In this document: positions 1 through 64,000 of the stretch, piece after piece
Position numbering within the stretch: position 1 is the stretch's first letter
Layout: each line of letters begins with the position of its first letter
NCBI RefSeq assembly: GCF_010726245.1
Contig: NZ_AP022561.1
Span: forward strand, 248,001 to 312,000
Length of the DNA stretch: 64,000 nucleotides
Direction: 5' to 3'
From: Mycolicibacterium aichiense
GTDB taxonomy: Bacteria > Actinomycetota > Actinomycetes > Mycobacteriales > Mycobacteriaceae
Position numbers and translations under genes: made by a program
Notes under the pieces: generated by a model
The model's input: the letters and a program-made list of their open reading frames with translations, nothing else
Told to the model about the DNA's origin: nothing
The model's database searches: none

Positions 1-2727
1 GATGGGTTGCACCGAGTTCAGCGCCTGGAAGCTGCCGTCCGGCCGCTGCACACCCCACTGCAACTTCAGTGACTGCCCGTAGTTGAACTGGCCCTCTTCG
101 TCGTAGAACCAGATCGCGCCGGCGGCGGCGACGGTCACCAGCGGCCGGTCCGGGGTGCGAGGCGGCAGTTGGTACCACGCCGAAGTCGCCTTGGCCGCAA
201 CGGTGTTCTCGTTGTAACTGCCCATCACCGGGGTGGTCTTCGGGTCGAGCCCGAACGGCAGGAAGACCCGCGAGCCGTTGACGCCGACCGGGCCGTACCC
301 GCCGCCGGTGCCTGCCGCGAAGGCGATGCCCGCGTTGGGCTTGTTGGGTGACCCGTCGGAGTTGACGGTGCCGGGGTTGGCGACAAAAGGCTCGGCCGGC
401 TCCAGGGTGTCACTGATGCCGTTAGGCGTGAAGCCGACCGGGTTGTCCCCGCCGAGCGGCCCGTACTGACCCCACTTCTGACCCGGAACCGGTTGCAACA
501 TACCGGCATTCGGGTCCGCCTCGACCAGAACGTCGTCGGCCATCGCGCAGCTGGTGTCGGACAGGCCCGACTTCAGCGCGGACAGGTTGGCGGCGGCGGT
601 GGTGTAGGCGGGGTAGCGCTGCACAAAGGCCTTGGTCATCGAGCCGACCTCGAGCAGCACCATGATGATCGCGAAGACCAACAGCGGAGTCGACGCCAGA
701 GCCCGGTTGCGGCCGGTGTTCTTGACCTCGGTGTGCCCGGCGTAGTCCATCCGGAAGTGCAGCCAGCCGGCGGTCAGGCCGGACAGGATCGCCAATCCGA
801 GGAACATCGTCGTCACGGGCTGGTGGGCGATCACCGGCTGACGGTCGAACCAGGGCACGCCGTAGTTGCCGACGTAGAACCAGCCGTTGGTGCCCGACGT
901 CGCCCACGCCAGGACAAAGAGCAGGGCGGTCACGTAGAGGGCGAGATTGCGTCGGTTGTGCAAGCCGACGCGGGCGAAGGCGAACGCGGTGACCGCGCCC
1001 AGCGCCCCGGCCAGCCCGGCGAACGCACCGAACTGCACCGCCCACTTGGTCGGGGTGAAGTGCAGCAGCAGCAGGCCGATCGCGGTGCTGCCGAGCAGCC
1101 GCCACACCGGGCCGCCGGCCACCCCGGGCACATGGCCGCGGCGCAGCAGCACCGCCAGCATGCCGAACAGGCACAGCATCATGACCAGGACGGCGAAGCG
1201 GCGGGTCAGTGAGCTTTCCGAATTGTCTTCGACGGTCAGGAAGTAGTAGCGCAGGAAGTCCTGGTACCAGGCGATCGTCGGGCCGACCACGTACTTGATG
1301 CGGGCGGATTCGGCGACAGCCGCCAGGGTCTGGTCGCGGAAGACGACGACGAAGATGACCGACAGTGATGCGGCGAGCGCGGCCAGGGGCGCCAGCAGGC
1401 CGTCGGTACCGCGGCGGGCTTTGATCGCCCGGGCGACGGCGCGGGCCCCGACGAGCAGCGGCGCGATCGCGATCAGGCCCTGCGGGGCGAGCGTCACACT
1501 GAAGACGGCGACGACGATCGCCAGTGCTGCCGGAACCAGCCGCCGGGTGGCGATGGCGTTCTCCACCAGGATCCACGCCGCCAGCACGCCGAACGCGATC
1601 AGCGGTTCGGGTCGCAGCCCGTTGTTGAACGGCAACCACGCAGCCAGGAACACCGCGCCCGCGGTCCATACCGTGACCCGGTTGAGCGACAACCGCCTGC
1701 CCAGCCGGGGCAGCACACAGCGGCTCAGGATCAGCCAGGTGCCGATGCCGGCGATCGTGGCGGGCAGTCGCATCCAGACGCCGGCGGTGCTGATCGCGGC
1801 GAGGTGGGCGAGCACCGACTGATACCAGTCGAAGGGCGCCTCGGTGGCTCCGAAGTAGCGGAAGTAGTTGGCGGTGTAGCCCGCTTCGCCGGAGACCCGC
1901 GCGATCGTGAGGTTGTAGCCGTCGTCGGAGGAGATGGCGCCGACGACATGCCAGAGCAGCAACCCACCGATCACCCCGACGTCGGCCACCCAGGTGGCCG
2001 GGCGGGCTGTGAACACCCGACGCCACGCTCCGCGGACGCGACGACCTGCCCTCCGGTCGAGCACGCCGAGCGCGACCACCGACGCGACCACACAGGCGAT
2101 ACCGAGCACCATCACCGCGATCTTGAGTGCGCTGGGGCTGGTGATGAACCGGGTGTCGATGTCGATATGGGCGCTCAGGCCCGGCTGCGCCGCGACTTTC
2201 AGATCCGTGAAGACACCGGCGACCTGTGGCTTTTTCTCCGGCGCGAGGGTGCCGGTGGCGCCGGGGATGCCGGCGAAGTCGGCGCCCACCCCGCCGGGCC
2301 CGGCCCAGATCCGCAGGTCGCGGCAGCCGCCCGCGGCGATGGCTGGGCGGGGCGCCACGGCGGCGACGGTGTCACGGAACGCGACGACGACGGTGGCGGC
2401 GTTGGCACGCACGAACAGCCCGTTGCGGCTGGAGTCGATGCCCGCAGGCGGAATCGTCGAGAAGACCAGGCCGCCCTCGGCGGGCAGCGTTGCGATGGCC
2501 TGGCAGGGGATCGACACCTCGAGCGACTGCGGTGCGCCGGACACCAGCGGCGCGGTGATGTCGCTGACCAGGCCGTCCGGGCCGGGCGCCTGCGGCCACT
2601 GGATGCTGGCGGTGGTCTGCGTGACCGGCAGCAGCGGCACCACACCGCACAACAGCACACCGAGGATTCCGGCTACGACGGCGACGAGCCGGGCGATCCG
2701 GGTGACGTCGGCTCTGTCGCTTGGCAC
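1..2727 (-). CDS. embA: Arabinosyltransferase EmbA (3' end outside window)
   Basis: Membrane GT-C arabinosyltransferase (GT53) that, with EmbB, adds arabinose from decaprenyl-phosphoryl-arabinose to the arabinan of arabinogalactan. I read the frame from a GTG at 2727 ([20 protein letters not shown]) leftward for 909 codons without a stop to the window edge; the family is about 1090 aa, so roughly the last 180 residues are missing. Visible features are the first membrane helix, the motif [16 protein letters not shown], a large periplasmic domain, a GATSSDDGY-like donor-site region and many further helices. It lies 76 bp downstream of embC on the same strand, matching the embC-embA-embB order known in mycobacteria. 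The assignment to EmbA rather than EmbB rests on this order and on the N-terminal similarity I recall. The start codon is inferred. Confidence 0.93.
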
Positions 2728-2803
2728 GAGGCTCGATGGTAGGCGACGAAGGTGTGTCGGTTCGGAAGGCCTGCGGGCGCTCCTGAGAATCGAGAGCCGA
2801 ATG

Positions 2804-5800
2804 TTAGGTAGGTCGCAGCGGAGCCGGGCTCCACAGCCCGCTACGGGTGGCGGTGCCGAGATCCAGACGCGCCGGCTGAGCGTCGGGATAGAACGGGTTG
2901 AGCCGCTGCAGGGCGCCCCAGTCTCGGAACCAATCGTCACGCAGATAGCTCGGCACCGTGACCGCGCGGTACAGCAGCTCGCTGATGCCGAGCGGGCCGC
3001 CGCCGATGTTGTCCATCACAGGTGAGTTGGCTTCGGCGCCGAACCGGTCCGGCAGGATCCGCCACTTCGGTGGCTCAATGACGCCGTACTGATGACCGAG
3101 CGGCCGCTGGCAGGGGAACGCCAGTCCGACAAGCCAATCCAGTAGCACCGGATCCTGCGATCCGACCACGTCCTGCAGGCTGCGCAGCTTGGGGATGCGC
3201 GGCGGGGTGATCGCGATCCAGTGCTGGGGTGAGAGGTCGTCGTCGGTGGCGACGAGTCGAATGTGGGTGGCGTCGCGCGGGATCGCCGACAGCGGGGCGC
3301 GCAGGTTGCGCCACGCCGGTGCAGCGCCGACGTCGCCGAACAGCACCGTGCCGCCCGATTTGCCCTCGGCGGTCTGTTGGTCGGTCGCCCACTGCACCTG
3401 GACCTCGTCCTGGTCGAATCGGCCCGCGGCCGCGACGACCAGCAGTGGGGAAGCGGTCCAGTCGGCAGGCAGTTGGTACCACGCCGAGCGCAGCACCGCG
3501 GGCTGCTGCACGCCGGGGCGCCAGCTGCCCATCACCGGGGTGCGGGCCGGGTCAAGGCCGTAGGGCAGCCGGGCGCGGGATCCGTTGACGCCGGCCGCCA
3601 CCGTGGTGCCGCCTTCGGTACCGGCCTCGCTGCTGGTGACCAAGCCGTCGCTGTCGACGAAGCTGCCGCCGCCGGGTGGCTCCATCACCGGGTCGGCGGA
3701 GACATCGGCGGGGATCCCGTTGGCTGTGAAGCCCTCGGCCGTCGTCGCTGCCAGCGCGTCGCCCACCGGCACGCCGACGATCGGGGCCAGTGTCCCGGCG
3801 TTCGGGTCCTCCTCGACCAGGACGTCGTCGGCCAGTCCGCACGTCTTACCGGTCAGCGCCTGCAGATTCGAGCGGCCGACCGACCACGCAGGCCACTGTT
3901 CGGTCATTCCCAGCGTCAGCGAGAGCACCTCGAAGATCACCAGCAGCCAGGCCATCGTCGCCAGCGGCGAGCCGATGAAGCGCGACCACCACCGGGCGCG
4001 CGCGGGGACGCGGGTGTCGCGGCCGGAGAAGTGGAACCAGGCGGCCACGAGCAGGGCGAGCACCGTCAGGCCGAGCAGCATCGTGGTGAACCCGAAGTGC
4101 CATTCCGGGAACTGGTTCGACCACGGCACACCGAAGTTCGAGACGTACCACCAACCGTTCACGCTGGCGAACGACAGCGCGGTGATGAACAGGACCGCGG
4201 CGGCGAAGATCGCCCGGTTTCTTCGGGATCGCAGGACATGCGCGGTGACGGCGACCGCGGCCAGCGCGCCCAGGGACCCGGCCAGTCCGGCGAACACCCC
4301 GAAGTGGTGCGTCCACTTCGTCGGGGTGAACATCATCGCCAGGAACGAGATGATCGTGATCCCGATGATGCGCCGGCTGGGGCCGGCGGCGGTTCCGGGG
4401 ATGTGGCCGCGACGCAGGATCATCGCCACCGAGACCGCCAGCGCGACGAGCAGGGCCAGCACCGCGAACCGCCGCGAGACCGATCCGTCGGGGCTCGCCA
4501 TGAACAGCCGCTCGTAACGGATGTGCTCGTCGAACCAGCTCAGGCTGGGCCCGACAGCCGACTTGAGCGCGTTGGCCTGTACTTCGCCGACCAGGGTCTG
4601 GTCCCGGAAGATCAGGATGAGCGTGACTGTCCCGGCTGCCAGGATCGGCGCGAGCAGGGGCAGCAGTCCGAACTGCCGGGATCGTCGGTGCAGGATCGTG
4701 CGCAGCGGGCCGATCGCCACCAGCAGCGCACCGATCGACGCGATTCCGGTGGGGCCCGAGAACAACGTCAGCGCCCCGATGATGCAGGCGAACGCGACGG
4801 GAAGCAGCCGACTGGTGGCCACCCCACGCTCGACCGAGCACCAGGTCAGCAGGATGCCCAGCGCGATGATCGGCTCGGGGCGCAGGCCGTTGTTCAGAGG
4901 CAGCCAGAACGCCAGGAACATGCCGGCCGCGGTCCAGACGGCAGCGCGGCTGGTCTTGACGGCGTGGCCGAGCCGGGGGATCACCTCACGGCTGATCAGC
5001 CACCAGCACACCAGGGCCATGCCGAGGGTCGGCAGCCGCATCCAGTCGCTCGACGTCGAGACATGCGCCCACACCGCCAGCAGGTCGTAGTACCAGCCGA
5101 ACGGCGCTTCCGGCGTGCCGAACCAGCGGTAGTAGTTGGCCATGTAGCCGGCGTGCTCGGACACCCGGGCCATGGTCAGGATGTAGCCATCGTCGGAGGT
5201 GTTGGCGCCGACGAAGTGCCACCAGACCAGGACGGCGAGAACCAATCCGTCCAGTGGGGTCACCGACCACCAGCGCGACGGCAGGAAACGCCGCTGCCGG
5301 ACACCGTCGGCGCGATCCATGACGTGCAGCGCACCGAGCGCGACGATGGTCAGCACCGCGCCGAGCACCATCGCCGCCATCTTCAGCACCGTCGGGGCGC
5401 TGCTGTACCGGGTGTCGATGGTGGCGTGCACACTCAGCCCTGGCGGTGCCGGGCCGGACAGATCGGTGAAGATCCCGACGATCTGGGGCCTGAAGTCGTA
5501 GCCGCTGCGTTCGCCTGCCAGCGGCTTGCCGGGAGCGTTGCTGTCGGCGCCCTGGGTGAGACCGACGAACTCGGCGGTCACCCGGTCGGCGTGCGCGGTG
5601 AACGTCAGCTTCTGACACGCCGGGCTGAGCACCTCGCTCATCGGAGCGACGACGACGGGGGTGTTGCGGACGACGACCACGAGGACGTCGTTGGCGCGTT
5701 GGATCAGCATGCCGCGGTCGACGGCCTTGGGTGCCTGCTTGGGGACCGTGGACAGCAGCACCGTCTTGTCGGGACTGTTCAGCCCGGCGGCTGCGCGACA

Positions 5801-6043
5801 CGGCACGTCGATGGTCAAATCGGTTGCCACGTAGCTGATCAGCGGCGCGGTGACGCTGTTCAGCACCCCATTCTGCGGCCAGTTCAGTTCTGCGGTGGTT
5901 TGCTTGACCGGCAGCAGCGGCGTGAGGATCGCCAGCCCGGCGCCCAACAGACCTGCGATGACAGCGACAAGACGGGCGGTCCGGTACTTCGCCCGCGTCT
6001 CGTTCACGGAGCTAGATATTAATTGGCGGTCCGAGACGGCCAT
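2804..6043 (-). CDS. embC: Arabinosyltransferase EmbC
   Basis: GT53 arabinosyltransferase that elongates the arabinan of lipoarabinomannan from decaprenyl-phosphoryl-arabinose at the periplasmic face. The product is 1079 aa against about 1094 in M. tuberculosis and remains very similar to the sequence I remember. An N-terminal helix is followed by [18 protein letters not shown], the donor-site loop [20 protein letters not shown] near residue 280, a proline-rich loop ([19 protein letters not shown]) and a C-terminal carbohydrate-binding-like domain ending [18 protein letters not shown]. It starts two bases after the aftA stop, so it is translationally linked to aftA, and embA follows. A nearby alternative GTG start lies at 6007. 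Identity as EmbC rests on sequence similarity and on its place directly after aftA. Confidence 0.96.
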
Positions 6044-6045
6044 CG

Positions 6046-7890
6046 CTACGGATTCCGGATGGCCACAACGAAGGGCCCGATCGTCTTGACGGTGAAGTGC
6101 GGTCCGCTGAACAGGCTGACGTCGAAATCGACGGTGTAGCGCCGCACGTTGGGCTGGTTGGGGTAGACGTCCTGGGCCAGCCGCAGGGTGTAAGTGTCAT
6201 TGGCGCCGCGGCGCATCAGGAACACCGTCGGCGGCTGCCAGGGCAGGGTGTCGAGCGCATGGGCCAGCTGGTCGGCGTTCTTCAAATCAGCCCAGGACTC
6301 GATGGCTGCGGCCCGCTTGTCGAACTCGGCAAGCGGGTTGGCGTAGTGCGACGTCAGGCCCTGGAACCCGTAGTACGGGTAATAGGACAGGAAGCTGTAG
6401 TCGGCGGTCAGCACGACGGTTTCCTGCCGGGGCCGGCCGGTGATCTTGGTGATGGCGGCGTCGACTTCGGCGTAGTACTTCTCCGCTCCGGGTGGTCGCC
6501 GGTCGCCGCGCTGGCCGTAGCCGTCGGTGTCGGTGTAGGCGACGGTCAGATCGGGGCGCAGCACGTCGGGGATGTCCTGGCTGAAGCCGACGGCCCCGAT
6601 CAACCCGATGGCCGCCGCGGCCCCGATGACCTTGCGGTCGGTCCGGGCCGCGATCGCCAGCGTCACGTCGATGAACCCGAACACCCCGGCCGCCGACAGC
6701 AGAACGGTCAGGGTGGGTTGCAGTCGGAACGACAGCAGAGTCGTGCCGAGCAGCGTGGTCAGCATCGACAGCATCGACCAGCCGTAGACGGTCAGCACGC
6801 CGATCCCGAGTGCGGCCGCTCTTGTGGAAGAACGCGCCCGCCATACCAGCCACAGCGTGCCGAGCATGCACAGCGCTCCCAGCAGTGAGAACTGCAGCAT
6901 CGGGAAGGTGAGGACCGCGCCGTCGGCGGGCAGGTAGTGCTGGGCGCTGCCGGTGTCGCTGAGCGGATGCCGGACAGCTCGCAGCAGGAACGGCAGCCAA
7001 GTGACGGCCGCGATGGCCAGGGCGATGACGCCGGCGATTACGAGCCGCAGCATCGGTTCGGCGCTGCGCCGCGAGATCGCCACGATCAAACCCATCACCA
7101 CGACCGTGAACGCGGTGTAGCCGACGAGCAGGGTGTAGAAGGTGGCCGAGACGCCGAGGAACACTCCGACCCCGACGACGGCAGCCCAGCCTCCGGCTCT
7201 GGTCTTGCCGCGCAGTCCCGACCACGCCAGCACCAGGACCGGCGGGATGAGGACGGTGATGATCGCGGCGTAAGGCTCCGGCGAACTGTAGGCCAGCGTC
7301 ACTGCGGTGGTGGCCACGGTGACGATCAGCGCGTACTCGAACCGAATCATGGCCGACCACAACGTCATCGCGAGAACGACGGCAATCGCGATCGAGACGA
7401 TCGCCCACGGCTTCAACATCTCCCAGCCCGGGGTTCCGGTCAGGGCGGCAATCCGCCCGCCCAGCCAGAACCAGCCTGGCGGGTAAAAGGGCGGCAGACC
7501 GATATAGGTCATGTCGTGCAGTGCTGGGCTCTGCGTGAGCCGGGTCAGGTACTCGGTGCGGAACTGTTGGTCGACGGAGATGCCGAATAGATAGAGGCGG
7601 GTCGCGCCGAGCGGCATGCCGAGGGTGACCACCGTGAACGACGCCAGGAACACCGCCGCCGCGATCCGGGCGATCCATTCCCGTCCGCTGCGCCAGACGA
7701 ATCCGGTACCCAGCAGAAGCACCAGGCACCCCACCTGCCCGACGGTGGTCAGCGCGTGCAGTTGGTTCGACGACGGGAAGGCCGGCCACTGCACCCGAGA
7801 GATCGCGATCAGCGCGACGGTCGAAACGGCCACGGCTGCAACGACTGCCGCAACCATCTGGCCTACGGTGGCCAGCGCGCCCTTGGACAC
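6046..7890 (-). CDS. aftA: Galactan 5-O-arabinofuranosyltransferase AftA
   Basis: GT85 membrane enzyme that adds the first arabinofuranose to the galactan chain, using decaprenyl-phosphoryl-arabinose. I place the start at GTG 7890 ([12 protein letters not shown]), 11 bases after the dprE2 stop, giving 614 aa. The frame is open to 7983, which would give 645 aa but overlap dprE2, and no clear ribosome site separates the two choices. Conserved blocks are [52 protein letters not shown] (the acidic and aromatic donor-site loop) and a C-terminal soluble domain ending in [11 protein letters not shown]. It has about eleven membrane helices by eye. It sits between dprE2, which makes its donor, and embC. 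Confidence 0.95.
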
Positions 7891-7901
7891 CGGGCGGCCT
7901 G

Positions 7902-8681
7902 CTAGATCGGCAGCTTGCGGAAAATGGGGCGCGGGATGTGCCGGATCACGGACATCAGCACACGCACCTGGCCGGGTGCCCACACCAGGGTTTTACCCTT
8001 GGCCGCCGACGTGACAGCCAAATCGGCGACATCCTCGGCGTTGACCGTGAACGGCGCCTCCTTGGCGCCGGTGGCCTTCCAGTGCTCCAGCGTCGTGGTG
8101 GTACGCACCTGGCCGGGGCGGATGACGAGGACGTGGACCCCGTACTCGCGCAGAGCTTCTCCGAGCCCGAGGTAGAAGCCGTCCAGGCCGGCCTTGGTGG
8201 AGCCGTAGACGAAGTTGTTGCGGCGCACCCGCTCGCCGGCCACCGAGGACATCGCGATGATCTGGCCGAAGCCCTGGGTGCGCATCTTCTCACCGATCAG
8301 CACCCCCACCGAGACCGCCGCGGTGTAGTTGATCTGGGCGCTCAGGACCGCCTTCGACTGGTTCTGCCAGAGTTCCTCGGCGTCGCCCAGGATGCCGAAC
8401 GCGACGATCGCCACATCGACATCACCCTTGGCCCAAGCTTTTTCGATGACGTCCGGGTGACTCTTGGTGTCCAGTGCGTCGAAGTCGAGATACTCGACCG
8501 AACTGGCGCCGGCCGCTTCCAGCTGGGCGATGGCGGCATCACGCTTGGGTGCGTTCGGCAGATCGGCCAAGATGATCCGGGCTTTGGCGTTGCGCAGGTA
8601 GCGCGTGCAGATGGCGAGTCCGATTTCGGAGGTTCCGCCCAGCAGCAGGATGGTTTGCGGATTGCCAGTGGCGTCGATCAT
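7902..8681 (-). CDS. dprE2: Decaprenylphosphoryl-2-keto-ribose reductase DprE2
   Basis: Short-chain dehydrogenase that reduces the 2-keto intermediate made by DprE1 to decaprenyl-phosphoryl-D-arabinose, the sole arabinose donor for cell-wall arabinan. The product is 259 aa (254 in M. tuberculosis). It shows the nucleotide-binding [10 protein letters not shown] near residue 15, [14 protein letters not shown], catalytic-region serine [11 protein letters not shown], the YGSTKAG active-site motif and a C-terminal [13 protein letters not shown] that I recognise from this family. I chose ATG 8681 because the homologous start is [10 protein letters not shown] and an AAAGG lies about 14 bases upstream; a longer open frame to 8774 would run into dprE1. 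It starts 19 bases after dprE1. Confidence 0.96.
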
Positions 8682-8700
8682 GTCGGTGGGGGATGCCTTT

Positions 8701-10110
8701 CTACAGCAGTTCGAGTCGGCGGGCCATGTCAGAGGCGAACACGCCGTGCGGATCGGCTTTGCGGCGCAGTGCAATCCACTCGTCGATCCGCGGATACATG
8801 CGATGGAACTTCTCGGCGTTCACCCGTGAGTCCTTGGCGGTGTAAACGCGTCCCCCGAATTTCATGACCCGATCGTCGAGTTCGTTGAGGAATCCGTTGA
8901 CACCCGGCTTGTTCGGGAAGTCCATGGCCACGTTCCAGCCGGCCATCGGGAAGCTCAGTGGGGCCGGGTTACCGGGACCGAAGAGCTTGAACACGTTCAG
9001 CGCCGAATAGTGGCCCTGGGTTTGGATCCACCGGATGATGTCCTTGAATTCGTCCAGCGCGTCTGGCGGCACCAGGAACTGATGCTGCGCGAAACCGGCT
9101 GGGCCGTAGGCATATTGCCACCCGGTCGTGATGTCCAACATGTGGTAGAACTGCGTCAGATTGACGATCTTGTTCTGGTAGTTGCCGCTGACCCGGTAGA
9201 ACGCCTCGCCGACCAGGCTCAGTGAGAGCTTGTTCATCACGCTGACCGGGAACAGGTTCGGCACCGCAGGCAGTTTCGGCGCGCTGAACTGCAGTGGGTT
9301 CTTCGCCAACTTCTCCGGTAGCTGGTCCAGTCGTGCCAGGCTGCCCCGGCTGACCGCGGCGCGCCCCAGCTTGGGCGGCGGATTGATCAGATCGAACCAG
9401 GCGCTCGAGTAGGTGTAGTTGGCCTCGCTGCCGTCCTGGTGGACCGCCACCGTCTCGTCCAGATCGGCGGTGGCGATACCGTCGGCGATGAAGTACGCCG
9501 TCTCGGTGCGGGTCATCGCGATGCGCGCGCGAATCACGATGCCCGTCAAGCCATTTCCGCCGACCGTGGCCCAGAACAGTGCCGTGTCTTCGTCTGAGCC
9601 GCCCGTTGGCGTCAGCGTGTGAACCTCGCCGTCGGCCATCAGCAGGTCCAGCGACAGCACGTGGTTGCCGAAACTGCCTGCGCTGTGGTGATTCTTGCCA
9701 TGGATGTCGGATCCGATTGCGCCACCCACGGTGACCTGCCGGGTGCCTGGCAGGACCGGCACCCACAGTCCGAACGGCAGCGCGGCCTTCATCAGCTGAT
9801 CCAGGCTCACCCCGGCGTCCACGTCGGCCACCGCGGTGTCCGCGGACAGCGAATGGATCCGGTTCAACCGGGTCATGTCGACGATGATGCCGCCGCCGTT
9901 GCAGGCCTGGTCTCCATACGAGCGGCCGAGGCCGCGTGCCACGATTCCGCGGCGCAGGTACGACGGGCTGGCGGAATCGGCGTCGGCGACCTGCCGGACG
10001 GCGTCGGCGATCACCTCCACATCGGGAGTGGAGAGCACCTGTGCCACGCTCGGCGCAGTTCGGCCGAATCCGGTCAGAGAACGCGGCGTGAGGGGAAGTG
10101 CGGTAGCCAT
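8701..10110 (-). CDS. dprE1: Decaprenylphosphoryl-ribose oxidase DprE1, with natural Ala at the benzothiazinone cysteine
   Basis: FAD-dependent oxidase that converts decaprenyl-phosphoryl-ribose to the 2-keto intermediate reduced by DprE2; the pair acts at the periplasmic side of the membrane. The product is 469 aa (461 in M. tuberculosis). The FAD domain shows [17 protein letters not shown] near residue 60, [20 protein letters not shown] near 125 and [10 protein letters not shown]. The substrate domain ends with YTAKDSR (Lys426, matching the catalytic Lys418) and [10 protein letters not shown]. The motif NICVDFP of M. tuberculosis, which holds Cys387, reads NVAMDFP here: codon GCC at 8926-8928 gives Ala395. 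Counting back from the identical C-termini (74 residues) makes the match exact. That cysteine is the covalent site of benzothiazinones, so this enzyme should resist that chemistry. Confidence 0.97.
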
Positions 10111-10137
10111 ATCAGTGCCAAAGGGTACCCGGCCCCA

Positions 10138-10548
10138 CTACTTCAACCTGAATATCACTGCTCGCTGGACCACGAAGTTGATGACTGTGGCGGTGCCCTG
10201 CGCGATGACGAAGGCCACCGGGACCTGCCAGGAATGGCCGGCGAACTTCAGATAGAACAGGTAGTTGATGCCGACCTGTACCGCATAAGTGAGGGCGTAG
10301 AGCACGATCACGGCGACGAAGCGGGCCGTGCTCGGCGGCGCTTGGAAGGTCCATCGGCGGTTGATCAGGTAGGCCGTGGTCGTGCCGGCTATGAAGCTCA
10401 GCGTCTTGGCCACGTTGACCTGCAGGCCGAGCTTGAGGAACAGCACGTAGAGCCCGAAGTCGACGATGGCCGACAGCCCTCCGGTGACGATGAAACGCAC
10501 CATCTGGGTCTTGAGGCTCAGGGATGCCGTCGGGGCTGATTCGGCCAC
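10138..10548 (-). CDS. GtrA-family membrane protein (Rv3789-like)
   Basis: Small GtrA-family protein of 136 aa with four predicted membrane helices (about residues 15-35, 42-62, 75-95 and 105-125) and the family signature INRRWTF near residue 62. The M. tuberculosis counterpart, Rv3789, has been proposed either to flip decaprenyl-phosphoryl-arabinose or to anchor other arabinan enzymes; I cannot tell which from sequence. It begins the arabinan operon, 27 bases before dprE1. The start ATG at 10548 is 47 bases from a divergent gene at 10596, so the operon promoter should lie in that short interval. Confidence 0.88.
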   Translation of the reverse strand: MAESAPTASLSLKTQMVRFIVTGGLSAIVDFGLYVLFLKLGLQVNVAKTLSFIAGTTTAYLINRRWTFQAPPSTARFVAVIVLYALTYAVQVGINYLFYLKFAGHSWQVPVAFVIAQGTATVINFVVQRAVIFRLK

Positions 10549-10595
10549 GCCGGAAGCTTACTGGTGGTACCCGTTCACCCTTTGGGTGGCGATGA

Positions 10596-11234
10596 GTGCA
10601 CGATGGTGGTGTGCAGGACCTGGTTGACGCCTGGGCGACGCTTCTGGCCCGGCATACCGACGACCCGGCCGTGGCCGAGGTGGGCCGCGACTTGGTGGCT
10701 TCCTGGTCGGAAGCCCACCGCCACTACCACTCCGTCGAGCACCTGCGTGACATCCTTCGCCACGTCGAGGAGCTGGCCGAATTCGCCGACGACCCGGACG
10801 CTGTGCGGCTCGCGGCCTGGTACCACGATGCGATCTACGCCGGACTTCCCGACGACGAGGAACGCAGCGCCCAGCTCGCCGAGCAGGACCTCTCCCGCCT
10901 GGGCGTGCAGCCGCAGTTGGTCGACGAGGTGGCCCGCCTGATTCGGCTGACGATCACTCACGATCCCGCGCCCGGCGATCACAACGGCGAGGTGCTCTCC
11001 GATGCCGACCTGGCAGCGTTGGCGGTGCCGAGGGACCGCTACGAGCGCAACACCGCGGCGATTCAGGCCGAGTACAGCCACGTCCCGGGCGAGGTGTTTC
11101 GCCGGGGCCGGGTGCAGGTGCTGGTGGCGCTGCTTGGTGGGCCGGGTGTCTTCCGCACCGAGTACGCCCGCCGCGAGTGGGAGGCATCGGCCCAGGGCAA
11201 CCTGCGGGCGGAGCTGGCCACGCTGACGGATTGA
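10596..11234 (+). CDS. HD-superfamily metal-dependent hydrolase
   Basis: Predicted cytoplasmic HD-domain phosphohydrolase of 212 aa. The metal-binding set is visible: HYHSVEHLRDIL near residue 43, AAWYHDAIY near residue 73 (the HD pair), THDP near residue 120 and SDADLAAL near residue 133. This pattern is typical of a group of uncharacterised 'predicted metal-dependent HD superfamily phosphohydrolases' about 200 aa long. The substrate is unknown. The frame begins at GTG 10596; a second GTG at 10611 (VQDLVDAW) is an equally good start. It diverges from the arabinan operon. Confidence 0.8.
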   Translation: MHDGGVQDLVDAWATLLARHTDDPAVAEVGRDLVASWSEAHRHYHSVEHLRDILRHVEELAEFADDPDAVRLAAWYHDAIYAGLPDDEERSAQLAEQDLSRLGVQPQLVDEVARLIRLTITHDPAPGDHNGEVLSDADLAALAVPRDRYERNTAAIQAEYSHVPGEVFRRGRVQVLVALLGGPGVFRTEYARREWEASAQGNLRAELATLTD

Positions 11235-11324
11235 GGGTCGTCAGCCGCTGGTAGTGACGCCTGACCACCGCGAAGGGCCGTTCGACCCTATTGGCGTGGA
11301 CGTTCGCTGGGGAAGATCTCGCAC

Positions 11325-11759
11325 ATGACAGTCGAACAGGACCCCATCGTGGTACTCAGCGACGACGAGAGTTGGGATCGCCTGAAAAGCGTTGCGCTGG
11401 GGCGTCTGGTCACCCAGATCGGCGATCAGTTGGAGATCTTCCCGGTCAACTTCGTGACGCAGAACCACACGGTGCTGTTCCGGACCGCCGAGGGCACAAA
11501 GCTGTTCAGCACGGTGATGAACGACAAGGTGCTCTTCGAAGTCGACGACCACACCGTCTCGGAGGGCTGGAGCGTCATCATCCGCGGCACCGCTCGTGTG
11601 CTCACCGCGGCCGATGACATTCACGAAGCGGAGCGCGCGCAACTGCTGCCCTGGGTCGCGACCGAGAAGCTGCGGTTCGTGCGGATCACCCCAAGTGAGG
11701 TGTCCGGCAGACGTTTTGTGTTCGGGCCGGAGCCCGACCGGGGGTCGTACCCCGGTTAG
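11325..11759 (+). CDS. Pyridoxamine-5'-phosphate-oxidase-fold flavin-type protein
   Basis: A 144-aa protein with the split-barrel fold of pyridoxamine 5'-phosphate oxidase-like flavoproteins. Visible traits are a short helix with LGRLVTQIGDQLEIFPVNFV, then TVLFRTAEGTKLFSTV (the phosphate-binding strand of FMN-binding relatives) and WSVIIRGTARVL. Such small mycobacterial proteins often bind F420 or FMN, but the cofactor cannot be decided here. It stands alone 90 bases after the HD gene and faces the rfbD gene across a large hairpin. Confidence 0.78.
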   Translation: MTVEQDPIVVLSDDESWDRLKSVALGRLVTQIGDQLEIFPVNFVTQNHTVLFRTAEGTKLFSTVMNDKVLFEVDDHTVSEGWSVIIRGTARVLTAADDIHEAERAQLLPWVATEKLRFVRITPSEVSGRRFVFGPEPDRGSYPG

Positions 11760-11765
11760 CCGCCC

Positions 11766-11817
11766 AGTGTGCGTTCAGATACGAAAATCGCAGCGGATTC
11801 GTGTCCACACGCACACT
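11766..11817. terminator. Candidate bidirectional terminator: long imperfect hairpin
   Basis: Between two convergent genes lies a perfect 9-bp inverted repeat, AGTGTGCGT at 11766-11774 and ACGCACACT at 11809-11817, with partly complementary inner arms (ATACGAAAATCG against CGGATTCGTGT). There is no U-run on either strand. Placement between convergent stops suggests a bidirectional terminator or RNA-processing hairpin; it could also be a dispersed mycobacterial intergenic repeat. Confidence 0.55.
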
Positions 11818-11826
11818 CGGTGCGCG

Positions 11827-12657
11827 TCACACCCAGTACGGAACCCGTGCGCGGTACTGCCGCAGTGCGAACGCCGCGAGCAGCCAGCCGAGCAGCGTCA
11901 GTCCGATCACGACGGCCCAGTGCCGCCAGTGCTGATCGGCGCCCAGCAGCGGGGCGCGCAGGATGTCGAGGTAGTGCAGCAGTGGGTTGAGTTCGATGAT
12001 CTTGGCCCAGCGGCCGGCGCCCTGCTGCTGCAAGGTGTTGTCGTTCCAGATGATCGGCGTCATGAAGAACAGCAGCTGCACGATCGAGAACAGCAGCGGG
12101 CCGATGTCGCGGTAGCGGGTGGCCAGGATGCCGAAGCAGAACGAGACCCAGACGCAGTTCAGCATGATCAACAGCAGCGCCGGGATCGCCGACAAGTCCG
12201 CCCAGGACCACGGTTTCGGGAAGATGATCGCGATCACCACATAGATGACGATGTTGTGCCCGAACAGAATCATCTGCCGCCACACCAGCCGGTAGACGTG
12301 CACGCTCAGCGGGGTCGGCAGCTGTTTGATCAATCCTTCGTTGGCGATGAACACGTCGGCGCCTTCGAGAATCGCGGCGTTGATCATGTTCCAGATGATC
12401 AGGCCGAGCGTCACATACGGCAGGTGCTCGGACAGCTTGAGATGGAACAGCTGTGAGTACAGCCCACCCATCGCGACCGCGGTCGTTCCGGTCGCGATCG
12501 TGATCCAGAACGGGCCGAGCACCGAGCGGCGGTACTTCTGCTTGATGTCCTGCCAGCCGAGGTGCAACCACAGTTCGCGCTTGCGATACCCGTCGAGCAG
12601 GTCGCCCCACGCGCGGGTGAAGGTCTTCGACTGCGCGGCGGCGTCGACGATCGTCAT
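11827..12657 (-). CDS. rfbD: Galactan/polysaccharide ABC exporter permease RfbD (Wzm-like)
   Basis: ABC-2 type permease of 276 aa with six predicted membrane helices. It is the partner of the RfbE ATPase and is thought to export the lipid-linked galactan precursor of arabinogalactan. Typical elements are an N-terminal amphipathic stretch ELWLHLGWQDIKQKYRRS followed by LGPFWITIATG, and a later FFMTPIIWNDNTL. The size and location match Rv3783. It is the last gene of rfbE-glfT1-rfbD, overlapping glfT1 by 4 bases (ATGA). Confidence 0.93.
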   Translation of the reverse strand: MTIVDAAAQSKTFTRAWGDLLDGYRKRELWLHLGWQDIKQKYRRSVLGPFWITIATGTTAVAMGGLYSQLFHLKLSEHLPYVTLGLIIWNMINAAILEGADVFIANEGLIKQLPTPLSVHVYRLVWRQMILFGHNIVIYVVIAIIFPKPWSWADLSAIPALLLIMLNCVWVSFCFGILATRYRDIGPLLFSIVQLLFFMTPIIWNDNTLQQQGAGRWAKIIELNPLLHYLDILRAPLLGADQHWRHWAVVIGLTLLGWLLAAFALRQYRARVPYWV

Positions 12658-13568
12658 CGTGTTCCTTTCCCGTCGCTTCGCTCGCCCCGGACGAACCTTT
12701 CGTGCCTACCCAAGCGCCGCAACCGAATCCATTCGGCGAAGCCTTTCGGGTCTCGGCGCTGGACCAAGAAGAACCATCCGAATCGCACCCACTCCTGCGG
12801 TACCAGCTTGCGCATGCCGCGCTGTGCCTGCAGGTAGCCGCGGTTGCGATAGGTGAAGTAGCGCTTGGTCGGATCGTCCGGATATTGGGTGTGCATTTTC
12901 CCGCCGAGGATCGGCTTGAACTCGTCACTGCCGTAGGGATGCAGGTAGGTCGCAGCCAGGCAGGTGCCGAACGGCAAGCCCGACAACACCAGTCGACGGT
13001 GCATGTCGACCTCGTCACCGCGGATGAACAAGCGGATATCGGGAATCCCCACGGCCATAAGGGCTTCCGCGCGAAACAATGCGCCGTTGAACAGCGACGC
13101 ATACCCGGGGAGCAGGTCTTCGCTGCCCAATTCGGCGGTGTGCCGATGCCACACCAGACCCTGGCGAACTGGGAACGCCAACCGGTCCGGGTGGTCGATA
13201 TCGCACACCATCGGCGACACTTCGGCCAGACCGTGGCGCTGTGCGCAGGCCAGCAAGGTGGCCAGCACGTCGCCGTCCATCGGCCGCCCGTCGTCATCGG
13301 CCAGCCACACCCAGTCCGCGCCCAGCGACAGTGCGTGCAGCATGCCCAGCGCGAATCCTCCTGCGCCACCGAGGTTTCGGTGGGATCCCAGATAGGTGGT
13401 CGGCACGGGCTGCCCGGCGACGAGGTCGCGCACCTGATCGTCGTTGTCGTTGTCGACGACGATCAGGTGGTCGACCATCCGGGTCTGGGTGGTCAGCACA
13501 CCGAGCGATTTGGCGAGTTCGTCGACGCGGCGATGAGTGACGACGACGGCGCACACCAGATCGGTCAC
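12654..13568 (-). CDS. glfT1: Galactofuranosyltransferase GlfT1
   Basis: GT2 enzyme that adds the first galactofuranose residues from UDP-Galf to the rhamnosyl linker, starting the galactan of arabinogalactan on the cytoplasmic face. The product from GTG 13568 is 304 aa, the same length as Rv3782. It has VVVTHRRVDELAKSL at the N-terminus, VDNDNDDQ, NLGGAGGFALGMLHAL, the metal-binding WLADDDG (DDD near residue 90), FNGALFRAEAL and the later FIRGDEVDMHRR. I rejected the longer open frame to 13724 because it overlaps rfbE; the GTG start overlaps the rfbE stop as GTGA. Confidence 0.95.
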   Translation of the reverse strand: MTDLVCAVVVTHRRVDELAKSLGVLTTQTRMVDHLIVVDNDNDDQVRDLVAGQPVPTTYLGSHRNLGGAGGFALGMLHALSLGADWVWLADDDGRPMDGDVLATLLACAQRHGLAEVSPMVCDIDHPDRLAFPVRQGLVWHRHTAELGSEDLLPGYASLFNGALFRAEALMAVGIPDIRLFIRGDEVDMHRRLVLSGLPFGTCLAATYLHPYGSDEFKPILGGKMHTQYPDDPTKRYFTYRNRGYLQAQRGMRKLVPQEWVRFGWFFLVQRRDPKGFAEWIRLRRLGRHERFVRGERSDGKGTR

Positions 13569-14389
13569 GGGGTGGCGACCCCGTCGGACCAATCGGACTT
13601 GTGCTCGTCCAACACTTCCCGCACATGCCGGGCCGCGTCCTCGCCCTCGTACGCCCGTACGACGTCCTCGATGCCGCCGGACATCTTGATGGTGCCGTGG
13701 TCGATCCACATCGCGGTCTTGCACAGCCGCGCCAGGAACTCGTTGGAGTGGCTGGCGAACACCAGGATTCCGGAGCGCTCGACCAGCCGCTGCAGCCGCG
13801 TCTGCGCCTTCTTCAGGAAGTCGGCGTCCACCGCGCCGATGCCCTCGTCGAGCAGCAGGATCTCGGGGTCGATACTGGTGACGACACCCATGGCCAGTCG
13901 CACTCGCATACCGGTCGAGTAGGTGCGCAGCGGCATCGACAGGTACTCACCGAGTTCGGTGAAGTCGGCGATCTCGTCGACCTTGGCCATCATCTGCTTG
14001 CGGGTCTGACCCAGGAACAGGCCACGGATGATGATGTTCTCGAAGCCGGAGATCTCCGGATCCATCCCGACGCCGAGGTCGAACACCGGCGCGACCCGGC
14101 CGCAGACCGTGGCCGACCCGCGGGTCGGTTCGTAGATCCCGGACAGCAATCGCAGCAGCGTGGACTTACCTGCGCCGTTGTGGCCGACGAGGCCGACGCG
14201 GTCGCCCATCTTGAGCGACAGGGTGATGTCCCGTAGGGCCTCGATCACGACGACGTTCTCGGTGTTGCGCCCGATCGCGCCGCCGGCGGCACCGAGAAAC
14301 GTCTTCTTCAGCGACCGTGTCTTGGCGTCGAAGATCGGAAACTCAACCCAGGCGTCGCGGGTTTCGATGTAGGGGTCGTCGGCAGGCAC
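13565..14389 (-). CDS. rfbE: Polysaccharide ABC exporter ATPase RfbE (Wzt-like)
   Basis: ATP-binding subunit of the RfbDE exporter for the galactan precursor, 274 aa. It shows Walker A GHNGAGKSTLLRLLSG near residue 68, a polysaccharide-exporter-type signature YSTGMRVRLAMGV and Walker B EILLLDEGIGAVD, then a D-loop and HFASHS-type switch region (LVFASHSNEFLARLC). It lacks the long C-terminal carbohydrate-binding domain of some Wzt proteins. It matches Rv3781 in size and is first in the rfbE-glfT1-rfbD operon. Confidence 0.94.
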   Translation of the reverse strand: MPADDPYIETRDAWVEFPIFDAKTRSLKKTFLGAAGGAIGRNTENVVVIEALRDITLSLKMGDRVGLVGHNGAGKSTLLRLLSGIYEPTRGSATVCGRVAPVFDLGVGMDPEISGFENIIIRGLFLGQTRKQMMAKVDEIADFTELGEYLSMPLRTYSTGMRVRLAMGVVTSIDPEILLLDEGIGAVDADFLKKAQTRLQRLVERSGILVFASHSNEFLARLCKTAMWIDHGTIKMSGGIEDVVRAYEGEDAARHVREVLDEHKSDWSDGVATP

Positions 14390-14400
14390 CGGGGTCTCGG

Positions 14401-14907
14401 CTAGAGGTACTGCCCGGTGCCGTGACCGGGGACTCCGGGCGTGCCGGGCTGTGCGATACCGGGCGGCAGGGCTCCCTGGCGCATGTGCTCGAGCTGCGCG
14501 CGCGCCGCCATCTGCTGGGCGAACAGCGCGGTCTGGATTCCGTGGAACAGGCCCTCGAGCCAGCCGACCAGCTGCGCCTGGGCGATGCGCAGCTCGGCGT
14601 CGGACGGGATGCTGTCGTCAGTGAACGGCAAGGCGAGGCGCTCGAGCTCTTCGCGTAGCTCGGGGGCCAGCCCGTCTTCGAGCTCGCGGATCGAGGTCGC
14701 GTGGATCTCGCGCAGCCGGCTGCGGCTGGCGTCGTCCAGCGGTGCGGCGCGCACCTCTTCGAGCAGTTGCTTGATCATCGTGCCGATGCGCATCACCTTG
14801 GCCGGCTGCTCCACCAGGTCGGTCACGGAGCGGCCGTCGGAGTCGCTTTCGCCCTCGTCGGCACCGGTGATGATTTCGATGTTGTCGTCGTCTGTGTTCG
14901 TCGTCAT
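14401..14907 (-). CDS. bpa: Bacterial proteasome activator Bpa/PafE
   Basis: ATP-independent proteasome activator that forms a ring and docks on the 20S core by a C-terminal GQYL, opening the gate for unfolded proteins. The product is 168 aa; an acidic N-terminus is followed by a helical region (about residues 35-140: PAKVMRIGTMIKQLLEEVR, LVGWLEGLFHGIQTALFAQQ) and a Gly/Pro-rich tail ending in GQYL at residues 165-168. Rv3780 of M. tuberculosis is the known member, also next to rfbE. It starts at ATG 14907, 28 bases after the preceding membrane gene. Confidence 0.94.
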   Translation of the reverse strand: MTTNTDDDNIEIITGADEGESDSDGRSVTDLVEQPAKVMRIGTMIKQLLEEVRAAPLDDASRSRLREIHATSIRELEDGLAPELREELERLALPFTDDSIPSDAELRIAQAQLVGWLEGLFHGIQTALFAQQMAARAQLEHMRQGALPPGIAQPGTPGVPGHGTGQYL

Positions 14908-14935
14908 GGAGTGAGCATTCCCTCGTCGCCCATTG

Positions 14936-16918
14936 TTACCGGGTGTCCTGCGGTGCAGATCCGCGCCATTCGTAGATGCGGGCCTCGCCGTTGTCGTAGA
15001 TCTTCGCCCACGACTTGGACTTGTCTAGTGACACTAGTCCGTCCGGCATGACGAACCCGCGAACCACCGGTGTGCTCGTCAGGACGTAGCGGATGTTGAG
15101 TGCCTTCACCGCCTCGGCGATGCGCGGATCGTGGTCGGCGTCGTCGGCGTAGGCCCAGAAGATGAAGCGGTGGTAGCCAGGTCCCTGCTGCACCGGGTAG
15201 TCGTAGTGCGTCCACAACGGGTGCAGGCCGGCCACGGCGTACATCCAGGCGGTGCCGTCGACGTTCGCGTCGCCGATCAGGGTGTCGCGGGCACCCGGCA
15301 GGGTCGCCAGATACGCCATCGCCTCCAGATCCTTGTTGTCGATGATCACCTGGTCGTATTTCTCGCCCATCAGGTATCGGTGCCGCGGGAAGTAGTGCCA
15401 GGCCAGTCCGACGCTGATCGCGACAAGCAGCACCGCAGTGACGCCGATCCAGAACCCGCGGTCGGGTTCCCGGGCTGCGGCCCAGCGGCGGGTCAACCGG
15501 CGGGCGCCGGCCACCAGCACCAACGCCAGCGAGTAGAGCGCGATCCCGGCCATCGGCGTCAACAGCATCGTCACCACGGCGGACAGTCGCCGGGGATCGC
15601 TGTAGAACAGGTCGCTGTACTTGCCGATGATGCTGCCGAGCGGGCCACCGAAAGGCGCTCCGGAATGCACGATCGACACGATCAGCACCAGCCAGACCGC
15701 CGCCGGCCACCAGATCCGTTTGGTCAGCAGCAGGACGAAGCCGGCGCCCGCCAGCGCGACGATGATGTTCTGGATCGGGTAGTCGTTGAGGTGCCGGGTG
15801 TGCTGGACGATTGCGTTGAACAGCGTGCGTTTGCGGCCCTGATGGGTCAGGAATGCGTGCCCGGCGATGACCTCGGCCTGTTGCAGAACGCCGAGGAACT
15901 GCGGGAGCAGAACCGCCAGCGTGGGCACCGCGATGATCGTCAGCGTGATGAAGTCGCGTGCCCGGCCCAGCACCGGCCGCCACAACGCGTCCAGCAGCCA
16001 CCACGCCACCACGAAGGTGACCACCACGACGCCGCCGGTGATGTGCACGGAGAAGACGCCCACCAGCGCGATCACCGCCATCGGGATGCGATCGCGGTTC
16101 CGCAGGGATGACGCGATCAGGACGAACGCCGGGATGGCGAGGCCGTAGGCCGCCATGTTCGGCATCGAGGCGGTGTCGAATTCGACGTAGGGCACCGAGG
16201 TGAACGACGCGGACAGCGCGGCCGCAGTGGCCGCCGCACCCGCGGTGCGCCACTGCGAGGTGCCGCGCGAGCGCAGCAGCTGCCAGGTCAACAGGGCCGC
16301 GCTGAGCGGGAACAACCAGACCGCCGCAGACAGCGAGCTGAGCGTGTACGCGGTGGTCGGCGCCGCGCCGGTCAGCTGTGCCAGCACGGCACCCAGTGCG
16401 TGAAAGACCGAGGGGTAGTAGAGCTGCGCGTGGGTTTCGACGTTGCGCAGCTCACCCATGTGAGTCGACGACGCCTGACCGGTGTCGAGGATCCAGCGGA
16501 TGGTGTTGGCGTGCCAGACCGAGTCCCAGTTGCTCGGGATGGACTGCCAGTACGGCATGCCCCGCCAGGCGGCAAGCCCGATCAACAGCGCGCCCAGGAT
16601 CACTCCGGCGGCCACCGTCAGCGCGGGCCACAGCGAGACCTCGTCGGCGGTCGGGTCGGCGGCGCGGTACCTGGCGAGCAGAATCCGCAAACCGAACACG
16701 GCGGCCGTGACAATCGCGAGTGCCAGCAGCGCCGTCCAGGCGTTCCAGCGGATGCCGATGGCGCCGAACGGGATGATGGCCAGGCCCACAACGCCGTACG
16801 TCAGCACCGGCCCCACGCCGAGTGCGACGTACCAGCGCAGCCGTCCGGCCATGGCGACCACTGCACCCGGCAGGATCAGCAACAAGACCGCGATCAGGAC
16901 TCCGAACCCGAAGCTCAC
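14936..16918 (-). CDS. GT-C-type polytopic membrane protein (Rv3779-like)
   Basis: Membrane protein of 660 aa with about twelve to fourteen predicted helices over residues 1-500 and a soluble C-terminal domain. It resembles Rv3779, which has been linked to polyprenyl-phosphomannose synthesis, and the wider DUF6541-type family. Regions seen include WRGMPYWQSIPSNWDSVWHANTI near residue 125 (a loop with acidic residues after a helix, as in GT-C enzymes), then LYYPSVFHALGAVLAQL, and a C-terminal part with LIGDANVDGTAWMYAVAGL and LNIRYVLTS. The function here is by position and similarity only. Confidence 0.82.
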   Translation of the reverse strand: MSFGFGVLIAVLLLILPGAVVAMAGRLRWYVALGVGPVLTYGVVGLAIIPFGAIGIRWNAWTALLALAIVTAAVFGLRILLARYRAADPTADEVSLWPALTVAAGVILGALLIGLAAWRGMPYWQSIPSNWDSVWHANTIRWILDTGQASSTHMGELRNVETHAQLYYPSVFHALGAVLAQLTGAAPTTAYTLSSLSAAVWLFPLSAALLTWQLLRSRGTSQWRTAGAAATAAALSASFTSVPYVEFDTASMPNMAAYGLAIPAFVLIASSLRNRDRIPMAVIALVGVFSVHITGGVVVVTFVVAWWLLDALWRPVLGRARDFITLTIIAVPTLAVLLPQFLGVLQQAEVIAGHAFLTHQGRKRTLFNAIVQHTRHLNDYPIQNIIVALAGAGFVLLLTKRIWWPAAVWLVLIVSIVHSGAPFGGPLGSIIGKYSDLFYSDPRRLSAVVTMLLTPMAGIALYSLALVLVAGARRLTRRWAAAREPDRGFWIGVTAVLLVAISVGLAWHYFPRHRYLMGEKYDQVIIDNKDLEAMAYLATLPGARDTLIGDANVDGTAWMYAVAGLHPLWTHYDYPVQQGPGYHRFIFWAYADDADHDPRIAEAVKALNIRYVLTSTPVVRGFVMPDGLVSLDKSKSWAKIYDNGEARIYEWRGSAPQDTR

Positions 16919-17027
16919 TGGACTAGTATGGCTGGCCAGGTGAACCTGCCCTTATCGCCCTTCGGCGAGGACCGCAGGCGCCATCGCTGTCTCAATAGCG
17001 CAATCACCGACGCTCTAAGGTGGGCTC

Positions 17028-18224
17028 ATGGCATACGACGTCGCCCGGGTGCGTGGTCTGCACCCAGCATTGGGCGACGGGTGGATGCGCTTCGACGCCC
17101 AAGCCGGGATGCTCATTCCCGAGTCGGTGGCCACCACGGTCTCGACGGCGTTCCGGGGTTCGGTGCCCAACACGGCCAGCCCGCATCCGGCCGCCCGGCG
17201 CAGCGTCGCTGTTCTGGACGCCGCCCGTCAGGCGGTGGCCGACCTGGTCAACGGCGATCCGAGCGGAGTGGTGCTCGGCGCCGATCGCTCGATCCTGCTG
17301 ACGTCGCTGGCCGATGCGTCGTCCTCGCGGGCCGGGATCGGCTACGAGGTGGTCGTCAGCAGGCTCGACGACGAGGCCAACATCGCGCCGTGGCTTCGCG
17401 CGGCCAACCGGTATGGGGCCAAGGTCAAGTGGGCTGAGGTCGACATCGAGACCGGTGAGCTGCCGTCGTGGCAGTGGGAGGGCTTGATCACGCCGCCCAC
17501 CCGCTTGGTGGCCATGACGTCGGCGTCTTCGACCTTGGGCACGATCACCGACGTGAGTGCCGTCACCAAGCTCGTGCATGACGTCAGCGGTTTGGTGGTC
17601 GTGGACCATTCGGCCGCGGCGCCCTATCAGCTGATGGATCTCGACGAGACCGAGGCCGACGTCGTCGCGCTCAACGCACCGGCATGGGGTGGGCCGCCGA
17701 TCGGTGCGCTGGTGTTCCGCAGCCCGTCGCTCATCGACAGCTTCGGGTCGGTGTCGATGAATCCGTACGCCAGCGGGCCGGAGCGACTCGAACTCGGCGG
17801 CCACCAGTACGGTCTGCTGGCCGGGGTGGTGGCAAGCATCGAGTATCTGGCCGGACTGGACGAGTCAGCGCGGGGTAGCCGACGCGAAAGGCTTGCTCTC
17901 TCAATGCAATCCGCTGGGGCGTATCTCGGCGGACTCTTCGACTACTTGATGGGCTCGCTGCGGTCGCTGCCCCTGGTGATGGTGATCGGCCGGCCGGAGG
18001 CGCACATCCCCGTGGTCAGTTTCGCGGTGACCGGGGTGCCTGCCGAGCGAGTGGTCCAGCGGTTGGCGGACAACGGCATTCTGGCCGTATGCAACGCCAA
18101 CTCGCGGGTGCTCGACCTGATCGGCGTCAACGACATCGGCGGTGCGGTGACCGTCGGCTTGGCGCACTACTCGACGATGGCCGAGGTCGATCAGCTGGTG
18201 CGGGCGCTCGCCTCGCTCGGCTGA
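17028..18224 (+). CDS. Cysteine-desulfurase-like aminotransferase-fold protein lacking the PLP lysine
   Basis: A 398-aa member of the class-V aminotransferase fold (Rv3778c-like). N-terminal [14 protein letters not shown], the [13 protein letters not shown] loop and [16 protein letters not shown] correspond to the usual NAAGTP, active-site and cofactor-aspartate regions (Asp193). The strand that normally reads SGHKxxGP reads NAPAWGGPP at 216-224: the Schiff-base lysine position is Ala219, and the usual Gln after the aspartate is also absent. I expect either a non-catalytic protein or unusual chemistry. The ATG at 17028 lies 109 bases from the divergent membrane gene. Confidence 0.82.
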
Positions 18225-18236
18225 ATCCGGCTCACG

Positions 18237-19220
18237 TCACTCGGTGACGGTCAGCAACACTTTCCCGAACGTCTCGCCACTGGTCAGCACCCGGTGCGCT
18301 TCGGCGGCCTCGGCGATGGGGAACCGCGCGCCGATGATGGGGCGCACCCGACCGTCGGCGATCATCGGCCATACCGAGGCCACCACCTCCTCGACGATGG
18401 CCTTCTTTCCGTGCGGTCCGTCGATGGGCCGGCCGCGCAACGAGGTACCGATCACGTGCAGTCGCTTGGCGACCGCCTTGGCAATGTTGAATTCCGCTTT
18501 GATGCCGCCCTGCATGCCGATGATGGTCATCCGCCCGTCCGGTGCCAACGCGTCGAGGTTGCGGTCGAGGTAGGCCGCACCCATGATGTCGAGGATGACG
18601 TCGGCCCCGCGCCCGTCGGTCGCATTATTGACGCGCGCGACGAAATCTTCGTCGCGGTAAGGGATTAGGACGTCCGCGCCCAGGTCGCGGCACAAGTCGA
18701 GCTTCGATCGTGAACCCGCCGTCACCGCCACTCGATTGCCCAGTGCGGTGGCGACCTGAATGGCGTGGGTGCCGATCCCGCTTGCGCCGCCGTGGATGAG
18801 CAACAGTTCGCCGTCGGTCAGATGTGCGGTCATGGCGATGTTGGACCACACCGTGCAGGCGACTTCAGGCAGCGCGGCCGCATCGGGCAGCGAGACACCG
18901 AGGGGGACGGGCATGACCTGGCCGGCGGGCACCGCAACGTACTCGGCGTAACCGCCGCCGGCCAGCAACGCGCAAACGTCTTGTCCGACAGCCCATCCCG
19001 TCACGCCTTCGCCCACGTCGGCAATGACGCCGGACACCTCGAGACCGAGGATGTTGCTGGCTCCCGGGGGTGGCGGGTAGTTCCCGGCCGCTTGCAGGAG
19101 GTCGGCCCGGTTGACGCCCGCGGTGTTCACCCGGATCAGGACTTCGCCCGGTCCTGGCGACACATCGGGCACTTCGCGCCAGGTCAGGCGGTCGGATGAT
19201 TCAGCGACGATGGCCAACAT
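18237..19220 (-). CDS. NAD(P)H:quinone oxidoreductase, zinc-free MDR family
   Basis: Medium-chain dehydrogenase/reductase of 327 aa (Rv3777-like), predicted to reduce quinones or other electrophiles with NADPH. It has the N-terminal GroES-like domain (PGEVLIRVNTAGVNRADLLQ, LGLEVSGVIADVGEGV) and the nucleotide domain LIHGGASGIGTHAIQVA near residue 142; no zinc-ligand cysteines are seen. It starts at ATG 19220, 64 bases from a divergent MarR gene that may control it. Confidence 0.9.
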   Translation of the reverse strand: MLAIVAESSDRLTWREVPDVSPGPGEVLIRVNTAGVNRADLLQAAGNYPPPPGASNILGLEVSGVIADVGEGVTGWAVGQDVCALLAGGGYAEYVAVPAGQVMPVPLGVSLPDAAALPEVACTVWSNIAMTAHLTDGELLLIHGGASGIGTHAIQVATALGNRVAVTAGSRSKLDLCRDLGADVLIPYRDEDFVARVNNATDGRGADVILDIMGAAYLDRNLDALAPDGRMTIIGMQGGIKAEFNIAKAVAKRLHVIGTSLRGRPIDGPHGKKAIVEEVVASVWPMIADGRVRPIIGARFPIAEAAEAHRVLTSGETFGKVLLTVTE

Positions 19221-19284
19221 GGGCGCCAGGTTACTCCCGAGTCATTTCGACCTCGTACGGCGCTGTGTCGCTTACGATTGCGCA

Positions 19285-19797
19285 ATGGGAGGGATGATTG
19301 CGGGGCGGACCGCCAGTGAGATGCCGGGGTTGGATATAGCCGAGGAGAGATCTTGGCAAAACTTCCTCGACGCCGCACTGCGGCTGTACGGAACACTGAA
19401 TCGGGGGCTCGTCGACAAGCACAAGTTGAGCTTGGTCGACGTTCGTCTGTTGGAAATTCTGGACAACTCGGAGACCGGCGCGGCCCGGATGGGGGATCTT
19501 GCCGAACAGCTGATGTCGTTGCCGAGTCGGGTGACGCGCCAGATTCGCCGGCTGGAGACCGCGGGGCTGGTGCGTCGAGAGGCAAGCCCCGACGACGGTC
19601 GCGGGGTGTTGGCGAGTATCACCGACCTCGGTCGTGAGGTCGTCGAAGACGCCATGCTGACCTACGCCAAGGGGGTCCGGGAGAACTTCCTGACTCCGTT
19701 GTCTCGCCCGCAGATGGCGGCGATGGGGGAGAACTGCCGCCGGATCAGTGCCGCCTTGAAGAACGGCGGCAACTCGACGAGGGTCGGCCGGGTCTAA
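19285..19797 (+). CDS. MarR-family transcriptional regulator
   Basis: Winged-helix regulator of 170 aa. The DNA-binding part is residues about 40-110: LSLVDVRLLEILDNSE, MGDLAEQLMSLPSRVTRQIRRLETAGLVRRE and the wing PDDGRGVLASITDLGREVV. I chose ATG 19285; the open frame extends further up, overlapping the divergent gene, and ATGs at 19294 and 19321 are also possible. It is transcribed away from the quinone oxidoreductase, an arrangement common for MarR proteins that repress their neighbour; the ligand is unknown. Confidence 0.88.
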   Translation: MGGMIAGRTASEMPGLDIAEERSWQNFLDAALRLYGTLNRGLVDKHKLSLVDVRLLEILDNSETGAARMGDLAEQLMSLPSRVTRQIRRLETAGLVRREASPDDGRGVLASITDLGREVVEDAMLTYAKGVRENFLTPLSRPQMAAMGENCRRISAALKNGGNSTRVGRV

Positions 19798-19814
19798 CCG
19801 CTAGTCTTGTCGGC

Positions 19815-19901
19815 GGTGGCGTGGCAGAGCGGCCTAATGCACTCGCCTTGAAAGCGAGAGACGGCTAACACCGTCCGGGGGTTCAAATCCCTCCGCCACC
19901 G
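19815..19901 (+). tRNA. tRNA-Ser (anticodon TGA)
   Basis: A class II tRNA with acceptor arms GGTGGCG (19815-19821) and CGCCACC (19894-19900), anticodon stem CTCGC/GCGAG around the loop CTTGAAA (anticodon TGA), a long variable arm and the T-loop GTTCAAATC. CCA is not encoded. Confidence 0.95.
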
Positions 19902-20134
19902 CTGCGTGGGCGCCGAGCTTTGTTGTAAGCGCCCATCGAACTGCCTGGCATGTCGCCCTGGGTCAGCTGTGGGGCGGGGTCAGGACTTCTGTGGATCAGC
20001 TTGGGACGCGTGCATTGCAGCCGCGGGCGGGCATACAAAGGATCTAAGGCGTCCGAAAGGTAGCCGGACCATTCTTGTGGAGCGGCCCGGTGGAGCGGCG
20101 TCGGCCCGAAACATCGTGAAAGGTGCTGGTCAAC

Positions 20135-20428
20135 ATGTCCTCCCCTCGAAAGCTTCGGAAAAGCTTGGCTCTGGATAAGAGGTTGCTGGGTACTGTGGTG
20201 GGCGGCGGTGCCATCGCGGTACTCGGCCTGTTCGGACTCACCCACCCGGCCCCTGCGTCGCTGACCCACACGGCCGACTCCGGCGACGAGACGAAGTTCC
20301 CCGCCTACTCCTCACCGGCCGTCGCCGCGATGAACATGGGCGCGACGACGACGACCCAACCCACCGACGAGCCGACGGCCCTCGAGGTCACCAAAGCGGT
20401 ACCGGCCATCAAAGCCGGCAGCAAGTAA
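20135..20428 (+). CDS. Small putative secreted protein
   Basis: A 97-aa protein from ATG 20135 (MSSPRKLRKS), with AAAGG about 15 bases upstream. A basic N-terminus and a hydrophobic segment LLGTVVGGGAIAVLGLFGL at about residues 16-34, followed by PAPAS, look like a signal peptide. The mature part is about 60 residues, rich in Thr, Ala and Pro, ending in Lys, with no cysteine and no known domain. A start at 20123 is also open. Converges on echA21 with a 3-base gap. Function unknown. Confidence 0.7.
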   Translation: MSSPRKLRKSLALDKRLLGTVVGGGAIAVLGLFGLTHPAPASLTHTADSGDETKFPAYSSPAVAAMNMGATTTTQPTDEPTALEVTKAVPAIKAGSK

Positions 20429-20431
20429 CCG

Positions 20432-21256
20432 CTATTCGCCGGTGAACTCCGGCTTGCGCTTGGCGAACATGGCGGCAATGCCCTCGTTGAGGTCCTTGGA
20501 CGGCAGGAACGCCGAGTTCCATGCCGCGACGTAGCGCAGGCTGGCTGCCACGTCGGCGGTGCGCTGCTCGTCGAGGACATCCTTGATGCCGTGCACCACC
20601 AGCGGCGAGTTCGCCGCGATCTCGGCAGCGGTCTCGTGCGCCGCGGCCAGGGTGGCCTCGGGGTCCGGGTAGACGTCGTTGACCAGACCGATCTTCTCGG
20701 CACGCGCAGCGTCAATGTCCTTGCCTGTCAACGCCAATTCGCGAAGATGGCCGTCGGACAGGATGTAGGGCAGCCGAGCCAGGCTGCCCACGTCGGCGAC
20801 GATCGACAGCTTGACCTCGCGCACCGAGAACTTGGCGTCGGCGCTGGCGTAGCGGACGTCCACCGCACTGATGAGGTCGACACCGCCGCCGATGCACCAG
20901 CCGTGGATGGCGGCGATCGTCGGGGTGCGGCAGTCGGCCACCGCGGTGATCGACTGCTGCATGCGCTTGAGCTTGCCGTGGAACTCGACGCGCGGCCGGG
21001 CCGAGACCTCTCCGGACATCGCACCGCCGATGGTGTCGCCCATCGCGACCAGGTCCAGGCCGTAGCTGAAGTTGCGGCCGGAGCCGGTCAGGACGATCGC
21101 GCGGACGTCAGGATCGGCATCCAGCTCGCCGAAGGCCACCGGCATCTCGGTCCAGAACGCCGGGCCCATGGCGTTGCCTTTACCCGGACCGATCAGCGTG
21201 ACCTGGGCAACGTGGTCCTTGACCTCGACGGTGAGGGATTCATACTGCTGGCTCAT
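20432..21256 (-). CDS. echA21: Enoyl-CoA hydratase/isomerase EchA21
   Basis: Crotonase-family protein of 274 aa, the same length as EchA21 (Rv3774). It has VAQVTLIGPGKGNAMGPAF at the N-terminus, the oxyanion-hole segments RNFSYGLDL near residue 62 and IHGWCIGGGVDLISAVDVRYA near residue 118, and DAKFSVREVKLSIVADVGSL. An Asp/Glu pair consistent with isomerase or dienoyl-isomerase action lies in that region, so the exact reaction on the acyl-CoA is not certain. It lies 34 bases downstream of the permease gene. Confidence 0.92.
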   Translation of the reverse strand: MSQQYESLTVEVKDHVAQVTLIGPGKGNAMGPAFWTEMPVAFGELDADPDVRAIVLTGSGRNFSYGLDLVAMGDTIGGAMSGEVSARPRVEFHGKLKRMQQSITAVADCRTPTIAAIHGWCIGGGVDLISAVDVRYASADAKFSVREVKLSIVADVGSLARLPYILSDGHLRELALTGKDIDAARAEKIGLVNDVYPDPEATLAAAHETAAEIAANSPLVVHGIKDVLDEQRTADVAASLRYVAAWNSAFLPSKDLNEGIAAMFAKRKPEFTGE

Positions 21257-21290
21257 GCCCTGAAGGCTACGACGCCCGCCGCCGCTCGCG

Positions 21291-22745
21291 TTACTCCAGG
21301 GTCACGTGCGGTCGGCGGGCGGCGATGCCTGCGCCCAGGGCGAAGAACGCCACCAGCAGCGCGACGACGCCGATCGCGATGGGCGTCGAGTCGCCGACCA
21401 GGCCGGGCAGGTTCTGCAGGATCAGCGCGAACGAGATCAGCAGGCCGAGCAGGCCCAGGCCGGGTGCCACGAATGCGCGCCAGGTGGACACCTCGAGCTG
21501 GCCGGCCCGCTTGCGCCGGGTGAAGAAGGCGAGCACCGCGACGGTGGTCGCGATGAGCAGGATGGTGATGCCGACCGTCGAGATGCCGGCCAGCCACGTG
21601 TAGAACTGCGTCACCGGGTCGAGCTGGAAGCCGATGGCCACGACGATGGCCACTGCCACGACGATCGCGTCGACTCCGGAGGCGATGTGCGGGGAGCCGT
21701 GGGCGGCGTGCGGCTGCCCGAGCCGGTTCGGGAACACCCGGCGGTTGGACAGCGTGAACACGTAGCGGGCCACGATGTTGTGGAACGACAGGATGCAGGC
21801 GAACAGGCTGGTGACGAACAGCACCTGCACGATGTGCAGCCCAACCGTGCCGAGGTACTGCTCAGTCGCGTTGGGCAGCAGAGCCGACGGGTCGGCCTGT
21901 GCCTTCTCGACGGCCTTGGTGTCACCCACCGCGCTGATCAGCGCCCAGGTCGAGACGGTGTAGAACAACCCGATCAGAATGACCGCGAGATAGGTGGCCT
22001 TCGGGATGGTGCGCAGCGGCTCGCGGGCCTCGTCGCGGAACACGGCGGTGGCCTCGAAGCCGATGAAGCTCAGTATTGCGAACAGCAACGCGATACCCGG
22101 TGCGCCCGAGAGGATTTCAGAGGGAGTGACGATCCCGGTGGACAGACCTTCCTGTCCACCGCTGAAGACGACCGCGGCGTCGAGCGCCAGCACGATCGCC
22201 ACCTCGCCGATCAGCAGGATGCCGAGGACGTTGCGGGACAGGTCGATGTTGAAGTGGCCCAGCGCCGTCACGATCGCGAAAGCAACGAAAGCCCATATGC
22301 CCCAATGGATGTTGGGCAACCCATAGGAAGCGAACAGGGCCTGGGCGCCCTGGCCGATCAGGCCGTAGACGGCAATCTCCAGGGTGAGGTAGGAGATCAG
22401 CGCAACGAACGCGAAGCCGAAGCCGGTCACCCGCCCGAGGCCCTTGCCGATGTAGGAGTAGAACGCTCCCGCATCCGGCACATACGGTGTCAGCGCGGTG
22501 AATCCGACCGCGAACAGCCCGATGATCAGCGTGCTGACCACGAAGATGGCCGGGAAGCCGATTCCGTTGCCGTTGGCGATGCCGAGTGGCACCGGGCCGC
22601 CCATGACACCGAGCGGCGACGCGGCGGCCACCACCACGAAGACGATGCCCCACACGCCGAGCGTGCCTCGAAGTTTGCGAGGCGAGACGCCGTCGGCCGT
22701 GTCTACAGCAGCCGGGGCAGTGCCCTGTTCAATTCGGTTCGCCAT
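21291..22745 (-). CDS. APC-superfamily amino-acid permease
   Basis: Integral membrane transporter of 484 aa with about twelve predicted helices. The first helix region has the APC signature ASPLGVMGGPVPLGIANGNG near residue 42, followed by TPYVPDAGAFYSYIGKGLGR and FIGFEATAVFRDEAREP near residue 225, which is typical of amino-acid/polyamine exchangers. The substrate is not determinable. It starts 88 bases after cysE on the same strand. Confidence 0.9.
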   Translation of the reverse strand: MANRIEQGTAPAAVDTADGVSPRKLRGTLGVWGIVFVVVAAASPLGVMGGPVPLGIANGNGIGFPAIFVVSTLIIGLFAVGFTALTPYVPDAGAFYSYIGKGLGRVTGFGFAFVALISYLTLEIAVYGLIGQGAQALFASYGLPNIHWGIWAFVAFAIVTALGHFNIDLSRNVLGILLIGEVAIVLALDAAVVFSGGQEGLSTGIVTPSEILSGAPGIALLFAILSFIGFEATAVFRDEAREPLRTIPKATYLAVILIGLFYTVSTWALISAVGDTKAVEKAQADPSALLPNATEQYLGTVGLHIVQVLFVTSLFACILSFHNIVARYVFTLSNRRVFPNRLGQPHAAHGSPHIASGVDAIVVAVAIVVAIGFQLDPVTQFYTWLAGISTVGITILLIATTVAVLAFFTRRKRAGQLEVSTWRAFVAPGLGLLGLLISFALILQNLPGLVGDSTPIAIGVVALLVAFFALGAGIAARRPHVTLE

Positions 22746-22833
22746 GATGCCCTTTCGCTGGATTCGCGCCTGCAGACGCTAATCCCGAGAGGGGCAGGAT
22801 CAGACACTTCGGATCAGTGGGATTCGATGCCGC

Positions 22834-23418
22834 TCAGATGTACATGGCGGGGTCGACGTAGAACGTCGGATCCACCAGCTGTTCGCGTTGCCGTTCGTTG
22901 CGCGGCCGTACGACGGCGGGAATGCCGGTGGCGATCGAATCGGCCGGCACGTCGTGGGTGACGACGGCGTTCGCGCCGATGGCGCTGTCGTCACCAATAA
23001 CCAAGGGGCCCAGTATTTTTGCTCCGGCACCCACAACCACTCGATCCCCGAGGGTGGGGTGGCGTTTACCGTGTTCCAGCGAGCGGCCGCCGAGTGTGAC
23101 GCCGTGATAGAGCATCACGTCGTCGCCGATCTCGGCGGTCTCGCCGATCACGACGCCCATGCCGTGGTCGATGAAGAAGCGGCGGCCGATGGTGGCGCCG
23201 GGGTGGATCTCGATGCCGGTGGCGAAGCGGGTCAGCTGCGACAGCACCCGGGCCGGACCGCGCAATGCCGGTCTGGCCCACAGCCGGTGCGCCAGCCGAT
23301 AGGACCAGATGGCGTGCAGGCCGGAGTAGACCAACGCGTTCTCGACATCGCCGCGCGCGGCCGGGTCGTGGCCGCGCGCATTGCTCAGATCCTCACGCAG
23401 TGTGGACAGCAGGCCCAT
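22834..23418 (-). CDS. cysE: Serine O-acetyltransferase CysE
   Basis: Makes O-acetylserine from serine and acetyl-CoA, the substrate for CysK. From ATG 23418 the product is 194 aa, a short SAT as in many actinobacteria. After an N-terminal helical part, the left-handed beta-helix hexapeptide repeats are clear: [56 protein letters not shown] and [12 protein letters not shown]; the catalytic His is in HPGATIG/DHGMG. The ATG lies 4 bases after the true cysK stop. In this sequence the frame is also joined to the cysK frame by a frameshift. Confidence 0.95.
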
Positions 23419-23422
23419 GAAG

Positions 23423-24360
23423 TCAGTCCCTGATGTGCTCGAAAAGTGGTGTGGAGATATAGCGCTCGCCGTAGTCGCAGACGATCGCCACGCGATGAGC
23501 TTGCCTGCGTTCTCCGGACGCTTGGCGATCTCCAGGGCGGCCCACACGATCGCGCCAGACGAGATGCCGCCCAGAATGCCTTCCGCGGTTCCCAGGTCCC
23601 GGGCCACCCTGATGGCGTCGTCGAGCTCGACGTCGACGATCTCGTCGTAGGCGCCGCGATCGAGCACCTCGGGAACGAAGTTGGCCCCCATGCCCTGGAT
23701 CTTGTGCGGCCCGGCCTTGCCTTCGGTCAGCAGCGGCGAGTCCTTCGGCTCGACTCCGACGATCTGGACACCGGGCTTGCGCTCTTTGAGTACGTGTCCC
23801 ACCCCGGTGACGGTGCCGCCGGTGCCGATGCCCGCGACGAAGATGTCGACCTTGCCGTCGGTGTCGTTCCAGACTTCTTCCGCGGTGGTCTTCTCGTGGA
23901 TGGCCGGGTTGGCCGGGTTCCCGAACTGGTTCGCCGAGACGGCGTTGTCGGTCTCGGCGATGATCTGGCGGGACTTCTCCACCGCGCCCGCCATGCCTTC
24001 GGAGCCGGGGGTGAGCACGATCTCGGCGCCATAAGCGCGCAGCATCACCCGGCGTTCGGTCGACATGGTCTCGGGCATCGTCAGGATGACCTTGTACCCG
24101 CGGGCAGCGCCGACCATCGCCAGCGCGATACCGGTGTTGCCACTGGTGGCCTCGACGATCGTGCCGCCGGGCTTCAGCTCACCGGAGGCTTCTGCCGCAT
24201 CGATGATCGCCACGCCGATGCGGTCCTTGACGCTGTTGGCCGGGTTGTAGAACTCGAGCTTGACCGCGACCTCGGCGTCGAGGCCCTCGGTCAGTCGGTT
24301 GAGTCGGACCAGCGGCGTGTGGCCGACCAGTTCGGTGACGTTGTCATAGATCTTGCCCAT
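23423..24360 (-). CDS. cysK: O-acetylserine sulfhydrylase CysK, with a frameshift near the 3' end
   Basis: PLP enzyme that makes cysteine from O-acetylserine and sulfide. From ATG 24360 (AGAAGGGA about 10 bases upstream) it shows [11 protein letters not shown] with PLP Lys45, TSGNTGIAL and the glycine-rich [11 protein letters not shown]. The frame is normal to PENAGKLIA; at about 23490 it shifts. The next frame encodes [19 protein letters not shown] then IRD and a stop at 23423-23425, a perfect CysK tail. One G appears lost from a GCGGTGGCG-like sequence. In the printed reading frame the protein instead runs into cysE (520 aa from an upstream start). No other damage is seen, so it is a recent mutation or a sequence error. 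Confidence 0.88.
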
Positions 24361-24429
24361 GCTGCGCGTCCCTTCTCGTGGCACCCCACCGAACACTATT
24401 CTGTCGGCCGCTGGTCGTACGGTTGGGGC

Positions 24430-25017
24430 ATGGCTGGCGAACTGACCTCAGGACCGGACGCTCCACCCACCGACGAACTGGCCAGTGCTGAAGCATCGCT
24501 CCAGGTTCTCCAACACGTATTGCACGGTATTGCTTCCGATGATTTAAACAAGCAGACACCGTGCCGCGAGTTCGACGTTGCCGGGCTCACCGATCACCTG
24601 CTGAATTCGATCACCCTGTTGGGTGGCGCGGCCGGCGCGCAGTTTCCGGAGCGCGACCGCGATGACTCCGTCGAACGTCAGGTGATCGCCGCGGCCCGGC
24701 CTGCGGTGGACGCCTGGCGGCGCCGCGGGCTGGACGGCACGGTGCCGTTCGGCGAGAACGAGGCGCCCGCGCGGTTCATGGCCGGCATCCTGTCGGTCGA
24801 ATTCCTGATTCACGCGTGGGATTACGCGTCGGCGATCGGTCGCCCGATCGATGCCCCGGACTCGTTGACCGAGTACGTGTCGGGCCTGGCGCGCCGCATC
24901 ATCACCCCGGAGGGGCGCGTCAGGGCCGGTTTCGACGACCCGGTCGACGTCGGCCGGCACGCGCCCAAACTGGACCAGCTGGTCGCCTTCACCGGCAGGA
25001 CACCGGTCAGCGGGTAG
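24430..25017 (+). CDS. Mycothiol-dependent maleylpyruvate-isomerase-family protein (TIGR03086-like)
   Basis: A 195-aa DinB-like helical-bundle protein of the mycothiol-dependent enzyme group. The metal-binding region shows [15 protein letters not shown] near residue 50 (first His) and [17 protein letters not shown] near residue 125 (second His), with [11 protein letters not shown] before them. I chose ATG 24430; the open frame further upstream lies over cysK. It diverges from cysK across 69 bases and overlaps the convergent hisC2 stop by 11 bases. Substrate unknown. Confidence 0.85.
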
Positions 25018-26077
25018 CGATCCACTTCCGGGCGAACCCCAGGAACGCGTCGTTCTCCTCGGGTGCGCCGATCGTCACCCGCACGCCGTCGGTGCCGTAA
25101 GGGCGCACCAAGACGCGGTCGTCGGCGGCCTTCTCGACAAAGTCGGGCGTCTCGTCCGGCGTCAGCGGCAGCCACACGAAGTTCGCCTGCGATGGCGGGA
25201 AGCGGTAGCCGAGCTCGGTGAGCGCGGCGCAGACCCGGCGGCGTTCGGCGACCACGGCGTCGGTGCGGGCCAGCAGCTCGTCCGCGGCGTTCACGGACGC
25301 GATCGCCGCGGCCTGCGAGACGGTGGTCGCGGTGAACGGCACGTAGACCTTGCCCAGCGCGGTGATGATGTCGGGATCGCCGACGGCGTAACCGATCCGC
25401 AACCCGGCCAGCCCGTAGGCTTTCGAAAAGGTGCGCAGCACAACGACATTGGAGTGGTCCCGGACCAGTGCGAGGCTGTCGGGCAGCATCCCGTCGCGAA
25501 TGTATTCGACGTAGGCCTCGTCGATGGCGATGAGGATGTCCGACGGCACGGCGGCGACGAACCGGGCGAGTGCGTCGGGGTCCACGACAGTAGAGGTCGG
25601 GTTGTTCGGGTTGCAGACGAAGATCAGGCGCGTGCGGTCGGTGATCGCGGCGAGCATGGCGTCGAGGTCGAACGTGTAGTCGCGCAGCGGCACCTGGACA
25701 GCGGTGGCGCCGGCGACCCGGACCTGCAACGGGTAGATCTCGAAGCTGCGCCAGCCGAAGACCACCTCGTCTCCGACGGAGGCGGTGATCTGGATGAGCT
25801 GCTGGCACAGGCTCACCGATCCGCAGCCGACGGCGATGTTCTCGGGGGCGAACGGCCCGTCCTTGCTCAGGTGCTTGGCCAGGTGCTCCTTGAGCTCCAC
25901 GCAGCCGTTGTCGGGGTAGCGGTTGATGGTCTCGGCGGATGCGGCGATCGCCGAGCGCACGCTGGGCAGCGGCCCGTGCACGGTCTCGTTGCTGGCCAAC
26001 TTGATGGCGCCCGGCACCGTCTTGCCCGGGGTGTAGGCCGGCAGGTCGGCCAGTTCAGGGCGTAGGCGGGCAGTCAT
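25007..26077 (-). CDS. hisC2: Histidinol-phosphate/aromatic aminotransferase HisC2
   Basis: Class I/II PLP aminotransferase of 356 aa, very like Rv3772. Such second HisC proteins act on imidazole-acetol-phosphate and/or aromatic keto acids. From ATG 26077 (MTARLRPELADLPAY) it shows GAIKLASNETVHGPL, RYPDNGC, NPNNPTS near residue 160, AIDEAYVEYIRDG and the lysine motif TFSKAYGLAGLRIGYA near residue 215; the C-terminal arginine region is VRPYGTDGVRVT. The 26110 start was rejected because MTARLRPEL matches the family. Confidence 0.93.
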   Translation of the reverse strand: MTARLRPELADLPAYTPGKTVPGAIKLASNETVHGPLPSVRSAIAASAETINRYPDNGCVELKEHLAKHLSKDGPFAPENIAVGCGSVSLCQQLIQITASVGDEVVFGWRSFEIYPLQVRVAGATAVQVPLRDYTFDLDAMLAAITDRTRLIFVCNPNNPTSTVVDPDALARFVAAVPSDILIAIDEAYVEYIRDGMLPDSLALVRDHSNVVVLRTFSKAYGLAGLRIGYAVGDPDIITALGKVYVPFTATTVSQAAAIASVNAADELLARTDAVVAERRRVCAALTELGYRFPPSQANFVWLPLTPDETPDFVEKAADDRVLVRPYGTDGVRVTIGAPEENDAFLGFARKWIATR

Positions 26078-26161
26078 TTGTCCAAGTCTAAGTGGGCTGT
26101 GTACTCTCATCCATCGGCGGTTCGGGGCATCAGTCAGGCTCCGGTACGCTCAGGTAGTTCA

Positions 26162-26250
26162 GGAGGCGTGCCAGAGCGGCCGAATGGGACTCACTGCTAA
26201 TGAGTTGTCCCCCTTACAGGGGACCGGAGGTTCAAATCCTCTCGCCTCCG
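26162..26250 (+). tRNA. tRNA-Ser (anticodon GCT)
   Basis: Class II tRNA with acceptor arms GGAGGCG (26162-26168) and CGCCTCC (26243-26249), the anticodon loop CTGCTAA (anticodon GCT) closed by ACTCA/TGAGT, a long variable arm and GGTTCAAATCC. It is followed 41 bases later by tRNA-Arg. Confidence 0.95.
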
Positions 26251-26291
26251 CCGCGGCTGATTCGTCAGCCACGACAACTGAAGACAGAACG

Positions 26292-26364
26292 GCGCCCGTA
26301 GCTCAACGGATAGAGCATCTGACTACGGATCAGAAGGTTAGGGGTTCGAATCCCTTCGGGCGCA
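26292..26364 (+). tRNA. tRNA-Arg (anticodon ACG), island attachment site
   Basis: Acceptor arms GCGCCCG (26292-26298) and CGGGCGC (26357-26363), D-arm GCTCAACGGATAGAGC, anticodon loop CTACGGA (ACG) and T-arm GGGGTTCGAATCCC. CCA follows in the genome at 26365-26367. Its 3' half is repeated at 30235, so this gene was the integration target of the island that follows. Confidence 0.95.
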
Positions 26365-26365
26365 C
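26330..26365 (+). repeat. Left attachment repeat in the tRNA-Arg 3' end
   Basis: A 36-bp sequence running from the anticodon stem through the T-arm to the acceptor end (begins TCAGAAGGTTAGGGG, ends TTCGGGCGCAC) is repeated exactly at 30235-30270 in direct orientation. This is the expected core of a tyrosine-recombinase attachment site. Confidence 0.9.
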
Positions 26366-27231
26366 CATAATTCGAGTTAAAGCGGCGTTTGTCGGTCAGC
26401 TGGCAAACGCTTCTGCATTTCCCGCACTTTCCCCGTAAATTCGATTGTCGGCCTGCGTTGCTGGCCCATTGATCCAGCACAGCGCGGGTATCGGGTCCGG
26501 TCGTCGTCCGCTGCAAATAGTGGCCCTCGGTGGGGGCCAGCTGCGCATGGGAGAGCTGTTGTTGCGCCGCCTCGACACCCATGCCGTCCCTCACGACCGT
26601 GGCCACTGACCGCCGGAACGAGTGCGGCGTCACCCGGCAGAGGTGCTCGTGTGGCTGCAGGGCCCCTGGCGATGTTCGATGCGCTGATCCAGCCGCCGTC
26701 GCGGTTCGTCAGCACCGGCCAACCGGACCGGTCAGCGCGAAGAGCTCCCTCAGGACCGCGACGCCGAATGCCGGCAACACCACAGAGTGCCCGGGGGTCC
26801 CCTTGCGCGCATTCTGTCTGTGCTGTGGCCTTTCCGGGGATCGGCCCGTGATCGATGAGAGTGCCAATGAGGGCCCCTGTCGGCGATTTACCGAGAAGGT
26901 CGACCTCCTACCATCAACAGCCAGCACCTCGGCCGCCCGGGCTCGGTCGCCGCCAGCAGCTCGACGTACTCAGGTATTGGAGGTGCCCGCCGCAGTCCAT
27001 GACCTGTGCGCGGTGAATTTTTTGCAGGGCCTGGCGTACCTGTTCGAAATCGAAGGCCGTCAACGCCCGGGCTAGCTTGGGCTGCGGCCTGGCCGTCTTG
27101 GTCTCGCGGATGCCGTTTGCGCGCACGGCATCGAACCTCGCGACGAGCCCGTGCGTGCGGGTGAGGACTGTGCGCATCTTGGTGTCCGCAGTCGGGCCGG
27201 CTGGGAGCGCCTTCAGGCGCGCGTTAGCCAC
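26366..27231 (-). pseudogene. Tyrosine integrase remnant with several frameshifts
   Basis: Pieces of one integrase appear in order in different frames. From 27231: MANARLKALPAGPTADTKMR and a core-binding-like end (LARALTAFDFEQVRQALQK), then YVELLAATEPG and, in a third frame, ERPQHRQNARKGTPGHSVVLPAFGV (two stretches joined here: ERPQHRQNARK and GTPGHSVVLPAFGV). Next, after a shift near 26710, VLTNRDGGWISASNIAR and, after another near 26665, VTPHSFRRSVATVVRDGM with the HxxR motif and QLSHAQLAPTEGHYLQR with the nucleophile Tyr. At least three frame changes make it inactive. The end reads on into the tRNA-Arg in antisense, so its natural stop was lost or lay across the attachment site. Confidence 0.82.
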
Positions 27232-27259
27232 AAGCTTCTCACGTTAATCGCACAATCCC

Positions 27260-29350
27260 TTATCGCGTCGCGAGCACATCCTTCATCGCAGTTTCAAGGG
27301 GTTGCGCCAATGTCTGCATGAACGTTGCGGTCGGATGGGAGTTCTTCAACGAGTCTGAGGCGTCGCTGTAGACGATGACGTTCCCGATAACCGAGGGGCA
27401 CCGATCCACGTTGCAGTAGAACTTAGTGAAGTCGACCAACGTCACGCCGGGGGTCGCTTTCGCAGCAGAGGCGAGAGCGTCGGCGCCTGGGATCGCCTGT
27501 GCACGGGGGGTTCCGCAATCGCCGGTGTGGTCGGCGTCGAAGGTCACTCTGGTCAGGCACGCCAACGATTCTTCGCTGGCGGCTGGGTTGTCCAACACAA
27601 CAACGATCCGGCTGCCCGCCGCCATGATCGGTGCCCACGCCCGCTCATAATCACCTGCGGTGACAGACGATTCACGGTTCAGATTGGTCGTTATCACCAT
27701 GTTGTAGCGGTGCGCGACGAGCTGCGCTTGGATGTTGGGAATGAGCCAGTCGCAACCATCGGGTTGGTCAGCGAGGACGCAATCCACCCCCAGATAGGTG
27801 GTCAGATGCCACTTGTTCTTGTCAAGGAGTGGCCACAAGGCGGGTAGTAATGCCCTGGCGTGGGAGTCGCCGACGAGCGCGATTTGCGTAGCGTCGGGAC
27901 CGACGTACCCGAAGCTGCATGTCTTGACCTCAACGGGGTCGGTCTTGTTGCGGTAGCAGCCGAGTTCACCGGGGATGTCCTTGGCGAAATCGTCAATGGA
28001 CGGGCTCAGTGCGTACTCCGTGTTCCGTAGCGGACAGCCCGGGGTGATCATGGCGGCAGAGCCGAAACACGGGTCAGCTTTTGGCGTCAAGACCGCCTGT
28101 GGTGTGTTGGATGCGACGTTCGGGGCGGGATGATCGAGTTGGATGGTCGCGATAGTCACCACAACAGCTGAGGCGGCTGCGAAGCCCACCAGCCCCCACG
28201 CCGATGGGTCCAGAGCCTTGCGCCGTCCGCTCCTGCGAGTCTTGAGTAGCCACCGGGACTTACGAATCGGGTTCTCGTAGAACCGGTACGTCACTGCCGT
28301 CAATGCCAGCGACACAACAACAGCGATCGTGTAGAACGTGACACCCTTGGGAAGAAGGGCCACGAGCAGCACGATCACCGGCCAATGCCACAGATACAGG
28401 GTGTAGCTGGTGTCACCGAAGTACTGGACCACGCGGTTGGTCAGCGGCGCCATCACACGCGGCACCGGGGCTCCGTGGAAGGCGGCAACGACCACCGCAG
28501 TGGATAGCACGGGCAGAGCTGCCCACGGTGCCGGGAACTGGACAGCGGGGTTGATCAGGAACAGCGACGCCACCACCCCGGCTAAGCCGGCGTAGGCCAG
28601 GGCGGGGCGGGTTGGTGACGGGATGCGTTCGAGCCACGGTCCCGCGATCGCAACGAGCGCTCCCATCCCGAGTTCCCAGATGCGGGCGAACGTGGAGAAG
28701 TAGGCGGCGTTCGGATCAGTAGCCGACAGGTACATGGCCCACCCGAACGACGCGGCCACGATCAGGCCCATCACGGCGAGCATCCCCCACTCGCGGGCTC
28801 GCCGCATGTGCCGCTGCCGCAACGGGCGGGTTACGGCGAACACCACCACCAGCAGCAGCGGCCACACGAAATAGAACTGCTCCTCGATCGACAGTGACCA
28901 GTAGTGCTGAATCGGTGACGGCGGGCGGGCGGATTGGAAATAGTCGGCTCCGACTGCCTCAAACCGGAAGTTCGACGCGAACACCGCTGCATACAGGGCA
29001 TCGAGCAGCGTGTCCTTCGCCCGAGTCGCAGTGAACAGCAGATAGCCAGCCGCAACCGTCACAACCAGGACCAGCAGAGCCGACGGGATGATTCGCTTGA
29101 CGCGCCGGGTGTAGAAGTTCTGGAACGACAGTTTGTGGGTGGCTTTGCGTTCCCGAATCAGCAGGCCAGTGATGAAGAACCCGGACAGCACGAAGAAGAT
29201 GTCGACGCCGACGAATCCGCCGGAGGGCCAGCCGAAAAGGTGATTGGCGAACACCGTCAGGACAGCGACAGCGCGCATCCCTTGCAGGTCAGGGCGGCGC
29301 TGTGCCGCACCACGCTGCTTTTGTGTTTGACCGCGCTCCACCGTCGTCAT
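27260..29350 (-). CDS. O-acyltransferase with C-terminal SGNH domain (OafA/YrhL type)
   Basis: A 696-aa protein predicted to add acyl (often acetyl) groups to a cell-surface sugar. Residues about 20-370 form the acyltransferase-3 membrane domain: RRPDLQGMRAVAVLTVFANH with the R/H pair, GGFVGVDIFFVLSGFFITGLL and HYWSLSIEEQFYFVWPLLL, about ten helices. After a linker, the SGNH domain (about 440-690) shows IALVGDSHARALL with the catalytic Ser and SLKNSHPTATF with the Asp/His pair region. It is the main intact gene of the island and is read away from the right end; the nearest comparison is serotype-type surface modification. The acceptor is unknown. Confidence 0.92.
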   Translation of the reverse strand: MTTVERGQTQKQRGAAQRRPDLQGMRAVAVLTVFANHLFGWPSGGFVGVDIFFVLSGFFITGLLIRERKATHKLSFQNFYTRRVKRIIPSALLVLVVTVAAGYLLFTATRAKDTLLDALYAAVFASNFRFEAVGADYFQSARPPSPIQHYWSLSIEEQFYFVWPLLLVVVFAVTRPLRQRHMRRAREWGMLAVMGLIVAASFGWAMYLSATDPNAAYFSTFARIWELGMGALVAIAGPWLERIPSPTRPALAYAGLAGVVASLFLINPAVQFPAPWAALPVLSTAVVVAAFHGAPVPRVMAPLTNRVVQYFGDTSYTLYLWHWPVIVLLVALLPKGVTFYTIAVVVSLALTAVTYRFYENPIRKSRWLLKTRRSGRRKALDPSAWGLVGFAAASAVVVTIATIQLDHPAPNVASNTPQAVLTPKADPCFGSAAMITPGCPLRNTEYALSPSIDDFAKDIPGELGCYRNKTDPVEVKTCSFGYVGPDATQIALVGDSHARALLPALWPLLDKNKWHLTTYLGVDCVLADQPDGCDWLIPNIQAQLVAHRYNMVITTNLNRESSVTAGDYERAWAPIMAAGSRIVVVLDNPAASEESLACLTRVTFDADHTGDCGTPRAQAIPGADALASAAKATPGVTLVDFTKFYCNVDRCPSVIGNVIVYSDASDSLKNSHPTATFMQTLAQPLETAMKDVLATR

Positions 29351-29383
29351 AACGCCCCCTAGCCCCCCGACTGCGCAGGGAGT

Positions 29384-29698
29384 TTACCCGCCGCCGGTCC
29401 GGCGCGCGTCGGTGTCGCTGAGTACCAGTACGCAAGAAGGTCGCTTCGGATGTTGGAAGGACGGCCAGTAAGCGTCGGCGTCGCAGGTACGACAATGCCA
29501 GCTGTTATGCCCGCCGCCACCATGGCCCCGGCAACATGACCGACGAGGACCGGATCGGCCGAGAGGATGGCCGTTTGGGCATCCGCCTGGCGACTTAATG
29601 ATCCAGCTGCCGTCGGAGGTTCGGACGAGCTCACCCCCGTGATGTTGCCCAGGCTTGAATCGGTTGTCGCGTGCGCGCGCCGTGCCGGAGATGTAAAT
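29384..29698 (-). pseudogene. Small zinc-finger-like protein gene, probably damaged
   Basis: A minus frame contains NRFKPGQHHGGELVRTSDG, SWIIKSPGGCPNGHPL, then after a scrambled part GHGGGGHNSWHCRTCDADAY. The paired CPNGH and CRTC cysteines look like one zinc site. In the middle the neighbouring frame reads DPVLVGHVAGAM, a plausible missing piece, so two nearly compensating indels seem to have occurred near 29520-29565. No convincing start codon is visible. I recall small mycobacterial hypothetical proteins of this look but cannot name one. Confidence 0.4.
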
Positions 29699-30234
29699 CA
29701 GCGACGCCGACGTGGAAGGCCTGGCATCGGATCGCCGCCGGCGCGGCCGCGGGCGAAAACAACCCTTATTCCGGCGCCCTGGATCTCTGCAGGCTGAGGT
29801 TGCCGCGCTCGTCGGAAACAGCAGCATCGAAGCGTCGATCGTTAGTTAGGACGGTACGGGCCCTTCCATCTGGTCGGATTACTCACCACTCCTGACTGCC
29901 GCTTGACGGGGTCCGTACGGTTCGACGCCGAGGTACAAGATCGGAAGACCGAAGACCCATTGGCCGGCGAAGTTGCGGAAGCGACTCAGGCGTCGATCAA
30001 TTGTCGGTGGAAATGTACGACGATCGAGGCCGATCCGACGGGTTCGTAGATCTTGTGCGCCCCCACATGGGGCTACAGGGCGCATCGGTTGCGCCTCTTC
30101 GCACATTCTCCGCATAAACGCCAGCGATTTAGCGAGTACCTACCTGTACTCACGCAGACCGCGTACTTACGTGATCGCTTGTGCCTCAGTACTTTAAGGA
30201 CCTTTCGAATATGCAGAGCATGTCTATGGTGACC
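29699..30234. other. Gene-poor right end of the island
   Basis: I see no convincing gene here. Several short open frames exist on both strands but none has a plausible start with recognisable protein. Parts near 30120-30230 look less GC-rich than the surroundings. This would be the original attachment-side leader of the element. Confidence 0.5.
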
Positions 30235-30270
30235 TCAGAAGGTTAGGGGTTCGAATCCCTTCGGGCGCAC
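30235..30270 (+). repeat. Right attachment repeat
   Basis: Exact 36-bp copy, in direct orientation, of the tRNA-Arg 3' segment at 26330-26365. It is not part of a second tRNA, because no anticodon or D-arm precedes it. Confidence 0.9.
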
Positions 30271-30387
30271 TCAGTTCAGAATTGCTTTCCCGGTCATCGG
30301 AGCAAACGGTCCCTAACGCGTTCCGGGAGCGTGAAGCCGTTACTATCGGTCGCAACTACATGAGCGTGTGACGATCGGGGCCGCGTC

Positions 30388-31515
30388 GTGCCGACCTACT
30401 CGAGAAGCTTCGCCGTCTTCCTCCCGCACCTGAGGGCATGGTGGAGCACACCGGTCGATTACGCGTCGCAAGTGCAGTACTTCACCCAACGGGCCATATC
30501 GGCACCCATCCAGTTTTTGATCGGACTTGGGACCGGCTTCAACGGGGTCCTGTCATTTGTGATCCTGCTTCCATCGGCGAACAACCGGGTGTCGCAGGTC
30601 GCGGTCGCGTTGTTCGCCGTGCTTCAGCTCGCGTGGGGCTGGATATGGTGCCGACGCCCGTGGCCGTCGCGACGAATGTCGCTGGCGTTCGTCGTCACCG
30701 CGGATATCGGAATAGCTGCGGTGGCGATATCGGATGCGAGCTGGCTGCTCGGTCTGTTCGGATTCAATGCGTTCGCCATGATCTCGGTGTACCTGATGTT
30801 CTTCGACGGCCCGAAAATCCTTGTCGCGCACTTATTGTGGATAATCCTGTCGACAGCGGGCTTCGCCATTCATGTCAGCATTGCCGGCGATTTCGACGTG
30901 CTCGCGTTCACGGCGAAAACGCTTGTCTCGGTCGGGCCGGTCGTCGCGACCCCACTCGGCATTCAGCTGGGCATCTGGGCGCTGCGCAATGAGGCCAACG
31001 ACTCGGTCACCGATCCGCTGACCGGTCTGTTGAACAGACGGGGACTGCACCTGCACATCGGCGACATCCTTCGCGAGCAGGCCCCTACCGAAACCGAGGT
31101 CGCCGTCATGGTGATCGATCTGGACCGCTTCAAAGAGATCAACGACACCTATGGTCATGCCATCGGTGACGAGGTCCTGGTCCGCAGTGCTCGGCGGGTG
31201 CGGTCTGCGGTGAGCCAGGGCGCGTTGGTGGCGCGCACCGGTGGTGAGGAATTCGTCGTCGTCGATCTGACCGTGCCCGGTGTGATTCAACGGAGCGCAG
31301 AACAGGTCAGGCATGCGATCAGCGCACCGGCCACCCGCACGGTCACCGCGAGTATCGGAGTCACCAGCCTGTCGACAGGCGTGTTCGTCGACGGTGTCGA
31401 CCCCGTGCCACTGCTGGAGACGATCATCGAACGCGCCGACCAGGCCATGTTCGAGGCGAAGCGCACGGGTGGCGATGCGGTCAGCTATCTGCCGCCCGTG
31501 GGTGGCCACCGCTGA
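30388..31515 (+). CDS. Membrane GGDEF-domain diguanylate cyclase
   Basis: A 375-aa protein from GTG 30388. About six predicted membrane helices fill residues 40-205, without a recognised sensor name. The GGDEF domain (about 205-370) shows DPLTGLLNRRGLHLHI, VMVIDLDRFKEINDTYGHAIGD and the active-site loop ARTGGEEFVVV, so it should make cyclic di-GMP. No RxxD inhibitory site is obvious. It is the first gene after the island, 117 bases past the repeat, and converges on the FAD monooxygenase. Confidence 0.9.
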   Translation: MPTYSRSFAVFLPHLRAWWSTPVDYASQVQYFTQRAISAPIQFLIGLGTGFNGVLSFVILLPSANNRVSQVAVALFAVLQLAWGWIWCRRPWPSRRMSLAFVVTADIGIAAVAISDASWLLGLFGFNAFAMISVYLMFFDGPKILVAHLLWIILSTAGFAIHVSIAGDFDVLAFTAKTLVSVGPVVATPLGIQLGIWALRNEANDSVTDPLTGLLNRRGLHLHIGDILREQAPTETEVAVMVIDLDRFKEINDTYGHAIGDEVLVRSARRVRSAVSQGALVARTGGEEFVVVDLTVPGVIQRSAEQVRHAISAPATRTVTASIGVTSLSTGVFVDGVDPVPLLETIIERADQAMFEAKRTGGDAVSYLPPVGGHR

Positions 31516-31521
31516 CGCGCC

Positions 31522-32972
<1,451 letters not shown>

Positions 32973-32976
<4 letters not shown>

Positions 32977-33380
32977 CGCGGCGCTCCTTCCGGATCGGGG
33001 TACCAGCGGCGGATGTCGTCGGGGGTGGCCTTGGCCGCCTGGTTGAAGACGAACCGGCAGCCCGGCTGAGCGACGTGAGCGGCGTTGACGATGGACTCGA
33101 GGAGCAGGGTGTTGCTGGCGACCAGGCGCACGCCCGCGCCGATCAGCACCGCGTCGTAGCGCTTGGCGTCGAGCCAATGCCGGGCTTTCTCGACGCCGGC
33201 CGGACCGAAGTCGATCAGGCAGTTGTCGACCTGGTAGCCCGCGGCCCGCAGCGCCGCCACGTTCTCGTCGTTGGCGGCGCGAAGCCGGTCTCTCGACAGC
33301 CCGCCGAACTGTGCGAAGTCCGGGGACGAGTAGTCGATCACATCGGGATCGAGCCCGATCTGAATGGCAGTGACAGTCAT
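32973..33380 (-). CDS. Small protein of unknown function coupled to the monooxygenase
   Basis: A 135-aa soluble protein. It has an alpha/beta look: TVTAIQIGLDPDVIDYSS, AALRAAGYQVDNCLIDFG, YDAVLIGAGVRLVASNTLL and CRFVFNQAAKATPDDIRRWY. The repeated strand-helix pattern and the VLIGAG strand suggest a small Rossmann-like or flavodoxin-like fold, but I recognise no family. It is first in the operon with the FAD monooxygenase and stands beside the TetR operators. It may be a partner or accessory protein. Confidence 0.72.
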
Positions 33381-33392
33381 GTCGACGCCTCC

Positions 33393-33408
33393 TCAACAGT
33401 TGTTGAAT
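33393..33408. promoter_or_regulatory. TetR operator candidate 1
   Basis: TCAACAGTTGTTGAAT contains perfect inverted arms TCAACA and TGTTGA around GT. It lies 13 bases upstream of the small gene ending the operator region on the minus strand (start 33380), and has a second identical copy 44 bases further on. Confidence 0.72.
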
Positions 33409-33436
33409 TCGAAGCTAGAACGGCGGCCTGGAGTTG

Positions 33437-33452
33437 TCAACAGTTGTTGAAT
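33437..33452. promoter_or_regulatory. TetR operator candidate 2
   Basis: Exact copy of TCAACAGTTGTTGAAT, 44 bp centre to centre from copy 1 (about four helical turns) and only 12 bases before the TetR gene's ATG. The paired sites are expected to let the TetR protein repress both directions. Confidence 0.72.
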
Positions 33453-33463
33453 AGACTGTGGCG

Positions 33464-34021
33464 ATGACGGTGAAGGCGCGCGACGGCGAAGTGACCCGAT
33501 CGCGAATCCTGGCCCAAGCCCGCGCCCAGTTCGGCGAACGGGGCTTCGAGCGCACGACCATCCGGTCCGTCGCCTCGGCGGCGGGAGTGGATCCGGCACT
33601 GGTCATGCACTACTTCGGGAACAAGGCCCAGCTCTTTGCCGCGGCGTCGCGACTCGCGATCACCTTTCCCGATCTCACCGGCGTCCCGCCGGAACGGGTC
33701 GTCGACCTCCTGTTGCCGGTGTTCGTCGATGCGTGGGGACCACACGGCCCGTTCCTGCCGCTGCTGCGCTCGGCGGCCACCAACCGGGTGGCCGCCGACG
33801 CGCTGCTCGGGGTTTTCGTGGACCAGGTGAGTCCCGCGCTGGCAGCCGTGGTGCCGGACCGGCCGGCGGAGCGCGCCGCGCTCGTCGGCTCGCAGGTGCT
33901 GGGTCTGGCGGTCGGGCGTTACGTACTGGGACTACCGCCGCTCGTGGCGATGGACGACGCGACGCTCGCCGAGTGGTTACGGCCGGTGGTGGCGCACTAC
34001 CTCGGTGACCCGGCACCGTGA
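33464..34021 (+). CDS. TetR-family repressor beside the FAD monooxygenase
   Basis: A 185-aa regulator. The helix-turn-helix is near the N-terminus: SRILAQARAQFGERGFERTT and IRSVASAAGVDPALVMHYFGNK; the rest is a ligand-binding helical domain (LLPLLRSAATNRVAADAL and LVGSQVLGLAVGRYVLGLPPL, the latter typical of TetR_C domains). ATG 33464 follows the second operator by 12 bases; GTG 33458 would be another start. It probably represses the divergent monooxygenase pair. Confidence 0.9.
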   Translation: MTVKARDGEVTRSRILAQARAQFGERGFERTTIRSVASAAGVDPALVMHYFGNKAQLFAAASRLAITFPDLTGVPPERVVDLLLPVFVDAWGPHGPFLPLLRSAATNRVAADALLGVFVDQVSPALAAVVPDRPAERAALVGSQVLGLAVGRYVLGLPPLVAMDDATLAEWLRPVVAHYLGDPAP

Positions 34022-34287
34022 CGGACGTCAAATTGACGACGCCGCTGCGATGGCTCAGAGTTAACATCGTGGGAAACGTAAGTGAAGATATGTTGATCGA
34101 GCAGGTCATCGACCGCCTGGCTGCCACATATTGCGACGTTCCTCGTGACGATGTAGCGCATGCAGTTGCCAACGCCCACAATCACTTTCAGGACAGCACG
34201 ATTCGGGAGTTCGTCCCGCTTCTGGTCGAGCGTCGCGCGCGAAAAGAACTCGCGCGCAGCGATTCGCTGCTCGTCTGGTCGTCGTGA
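34018..34287 (+). CDS. Small helical protein, three-helix-bundle type
   Basis: An 89-aa product that starts with GTG overlapping the TetR stop by 4 bases. MLIEQVIDRLAATYCDVPRDDVAHAV and FVPLLVERRARKEL suggest a short three-helix dimer domain common in actinobacterial proteins. A shorter start near 34069 or 34090 may be real. No catalytic residues seen. It is followed by a gap and then an opposite-strand gene. Confidence 0.62.
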   Translation: MTDVKLTTPLRWLRVNIVGNVSEDMLIEQVIDRLAATYCDVPRDDVAHAVANAHNHFQDSTIREFVPLLVERRARKELARSDSLLVWSS

Positions 34288-34297
34288 CCCGCTGGGG

Positions 34298-34597
34298 CTA
34301 GACGGCCCCGGCGTTCTCGCCCTCGTCGGTGTACTCGGGACCGCTTGGCTGCGGAGCATTGCCCGTGCCGCCGGCGTCCTGGCCTCCCTTCCAATAGAGA
34401 TCGTCGGTCGGAAGCGGCGCCGGTCCGGTACCGCCGGCGTTCTCATTGGCATCCCAGTAGTACGGCTCGGTGGGATCCGGCCACAGCAGGCCGCTGCCCG
34501 AGTCGTCAGCGGAGGCCGTCGCGGCCGCCGAGAGCATGATCGCGGTCAGCGTGACGGCCGCCAGAGCCGCCGACGCCAGTCTTTCGCGCACCATCAC
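34298..34597 (-). CDS. Small secreted protein with internal repeats
   Basis: A 99-aa protein with a signal peptide (RLASAALAAVTLTAIMLSAA then ATASADD; likely cut after ASA). The mature part has three loose repeats of about 22 residues, each with a Tyr, an acidic stretch and an AGGTG or ENAG motif: PYYWDANENAGGTGPAP, LYWKGGQDAGGTGNAP and EYTDEGENAGAV. Start could be the second Met at 34594. Function unknown. Confidence 0.72.
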   Translation of the reverse strand: MMVRERLASAALAAVTLTAIMLSAAATASADDSGSGLLWPDPTEPYYWDANENAGGTGPAPLPTDDLYWKGGQDAGGTGNAPQPSGPEYTDEGENAGAV

Positions 34598-34694
34598 GGA
34601 CGATCTCCTCTTCGGTAGGCGTCAATCGTCGCCAATTTAGTCCGAAGGTGCCGCAGTTACGGCTCGAATTCTGCGAGAGTCGACCGCGGCGCGA

Positions 34695-34979
34695 TCAGGA
34701 GCCCAGGGTGGCGTTCGGCAGCGCGACGAGCGGAGCGAAGTCCGCTGCGTCGACATCCACTGCATCGACGCGTGGCGAACGCAGGCGGCGCACGATGTAT
34801 CGCACGGCCAGTATTTGAGCGGCACCGACCACGATTACGGGCCACAGCGCGCCGGCGACAGCTGAACAGATCCCGCGGACCACATCGCCCGGCGGGTCAT
34901 AGGACTGAAAGCGTGGACTGATCAGCCAGGCGCCGACAGCCGCGACGACCGCCGACACGAGGTACAGGTCGAACCACAT
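34695..34979 (-). CDS. Small membrane protein
   Basis: A 94-aa protein from ATG 34979 (MWFDLYLVSAV). Two predicted helices, about residues 4-20 and 38-60 (GICSAVAGALWPVIVVGAAQ), then a basic segment (RYIVRRLRSPR) and an acidic tail. A longer frame starts at 35021. No family recognised. Confidence 0.55.
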   Translation of the reverse strand: MWFDLYLVSAVVAAVGAWLISPRFQSYDPPGDVVRGICSAVAGALWPVIVVGAAQILAVRYIVRRLRSPRVDAVDVDAADFAPLVALPNATLGS

Positions 34980-35069
34980 GGCTTGAGAGTCCCAGATACT
35001 TCTTAAAGCTGGGTGTCTCAATCGTGTGAGAGTACTGAGAGGCCCCGAATCGCTGCGTGATCGTGATCA

Positions 35070-35831
35070 CTAGGTGATCGTCAGGCCGCCATCGACGATA
35101 ATTGTCTGGCCCGTCACATAACCACCGGCCGGCGACGCGAGCCATACTGCGGTAGCGGCCAATTCGACCGGATCGCCCATCCTGCCCACCATGACTCGCG
35201 GTAGCTGTGTCTCGAGGTACCCGGGCTGATATTCGTCGGTCATCTCGCTCTGAAAAAAGCCCGGAGCCAGCGCATTGACGCGAATTCCCTTGCGCGGTCC
35301 CCACTGTTGGGCCAGATCCCGGGTGAGTCCGATTACGGCCGCTTTCGACGCGCTGTACGCGGCCTGTGGCAGACCACCCGTGGTGATACCAAGAATGCTG
35401 GAAATATTGATGATTGAGCTTCCGGGTTGCATGACCCGGCCGCATGCCTGTGCCATCCAGTACGAGCCGTTGAGGTTGACGTCGACGACCTTGCGGAACT
35501 GTTCGGGCGTTTCGCGGGTCGCCGGCACGGCGGTTCCGACGCCGGCATTGTTGACCAACACGTCCACTCGGCCGAACACCTTGATGGCCGACTCGACGAG
35601 TTGATCGCACTGATCGGGATCGACGACATCGGTCTTGCGGGTGTACACCTTGCGGCCGGCCTCTTCGACCAGGGCGGCGGTGCCCGCCATCTGTTCGACT
35701 CGTCGGGCCCCGAGCACCAGGTGGGCGCCCGCCTCGGCGAAGGCCTGCGCGAACGACACGCCCAAACCGGACGACGCGCCGGTCACGATGACGACCTTGT
35801 CGTCGAGCCGGAACGAATCAAGAATGCTCAT
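35070..35831 (-). CDS. Short-chain dehydrogenase/reductase, cluster A
   Basis: A 253-aa SDR of the FabG type. It shows VVIVTGASSGLGVSFAQAFA near residue 13, NNAGVG near residue 90, active-site SSILGITTGGLPQAAYSASKAA (joined from IISSI and the YSASKAA motif) with Tyr-x-x-x-Lys and a C-terminal GQTIIVDGG. Substrate probably a hydroxyacyl-CoA or alcohol given its operon partners. Its start ATG overlaps the acyl-CoA dehydrogenase stop by 4 bases. Confidence 0.92.
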   Translation of the reverse strand: MSILDSFRLDDKVVIVTGASSGLGVSFAQAFAEAGAHLVLGARRVEQMAGTAALVEEAGRKVYTRKTDVVDPDQCDQLVESAIKVFGRVDVLVNNAGVGTAVPATRETPEQFRKVVDVNLNGSYWMAQACGRVMQPGSSIINISSILGITTGGLPQAAYSASKAAVIGLTRDLAQQWGPRKGIRVNALAPGFFQSEMTDEYQPGYLETQLPRVMVGRMGDPVELAATAVWLASPAGGYVTGQTIIVDGGLTIT

Positions 35832-37006
35832 GACGGGTTCCTCAGCACCTGGCGGGCGATCGCGTATTTGTGAACTTCGGTCGGGCCGTCATAGAGCCGG
35901 AACGCCCGCATGTCGGAAAAGATTGCACCGACCGGGGTTTCGTCGGAGATGCCCATACCGCCCAGGATCTGCACGCAGCGGTCGGCCACCTTGAACAGCT
36001 CCTCGGACACATAAGCCTTGACCATCGAGCTCTCGTGGCGACCCTTGGCACCGCCGTCCAGCGTCCAGCAGGCCCACCAGATCGCCAGTCGGCACTGCTG
36101 CAGGGCGATCTCGTTGTCGGCCAGCATGAAGCTGACGCCCTGATGCTCGCCGAGCGGCTTGCCGAAACCTGTTCGGGTACGGGCATGTTCGATCGCGATC
36201 GATTGTGCCCGCGACGCCGCGCCCAGCCAACGCATGCAGTGCGTCAAACGCGCCGGCGCCAGCCGCAATTGGGCGTAGCGCAGCGCCTGGCCCACCTCGC
36301 CCAGCACGGTTGCGGCCGGCAGTCGCAAGTTGTTGAACAGCACGACGCCGTGCCCCTCGACATAATTGCGGTCCATCGTGTCCATGACGCGCTCGAGCTC
36401 GATACCGGGCGTCTGCCCGTCGCACAGGAACAGGGTCGGGCCGTCGGGGCCGTGCGCATTCGGCGCCACTCGCGCCATGATGATCCACGTCCGCGCTTTG
36501 TTGGCTCCGGTGATCAGCCACTTGCGCCCGTTGATCACGTAGTCCGTGCCGTCGAAAACCGCTTCGGTGGCAAGCTGATTCGGATCGGACCCGGCGCCGC
36601 CTGGTTCGGTCATCGCGAACACCGAGCGCTGGCGGCCGTCGATCACCGGAACCAGGAACTCGTCGGCCTGCTCCTCGGTGGCGATCTTGGACAGCAGATA
36701 CATGTTGCCTTCGTCAGGTGCCGCGCAGTTCAGCGCGACCGGACCCAGCGTCGACCAGCCGGCCGCCTCGAACAGCACCGCCTGCTCGCGATGCGACGGT
36801 TCACGCCCGCCGAAGCGGTGCGGAGCCTGGAACGTCAGCAGGCCGGCATCGCGGGCCAGCCCCACCAACTCGGTGCGCAGTTCCTCATTGGGCCCGTGCC
36901 GGGTGACTCGTGGATCTCGTTCGTAGGGAACGATTTTCTCGACGACGAATGCGCGGATCTCGTCGCGCAGCGCGGCCAGGTCGTCGGGAATCTCGAAATC
37001 GATCAT
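35828..37006 (-). CDS. Acyl-CoA dehydrogenase, cluster A
   Basis: FAD enzyme of 392 aa starting at ATG 37006 (MIDFEIPDDLAALRDEIRAF). The family blocks are FAMTEPGGAGSDPNQLATEA near residue 135, YVINGRKWLITGANKA, RTRTGFGKPLGEHQGVSFMLAD and QILGGMGISDETPVGAIFSD near residue 350, which ends with RLYDGPTEVHKYAIAR. Works on an acyl-CoA whose chain is unknown. It overlaps the phosphotransferase stop and the SDR start by 4 bases each, so all three should be translated together. Confidence 0.92.
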   Translation of the reverse strand: MIDFEIPDDLAALRDEIRAFVVEKIVPYERDPRVTRHGPNEELRTELVGLARDAGLLTFQAPHRFGGREPSHREQAVLFEAAGWSTLGPVALNCAAPDEGNMYLLSKIATEEQADEFLVPVIDGRQRSVFAMTEPGGAGSDPNQLATEAVFDGTDYVINGRKWLITGANKARTWIIMARVAPNAHGPDGPTLFLCDGQTPGIELERVMDTMDRNYVEGHGVVLFNNLRLPAATVLGEVGQALRYAQLRLAPARLTHCMRWLGAASRAQSIAIEHARTRTGFGKPLGEHQGVSFMLADNEIALQQCRLAIWWACWTLDGGAKGRHESSMVKAYVSEELFKVADRCVQILGGMGISDETPVGAIFSDMRAFRLYDGPTEVHKYAIARQVLRNPS

Positions 37007-38031
37007 CGTTGTCCCTCCATGAGAGCTAGGGCGCGCTCGAACAAGCGCACGGTCGCGATGTGTAGATGGTCGCCAACGTCTTTGGGTGCCAGCCCTGCAG
37101 CGGCACGGGCATTCGATCCCTCGAGGATGATGCCGAGCTTGAAACAGGCCAGCACGGTGTACCAGTCGATGTTGGACAGGTCGCGGGTGGTGTTCTGGGC
37201 GTACCGCTCGATCAGCTCGTCCGGGGTGGCCAGGCCCTCGGCGGCCATCAGTGCGTTGCCCAGCACCGAATCGCGGCCGGGCGAGTACCAGGTGGCCAGC
37301 ATCCAGGCCAGATCCAACAGTGGGTCGCCGATGGTGCACATCTCCCAGTCGACGATGGCCACCACCTCGGGGCCGGTCGGCGAGAACATCACGTTGGCCG
37401 CGTGGTAGTCGCCGTGCATGATGCCCGGCTGCCAGTCGGTGGGTTGCTTCTGCTGCAGCCAGGTGGCGACGGCGTCGACGTCGCCGATGTCGGGTCCTGG
37501 ATAGTTGTCGAACCCGCTGTAGGACTCGAGTTCGGAAAGCCACCGCGGCACTTGACGTTCCAGGAATCCGTCCGGCTTCCCGAAGTCGGCCAGGCCGACC
37601 TTGACGTGGTCGACGGCGCCGAGCTTGGCGGCCGCCTCGGCCATCGACAGTCCCATCCCGTGCCGGATGCCGGCGTCACCGGCGTGCAGCGGCGGCAGCA
37701 TCGAACCGGCGTTGAAGCCGTCGACGGGCTCCATCAGATAGAAGACCGCGTCGCCGAGCACGGTGGTGTCGTCGCACACCGCGATCAGTCGCGGATGGGG
37801 GACATCGGTACCGGCCAGCGCGTGCAGCACCCGTGTCTCGCGCAGGATCACCTTGTTGCTGACCGGGCGGAGGTGGCGGGGGCCCCGGCGGAAGACGTAC
37901 TCGCGACCAGAACGGGTGAAACGGAGCATCACGTTCTGGGTGCCACCGGTGATTTCGGAGACGTTTTCGAGCGGGCCGTCACCCAGGCCCCGCTCCGACA
38001 TCCATGCGCTGACCGCGCTCAGCTCATCCAC
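37003..38031 (-). CDS. APH-family kinase-like protein, cluster A
   Basis: A 342-aa protein of the aminoglycoside-phosphotransferase fold. It keeps the Brenner-type motif MHGDYHAANVMF near residue 215 and the metal-binding VDWEMCTIGDPLLDLAW. Such proteins often accompany acyl-CoA dehydrogenases in mycobacteria and are sometimes mis-named as FadE. They likely phosphorylate or otherwise activate an acyl or hydroxyl substrate, but this is unproved. It is the first gene of the coupled set. Confidence 0.9.
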   Translation of the reverse strand: MDELSAVSAWMSERGLGDGPLENVSEITGGTQNVMLRFTRSGREYVFRRGPRHLRPVSNKVILRETRVLHALAGTDVPHPRLIAVCDDTTVLGDAVFYLMEPVDGFNAGSMLPPLHAGDAGIRHGMGLSMAEAAAKLGAVDHVKVGLADFGKPDGFLERQVPRWLSELESYSGFDNYPGPDIGDVDAVATWLQQKQPTDWQPGIMHGDYHAANVMFSPTGPEVVAIVDWEMCTIGDPLLDLAWMLATWYSPGRDSVLGNALMAAEGLATPDELIERYAQNTTRDLSNIDWYTVLACFKLGIILEGSNARAAAGLAPKDVGDHLHIATVRLFERALALMEGQR

Positions 38032-38041
38032 CCAGGTGAAC

Positions 38042-39370
38042 CTACCGTACGGTTGGTTGAGCCAATCCCTTCGGCCAGGGCAACCTGCTGTCGATGGTGC
38101 GGAACACGCTCCAGCCGATCACCGTGCCCAGCGCGATGGACAGAATCGCCGCTCCGGTCACGCCCAGGCTGGCGACGCCGATGTTGCCGCCGGTGGCGGC
38201 CTGACTCACCGACTCGAAGCTCAGCGCACCGGGCACCAGCGCCCAGAACGCCGCGAGCATCATCACGATCGCCGGGGGTGAGGTCTTGATCCGGGATGCC
38301 AGCATCGCGAACGGCACCGTCAGGAAGGCGCCGATGAAGCCGGAATAGGCTGCCGCCACGAACTTTCCGGCGATCGCCTGCCCGACAAGCGCGACGGCGA
38401 TCGCGGCCATCAACCAGATCAGCGAGCCCTTGGGCGCGGACAGATAGACGTACAGTCCGAACCCCACCACGATGATCGCCACGTACAGCGCCCACGGCCC
38501 CATCTGCGTCGACGGCGTCTGCGGAAGCACCTCCCCGGCGACGTGCACACCCAACGCCACGCCGAACACCAGAAGCGCCAGCTGAGCGATGCCGTAGACC
38601 AGCCGACTGGTGCCGCCGATCAGCTGATTACTGGCCAACTCCATTGCGCCGATCGTCAGCGACATGCCGGGCAACATTGCCACCAGCGCCGGTGCGATCA
38701 CCCGCAGCAGACCGTCATTCGCGGTATCGGCCACGAACCACGTCGCCAGCATTGTCACGATCATCGCGGCCAGCGTGGGCAGAACCGGGCTTAGCGACGG
38801 GAACGGGCGCCCGAGCAGGGCGATCGCGCCGACCACAAGACCGAGGAACACGTAACCCGGCAGCGAGGCCCAGGTCGGATTGATGACCATGCCGAAACCG
38901 ACTGTGGTGACGGCATATCCGAGGGTCGTGGCGATCGGTCCGAATCGCGGGCGCAGGGCGCGCGCCCGCTTGGTCGACTCGACCGCGTCGGCCGGTGTGA
39001 TCGCCCCGACGGACGCCAGACTGGCGATGTCGTCGATGCGGCCTGCCATGTTCAGCTGCACCGAGTAAGTCGTGGAGGTGTCCACCTCGTAGGCGACGGT
39101 GCCCACCTGGATCATCAGCACGGTGGGGAGTACGACGATGCGCACCGGAGCGGTGGTGTACTGCGCGGCGATTTCCAGCAGGCGGGCGTACACCAGCTGA
39201 GTCGGCTGCTCGACTTCGAGCAGGGCGATGCCGATCTCCCGCAGCATCGCCGCCACTTCCACCTGGTCGTGTGAGTCCGGTGGGCCCAGCGGCTCCGGGG
39301 GAATCTTGCGGATCGCGTCGAAGATCCGTGTGCGCCGCGCCCGTCGCTTGTCGTCCATACCCGAATCCAT
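38042..39370 (-). CDS. Threonine/serine exporter family membrane protein (ThrE-like)
   Basis: A 442-aa protein from ATG 39370 (MDSGMDDKRRARR), with MDDKRR at 39358 as another start. The N-terminal soluble domain contains LREIGIALLEVEQPTQLVY and VVLPTVLMIQVG, then about ten membrane helices including FGMVINPTWASLPGYVFLGL and MLPGMSLTIGAMELASNQLI, as in ThrE/YjjP exporters. It may export threonine, serine or another small molecule. It lies 26 bases after the DUF1622 gene and 10 bases before the kinase-like gene, so it could belong to that operon. Confidence 0.85.
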   Translation of the reverse strand: MDSGMDDKRRARRTRIFDAIRKIPPEPLGPPDSHDQVEVAAMLREIGIALLEVEQPTQLVYARLLEIAAQYTTAPVRIVVLPTVLMIQVGTVAYEVDTSTTYSVQLNMAGRIDDIASLASVGAITPADAVESTKRARALRPRFGPIATTLGYAVTTVGFGMVINPTWASLPGYVFLGLVVGAIALLGRPFPSLSPVLPTLAAMIVTMLATWFVADTANDGLLRVIAPALVAMLPGMSLTIGAMELASNQLIGGTSRLVYGIAQLALLVFGVALGVHVAGEVLPQTPSTQMGPWALYVAIIVVGFGLYVYLSAPKGSLIWLMAAIAVALVGQAIAGKFVAAAYSGFIGAFLTVPFAMLASRIKTSPPAIVMMLAAFWALVPGALSFESVSQAATGGNIGVASLGVTGAAILSIALGTVIGWSVFRTIDSRLPWPKGLAQPTVR

Positions 39371-39396
39371 ACCCGCATCCTTACGAACGGCTGGCG

Positions 39397-39780
39397 TCAG
39401 GTCGTGGCTGGCTCCCCGGCAGGGTCCGGTGTGGCCTGCGGCCGGCGGTTCTTCTGCCACGGCCAGTAGCCGGTGATCTCCAGCTCCAGCGAGAAGCTCA
39501 GGAACGTCCGGATCACCACGATGCCGGCCAGTACCGCCACACTGCGGGCGTCCGGTGTCACCGCGACGGTCCGGATGATGTCGGCGGCGACCAGAAGTTC
39601 CAGGCCCAGCAGGATCGATCGGCCGAGCTGCTGGCGGAACGCCCGGTAGGCGTCCCCGGTCCGCAACCGGCGCAGTACCCCTGCGGCCGAGAGCAGCGCG
39701 CCGACCGCGATCACGGCGACCCCGGTCGCGTCGATCGCCTTGCCCACCGTCTCGATGACCTCGAAAAAGTTCACCGCCAA
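39397..39780 (-). CDS. DUF1622 membrane protein
   Basis: A 127-aa protein with three predicted helices and the family segments FFEVIETVGKAIDATGVAVI near residue 5, FRQQLGRSILLGLELLVAADI near residue 48 and TVAVTPDARSVAVLAGIVVI near residue 70, ending in SFSLELEITGYWPWQ. It is almost certainly in one operon with the gene ending at 39782. Function unknown. Confidence 0.85.
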   Translation of the reverse strand: MAVNFFEVIETVGKAIDATGVAVIAVGALLSAAGVLRRLRTGDAYRAFRQQLGRSILLGLELLVAADIIRTVAVTPDARSVAVLAGIVVIRTFLSFSLELEITGYWPWQKNRRPQATPDPAGEPATT

Positions 39781-39781
39781 A

Positions 39782-40252
39782 TTATCTGGCGGGCATCACC
39801 ATCGTCGCTGTAGCCGCGCCGTCCCGTTCGGTCGCGCGAATTGACACCTGTGTGCCGGCCTGCAGCGGCTGCGGCGGTTTGCGAGTGTCGGTGTTCAGCA
39901 CATAGGTCTGGCTGAAGCCGTCCTGGCTGCGCACCGTCACCGAGCTGTCGGACGCGGCGGTGACGTCGCCGGTCTGGGTCAGTTCGGTGCTGAATCCGCC
40001 TTTGCCGTCGGATACGACGCTCTCGCCGTGCAGCGACCGCTGCGACCCGCCGGGTCCGCCGGGTCCGCCGCCACCCCATCCGGGTGGGCCGCCCGCGTGC
40101 TCGTCACCGTTGCCGGCGGCGGCGTAGACCACCACGCCACCGACCGCGGCAAGTGCGGCGGCGATCCCGACGGCGGCCGCCGTCGTGCGGGTTGACCAGG
40201 TCTTGGGGTGCTCCGCGGGCGCACCCCACACAGGCTGCTGTTCGACACTCAT
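39782..40252 (-). CDS. Membrane-anchored exported protein with Gly/Pro-rich linker
   Basis: A 156-aa protein. One hydrophobic segment (TTAAAVGIAAALAAVGGVVV, about residues 23-42) acts as signal anchor, followed by a glycine/proline-rich linker (GGGGPGGPGG) and a small beta-type domain (DSSVTVRSQDGFSQTYVLN, TQVSIRATERDG), reminiscent of DUF5666-like exported domains. It diverges from the two-component system, so it may be co-regulated with it. Confidence 0.75.
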   Translation of the reverse strand: MSVEQQPVWGAPAEHPKTWSTRTTAAAVGIAAALAAVGGVVVYAAAGNGDEHAGGPPGWGGGGPGGPGGSQRSLHGESVVSDGKGGFSTELTQTGDVTAASDSSVTVRSQDGFSQTYVLNTDTRKPPQPLQAGTQVSIRATERDGAATATMVMPAR

Positions 40253-40321
40253 GCCACCACGGTGGGCAGCCGAGCTGTGTGTCCGCTGTGCGCGCGATCA
40301 GCCCGGTCTGTGCATCGTGTT

Positions 40322-40350
40322 TCACAGCGGGGGCATAGGAACGGCATAGG
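40322..40350 (+). promoter_or_regulatory. Response-regulator binding site candidate, 11-bp period
   Basis: Three 7-bp units spaced 11 bp apart: TCACAGC (40322-40328), GCATAGG (40333-40339) and GCATAGG (40344-40350). The last two lie in an exact 11-bp tandem GGCATAGGAAC. The first equals the half-site known for mycobacterial PhoP. The site sits 32 bases upstream of the regulator's start, so autoregulation is likely. Confidence 0.62.
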
Positions 40351-40382
40351 AACCACTCATCGCCGCTCGCATACTGGAGTAC

Positions 40383-41117
40383 ATGACCTCTTCATCGGCG
40401 GAACGTGTCGTTATGCGCCGAGCCGACGGAAACCCGATCACGGTGCTGGTCGTGGACGACGAGACAGTGCTGGCCGAGATGGTGTCGATGGCGCTGCGCT
40501 ACGAGGGCTGGACCATCGCCACCGCCGCCGACGGCGCGTCGGCGATCACCGCGGCCCGCAGCGCGCGGCCGGACGCCGTGGTGCTCGACATCATGTTGCC
40601 CGACATGAGCGGCCTGGATGTACTGCGCAAGCTGCGCGAACAGAACCCCCAACTGCCGGTGCTGCTGTTGACCGCCAAAGACGCGTTGGAGGATCGCATC
40701 GCCGGGCTGACGGCGGGCGGCGACGACTACGTCACCAAGCCGTTCTCCATCGAAGAGGTCGTGTTGCGGCTGCGGGCCCTGTTGCGTCGTACCGGTGTGA
40801 CCACCGAGGACAGCGGTGCCCAGATCGTCGTCGGTGATCTGGTGCTCGACGAGGACAGCCACGAGGTGACTCGCGGCGGTGAACCGGTCTCACTGACGTC
40901 CACCGAGTTCGAACTGCTTCGCTTCCTGATGCGCAACCCCAAGCGGGTGTTGTCGAAAGCCCAGATCCTGGACCGGGTTTGGAGCTATGACTTCGGCGGT
41001 CGGTCCAACATTGTCGAGCTGTACATCTCATACCTGCGCAAGAAGATCGACAGCGGCCGCGACCCGATGATCCACACGTTGCGCGGCGCGGGCTATGTTC
41101 TCAAACCTGCGAGCTAA
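40383..41117 (+). CDS. tcrX: OmpR-family response regulator, probably TcrX
   Basis: A 244-aa two-domain regulator. The receiver shows VLVVDDETVLAEMVSMALRY with the acidic pocket, DAVVLDIMLPDMSGLDVL with the phosphoacceptor Asp, LTAKDALEDR and GGDDYVTKPFSIEE with the conserved Lys; the winged helix has LTSTEFELLRFLMRNPKRV and DRVWSYDFGG. Downstream genes and the position relative to other Rv376x-like genes fit Rv3765c (TcrX), but similarity to PhoP is also clear. Start ATG 40383; the kinase overlaps its end. Confidence 0.8.
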   Translation: MTSSSAERVVMRRADGNPITVLVVDDETVLAEMVSMALRYEGWTIATAADGASAITAARSARPDAVVLDIMLPDMSGLDVLRKLREQNPQLPVLLLTAKDALEDRIAGLTAGGDDYVTKPFSIEEVVLRLRALLRRTGVTTEDSGAQIVVGDLVLDEDSHEVTRGGEPVSLTSTEFELLRFLMRNPKRVLSKAQILDRVWSYDFGGRSNIVELYISYLRKKIDSGRDPMIHTLRGAGYVLKPAS

Positions 41118-42597
41118 CACCCGGTCGCTCAGCGCGCGGCTGCTGATCGGTCAGCTGTGTCTGCTGCTGGTCGTCTGCCTCGGTATCGGCGCGGTGACAA
41201 TCCTTGCGCTGCACCAGTATCTGATCGGCGAGGTCGACAATCAGCTGCGCGAGACCGCCCACCGGTCGGCCATCATCTACGGCGAACCCCTACCACCACC
41301 GCTGCCGCCGGCATTGCGCGACAACCGGCCACCGTGGCCGCGGCCCGGGCCCGGGCCGCAGTTCCTGGACGCTCCGGGACAACCGATCGGGATGGTCGCG
41401 GCTGTGATCACCAACGGCACCGCCAGCGACGCCGGGCTACTCGGTCCGGGCGGCGTGCGCGCGCAGGTACCGTCTGGCGCGACAGCCGAACTCACCCGCA
41501 ACGCTGACCAACGCCGCCCGGTGACGCGCAATCTGGACAGCCTCGGTGACTACCGGGTGATGTCGGTTCGCAGCAGGCTGACCGGTGAGACGCTGGTGAT
41601 CGGGCTGAGCCTGGGCAATCTCAACGCGACGCTGTTGCAGGTGGCCCTGACCTTCGCGGTGGTGACGTTGGCGGCGCTGGCCGTGGCGACGACCGTCGGC
41701 ATCGTGATCAACCGTCGTGCACTGGCGCCGCTCACCCGGGTGGTGGCCACCGCGGGCGAGGTGGCGAACCTGCCGTTGGACCGTGGCGAGGTGGAACTGC
41801 CCGTGCGGGTCTCGGACACCGATGCCAATCCCTACACGGAGGTGGGCCGGCTGGGGCTGGCGCTGAATCGGATGCTCGACCACATCTCGACCGCGCTGTC
41901 GACGCGGCAGGCCAGCGAAAGCCGCGTGCGTCAGTTCGTCGCGGACGCCAGCCATGAGCTACGCACCCCCCTGGCCGCCATCCGGGGTTATACCGAACTG
42001 GCACAACGCAAACGGGATCAGGTGCCCGACGACGTGGCACACGCGATGGGCCGGGTGGAGTCCGAAGCCGAACGCATGACCCACCTCGTCGAGGACCTGC
42101 TGCTCCTGGCGCGGCTGGACTCCGGGCGCCCGCTGGAACGCGAGCCGGTCGACCTGTCCCGGCTGTCGGCCGACGTCGCCAGCGACGCCCACATCGCCGG
42201 ACCCGACCACGAGTGGAACCTCGACGTGCCGTCGGATCCGCTGTATGTCATCGGCGACGACGCCCGACTGCACCAGGTGGTGGCCAACCTGCTGGCCAAC
42301 GCCCGCACGCACACCCCACCCGGGACGACGGTCACGTTGTCGCTGCACGCGGAGCCCGACGCCGCGGTGCTGCGGGTGGTCGACGACGGGCCGGGCATCC
42401 CGGCGGAGCTGCAGTCCGAGGTGTTCGAGCGATTCGCGCGCGGGGATACGTCGAGATCCCGCAAGGGTGGGTCCACCGGACTCGGCCTGGCGATCGCGTC
42501 GGCTGTGGTGCGGGCTCACGGCGGCGTGATCGAGCTGTCCAGCGTGCCGGGCCTGACCGAATTCACGGTACGGTTGCCCCGGTCGGCCCAATCATGA
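41095..42597 (+). CDS. tcrY: Sensor histidine kinase, probably TcrY
   Basis: A 500-aa kinase starting inside the regulator gene (overlap 23 bases). Two helices (about residues 20-42 and 175-200) flank an extracytoplasmic loop rich in proline. The cytoplasmic part has HAMP-like sequence, the H-box FVADASHELRTPLAAIRGYT near residue 285, VVANLLANARTHTPPGT (N-box), DDGPGIPAEL and GGSTGLGLAIASAVV. Partner of the preceding regulator. The following glycosyltransferase gene overlaps its stop as ATGA, so the signal pathway and the sugar genes share a transcript. Confidence 0.85.
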   Translation: MFSNLRANTRSLSARLLIGQLCLLLVVCLGIGAVTILALHQYLIGEVDNQLRETAHRSAIIYGEPLPPPLPPALRDNRPPWPRPGPGPQFLDAPGQPIGMVAAVITNGTASDAGLLGPGGVRAQVPSGATAELTRNADQRRPVTRNLDSLGDYRVMSVRSRLTGETLVIGLSLGNLNATLLQVALTFAVVTLAALAVATTVGIVINRRALAPLTRVVATAGEVANLPLDRGEVELPVRVSDTDANPYTEVGRLGLALNRMLDHISTALSTRQASESRVRQFVADASHELRTPLAAIRGYTELAQRKRDQVPDDVAHAMGRVESEAERMTHLVEDLLLLARLDSGRPLEREPVDLSRLSADVASDAHIAGPDHEWNLDVPSDPLYVIGDDARLHQVVANLLANARTHTPPGTTVTLSLHAEPDAAVLRVVDDGPGIPAELQSEVFERFARGDTSRSRKGGSTGLGLAIASAVVRAHGGVIELSSVPGLTEFTVRLPRSAQS

Positions 42598-44390
42598 TCC
42601 GCAGCAAGCACTATGGTGCTCTCGCGGTGCTGCTGGCCGTCACAGCTGTGCTGTACATGTGGAACCTGGGAGCCAGTGGCTGGGCGAATCCGTTCTATTC
42701 GGCGGCAGCGCAGGCCGGTGCGCAGAACTGGACGGCCTGGCTGTTCGGGTCGAGCGACGCGGGCAATGCGATCACCGTCGACAAGACGCCCGCCGCGTTG
42801 TGGGTGACCGGTTTATCGGCGCGTGTGTTCGGGGTCAATCCCTGGAGCATCCTGGTGCCGCAGGCATTGTTCGGCGTCGCGGCCGTCGCGGTGCTGTACG
42901 CCGCGGTACGCCGAGTCAGCGGACCGTGGGCGGGACTCTTCGCCGGTGCGGTGTTGGCGCTCACCCCGGCCGCGGCGCTGATGTTCCGGTTCAACAATCC
43001 CGATGCGCTGCTGGTCCTTTCGCTGGTGGTGGCCGCTTATGCCACGCTGCGCGCAGTGGACGACGGCGCCGCGTGGTGGTGGATGCCGCTGGCGGGAGTG
43101 GCGGTCGGCGTCGGCTTCCTGGCCAAGATGATGCAAGCCTTCTTGGTGTTGCCCGCGCTCGGCGCGGTCTATCTGTTCGCCGCCGCGGCGCCGCTGCGGA
43201 CACGGTTCGTGCGCGTGGCGGCCGCGGTGGCTGCCCTGGCTGTGTCCGGTGGCTGGTATCTGCTGCTGGTCGCCCTGTGGCCTGCCACGGCGCGGCCGTA
43301 TATCGGTGGTTCGCAGCACAATTCGATCCTCGAGCTGGCACTGGGCTACAACGGTCTGGGCCGCATCACCGGAGAGGAAACCGGTGGCCTTGGCAACATG
43401 AACTCCGATGTCGGGTGGGCGCGGCTGTTCGGTGCAGAGATGGGCACCCACATCGCCTGGCTGCTGCCCGCCGCGGTCATCGCGATCGTCGCCGGGCTGG
43501 TGATCACCCGCCGCGCAACCCGTACCGACGTCACCCGGGCCGCGCTGCTGTTGTGGAGCGGCTGGCTCGTCGTCACCGCGCTGGTGTTCAGCTTCGCCAA
43601 CGGCATCCTGCACCCGTACTACACCGTGGCGCTGGCCCCGGCGATTGCCGGCGGCCTGGCGATCGGCACGGCACTGCTGTGGCGGCATCGCACCGATATC
43701 CGCGCTGCCACCACATTGTCCGGGATGGTTGTCATCACCGGTGTGCTGGCTTACCTTCTGCTGCAACGTGATTCGCAGTGGCTGCCCTGGCTTCGGATGG
43801 CCGTGGTCGTCACCGCCATCGGCTGTGCCCTGCTGTTGTTGGTGCTGGTGCGCCTGCCGCGCCGGGTCGGCATGGCGGTGGGGATGGTGGCCGTGGTCGC
43901 CGCGCTGGCCGGACCGGTCGCGTTCTCGCTGGCCACCGTCGCCGCTCCGCACAGCGGTGCCATCCCTTCGGTGGGCCCGTCGAGCGGGCGGGGCGGACCG
44001 CCGGGCGGCATGTTCGACGCACCTCGACCGGGCGCGGCGCTGACGGCCGCACTGAGTCAGGACGCCGGTCAATTCACTTGGGCGGCAGCAGTAGTCGGTT
44101 CGAGCAACGCCGCCGGATACCAGCTTGCGACCGGATTGCCGGTGATGGCCGTCGGCGGCTTCAACGGCACCGACCCCGCTCCGACCCTCGAGCAGTTCCA
44201 GGCCTACGTCACTGCGCGCCGCATCCACTGGTTCATCCGTTCTGACATGCCCGGATTCATGTTCGGCAACCGGTCGGGCAGTGACGCCGCCGAGCAGATC
44301 CAGCGTTGGGTGAGCGCGAATTTCACGTCCCGCGAGGTCGACGGTGTCACCGTCTACGACCTGTCGCGGGGATTCACAGCCGCCGCATAG
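42594..44390 (+). CDS. GT39/ArnT-like membrane glycosyltransferase 1
   Basis: A 598-aa GT-C enzyme beginning at ATG 42594. The first helix is ALAVLLAVTAVLYMWNL and the first outer loop has DAGNAITVDKTPAALWVTGL, where the Asp-Lys-Pro segment matches ArnT/PMT donors. About eleven helices follow, with FRFNNPDALLVLSLVVAAY and NGILHPYYTVALAPAI. A C-terminal soluble domain (about 460-598, LTAALSQDAGQFTWAAAVV and FNGTDPAPTLEQFQAY) ends the protein. It should transfer a sugar from a polyprenyl-phosphate carrier; acceptor unknown. A paralog lies two genes away. Confidence 0.9.
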   Translation: MIRSKHYGALAVLLAVTAVLYMWNLGASGWANPFYSAAAQAGAQNWTAWLFGSSDAGNAITVDKTPAALWVTGLSARVFGVNPWSILVPQALFGVAAVAVLYAAVRRVSGPWAGLFAGAVLALTPAAALMFRFNNPDALLVLSLVVAAYATLRAVDDGAAWWWMPLAGVAVGVGFLAKMMQAFLVLPALGAVYLFAAAAPLRTRFVRVAAAVAALAVSGGWYLLLVALWPATARPYIGGSQHNSILELALGYNGLGRITGEETGGLGNMNSDVGWARLFGAEMGTHIAWLLPAAVIAIVAGLVITRRATRTDVTRAALLLWSGWLVVTALVFSFANGILHPYYTVALAPAIAGGLAIGTALLWRHRTDIRAATTLSGMVVITGVLAYLLLQRDSQWLPWLRMAVVVTAIGCALLLLVLVRLPRRVGMAVGMVAVVAALAGPVAFSLATVAAPHSGAIPSVGPSSGRGGPPGGMFDAPRPGAALTAALSQDAGQFTWAAAVVGSSNAAGYQLATGLPVMAVGGFNGTDPAPTLEQFQAYVTARRIHWFIRSDMPGFMFGNRSGSDAAEQIQRWVSANFTSREVDGVTVYDLSRGFTAAA

Positions 44391-44434
44391 CAAAGACAAA
44401 TTGGGCCCTCACCGCCGCGGCCGACGATGAATAC

Positions 44435-45676
44435 ATGACCATCACCGACATCCCCGTGGCACGCCGACGCAATGCCGCACTGACCGCCGCCGACCGCGGT
44501 GTACCGGTGCTCGATGTCGTCGTGCCGGTGTACAACGAGCAGGCCGTGCTGGCCAACTCGATCCACCGGCTGCACCGCCACCTGCGGGAGGACTTCCCGT
44601 TCTCGTTCCGCATCACGATCGCCGACAACGCCAGCATCGACGACACCCCCGCGGTGGCGGCCGGTCTGGCTGCCGAACTGCCCGAGGTCCGCATGGTGCG
44701 GCTGGAGCAGAAGGGCCGGGGGCGGGCGTTGCACGCGGTGTGGTCGACCTCGGATGCGCCGGTCCTGGCCTACATGGACGTCGACCTGTCGACCGATCTG
44801 GCCGCGCTGGCACCGCTGGTGGCACCGCTGGTGTCGGGGCATTCCGATCTGGCCATCGGCACCCGGCTGGGTCGCGGCTCCCGTGTCGTGCGGGGTGCCA
44901 AGCGGGAGGTCATCTCGCGCTGCTACAACCTCATCCTGCGTTCGACGCTCGCCGCCAAGTTCAGTGATGCCCAATGCGGTTTCAAGGCGATCCGCGCGGA
45001 TGTCGCGGCCGAGCTGCTGCCCTACGTCGAGGACACCGGCTGGTTCTTCGATACCGAACTGCTGGTGCTGGCCGAGCGCAGCGGGCTCCGCATCCACGAG
45101 GTCCCGGTGGACTGGATCGACGATCCCGACAGCCGGGTCGACATCGTGGCCACCGCGGTCGCCGACCTGAAGGGAATCGCACGCTTGCTCAAAGGATTCG
45201 GCACCGGACAGATCCCGGTCAAAGCAATCGGCGCCCAGTTCGGCAACCAGGCCGGCGCGCCCAAATCGCTGTTGACCCAAGGCGTGCGATTCGCAGCGAT
45301 CGGCATCGGATCGACACTGGCCTATCTGCTGTTGTTCCTGCTGCTACGCCCGATCGGCGCTCAGGGTGCCAACCTGGTGGCGCTGCTGGTGACCGCGATA
45401 GTCAATACCGCGGCCAATCGGCGGTTCACCTTCGGGGTCCGCGGCCGAGGCGGGGTGGCACGCCACCAGTTCGAGGGCCTGGTGGTCTTCGCCATCGGGC
45501 TGGGTCTGACCAGCGGAGCGCTGGCGCTGCTGCACACGATGGGCGAACCGCACCGCGCCGTGGAACTCCTGGTGCTGATCGCGGCCAACCTGATGGCCAC
45601 CGTCGTTCGCTTCGTGCTGTTGCGCGGCTGGGTCTTCCATCCCCGCCGCACCGGCCAGACTGTTGGAGGAAAGTGA
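44435..45676 (+). CDS. GT2-GtrA fusion: polyprenyl-phosphate sugar synthase/flippase
   Basis: A 413-aa two-domain protein from ATG 44435. Residues about 25-270 are a GT2 synthase (VLDVVVPVYNEQAVLANSIH, the DVDLS metal motif in AYMDVDLSTDLAALAPLV, CGFKAIRADVAAELLPYVED), which should load a sugar onto polyprenyl phosphate. Residues about 285-405 are a GtrA domain with four helices (GVRFAAIGIGSTLAYLLLFL, NTAANRRFTFGV), likely to flip the lipid-linked sugar. The following enzyme is coupled at TGATG, with GGAGGA 6 bases upstream of it. This gives donor synthesis, flipping and two transferases in one cluster. Confidence 0.92.
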   Translation: MTITDIPVARRRNAALTAADRGVPVLDVVVPVYNEQAVLANSIHRLHRHLREDFPFSFRITIADNASIDDTPAVAAGLAAELPEVRMVRLEQKGRGRALHAVWSTSDAPVLAYMDVDLSTDLAALAPLVAPLVSGHSDLAIGTRLGRGSRVVRGAKREVISRCYNLILRSTLAAKFSDAQCGFKAIRADVAAELLPYVEDTGWFFDTELLVLAERSGLRIHEVPVDWIDDPDSRVDIVATAVADLKGIARLLKGFGTGQIPVKAIGAQFGNQAGAPKSLLTQGVRFAAIGIGSTLAYLLLFLLLRPIGAQGANLVALLVTAIVNTAANRRFTFGVRGRGGVARHQFEGLVVFAIGLGLTSGALALLHTMGEPHRAVELLVLIAANLMATVVRFVLLRGWVFHPRRTGQTVGGK

Positions 45677-47580
45677 TGACTGTGCTCGCCGAGTTCACAG
45701 AAAAGCCGACGGACATTCACCCCCACGAACAGCCGCACCCGCTGCGGCCGCGTTGGGTGCGCCCGGCGCTGGGGCTGCTGTTGGCCGTCACCGCCGTGCT
45801 CTACCTGTGGGGGCTGGGCGCCGCCGGGTGGGCCAACGACTACTACGCGGCCGCTGTGCAGGCCGGCACCCAGAGCTGGAAGGCCCTGCTGTTCGGGTCG
45901 CTCGACGCGGGTAACGCGATCACGGTGGACAAGCCACCGGCATCGCTGTGGGTGATGGCATTGTCCGGGCGGATCTTTGGATTCGGCACACTGTCGATGC
46001 TGGTGCCACAGGCCTTGATGGGCGTGGCTTCCGTGGCGCTGGTCTACAGCACGGTACGCCGGGTCAGTGGATACGGTGCCGGTCTGCTGGCTGGTGCGGT
46101 CCTGGCGCTGACGCCCGTGGCGGCGTTGATGTTCCGCTTCAACAACCCCGACGCACTTCTCGTTCTGCTGATGGTGGTGGCCGCCTACTGCCTGATCCGT
46201 GCACTGGAGGCCAACCCGACCCGGTGGATCGCCCTGGCCGGTGTGGCCATCGGATTCGCATTCCTGGCCAAGCTTCTGCAGGCCCTGCTGGTCACCCCGG
46301 CATTCGCCCTGGTGGTGTTGGTCGCGGTCCCGGGCAGTGTGTGGCTGCGGCTGCGTCATCTTGGCGTCGGTCTGCTCGCGATGGTGGTCTCCGCCGGGTG
46401 GTACCTGGCTCTGGTCAGCCTGTGGCCCAGTGATTCTCGGCCCTACATCGGCGGATCCACCGACAACAGCCTGCTGCAGCTTGCGCTGGGTTACAACGGC
46501 CTGGGACGGGTGTTCGGCGGCGACGGGAATCCGGGCGGCAACTCCGGCGGGGGCGCCGGCGGGGGTGGCGGTCCCGGTGGCGGGATGTTCGGTGGGTCCA
46601 CCGGCATCACCAGGATGTTCGGGGAGTCGATGGGCACCGAGATCTCCTGGCTGTTGCCTGCCGCGCTGATCGCCTTGGTGGCCGGCCTGTGGTTCACCAG
46701 GCGCGCGCCCCGCACCGACCGAACCCGCGCCTCGCTGTTGCTGTGGGGCGGCTGGCTGGTGGTCACAGTCGTGGTGTTCAGCTTCATGAAGGGGATCATG
46801 CATCCCTACTACACAATCGCTTTGGCGCCGGCGATCGGCGCAGTGATCGGCATCGGTGTGCGAGAACTGTGGCGCGGCAAGCAGTTTGTGTTACCACGGG
46901 TGGCGCTCGGAGCAATGTTGGTGACCACCGGAGTGTGGAACTTCGTCCTTCTCGACCGCACACCCGAGTGGCTTCCCTGGCTGCGCTGGGTGGTGTTGGC
47001 CGGCTCGATCGTGGTCACCGCCGTGCTCGTGGCGGGCGGACATCGCCTCGGGCGCTGGACGGTCGCACTGGCGGCGGCGGGCCTGCTCTTCGGCCTCGGT
47101 GCCACAGCGGCCTACACCGTCGAGACCGTGGCGAACAGCCACAGCGGGGGGATTCCGACATCGGGACCGGTTCGCTCCGGCGGAGGTATGGGCTTCGGCG
47201 GCCCAGGTGGTCCTCGCGGCCAGCAGGCGTCGGATAACACCGAACTGAAGGCCATGCTCACTGCGGCCGACAATCGTTGGGCCGCAGCGACTGTCGGGTC
47301 CATGGGCACCAGCCCGCTGGAGCTGGCCACCGGCACATCGATCATGTCGATCGGTGGTTTCGGCGGTGGCGACAACTCGCCGACACTGGAGCAATTCAAG
47401 TCCTACGTGGCCGCAGGGCAGGTCCACTACTTCATCGCAGGGGAGGGACCCGGCGGTGGCCATCACGGACCCGGCGGCGACTCGGGTGCGGGTACCCAGA
47501 TCACCCAGTGGGTGAAGCAGCACTTCACCGCACAGGATGTGGGCGGGACCGAGGTCTACGACCTGACCGCGCCGAACTAA
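45676..47580 (+). CDS. GT39/ArnT-like membrane glycosyltransferase 2
   Basis: A 634-aa paralog of the GT39 at 42594. Start ATG 45676 overlaps the fusion's stop. Corresponding blocks are AVTAVLYLWGLGAAGWAND, DAGNAITVDKPPASLWVMAL, FRFNNPDALLVLLMVVAAY and KGIMHPYYTIALAPAI. Unlike its paralog it has a glycine-rich insertion (about residues 281-305, GGNSGGGAGGGGGPGGGM) and more Gly-rich sequence near 497-520 and 596-610. The C-terminal domain matches that of the first copy (LTAADNRWAAATVGS, SPTLEQFKSYVAA). Both probably use the lipid-linked sugar of the fusion protein. Confidence 0.9.
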   Translation: MTVLAEFTEKPTDIHPHEQPHPLRPRWVRPALGLLLAVTAVLYLWGLGAAGWANDYYAAAVQAGTQSWKALLFGSLDAGNAITVDKPPASLWVMALSGRIFGFGTLSMLVPQALMGVASVALVYSTVRRVSGYGAGLLAGAVLALTPVAALMFRFNNPDALLVLLMVVAAYCLIRALEANPTRWIALAGVAIGFAFLAKLLQALLVTPAFALVVLVAVPGSVWLRLRHLGVGLLAMVVSAGWYLALVSLWPSDSRPYIGGSTDNSLLQLALGYNGLGRVFGGDGNPGGNSGGGAGGGGGPGGGMFGGSTGITRMFGESMGTEISWLLPAALIALVAGLWFTRRAPRTDRTRASLLLWGGWLVVTVVVFSFMKGIMHPYYTIALAPAIGAVIGIGVRELWRGKQFVLPRVALGAMLVTTGVWNFVLLDRTPEWLPWLRWVVLAGSIVVTAVLVAGGHRLGRWTVALAAAGLLFGLGATAAYTVETVANSHSGGIPTSGPVRSGGGMGFGGPGGPRGQQASDNTELKAMLTAADNRWAAATVGSMGTSPLELATGTSIMSIGGFGGGDNSPTLEQFKSYVAAGQVHYFIAGEGPGGGHHGPGGDSGAGTQITQWVKQHFTAQDVGGTEVYDLTAPN

Positions 47581-47652
47581 CCCGTCAATTACCGTCCGCG
47601 GACGGCCCGTACTTCGTACCATCTGTCGTATCGGCTGGCGGGAGTACGGGTC

Positions 47653-49641
47653 ATGGGTAACGCAGCACATATCGGCAGGGTCGGGGCGCTCGCGGTAGCC
47701 CTCGGGATCGGTTCCTGGTTGGCGAGCACCCCGCCTGTGGCGAATGCCCAGCCGTCGAACACCTCGACTGCCTCGGGGGCCACGGCATCGGCGGCCAAAC
47801 CGAAACCCGCGGCAGTGGGCAAGACGCACCGGGTGACGCCCAGTTTGGCCGCCGGCCCGTCGTCGGCCAAAGTGGCCAAGCCCGCGCACCTTTCGGCTCC
47901 GGTGATGCACGCGCCGACAGTGCACTCGATCGCCGTCGCAGTGCATTCTCTGGTCGGCGATGGCAGGCCGCCAACACCGGCGACGATCTCGTCGATGCTG
48001 GCATATGCGGGCGACGAATTGCGTCGTATCACGGGCATCGGGAAGCAGGGCGCGGTCACGACCACCGCGGTACCGGCCACCGGGCCCAACCTGCTGACGA
48101 ATCCGGGTGCCGAGCTCGGTGATCCGGCCGGGTACGGCAACAGCACCGTCAGCGTGCCGGGCTGGACGGCAACAGGCACCCCGACTGTGGTTCAGTACGG
48201 CGAACTCCGCAACGCGTGGCCGGTGGGCCTGAGCTTCGCATGGCCGAATCTTCCCGCCATCGTCTCGTTCCCGGGCGTCAACGCGGCACCCCCCGGTGGG
48301 GGCGCCCAGTTCTTCGGTGGCGGAGACGTGGCCACGTCCAAGCTCTCCCAGACCGTGGACCTCAGTGCATCCAGTGCTGAGATCGACAGCGGCACAGTCC
48401 CTTTCAATCTGAACGGCTACCTGGGCGGCTACCTACTGGATCCGTCCTTCGCCAGTGTGAAGGTCACTTTCCTGGACCAGAACCAGCTCTACCTCGGAAG
48501 CTCGACGATCGGGCCGGTCTCCAACCTGGATCGCTGGGGGCAGACCGGATTCCGGCAGCGCACCTCCATCGGTACCGTCCCGGTGGGCACGCGCAGCGCC
48601 GTCGTCACCTTGACCATGCACGACCTGAATCCGGTGGTGATCGGTTTCACCGCCCGCTACAACAACGCGTACGCCGACAACCTGTCCTTCAGCATCGGCA
48701 CCGCCCAACCCGCACCGCCCGCGCCCACGCCGCCGGTGTCCGATGTCCAGCCGCTCGACCACGTGTTCCTGGTCTACATGGAGAACAAGGGCTACAACGA
48801 CATCGTCGGAAGCCCCAACGCACCGTTCCTCAACAGCTTGATCAACGGCTACGGCCTCGCCAACAACTATTACGCGGTGACTCATCCCAGCCTGCCGAAC
48901 TACTACGCCATCGTCGGCGGCCAGGTGTACGGCAAGACCTACAACTGCAAATCGGTCTGCATCACCGATCCCAACAATCTCGCCGTCAACCTGGACACCC
49001 ACGGCAAGACGTGGGCGGCCTACGCCCAAGGCATGACACCGGGGCAGCCGTTGCAGTCGACCGCGAACTATTCGACGGACCAGACCCCGTGGCCGGCCTT
49101 CGCCGGCATCGGCGACAACCAGGCCTACGCCGCTGCGCACATGTTCCCGCTGACGCAAATGGCCATCGACCTCCAATCAGACGCCACCACACCGGATTTC
49201 GTGTGGTTCGCCGCCGACGAGGATTCCAACGGCGAAGGCCCGGTCGACTCGCTGGCGGGTGTCGCGCACTTCGCGTTCTCGCAGATCGATCCGCGTCACC
49301 AGTACAACGTCCCCGCGCTCGACCAGTTCCTGGCGGACAACGTCCCGACGATCATGAATTCCGACGTCTGGAATACCACCAAGTCGGTGCTGATCGTGAC
49401 GTTCGACGAGGACAACAACAACATCACGCTGGGCTTCGGCAACGAGGGCAACCACGTCGTCACGGTGGTGATCCCCTCGCCGATGGCGGTGAGTGCGGGC
49501 GGTATGAAGGGCGGCGCCTTCGTCGTCACCGATCATTACGACCACTACAGCACGCTGCGCACCATCGAGGACGCGCTCGGGTTGCCGCCGATGACCAACA
49601 ACGACAAGTATGCCCAACCTCTCAACGGATTCTGGACCTGA
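47653..49641 (+). CDS. Exported phosphoesterase-family protein
   Basis: A 662-aa protein with a signal peptide (VGALAVALGIGSWLASTPPV then ANAQ). A low-complexity Ala/Lys/Pro segment (about 35-100) and a beta-sandwich-like region (about 140-350, NLLTNPGAELGDPAGYG, a typical carbohydrate-binding-module opening) precede a phosphoesterase domain (about 365-660, PF04185-like): LDHVFLVYMENKGYNDIVG with the metal region, NNYYAVTHPSLPNYYAIVGG, TFDEDNNNITLGFGNEGNH and TDHYDHYSTLRTIEDALGL. It should cut phosphate esters outside the cell. The N-terminal module is unusual for the acid-phosphatase relatives. Confidence 0.85.
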   Translation: MGNAAHIGRVGALAVALGIGSWLASTPPVANAQPSNTSTASGATASAAKPKPAAVGKTHRVTPSLAAGPSSAKVAKPAHLSAPVMHAPTVHSIAVAVHSLVGDGRPPTPATISSMLAYAGDELRRITGIGKQGAVTTTAVPATGPNLLTNPGAELGDPAGYGNSTVSVPGWTATGTPTVVQYGELRNAWPVGLSFAWPNLPAIVSFPGVNAAPPGGGAQFFGGGDVATSKLSQTVDLSASSAEIDSGTVPFNLNGYLGGYLLDPSFASVKVTFLDQNQLYLGSSTIGPVSNLDRWGQTGFRQRTSIGTVPVGTRSAVVTLTMHDLNPVVIGFTARYNNAYADNLSFSIGTAQPAPPAPTPPVSDVQPLDHVFLVYMENKGYNDIVGSPNAPFLNSLINGYGLANNYYAVTHPSLPNYYAIVGGQVYGKTYNCKSVCITDPNNLAVNLDTHGKTWAAYAQGMTPGQPLQSTANYSTDQTPWPAFAGIGDNQAYAAAHMFPLTQMAIDLQSDATTPDFVWFAADEDSNGEGPVDSLAGVAHFAFSQIDPRHQYNVPALDQFLADNVPTIMNSDVWNTTKSVLIVTFDEDNNNITLGFGNEGNHVVTVVIPSPMAVSAGGMKGGAFVVTDHYDHYSTLRTIEDALGLPPMTNNDKYAQPLNGFWT

Positions 49642-49669
49642 CGACGTCGTCCTAGGCGAGGATTGCGGT

Positions 49670-51547
49670 ATGACACCCAAGCCGCCGTCCGCCGTCATCG
49701 AGGCCGCCCATGCCGAGCACCTGGAGTCCCTGCCGTTCGAGGACACCGCGGACTTCGACGCCGCCGACCGCGGCTTCATCGCCGCCCTGACCCCGTGCGT
49801 GGTCAAGGCCGCCGACGGGCGGGTGGTGTGGGACAACGACGCGTACGGATTCCTCGACGGGGATGCGCCGACATCGGTGCACCCGAGCCTGTGGCGGCAG
49901 TCCATCCTGGCTGCCAAGCAGGGCCTCTACGAGGTGGTCGAGGGTATCTACCAGGTCCGCGGACTGGACCTGTCCAACATCAGCTTCATCGAGGGCGACA
50001 CCGGCATCGTGGTGATCGATCCGCTGGTCTCCACCGAAACCGCTGCGGCCGCTCTCGCGCTCTACCGGGCGCACCGTGGCGACCGTCCGGTTGTCGCGGT
50101 CATTTACACCCACTCCCACGTCGACCACTTCGGCGGTGTCCTCGGGGTGACCACCCAGGCCGACGTCGACGCGGGCAAGGTCGCAGTGCTGGCCCCGGAG
50201 GGGTTCACCGAGCACGCCGTCCAGGAGAACGTCTACGCCGGCACCGCGATGGCCCGTCGTGCCGGTTACATGTACGGCGCCGTCCTCGGCCGCGGCCCGC
50301 AAGGGCAGGTCGGCTGCGGGTTGGGGCAGACCCCGTCGACGGGCGAGGTCGCGATCATCGTGCCGACCATCGACATCACCACTACCGGTGAGAAGCACAC
50401 CATCGACGGCGTCGAGATCGAATTCCAGATGGCACCGGGCACCGAGGCGCCCGCCGAGATGCACTTCTACTTTCCGAAGTTCCGCGCTCTGTGCATGGCC
50501 GAGAACGCCACGCACAACCTGCACAACCTGTTGACGTTGCGCGGGGCGCTGGTGCGCGACCCGCACGGGTGGTCGGGGTACCTGACCGAGGCCATCGAGA
50601 CGTTCGCCGACCGCACCGACGTGGTGTTCGCCTCGCATCATTGGCCGACCTGGGGTCAGGACAACATCGTCGAATTCCTCTCCCTGCAACGCGATCTCTA
50701 CGCATATCTGCACGACCAGACGCTGCGTCAGCTCAACCAGGGCTACACCGGCATCGAGATCGCCGAGGGCTTCCAGATGCCGCCCGCGCTGCACAAGGCG
50801 TGGCATGCGCACGGCTACTACGGGTCGGTCAGCCACAACGTCAAAGCTGTCTACCAGCGGTACATGGGCTGGTTCGACGGCAACCCCGCGCGGTTGTGGG
50901 CTCATCCGCCCGAGGCGATCGGGCCGCGCTACGTCGAGGCGATGGGTGGCGCCGACCGAGTGGTCGAGCTGGCCCGGGCGGCCGCAGAATCCGGTGACTA
51001 TCGTTGGGCGGCAACGCTACTGGATCACGTCATCTTCACCGATGAGCAGCATGCGGGGGCCAGGGAGCTCTACGCCGACACACTCGAGCAGCTGGCGTAC
51101 GGCGCCGAGTGTGCGACGTGGCGCAACTTCTTCCTGTCCGGTGCCACCGAGCTGCGCGACGGGAACTTCGGCACACCCACCCAGGTATCGCCGACGACGT
51201 TGCTTGCCCAGCTGACCCCGGAGCAGATGTTCGACGTGCTGGCGATCAGCGTCAACGGGCCGCGGTCGTGGGATCTGGACATCGCGCTCGATGTCACGTT
51301 CGCCGACCTCGACGCCAACTACCGGCTCACCCTACGTAATGGTGTGCTGGTCTACCGGCAGTGCCCGGCGGACGAGTCGACAGCGACCGCCACCATCCGG
51401 CTGGCCACCAAGTTACGGCTATTGGCCGCCGCGGCAGGCGATTTCACCTCACCGGGCCTGGAGACCACCGGTGAGGCGGAAGCCCTGCAGAAGTTTCTCG
51501 GTGCGCTGGATCAGCCGGACCCGAGCTTCAACATCATCACGCCCTAG
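49670..51547 (+). CDS. Alkylsulfatase of the SdsA1 type (metallo-beta-lactamase fold)
   Basis: A 625-aa enzyme expected to cut sulfate from alkyl sulfates such as SDS. From ATG 49670 it has the zinc-binding motif YTHSHVDHFGGVLGV near residue 144, LSNISFIEGDTGIVVIDPL before it, AENATHNLHNLLTLRG near 280 and FASHHWPTWG near 325 (further metal ligands), an alkyl-sulfatase dimer domain, and a C-terminal SCP2-like domain (LTLRNGVLVYRQCPADES). Size and locus match Rv3762c. It lacks a signal peptide, so it acts inside the cell. Confidence 0.93.
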   Translation: MTPKPPSAVIEAAHAEHLESLPFEDTADFDAADRGFIAALTPCVVKAADGRVVWDNDAYGFLDGDAPTSVHPSLWRQSILAAKQGLYEVVEGIYQVRGLDLSNISFIEGDTGIVVIDPLVSTETAAAALALYRAHRGDRPVVAVIYTHSHVDHFGGVLGVTTQADVDAGKVAVLAPEGFTEHAVQENVYAGTAMARRAGYMYGAVLGRGPQGQVGCGLGQTPSTGEVAIIVPTIDITTTGEKHTIDGVEIEFQMAPGTEAPAEMHFYFPKFRALCMAENATHNLHNLLTLRGALVRDPHGWSGYLTEAIETFADRTDVVFASHHWPTWGQDNIVEFLSLQRDLYAYLHDQTLRQLNQGYTGIEIAEGFQMPPALHKAWHAHGYYGSVSHNVKAVYQRYMGWFDGNPARLWAHPPEAIGPRYVEAMGGADRVVELARAAAESGDYRWAATLLDHVIFTDEQHAGARELYADTLEQLAYGAECATWRNFFLSGATELRDGNFGTPTQVSPTTLLAQLTPEQMFDVLAISVNGPRSWDLDIALDVTFADLDANYRLTLRNGVLVYRQCPADESTATATIRLATKLRLLAAAAGDFTSPGLETTGEAEALQKFLGALDQPDPSFNIITP

Positions 51548-51552
51548 CACGG

Positions 51553-52527
51553 TCAGCAGACGTCGATGACGACCTTTCCGATCGCCTTGCGGTCGGCGAC
51601 GTAACGCAGCGCGGTCGCCGCCTGCTCCAGCGGGAACCGCGCGCCGAGGTAGGGCCGCAGCTTGCCCTCGGCGAACAACTGCGCAAGCTCGGCATCGTCG
51701 CGCGCGATGTCATCGGGATAGTCGGTGGCGAACGTCCGGATCTCCATGCCCTGCACGGTGATTCCCTTGAGCATCACCAGGTTCAACGGAATCCGGGGGA
51801 TCTCGCCGGCCGCATAGCCCAGCGTCACGAACTTTCCGCCGCGGCCGAGACTACGCAGGGCGGGCTCGGAATATTTACCACCGACCGGGTCGAGGACCAC
51901 GCGGGTGCCGGCCTCGCCGGTGATCTCCTTGAGCCGGCTCTTGAGGTCCTCCCGGTCATAGTCGATGACCTCCGTCGCGCCGCGGCGGCGGCATACCTCG
52001 AGCTTCTCGGCGCCCGATGCCGCCGCAATGACTTTGGCGCCCATCAGAACCGCGATGTCGACGGCGGCCAGGCCAACACCACCACCGGCGCCGAGGACAA
52101 CCACCCAGTCGCCCGGCTGGACAGGAGCGACGGTACGCAGGGTGTAGTAGGCCGTTCGGTTGGTGACCCCGAATGCGGCGGCATCGGCAAAGTCGACACC
52201 GTCCGGAACGCGGGTCAGACCCCGCGCATCGACCAGCGCCTGCTCGGCGAACCCGCCGACGAACGTGGTGGCCGACACCCGATCGCCCGGCCGGAAGTCG
52301 ACGCCATCGCCGACGGCCAGCACCTCACCGGCCAGCTCACTGCCCGGGCTGAACGGCGGCGGCACCTTGATCTGGTACTTGCCTGCTATCAGCAGCACGT
52401 CGGGATAGTTGACCGCGGCGGCATGCACCTTGACCACCACCTGGCCGGGACCCGGTGTGGGGTCCGGCAGTTCGTCGGTGACCAGATCCTCCGGGGCGCC
52501 GTACTCGCGGCAGACGACGGCGCGCAT
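51553..52527 (-). CDS. NADPH:quinone oxidoreductase, cluster B
   Basis: MDR family, 324 aa from ATG 52527 (MRAVVCREYGAPEDLV). It has VVVKVHAAAVNYPDVLLIAG, PGSELAGEVLAVGDGV and the nucleotide-binding VVVLGAGGGVGLAAVDIA near residue 140; no zinc ligands. Last gene of the cluster, joined to the TetR gene by a TGATG overlap. Confidence 0.9.
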   Translation of the reverse strand: MRAVVCREYGAPEDLVTDELPDPTPGPGQVVVKVHAAAVNYPDVLLIAGKYQIKVPPPFSPGSELAGEVLAVGDGVDFRPGDRVSATTFVGGFAEQALVDARGLTRVPDGVDFADAAAFGVTNRTAYYTLRTVAPVQPGDWVVVLGAGGGVGLAAVDIAVLMGAKVIAAASGAEKLEVCRRRGATEVIDYDREDLKSRLKEITGEAGTRVVLDPVGGKYSEPALRSLGRGGKFVTLGYAAGEIPRIPLNLVMLKGITVQGMEIRTFATDYPDDIARDDAELAQLFAEGKLRPYLGARFPLEQAATALRYVADRKAIGKVVIDVC

Positions 52528-53150
52528 CAGCTCGTCGCTTCCGGCAGGCCGAGGCCTCGCAGGCAGAACCCGACGAGGTGGTTGATGTCCTTGCGACCCG
52601 GTTGGTCGGTGGAGTTCACGTAGCGGCGCATCGTGCCGACGGTACACACGAACACCGCGTCGGCATCACGCTGGGCATCGCTACTGCCGAGCTGGCGAAT
52701 CGGCTCGACCAGCAGCTCGCGCATGGCTGCCAAGATCTCCTCCTCGCCGAGGCGGCGCTTGTCCGAGTCGGACATCTGCACCACCAGGGCGCGGCTCATT
52801 CCGATCAGCTCCGGATCGGCGACCTGCGCCAGCGCCCCGCTGATCCATCGGGTGATCTTGCCCTTCGGGGTGGATTCCTTGGCCATCTGGTGCTCCAGGT
52901 ACGAAACCACCATTGCCGCACCGCGTTCCATGACCGCCAACATCAGATCGTCCTTGCCGGCGAAGTAGCGGTAGAACGCCTTGTTGGAGACGCCGGCCTC
53001 GGCGACGATGTCGCTGACCCGTGGTGCGTCGGGGGAGACCCGCTGCAATACCCGCAGCGCGGCAGCCAGGATGCGCTCCACGTCCTCGGTGGCCTCGCGT
53101 TGCCGGTCGTCGAGGGCTCGCACCACGGCGGCCGCGGCTCTGCTGGTCAC
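52527..53150 (-). CDS. TetR-family regulator of cluster B
   Basis: A 207-aa regulator with the helix-turn-helix SDIVAEAGVSNKAFYRYFAGKD near residues 45-66 (given as SDIVAEAGVSNK and AFYRYFAGKD) and a helical ligand domain. It lies inside the operon, overlapping the dehydrogenase stop by ATGA and the oxidoreductase start by TGATG. It may bind the palindrome at 56318 upstream of the operon's first gene. Confidence 0.9.
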   Translation of the reverse strand: MTSRAAAAVVRALDDRQREATEDVERILAAALRVLQRVSPDAPRVSDIVAEAGVSNKAFYRYFAGKDDLMLAVMERGAAMVVSYLEHQMAKESTPKGKITRWISGALAQVADPELIGMSRALVVQMSDSDKRRLGEEEILAAMRELLVEPIRQLGSSDAQRDADAVFVCTVGTMRRYVNSTDQPGRKDINHLVGFCLRGLGLPEATS

Positions 53151-54454
53151 GGCGAAACAGGAAGCGCGGGAATGCGATCGACCAAATGGCCGTACTTCTG
53201 CCGGGCCCGCTCGATCCGGTTGGGCAGGAACTCACTGGGCCAGACCGGATCCTCCGCCTCGTAACCCTTGAGAATTTGGCGGGCCAGGTTGACCTTGTGC
53301 GCCTCGGTGGGGCCGTCGGCCAGCCCCAGCGTGATGCCGCCCATGAGCACACTGGTCAACGGCATCTGGTCGGTCAGCCCCAGGCCGCCGTGCACCTGGA
53401 TGGCACGCAGGCCGATGGACTTCAGCACACTGGCGGTTGCGATCTTGCAGGCCGCGATCTCCTCCCGTGCGGCCCGCTCACCGGCGGTGTCGACCAGCCA
53501 TGCGGCGTGCAACACCATCAGCCGGAACTGGGTCAGCTCGACGAACGAGTCGGCGACCATCTCCTGGATCAACTGCTTGTCAGCCAGCAGACTTCCCTGT
53601 GTGAAGCGGCTTTTCGCCCGGCGGGCCATCGCGTCGATCGCTCGCTGGGCCACCCCGATCGAGCGCATCGCATGGTGCAGGCGCCCGCCGGCCAGCCGGG
53701 ACTGGGCGACGCCGAAGCCGTGGCCCTCCTCGCCGAGCATCGCCGACGCGGGGACCCGGACGTTGTCGTAGTGCACCAGTGAGTGCCCAGGGTCATGGGA
53801 GTGCGAGCCGACCAGGTGGTGCGTCGCCTCGATGTGGACGCCGGGGGTGTCGGCGGGAACCAGGAATGTGGAAGCACCGGTGTGGACCGGCACGTCCGGA
53901 TCGGTGATTGCGACCACGATGAAGAACGACGCCACCGAGGCGTTCGACGACCAATACTTGCGGCCGTTGATAATCCACTCGGTACCGTCGCGCACCGCGC
54001 GGGTGGTGAACACCCGCGGATCAGACCCGCCCTGCGGTTCGGTCATCGAGAATGTCGAGAAGATCTCCCCGGACAGCAACCCGGTCAGGTACCGCTGCTT
54101 CTGTTCCTCGGTGCCGAAGCGGGCGAGGATCTCGGCGTTACCGGTATCGGGTGCCTGGGTGCCGAAGATGATCGACGACCACGTGGCGCGGCCCAGGATT
54201 TCGTTGATCAGCGTGAGCTTGACGGCCCCGAAGCCCTGGCCGCCCAGCTCAGGCCCGAGGTGCGGTGCCCACAGACCCTGGTCGCGGACCTTCTGCTTGA
54301 GCGGGTCGACGATCCTGCGGCGCTCGTCGTCGAGCGGCAGGAACTCGCAACTCGGGAAGATCACTTCGAGCGGTTCGATCTCGTCGCGCACGAAATTCCG
54401 GATCCACTCGAGCTTCTCCTCGAATTCCGGCTCGGTGGAAAAGTCCCACGCCAT
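53147..54454 (-). CDS. Acyl-CoA dehydrogenase, cluster B
   Basis: A 435-aa FAD enzyme with a strong ribosome site (AAAGGAGT, 7 bases before ATG). Blocks are TFSMTEPQGGSDPRVFTTRA near residue 175, WIINGRKYWSSNASVASFF, RFTQGSLLADKQLIQEMVAD and IQVHGGLGLTDQMPLTSVLM near 365, followed by LADGPTEAHKVNLARQIL. Longer than cluster A's enzyme, as for some FadE proteins. Substrate unknown. Confidence 0.92.
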   Translation of the reverse strand: MAWDFSTEPEFEEKLEWIRNFVRDEIEPLEVIFPSCEFLPLDDERRRIVDPLKQKVRDQGLWAPHLGPELGGQGFGAVKLTLINEILGRATWSSIIFGTQAPDTGNAEILARFGTEEQKQRYLTGLLSGEIFSTFSMTEPQGGSDPRVFTTRAVRDGTEWIINGRKYWSSNASVASFFIVVAITDPDVPVHTGASTFLVPADTPGVHIEATHHLVGSHSHDPGHSLVHYDNVRVPASAMLGEEGHGFGVAQSRLAGGRLHHAMRSIGVAQRAIDAMARRAKSRFTQGSLLADKQLIQEMVADSFVELTQFRLMVLHAAWLVDTAGERAAREEIAACKIATASVLKSIGLRAIQVHGGLGLTDQMPLTSVLMGGITLGLADGPTEAHKVNLARQILKGYEAEDPVWPSEFLPNRIERARQKYGHLVDRIPALPVSP

Positions 54455-54466
54455 CGTCGTACTCCT

Positions 54467-55252
54467 TTACGGGATTCCGCCGTCGACCCGAAGGATCGAG
54501 CCGGTGGTGAAGCTGGAGGCATCCGACATCAAGAACAGTGCGGCGCCGATGATTTCGGGCGGCTCGCCGGCCCGCTGCAGGGCGTGCGCCCTGAACGGAT
54601 TTTCGGGACCGCTGGGTCCGTCTGTCGGGCCGAGCCCTAGGCCCCACGCCTTGCTGATATCGGTGAGGAACGGTCCTGGCATCAGCGTGTTGACCCGCAC
54701 CGTCGGCCCGAACGCCGCCGCGAGACCTTCGGTCATCGCGTTCAGTCCGGCCTTGGATGCCGCGTACGGGATGAACGACGGATGCGGCCGCAGCGAGCCG
54801 TGGGTGCTGACGTTGATGATCACACCGCCGCCGTCGTCGACCATGCGTTCACCCACCAGTGCCGAAAGGCGGAACGGCCCTTTCAGATTCAGGTTCATCA
54901 CCGCGTCGAACAGTTTCTCGCTGACATCGGAGAGCTTGTCGTAGGTCGGCGACATACCGGCGTTGTTCACCAGCACATCAAGCTTGCCGAACCGGTCGTA
55001 GACCGCGGTGACCAACCCGTCGAGCTCATCCCATCGCCCGACGTGCACGCCGTAGGGCATTGCGGTACAGCCTGTTTCGGCCTCGATCTCCTTGGCGGTC
55101 GCCACACAGGTGTCGAACTTGCGGCTGGCTATCACCACGTCCGCGCCGCAGCGCGCAGCCGCCATCGCCATCTCGCGGCCAAGGCCGCGGCTACCGCCGG
55201 TGACCAGCACTACGCGCCCGGTCAGATCGAAAAGAGCGTCTGCGTAGCCCAT
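54467..55252 (-). CDS. Short-chain dehydrogenase/reductase, cluster B
   Basis: A 261-aa SDR. It shows VVLVTGGSRGLGREMAMAAA near residue 14, NNAGMS near residue 92 and the active-site STHGSLRPHPSFIPYAASKA (Tyr-x-x-x-Lys) near 155, with GSILRVDGG at the end. It starts 0 bases from the kinase-like gene and ends 12 bases before the dehydrogenase, so it is the second gene of the operon. Confidence 0.92.
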   Translation of the reverse strand: MGYADALFDLTGRVVLVTGGSRGLGREMAMAAARCGADVVIASRKFDTCVATAKEIEAETGCTAMPYGVHVGRWDELDGLVTAVYDRFGKLDVLVNNAGMSPTYDKLSDVSEKLFDAVMNLNLKGPFRLSALVGERMVDDGGGVIINVSTHGSLRPHPSFIPYAASKAGLNAMTEGLAAAFGPTVRVNTLMPGPFLTDISKAWGLGLGPTDGPSGPENPFRAHALQRAGEPPEIIGAALFLMSDASSFTTGSILRVDGGIP

Positions 55253-56296
55253 TCAGGCCTCCTCACCGGATTGCGCCAACCGGGCCGCGGTGGCGATCAG
55301 ATCGGGCACCATCGCGCCGAAGGCCTCGACCACTTTCGGATCTGCCGTGCCACCGTTGACGGCGGCGGCGTAGGTCTTCTCCAGCACGATGCCCAGCTTC
55401 CAGTTGGCCAGCACCAGGTAGTAGTGGATGTTCTCGGTAGACAACCCGCTGACCTTCTCATAGTGCGCCAACAGCTCACTGCGGGTGGGCATACCGTCCA
55501 TCGGAAGGTAGAAGCCGGTGTCCTTGGGATCCTCGCCGTCGTAGCCGAGCAGCGCCCATGCCACGTCCAGCAGCGGGTCGCCGATCGTGGTCATCTCCCA
55601 GTCCACGATCGCGGCCAGCCGCCCGGGTGTCCCGTGTGCGTACATGACGTTCGCGAACTGGTAGTCCCCGTGCATGATCCCGGGGGTGTAGTGCGCCGGC
55701 CGGTTGTCGCGCAACCACTGCGATGCCGCATCCAGCCCGGGCAGTTCGCGCACCTGGAACGCGGCGAGGAACGCCAGCCAGCGATCCACCTGTCGGTCGT
55801 GGAACCCGTCGGGTTTGCCGAAGCCCGCCAGGCCTTGGGCTTTCCAATCCACCCGGCCGAGCTTCGCCGCACCCTCGATCAGCTGGAATGCCAGGTCGCG
55901 GCGGGCGTCGAGGTCGGCGTCGAACGGCGCCTCCCAGCCGCTCTCCATCGGGCTCCAGCCGTCGACTTCCTTCATGAGATAGAACGGCTTGCCGAGCACC
56001 TCCCCACTCTCGTCGGCGGCCACCAGCTCGGCGTGCGGCACATCGGTGCCCTTCAACGCCCGTTCCAGACGGATTTCGCGAAGCAGCTCACCGAGGCGGC
56101 GCTCGTCGGCGCGTGGTCCGGGCATCCGCAACACCATGCCCTCACCACCCCGGTTGATCCGGTACAGCATGTTCTGCGAGCCGCCCTTGAGGACCTCGGC
56201 GACGGGCTCCTCGCCGTGACCGGGAGCGTCCTGGGTGTCGAGCCATCGGCCGAGCGTCGCGGTGTCGAGCTCCGCGGGGTTGTGCGTTCTCGTCAT
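55253..56296 (-). CDS. APH-family kinase-like protein, cluster B
   Basis: A 347-aa protein from ATG 56296 (MTRTHNPAELDTATLGRW). It has the same hallmarks as the cluster A protein: GGSQNMLYRI in the nucleotide region, IMHGDYQFANVMY near residue 205 and VDWEMTTIGDPLLDVAW. It is first in the operon, 87 bases from the divergent CoA transferase across a palindrome. Sequence similarity to the protein at 37003-38031 is clear in these motifs but the rest differs. Confidence 0.9.
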   Translation of the reverse strand: MTRTHNPAELDTATLGRWLDTQDAPGHGEEPVAEVLKGGSQNMLYRINRGGEGMVLRMPGPRADERRLGELLREIRLERALKGTDVPHAELVAADESGEVLGKPFYLMKEVDGWSPMESGWEAPFDADLDARRDLAFQLIEGAAKLGRVDWKAQGLAGFGKPDGFHDRQVDRWLAFLAAFQVRELPGLDAASQWLRDNRPAHYTPGIMHGDYQFANVMYAHGTPGRLAAIVDWEMTTIGDPLLDVAWALLGYDGEDPKDTGFYLPMDGMPTRSELLAHYEKVSGLSTENIHYYLVLANWKLGIVLEKTYAAAVNGGTADPKVVEAFGAMVPDLIATAARLAQSGEEA

Positions 56297-56317
56297 GGAA
56301 CTCCTCAATCTCCGTTT

Positions 56318-56334
56318 GGAGAATAGCATTCTCC
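56318..56334. promoter_or_regulatory. Perfect palindrome in a divergent promoter
   Basis: GGAGAAT and ATTCTCC around AGC form a perfect 7-bp inverted repeat (17 bp in all). It sits between two divergent catabolic genes (starts 56296 and 56384), a natural place for the operator of the cluster's TetR regulator. Confidence 0.68.
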
Positions 56335-56383
56335 GCCTGCGCAGCCACTAGCCTTTGGCCAACGGATAGCGAAAGGGGCGGCG

Positions 56384-57547
56384 ATGGCCGGACCGCTGGA
56401 AGGCATCAAGGTTGTCGAGCTCGGGGTGTGGGTCGCCGGGCCGGCCGCCGGAGGGATCCTGGCCGACTGGGGTGCCGACGTCGTCAAGATCGAACCGCCG
56501 ACCGGTGACCCGGGCCGGATGTTCGGCCGGATGCTCGGCCTCGACGACGGCAGCAACCCGCCGTTCGAGATGGACAACCGGTCCAAGCGCAGCATCGTGC
56601 TCGATCTGACCACCGACGGTGGACTGGCGACCGCGCGCCAATTGCTCGCGGCGGCAGACGTTTTCCTCACCAACGTCCGGCCCGACGCGCTCGAGCGGCT
56701 CGATCTGGACTATCCGTCGGTGGCCGCCCTCAACCCGGGTCTGATCTATGGTCTGATCACCGGGTACGGCGAGACCGGGCCCGAGGCCAACCGCCCGGCC
56801 TACGACGTCGCCGCGTTCTGGGCCCGCTCCGGGGTCGCCGATCTGCTCACCCGTCCCGGCGACAGCCCACCGTTCCAGCGGGGCGGCATGGGCGATCACA
56901 TGACCGGTATGACGCTGGCCGCGGCGATCAACGCCGCACTGGTCGCCCGCGCCCGCACCGGCGAAGGGCAACTGGTGACGACCTCGCTCTACCGCCAGGG
57001 CGCCTACACCGTCAGCTTCGACCTCAACACCTTCCTGCTGACCGGAAATCCGATCGCGATCGGTCAGCGCGAGACGATGTTCAACCCATGCATGAACAAC
57101 TACCTTGCGGCCGACGGGCGGCGACTCTGGATCGTCGGACTTGAGGCAGATCGGCACTGGCCGTCGCTGTGCCGTGCGGTCGGGCGCCCGGAGTGGTTGA
57201 CCGACAACCGGTTTGCCACCGCCCGGGACCGCGCGATCCATTCCCGTGAGCTGATCGCGACGCTTGACGAGATCTTCGCGACGAAGACGCTCGCCGAATG
57301 GGCTTCAGCGTTCGACGCCGAGCCCGACCTGTTCTGGTCGCCGGTGAACTCGATGGAGGACGTCCTCGCCGACGAGCAGTTCCACGCCGCGGGCGGCCTG
57401 GTCGACGTGCCCGACGGCGGCCCGATGATCGCCACACCGGCCGACTTCCACGGCACCCCGTGGGCGCCGCGCTCAGCCGCCCCGAAGCTCGGCGAGCACA
57501 CCGACGAGGTCCTCGCCGAGCTCGCCGAACGTGCGGGATATCGTTGA
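56384..57547 (+). CDS. CaiB/BaiF-family CoA transferase
   Basis: A 387-aa class III CoA transferase. It opens with LEGIKVVELGVWVAGPAAGG and ILADWGADVVKIEPP, then NRSKRSIVLDL, the VFLTNVRPDALERL block and RPAYDVAAFWARSGVADLL, in which the Asp (near residue 142) is the expected catalytic residue. It probably moves CoA onto the acid that the divergent operon then degrades. The donor and acceptor are unknown. The ATG is preceded by AAAGGGG 6 bases upstream. Confidence 0.91.
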   Translation: MAGPLEGIKVVELGVWVAGPAAGGILADWGADVVKIEPPTGDPGRMFGRMLGLDDGSNPPFEMDNRSKRSIVLDLTTDGGLATARQLLAAADVFLTNVRPDALERLDLDYPSVAALNPGLIYGLITGYGETGPEANRPAYDVAAFWARSGVADLLTRPGDSPPFQRGGMGDHMTGMTLAAAINAALVARARTGEGQLVTTSLYRQGAYTVSFDLNTFLLTGNPIAIGQRETMFNPCMNNYLAADGRRLWIVGLEADRHWPSLCRAVGRPEWLTDNRFATARDRAIHSRELIATLDEIFATKTLAEWASAFDAEPDLFWSPVNSMEDVLADEQFHAAGGLVDVPDGGPMIATPADFHGTPWAPRSAAPKLGEHTDEVLAELAERAGYR

Positions 57548-57607
57548 AAATCGTCGAAGAATCCGCGACAACTCACACGCTCGGCGCGTGAAAGGACCCC
57601 CGCACCC

Positions 57608-58216
57608 ATGCAGCTGCTGCTCGTCAGGCATGCCCTGCCACACCGCACCGAGGCCGGTGAAGGCAGCGACCCGGAACTGTCCGATGAGGGCTGGGACCAG
57701 GCTCGAAGGCTGCCCGAGGCACTGGACCGATTCCCGCTCGCCCGGCTGATCAGCAGCCCCCAGCGGCGCGCGCTGCAAACCGCCGAGCCGGTCGCGAAGG
57801 CCACCGGGCTGACCGTCGACATCGACGACCGGCTTGCCGAGTACGACCGCGGGCTGTCCCACTACGTCCCGATCGAACAGGTGCGCAAAGAGCGCCCCGA
57901 GGAGTGGGCGCGGATGGCCGACGGCCGGCTGCCCAGCACGGTCGACGAAGACGAGTTCCGCGGCCGGGTGAGTGCCGCGCTGAGCGATATCGTCGCTGCC
58001 GCCGACCACGACGAGACGGTGGCCGTATTCAGCCACGGCGGAGTGATCAACGTGATCCTGCATGAACTGCTCGGCACCAAACGGCTGCTGTCGTTCCCCA
58101 TCGATTACGTGTCGATCACCCGCCTGCTCTACGCCCGCAGCGGGTTCGGCACGGTGGCGGCGGTCAACACCACCGAACATGTTTGGGATCTCTTGCCGCG
58201 CAACCAGCGCTATTAG
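57608..58216 (+). CDS. Histidine phosphatase (phosphoglycerate-mutase-like)
   Basis: A 202-aa protein of the histidine-phosphatase superfamily. It shows LLLVRHALPHR at the N-terminus with the RH pair, ISSPQRRALQTAEPV near residue 55 and VAVFSHGGVINVILHELLG near residue 140 with the second His. It could act on a sugar phosphate or a phosphorylated small molecule. It stands 60 bases after the CoA transferase and 13 bases before the APH-like gene, so it probably belongs to their operon. Confidence 0.88.
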   Translation: MQLLLVRHALPHRTEAGEGSDPELSDEGWDQARRLPEALDRFPLARLISSPQRRALQTAEPVAKATGLTVDIDDRLAEYDRGLSHYVPIEQVRKERPEEWARMADGRLPSTVDEDEFRGRVSAALSDIVAAADHDETVAVFSHGGVINVILHELLGTKRLLSFPIDYVSITRLLYARSGFGTVAAVNTTEHVWDLLPRNQRY

Positions 58217-58229
58217 CTATACATAGCTG

Positions 58230-59255
58230 GTGACTTCTCTGGACGGGCTCGATCTGGCGGCACTGGACAGGCATCTGCGATCGGCGGGCATTGCGCGTAG
58301 CGGTGAACTGCAGGCGGAGTTCATCTCCGGTGGCCGGTCGAACCTGACCTTCCTGATTTTCGACGACGCCTCCAGATGGGTGCTGCGCCGCCCGCCGCTA
58401 CACGGGCTCACCCCGTCGGCGCACGATATGGCCCGCGAGTATCGAGTGGTCGCCGCGCTGGCCGGCAGTCCGGTGCCGGTCGCGCCCGCGGTCACCATGC
58501 GCGACGACGACTCTGTCGGAGGCGCGCCGTTCCAGATGGTGGAATACGTGGCGGGCCAAGTGGTCCGCACCCGCGCCGAACTCGATGCGCTCGGCGATGC
58601 GGGCGTGGTCAGCGATTGCGTCGACAGCCTCATCCGGGTGCTTGCCGACCTCCATGAGATCGACCCTGACAGCGTGGGCCTCGGTGACTTCGGTAAGCCC
58701 GTCGGATATCTGGAGCGTCAGGTGCGCCGGTGGGGTTCACAGTGGCAGCATGTTCGGCTGCCCGACGATCCGCGTGACACCGACGTCGAACGACTGCATT
58801 CCAAGTTGGCCGCCGCGGTGCCGTCGGAAAGTCGTAGCTCGATCGTGCACGGGGATTACCGCATCGACAACACCATCATCGACCCCGATGACCCGACAGT
58901 TGTTCGGGCGGTGCTGGATTGGGAGATGTCCACTCTCGGCGACCCGCTGGCGGACGTCGCGGTGATGTGTGTGCAGCGAGATCCGATGTTGGACCTGCTC
59001 AGCCAGGAGCACAAGTCGTGGACGGCACCCCAGATGCCGTCGGCCGACGATCTGGCTCAGCGCTATTCGGTGATATCTGGAAACCCGTTGGCGCACTGGG
59101 ATTTCCAGATGGCACTCGGCTATTTCAAGCTGGCGATCATCGTGGCCGGTATCGACTTCCGGCGCCGGATGGCCGCGGATGCCGCCGACAGCGACGACCA
59201 GGCGGGAGAGGCTGTCGCCGTGCTGATCAGCCGTGGCCTGGAGGCGTTCGGCTAG
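58230..59255 (+). CDS. APH-family kinase-like protein (Rv3761c, mis-named FadE36)
   Basis: A 341-aa third APH-like protein, from GTG 58230. Motifs are SGGRSNLTFLIFDDASRWVL, IVHGDYRIDNTII near residue 205 and LDWEMSTLGDPLADVAV; the His-x-Asp and Asn set is intact. Its counterpart Rv3761c is listed as FadE36, an acyl-CoA dehydrogenase, but nothing of that fold is seen. Its 3' end overlaps the convergent LapA-like gene by 4 bases. Confidence 0.88.
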   Translation: MTSLDGLDLAALDRHLRSAGIARSGELQAEFISGGRSNLTFLIFDDASRWVLRRPPLHGLTPSAHDMAREYRVVAALAGSPVPVAPAVTMRDDDSVGGAPFQMVEYVAGQVVRTRAELDALGDAGVVSDCVDSLIRVLADLHEIDPDSVGLGDFGKPVGYLERQVRRWGSQWQHVRLPDDPRDTDVERLHSKLAAAVPSESRSSIVHGDYRIDNTIIDPDDPTVVRAVLDWEMSTLGDPLADVAVMCVQRDPMLDLLSQEHKSWTAPQMPSADDLAQRYSVISGNPLAHWDFQMALGYFKLAIIVAGIDFRRRMAADAADSDDQAGEAVAVLISRGLEAFG

Positions 59256-59623
59256 GTCGTGCGGGCTGCACGCAGGTTCTTCTTGGCGGCGCGGCGGAGC
59301 TGGAAGATACGGGCCGCCCCGGCCAGTACGGTCACCAGGGCGCCGGCCACCGCGGCCATCAGGATCGCGACGCCCAATGGCAGGGACCAGTGCCAGCCCA
59401 GGAACGCGAACGACGTCGATCCGGTGTTCTGGGCGATGAAGATCAGCAGGACCGTCAGGATCAACAATCCGAAGATCAACGATGACCACAGTGCCGCGGC
59501 GCGGGTGAACTTGACCTCGTTGACTGCCTTGGCAGTGCCGGGCGCGGGAGGCTCCGAGGCCGGCGGCACCGACGGATTCGGCGTCGACTCGTAATTCGGG
59601 CCCATCGGTTCACTCGTGGTCAC
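59252..59623 (-). CDS. LapA-domain membrane protein
   Basis: A 123-aa protein from GTG 59623 (VTTSEPMGPNY), with other starts at 59659 and 59605. A Pro-rich N-terminus is followed by two helices (LWSSLIFGLLILTVLLIFIA and LPLGVAILMAAVAGALVTVL) separated by QNTGSTSFAFLGW, the typical LapA signature, and a basic tail. Similar to Rv3760. Function in envelope assembly is inferred from the family only. Confidence 0.83.
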   Translation of the reverse strand: MTTSEPMGPNYESTPNPSVPPASEPPAPGTAKAVNEVKFTRAAALWSSLIFGLLILTVLLIFIAQNTGSTSFAFLGWHWSLPLGVAILMAAVAGALVTVLAGAARIFQLRRAAKKNLRAARTT

Positions 59624-59762
59624 ATAGTCATTGTTCCCACCCTGGCCGGGTAGAAACAATGGGGTTATGACAGATCTATAACGTTTGCGCTGATCTAAAG
59701 CTCGGCGTAGCAGGGTAAGTGTCGTTACTGTCGGCTAAACGGGTCGGGGTGAAAGGACGCGT

Positions 59763-60716
59763 ATGGATGCGTCGCGGGGCGGCAAGCGACTGTGGTTTGC
59801 GGCGATCTTGTTCGCGCTCGTGCTGCCGGTGGTGGTTTCGTGTGGCAGCGCTAATCCCCTTGGCGGTGGATCGACATCGGGTGATCTGAAGAATCTGGTC
59901 GTCGGATCCGCGGACTTCCCGGAGTCGAAGATCATCGCCGAGATCTACGCCCAGGCCCTGGAGGCAAACGGTTTCACCGTGGGCCGGCAGTTCGGCATCG
60001 GCAGCCGCGAGACTTACATTCCCGCGGTGCGTGACCACTCCATCGACCTGGTGCCCGAGTACACCGGAAACCTCTTGCAGTACTTCGATTCCAAGACCAC
60101 GGTGACGACGCCAGATCAGGTCGAGTTGGCGTTGTTCCGGGTGCTGCCCGGCGATCTGTCGATCCTGACTCCCTCGCCGGCCAACGACACCGACACCGTC
60201 GCCGTGTCCGAAGCCACCGCGCAGAAATGGAATCTGAAGACCATCGGCGACCTGGCCGCACATTCCGCGGAGGTCAAGTTCGGTGGGCCATCAGAATTCC
60301 AGAGTCGCACGGAGGGTCTGCCGGGTCTGAAGGCCAAGTACGGGCTGGACATCAAACCGGACAACTTCGTCTCGATCAGTGACGGCGGCGGCCCTGCGAC
60401 GGTGCGTGCGCTGGTGGACGGCACCGTCACCGCTGCCGACATCTTCAGTACCTCACCGGCCATTCCTCAGAACAAGCTGGTCGTGCTGGAAGATCCGAAG
60501 AACAACTTTCTGGCGGCCAATGTCGTGCCGCTGGTCAGTTCGCAGAAGAAGTCCGATGAACTCAAGACCGTGCTGGATGCGGTCTCGGCCAAGCTGAGCA
60601 CCGAGGGACTGATCGAACTCAACACCGCCGTGTCCGGCAACTCCGGCGTCGACCCCGACGAGGCGGCGCGAAAGTGGATACGTGACAACGGTTTCGACAA
60701 GCCGATCGGGAAATAG
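59763..60716 (+). CDS. proX: Osmoprotectant ABC transporter substrate-binding lipoprotein ProX
   Basis: A 317-aa lipoprotein; its N-terminus KRLWFAAILFALVLPVVVSC ends with a lipobox cysteine near residue 27. The mature part is the OpuAC/ProX type: NLVVGSADFPESKIIAEIY, FGIGSRETYIPAVRDHSIDLV and VPEYTGNLLQYFDSKTTVTT. It should bind betaine, choline or similar solutes for the proVWZ permease. Adjoining proV starts directly at its stop. Matches Rv3759c. Confidence 0.95.
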   Translation: MDASRGGKRLWFAAILFALVLPVVVSCGSANPLGGGSTSGDLKNLVVGSADFPESKIIAEIYAQALEANGFTVGRQFGIGSRETYIPAVRDHSIDLVPEYTGNLLQYFDSKTTVTTPDQVELALFRVLPGDLSILTPSPANDTDTVAVSEATAQKWNLKTIGDLAAHSAEVKFGGPSEFQSRTEGLPGLKAKYGLDIKPDNFVSISDGGGPATVRALVDGTVTAADIFSTSPAIPQNKLVVLEDPKNNFLAANVVPLVSSQKKSDELKTVLDAVSAKLSTEGLIELNTAVSGNSGVDPDEAARKWIRDNGFDKPIGK

Positions 60717-61814
60717 ATGATCACCTTCGCAGGCGTCACGAAGACCTACCCGGACGGCACCGTCGCCGTCGATGACCTGAGCATGGAGGTGCCGACCGGC
60801 ACGCTGACGGTGTTCGTCGGGCCGTCCGGCTGCGGTAAGACGACCTCGATGCGGATGATCAATCGGATGATCGAGCCCAGTTCCGGGACGATCACCCTCG
60901 ACGGCCGCGACATCGCCGATGTCGACCCGGTCAAGCTGCGGCTCGGGATCGGCTATGTCATTCAGAGCGGCGGTTTGATGCCGCACCAGCGGGTTATCGA
61001 CAACGTCGCCACCGTGCCGGTGCTCAAAGGCGAGTCCCGGCGGACCGCCCGCAAGGCCGCCTACGCGGTGCTGGAGCGGGTGGGCCTCGACCCCAAGCTC
61101 GGTGATCGCTATCCCGCGCAGCTGTCCGGCGGTCAACAACAGCGCGTCGGGGTGGCTCGCGCGCTGGCCGCCGATCCGCCGGTGCTGCTGATGGATGAGC
61201 CGTTCTCGGCGGTCGACCCGGTGGTGCGTGATGAGCTGCAGGCCGAAATTCTGCGCCTGCAAGGCGAATTGAAGAAGACCATCGTCTTCGTCACTCATGA
61301 CATCGACGAGGCGATCAAACTGGGCGACCGGGTCGCGGTGTTCGGTCCGGGCGGCACCTTGCAGCAATACGACGCCCCCGCCCGGCTGTTGTCGAATCCC
61401 GCAAACGAGTTCGTCTCCGGGTTCATCGGTACCGACCGCGGCTACCGCGGCCTGCAGTTCCGCCAGGCATCCGGATTGCCGCTGCATGACATCCAGACGG
61501 TCACCGAGGCCGAGATCGATGCGCTGACCCTCGCGCCAGGGGACTGGCGACTGGTCACCAGGGACGACGGCCGGCCCTATGCCTGGCTGGACGCCGACGG
61601 CGTGCAACTGCATCGGGGTGGAAGTTCGTTGTACGACAGCACAATTGCGGGTGGATCGCTGTTCACCCCCGGGGGGACGCTGCGCCTGGCTCTCGATGCA
61701 GCGCTGTCCTCCCCGGCCGGCCTGGGAGTAGCCGTCGACGACGACGGTCAGGTGATCGGCGGGGTCAAGGCCGAGGATGTGGTCGACGCGCTGGAAAAGC
61801 AGCGAGCGACATGA
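60717..61814 (+). CDS. proV: Osmoprotectant ABC transporter ATPase ProV
   Basis: A 365-aa ATPase with Walker A VGPSGCGKTTSMRMI near residue 36, the signature LSGGQQQRVGVARALA near residue 135, Walker B VLLMDEPFSAVDPV and the switch FVTHDIDEAI. The C-terminal part (about 240-365) carries a regulatory or CBS-like domain. Overlaps proW by 4 bases (ATGA). Confidence 0.95.
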   Translation: MITFAGVTKTYPDGTVAVDDLSMEVPTGTLTVFVGPSGCGKTTSMRMINRMIEPSSGTITLDGRDIADVDPVKLRLGIGYVIQSGGLMPHQRVIDNVATVPVLKGESRRTARKAAYAVLERVGLDPKLGDRYPAQLSGGQQQRVGVARALAADPPVLLMDEPFSAVDPVVRDELQAEILRLQGELKKTIVFVTHDIDEAIKLGDRVAVFGPGGTLQQYDAPARLLSNPANEFVSGFIGTDRGYRGLQFRQASGLPLHDIQTVTEAEIDALTLAPGDWRLVTRDDGRPYAWLDADGVQLHRGGSSLYDSTIAGGSLFTPGGTLRLALDAALSSPAGLGVAVDDDGQVIGGVKAEDVVDALEKQRAT

Positions 61815-62455
61815 ACTATCTGCTCACCCATCTCGACAAGGCATGGGCGCTGACCGTGATCCACCTGCGGCTGTCCCTGGTTCCTGTGGTGCTGGGTCTG
61901 GTGATCGCGGTGCCGCTTGGCGCCTACGTGTGGCGAACGACCGCGCTGCGCCGGCTGACCACAGTGACGGCGAGCATCATCTTCACGATTCCGTCGCTGG
62001 CGTTGTTCGTGGTGCTGCCCCTGATCATCCCGACCCGGATCCTCGACGAGGCCAATGTCATCGTCGCGTTGACCCTCTACACCACCGCGTTGCTTGTGCG
62101 GGCGGTGCCCGAAGCGCTGGATGCGGTACCGGCCCAGGTGCGTGACGCCGCCACCGCGGTCGGCTACACCCGGGTCTCGCGGATGCTCAAAGTTGAACTG
62201 CCGCTGTCAATTCCAGTCCTTATCGCCGGTCTGCGGGTGGTGGCGGTGACGAACATCTCGATGGTGTCGGTGGGTTCGGTCATCGGCATCGGCGGGCTGG
62301 GAACCTGGTTCACCGAGGGCTATCAAGCCGACAAGAGTGACCAGATCGTCGCCGGCATCATCGCGATCTTCCTGCTCGCGATCGTCATCGACGTGCTGAT
62401 CCTGCTGGCCGGCCGGTTGATCACCCCGTGGGCCCGGGTGAAGGCGGGCTCATGA
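61811..62455 (+). CDS. proW: Osmoprotectant ABC transporter permease ProW
   Basis: A 214-aa permease with about five or six helices and the family motif AATAVGYTRVSRMLKVELPL (residues about 118-137, the coupling loop to ProV), followed by MVSVGSVIGIGGLGTWFTEG. It overlaps proZ as ATGA. Confidence 0.94.
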   Translation: MNYLLTHLDKAWALTVIHLRLSLVPVVLGLVIAVPLGAYVWRTTALRRLTTVTASIIFTIPSLALFVVLPLIIPTRILDEANVIVALTLYTTALLVRAVPEALDAVPAQVRDAATAVGYTRVSRMLKVELPLSIPVLIAGLRVVAVTNISMVSVGSVIGIGGLGTWFTEGYQADKSDQIVAGIIAIFLLAIVIDVLILLAGRLITPWARVKAGS

Positions 62456-63240
62456 ACTTCCTGCAGCAGGCCCTCGACTACATCTTCACCGGCGCCAACT
62501 GGGGCGGCCGGGCCGGGCTGGCGGTCCGCATCGCCGAGCACCTGCAGTACACCGCCGTCGCGGTCGTCGTCTCCGCGCTCATCGCGATTCCCATCGGCCT
62601 GCTGATCGGGCATACCGGACGCGGGACCTTCCTGGTGGTCACCGGGGTCAACGCCCTGCGTGCACTGCCCACGCTGGGCGTACTGCTGCTCGGGGTGTTG
62701 CTGTGGGGGCTCGGGCTGCTGCCGCCCACGGTCGCGCTGATGCTGCTGGGCATCCCGCCGCTGCTGGCCGGCACCTATGCCGGGATCGCGAACGTCGACC
62801 CGGCGGTGGTGGATGCGGCCCGGTCGATGGGCATGACCGAGACCAGGGTTTTGCTGCGCGTCGAGGTACCCAACGCGCTGCCGCTGATTTTGGGCGGACT
62901 GCGCACAGCGACCCTGCAGGTGGTGGCGACCGCGACGGTGGCGGCCTACGCCAGCCTCGGCGGCCTGGGGCGCTACCTGATCGACGGCATCAAGGTCCGC
63001 CAGTTCTACCTCGCCCTGGTAGGTGCGTTGCTGGTAACGGTGCTGGCCCTGGCGCTCGATGCGCTGCTGGCGCTGGCCGTGTGGGCTTCGGTGCCCGGGT
63101 CGGGCCGATTCCGGCGGATGCCGCAACCGTTGCTCGACGACGAGGTCAGTTTGGATGCACGCGTACCCACATCACAGATGAGCCGCACTTCCCCACCTGG
63201 TTACGAACGGGGCGGCCCGTCGCATACGGTAGACGGGTGA
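62452..63240 (+). CDS. proZ: Osmoprotectant ABC transporter permease ProZ
   Basis: A 262-aa permease from ATG 62452 (MNFLQQALDYI). It has the coupling motif DAARSMGMTETRVLLRVEVP near residue 122 and GVNALRALPTLGVLLLGVLL. It partners ProW in the membrane. Beyond the last helix lies a hydrophilic tail. It overlaps the next gene as GTGA. Confidence 0.94.
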   Translation: MNFLQQALDYIFTGANWGGRAGLAVRIAEHLQYTAVAVVVSALIAIPIGLLIGHTGRGTFLVVTGVNALRALPTLGVLLLGVLLWGLGLLPPTVALMLLGIPPLLAGTYAGIANVDPAVVDAARSMGMTETRVLLRVEVPNALPLILGGLRTATLQVVATATVAAYASLGGLGRYLIDGIKVRQFYLALVGALLVTVLALALDALLALAVWASVPGSGRFRRMPQPLLDDEVSLDARVPTSQMSRTSPPGYERGGPSHTVDG

Positions 63241-63839
63241 GTGCAGCCAACGACTCGACCGAAAGCGCCTGGCCGGCGATCCTGACCTGGCGCGCGCACG
63301 ATGATTCGCGGATGGAATCCGCCCGAGTCCAGCTATCAGGGAAGCGGATCAAGGCCTACGGCCGAATCGTCGCCGCGGCCGCCGAGACCAACCCGGCCTT
63401 CAGCGCTTCCTATGACCTGGTGACCGATGAGACCGGCGCTACCAAACGGCTGTCCATGAGCGTCACCCTCGCCGAGCGGGATCGGCAGCTGTCGATCGCC
63501 CGCGACGAGGAAGGCATGTGGCTCATCACCGATCACCAGGGCCAGTCGCGCGGTGCCTACGAAGGGGCGTTGGACGTCGACGTCGTCTTCAGCCCGTTCT
63601 TCAACGCCCTGCCGATCCGGCGCACCGGCTTGTATCAGCGGGTCGATTCGGTGACGCTGCCGGTGGTGTACGTGAGTTTGCCCGACCTGACCGTCAAGCA
63701 GGCCACCATCAGCTACGGCAGCTCCGGCCCGGACACCGGGGACGGCATCAAGCTGCACTCACCGGTCGCCGACACCACGATCACGGTCGACGCCGACGGC
63801 TTCATCGTCGACTACCCAGGACTGGCAACGCGGATCTGA
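63237..63839 (+). CDS. Putative glycolipid-binding protein (DUF1089-like)
   Basis: A 200-aa soluble protein starting at GTG 63237, which overlaps proZ as [43 protein letters not shown] text (read as [17 protein letters not shown]), [16 protein letters not shown] and [12 protein letters not shown] are typical of the beta-barrel DUF1089/glycolipid-bind family (Rv3755c). Function is not known. Its 3' end overlaps the convergent tyrA by 38 bases. Confidence 0.85.
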
Positions 63840-64000
63840 TCACGCCGCCGGCCCGACCGGCGGCGGCGAGCTCCGCGCGCCAATCCTCTTCCCCGATCGC
63901 GATGGTCACGATCTGCGGGCGCGAGAAGCTGTCGTAGCGCGCACGGGCGGCATGCCCGGCCTCGACGAGCTCGGCCACCGAACCCCTGTCGGCCAGCGAT
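63802..64000 (-). CDS. tyrA: Prephenate dehydrogenase TyrA (5' part outside window)
   Basis: C-terminal 65 residues of prephenate dehydrogenase of tyrosine synthesis; the 5' part lies past the right edge. The fragment reads [20 protein letters not shown], then [20 protein letters not shown] and [17 protein letters not shown], very like the Rv3754 end. The stop (63802-63804) lies inside the convergent gene at 63237-63839, a 38-base overlap. Confidence 0.88.

Follow-up and report, generated by a model that had tools for sequence, protein, structure and literature searches.

A decayed tRNA-Arg island in Mycolicibacterium aichiense and its predicted surface-sugar acyltransferase

What has left an exact copy of one half of a tRNA-Arg gene, with no tRNA around it, 3.9 kb along the chromosome of Mycolicibacterium aichiense, and what might the large gene stranded between the two copies be doing there? 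The locus lies within a stretch of 64,000 nucleotides (contig NZ_AP022561.1, positions 248,001 to 312,000), hereafter 'the window', whose own numbering is used throughout. The original prediction, made from these letters alone, was of a small and now immobile genomic island whose retained cargo changes cell-surface sugars. As developed below, we consider it probable that this is the remnant of a decayed phage satellite or prophage at tRNA-Arg, its retained cargo acylating a surface polysaccharide in trans. The features on which the argument turns are as follows.

25007-26110, minus strand: hisC2-like aminotransferase, left flank, outside the element (ORF and domain match, relatives' loci)
26292-26367, plus strand: tRNA-Arg(ACG), the integration target, terminal CCA encoded (ARAGORN, Rfam)
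26330-26365, plus strand: attL core, 36 bp, within tRNA-Arg (repeat search)
26451-27228, minus strand: tyrosine integrase fossil, residues ~126-385 of ~390 aa, two frames, stops, N-terminal third missing (profiles, blastx)
27260-29350, minus strand: intact 696-aa AT3-SGNH (OafB-like) acyltransferase (ORF, domains, tree, alignment, AlphaFold2)
29384-29827, minus strand: 147-aa ORF with a weak phrog_12017 match, E 1.3e-5 (profile)
29671-30234, no strand assigned: decayed right end (collinearity with the G119 island)
30235-30270, plus strand: attR core, exact copy without a surrounding tRNA (repeat search, ARAGORN, Rfam)
30388-31515, plus strand: GGDEF protein, right flank, outside the element, adjoining a single-core tRNA-Arg in eight relatives (domain match)

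An integration footprint at tRNA-Arg(ACG)

A repeat search of the window found 26330-26365 and 30235-30270 identical at 36 of 36 positions, 3,905 bp apart from start to start, and inspection of the junctions placed the end of identity at both edges of the 36 bp. By our own order-of-magnitude estimate, the chance of such an exact repeat in 64 kb is ~1e-12, and none is expected. The repeated unit is the 3' half of tRNA-Arg(ACG), the one tRNA-Arg called by ARAGORN (26292-26367), and Rfam at gathering thresholds recognised no other tRNA between 26200 and 30400. The exact second copy in the original prediction is thus borne out, and the idea that it forms part of a true second tRNA was rejected on both searches. 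A direct repeat of a tRNA 3' end at both boundaries is the arrangement by which a tRNA-integrated genomic island is recognised; here it encloses, all on the minus strand, the integrase fossil, the 696-aa ORF and a tail of ~0.9 kb. The GGDEF gene starts 117 bp beyond attR, and ORFs and domain matches agree with the flank identities first proposed, a hisC2-like aminotransferase on the left and a GGDEF protein on the right. Further to the left, a single 520-aa ORF (22834-24396, minus strand) joins a cysteine synthase (residues 1-301) to a serine acetyltransferase (302-520), both named by eye; the halves lie in different frames in G004, which implies a frame change near 23500 in the window, either real or a sequencing error.

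The right-flank GGDEF protein was searched in 396 genomes of the genus, 61 of which gave a match at E <= 1e-70, and 17 loci of these homologues, mostly the top-ranked, were compared (G077, rank 8, was omitted because its tRNA-Arg locus was already in the comparison as L046, where it has no GGDEF match). Eight of the 17 (G313, G289, G322, G043, G024, G315, G053 and G151) hold the one-repeat empty site that the original prediction had anticipated: hisC2, tRNA-Ser, a single-core tRNA-Arg and GGDEF follow one another with no insert, and ~128-200 bp separate the core from the GGDEF match. These sites point to insertion of the island at tRNA-Arg, and they uphold the claim that the flanking genes stand in a conserved order; no relative compared lacked the island while keeping both repeats. 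In G286 and G184 the distance from core to GGDEF match is 0.63 and 0.97 kb, six of the 17 loci have no core in the stretch, and the GGDEF homologue of G109 lies on the opposite side of hisC2, so that this genome is uninformative on the right flank. G004, with flanks 88% and 85% identical to those of the window, has a single core, no island and ~0.73 kb of unrelated DNA replacing GGDEF. Nine further single-core loci found by the core alone (L039-L047) keep hisC2 on the left and have no close GGDEF on the right, for which reason they are weaker evidence of an empty site. M. sphagni (G184; L105, 3199-4041) has, 0.8 kb beyond its tRNA-Arg core, another copy that differs at four positions, and the pair may mark a very small remnant at this tRNA-Arg site. 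That the right-hand repeat is the relic of a duplicated tRNA, formed without any integration, has virtually no chance of being right, for nothing beyond the repeat itself speaks for it, the 5' half of the tRNA is absent before 30235, an integrase remnant adjoins the tRNA and eight relatives keep the empty site.

One detail of the junctions may record the passage of the element. The tRNA-Arg of the window encodes its CCA, but beyond the core of attR the chromosome reads TCA, as it also does in G119, the home of a second decayed island described below. Among the loci compared, only these two combine an attL with CCA and an attR flank without it, and in both the CCA probably came with the element. 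Across 32 loci CCA is encoded at five of ten with two cores and one of 20 with a single core; the remaining two are G184, with an exact and a four-mismatch core and no CCA, and G097, whose stretch is without the tRNA 5' half. CCA as a general scar of integration was rejected, since the chromosome-side attR flank also reads CA in G088, G169 and G185 and the pattern is reversed in G092.

A broken integrase and its relatives

The integrase beside the target site is present in the window's island as a fossil only. The original prediction of such a fossil is sound, weak though the match is by profile (PF00589 at E 1.5e-3, below the Pfam cut-off; phrog_1 at E 1e-4): blastx aligns it with intact integrases of ~390 aa, covering their residues ~126-385 in two frames that contain stops. 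When the G185 integrase was used as query against the M. aichiense genome, the fossil was the only match at E <= 1e-5. With the integrase broken and no second copy of the family found in its own genome, the island is likely to be immobile, as had been supposed.

The site itself has been anything but quiet. A scan of 198 genomes of the genus found two cores 2.5-23 kb apart in at least ten besides the window's own, and tRNA-Arg(ACG) is a hot spot. The fossil's family adjoins the tRNA at seven of ten two-core loci (G119, G192, G169, G168, G185, G120 and G054; the two-core stretch of G097 did not extend to the tRNA), full length in six, within elements of 8-15 kb, and truncated in G119. Its best DNA matches in the 198 genomes include loci next to tRNA-Gly(CCC), six of the nine looked at, so the family uses at least two tRNA targets. 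Relatives of the fossil integrase adjoin tRNA-Gly(CCC) at L253, L254, L256, L257, L258 and L260, with a full-length integrase ORF at five of these six. Ten ORFs chosen from four elements at the same tRNA-Arg, one of them without a family, gave an impression of what such elements carry: repressor, primase/helicase, terminase, portal and capsid families in G168, a capsid protease and head protein in G185, primase and head/tail proteins in G120, and a primase in G169. The ORFs of the window's island, scanned by profiles and blastx, yielded no recognisable capsid, terminase or other phage gene. At this tRNA-Arg the G088 genome (L029, 3531-6103) has a two-core island of 2.5 kb in which the fossil's integrase family gave no match; a 364-aa protein there is WXG100-like by eye.

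A second decayed island stands at this tRNA in G119, and its integrase remnant is 75% identical to the fossil over 594 bp. Its middle holds genes other than the window's (a WXG100-like plus Fic-like protein by eye), while three segments of the window's right end, 29671-29836, 29993-30074 and 30087-30273, are 69-72% identical to it and collinear with it. The tail described originally as gene-poor does have few genes, and the description is refined in that the G119 island is collinear with parts of its last ~0.6 kb. The 147-aa ORF in the tail, which found no match in a tblastn search of phages, is perhaps a gene remnant.

The acyltransferase and its likely acceptor

The island itself is ordinary; its recurrent cargo is the point of interest. 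The 696-aa protein, taken from the outset for a sugar O-acyltransferase, does join an AT3 domain (PF01757, E 7e-30) to an SGNH domain (PF19040, E 2e-15), and it matches PHROG 6705 (O-antigen acetylase) at 490 bits. Its catalytic motifs are R-X10-H at R26-H37 and GDSH at 494-497, and D663 and H672 are invariant in 20 aligned homologues. Between these two residues the window's enzyme carries a loop insertion of five residues, the longest of the 20; insertions of 3-5 residues in this catalytic loop set the enzymes of the window, M. sphagni and G329 apart from the rest, among which G223 has a single added residue and 16 have none. Among PDB structures the AlphaFold2 model (mean pLDDT 83.6, pTM 0.80) has a single match under E 0.001, which is also its best: 6se1 (E 2.6e-4, 16% identity), a periplasmic domain from a Salmonella LPS acetyltransferase. 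The model's membrane part weakly matches HGSNAT (E ~0.07), and a search of the PDB by sequence gave no match. Mismatches against M. sphagni at the three codon positions (0.28, 0.22 and 0.54) would fit a constrained protein, the constraint not being datable to after integration. Regulatory motifs in the island amounted to one terminator-like match, within chance, and no promoter-like match was found. By analogy with its family, the protein is predicted to be an OafB-like membrane enzyme that transfers acyl groups to an exported glycan.

Which glycan that might be is suggested by the company its relatives keep. Among the 58 best relatives typed, with few candidates scored per genome and many matching the AT3 half only, 35 have a homologue of the BY-kinase of the M. 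aichiense polysaccharide locus no more than 30 kb away. This kinase (E <= 1e-130) occurs in 10 of 12 close-clade carriers, the window's own genome included, and in 111 of the remaining 384 genomes (Fisher p 2e-4, ignoring shared descent). Within the close clade the proximity is less consistent: the gene lies within 30 kb of the kinase in just four of the 11 other carriers, 57 kb away in G209, and elsewhere in G187 and G096, and no kinase was found at the cut-off in G329 and G123. That locus lies near 4.77 Mb in the 5.93-Mb genome of M. aichiense and holds genes named by eye as LCP-like, BY-kinase, glycosyltransferase-like and flippase-like; the genome's five other AT3 matches all fall outside it. 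Elsewhere in this genome (L239, ~4.108-4.115 Mb), three AT3-type acyltransferase genes stand in a row. The island gene lies near 0.28 Mb, so the enzyme would act in trans, and its likeliest acceptor would be the polysaccharide of the BY-kinase locus. We infer from the domains and fold of the acyltransferase, together with its gene neighbourhood, that it may change surface sugars much as serotype-converting phages do, as first proposed.

The acceptor might instead be another glycan (arabinogalactan, lipoarabinomannan, glycopeptidolipid or peptidoglycan), to which we give a modest probability. AT3 proteins act on many envelope glycans in the systems described in PMC9558356, the distantly related SucT adds succinyl groups to arabinogalactan and lipoarabinomannan (PMC10503756), and the copy in G187 and G096 is flanked by treY/treZ-like and dnaE-like genes (named by eye). 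The wider relatives, however, are often near the kinase, in the 35 of 58 cases above, and an identity with SucT itself was rejected: the window's enzyme matches the profile of this mycobacterial envelope enzyme (NF058601; Rv1565c in M. tuberculosis, PMC10503756) over residues 11-688, but scores 241.1 bits where the cut-off is 1275. Our preferred acceptor remains the polysaccharide of the BY-kinase locus.

Origin of the cargo and its kinship with known systems

Mobile modification of surface sugars is well described in Gram-negative bacteria; for mycobacteria, no report was found by title in the literature searched, a scope outside which most subscription papers fall. How, then, did such a gene come to sit in a mycobacterial island? 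In a tree of 31 rows, six of them phage or viral (the broken G209 copy was left out, and two long-branch paralogues from the window's genome, which draw together, were retained), the window's enzyme pairs with that of M. sphagni (99/98), then with G329 (100/99), inside a nine-row mycobacterial clade (100/100). Gordonia phage BritBrat clusters with Gordonia lacunae (99/97), and neither it nor any other phage or viral row falls inside the mycobacterial clade. A recent phage gene as cargo is not supported by this topology, nor is the phage origin in the original prediction. The temperate actinophages BritBrat and LonelyBoi (Gordonia) and Peas (Arthrobacter) do carry such enzymes, between tail genes and integrase, which means that the enzyme type travels with phages even though the window's copy is mycobacterial.

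The closest relative has had a similar adventure at a different address. In M. sphagni (G184) the gene belongs to a tRNA-Met-linked insertion that also has an integrase remnant; tRNA-Met(CAT) stands on one side of the gene and a 28-bp repeat (27/28) of the tRNA 3' end on the other. Compared with G004, where the two flanks continue through tRNA-Met and leave <0.1 kb on each side of it, ~4.0 kb has been inserted. The integrase remnant (blastx E 3e-6) lies upstream of tRNA-Met and not between the tRNA and the acyltransferase, so the layout is not a textbook one. A tRNA-Met with one exact core stands upstream of the same neighbour gene in five of 11 other genomes checked, at ~0.15 kb in G004 and G289 and 0.85-1.04 kb in G043, G024 and G315; G053 has the exact core with no tRNA called, and no core lies within 1.5 kb of that gene in G286, G313, the window's own genome, G151 or G322. 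Exact 17-bp repeats were sought around the acyltransferase in ten of 12 carriers (excluding G123, on a 3.9-kb contig, and G209): they bracket it in the window and in M. sphagni, at a tRNA in both, with one stray pair 13 kb apart in L085 and none in the other seven. Acyltransferase loci were not found to be enriched near tRNAs: four in a set of 30 and five in a set of 80 had a tRNA at 1.5 kb or less, M. sphagni being one of them in each set. Microbacteriaceae bacterium VKM Ac-2854 (L202) has an AT3-SGNH gene, its product 36% identical, flanked by two full tRNA-Met genes with 79 identical bp in common, perhaps a third tRNA-linked case. We would suggest, tentatively, a mobile mycobacterial clade of surface-polysaccharide acyltransferases carried by tRNA-targeting elements, captured at least twice (at tRNA-Arg and tRNA-Met) with different integrases and detached from the polysaccharide loci of its relatives, which would rewrite a surface polysaccharide in trans as a counterpart of phage serotype conversion that outlives its element.

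Two other histories deserve weighing. In one, which we hold unlikely, the acyltransferase never was integrase cargo but reached the island separately and later, when decay was already under way. The 3' end of the gene does lie ~30 bp from the break point of the integrase fossil, the G119 island has the same ends around different middle genes, and the acyltransferase is the only part common to the window's island and the M. sphagni stretch; yet no transposase or further repeats were recognised around it, and the tRNA-linked insertion of its nearest relative, integrase remnant included, fits carriage by integrase elements. Also doubtful is descent from a full-size temperate phage and not a satellite, with the acyltransferase as a lysogenic-conversion gene near the attachment site. 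The fossil is 67% and 66% identical in DNA to the integrases of Mycobacterium phages Tortellini and Xavia over ~550 bp (a viral scan with the integrase gave five weak matches), PHROG 6705 is filed as a moron family, and the three actinophages keep their enzymes in just such a position. Against this, the phage rows lie outside the enzyme's mycobacterial clade, the other elements at tRNA-Arg, at 2.5-23 kb, are below usual phage size, and no core, allowing up to six mismatches, occurs in 8.6 kb around the Tortellini integrase.

Our preferred history, in which the ancestry would most likely be a phage satellite or small prophage, begins with a tyrosine-integrase element using tRNA-Arg(ACG), which would have recombined within the 36-bp 3' half of the tRNA and left attL and attR. 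It would then have lost most of its genes and the N-terminus of its integrase, becoming fixed with one intact gene, the OafB-like membrane acyltransferase. By family analogy, the AT3 domain would take an acyl group from acyl-CoA and move it through the membrane, and the SGNH domain would place it on a sugar of an exported glycan, in trans on the polysaccharide of the BY-kinase locus, and the change may alter recognition of the surface, for instance by phages.

The closest published elements are candidate Mycobacterium PICIs (PMC10654092), which have a tyrosine integrase beside a tRNA with attL and attR, as in the window's island, and phage-type genes of the kind seen in the G168, G185, G120 and G169 elements. 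The description includes a tRNA-arg site in M. abscessus (attB-26, given without its anticodon) and a cargo of ESX-secreted toxin systems, and the words 'acetyltransferase' and 'acyltransferase' do not occur in its main text. With its integrase a fossil and no capsid gene, the window's island falls outside the PICI definition given there. The enzyme has the AT3 and fused SGNH domains of OafB, with the R-X10-H and GDSH motifs, whereas OafB and OafA are O-antigen acetyltransferases acting on a different glycan and identity is low (16% to 6se1); Oac of phage Sf6, which acts on Shigella O-antigen, is a single-domain AT3 protein, unlike the window's (PMC9558356). Action at a distance has its precedent in the prophage-borne capsule modifiers Atr44 and phage Wzy of A. 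baumannii, where a mobile gene changes the polysaccharide of a distant locus in trans, as proposed here, although those are intact Gram-negative prophages with solved glycan structures and ours is a decayed element known from sequence (PMC13228068). Serotype-converting temperate phages, for their part, have structural genes around the converting gene, of which the island ORFs scanned hold none. If the reading is true, the locus would provide a concrete gene and a distant acceptor locus for element-driven change of the mycobacterial outer surface, and would bear on phage sensitivity.
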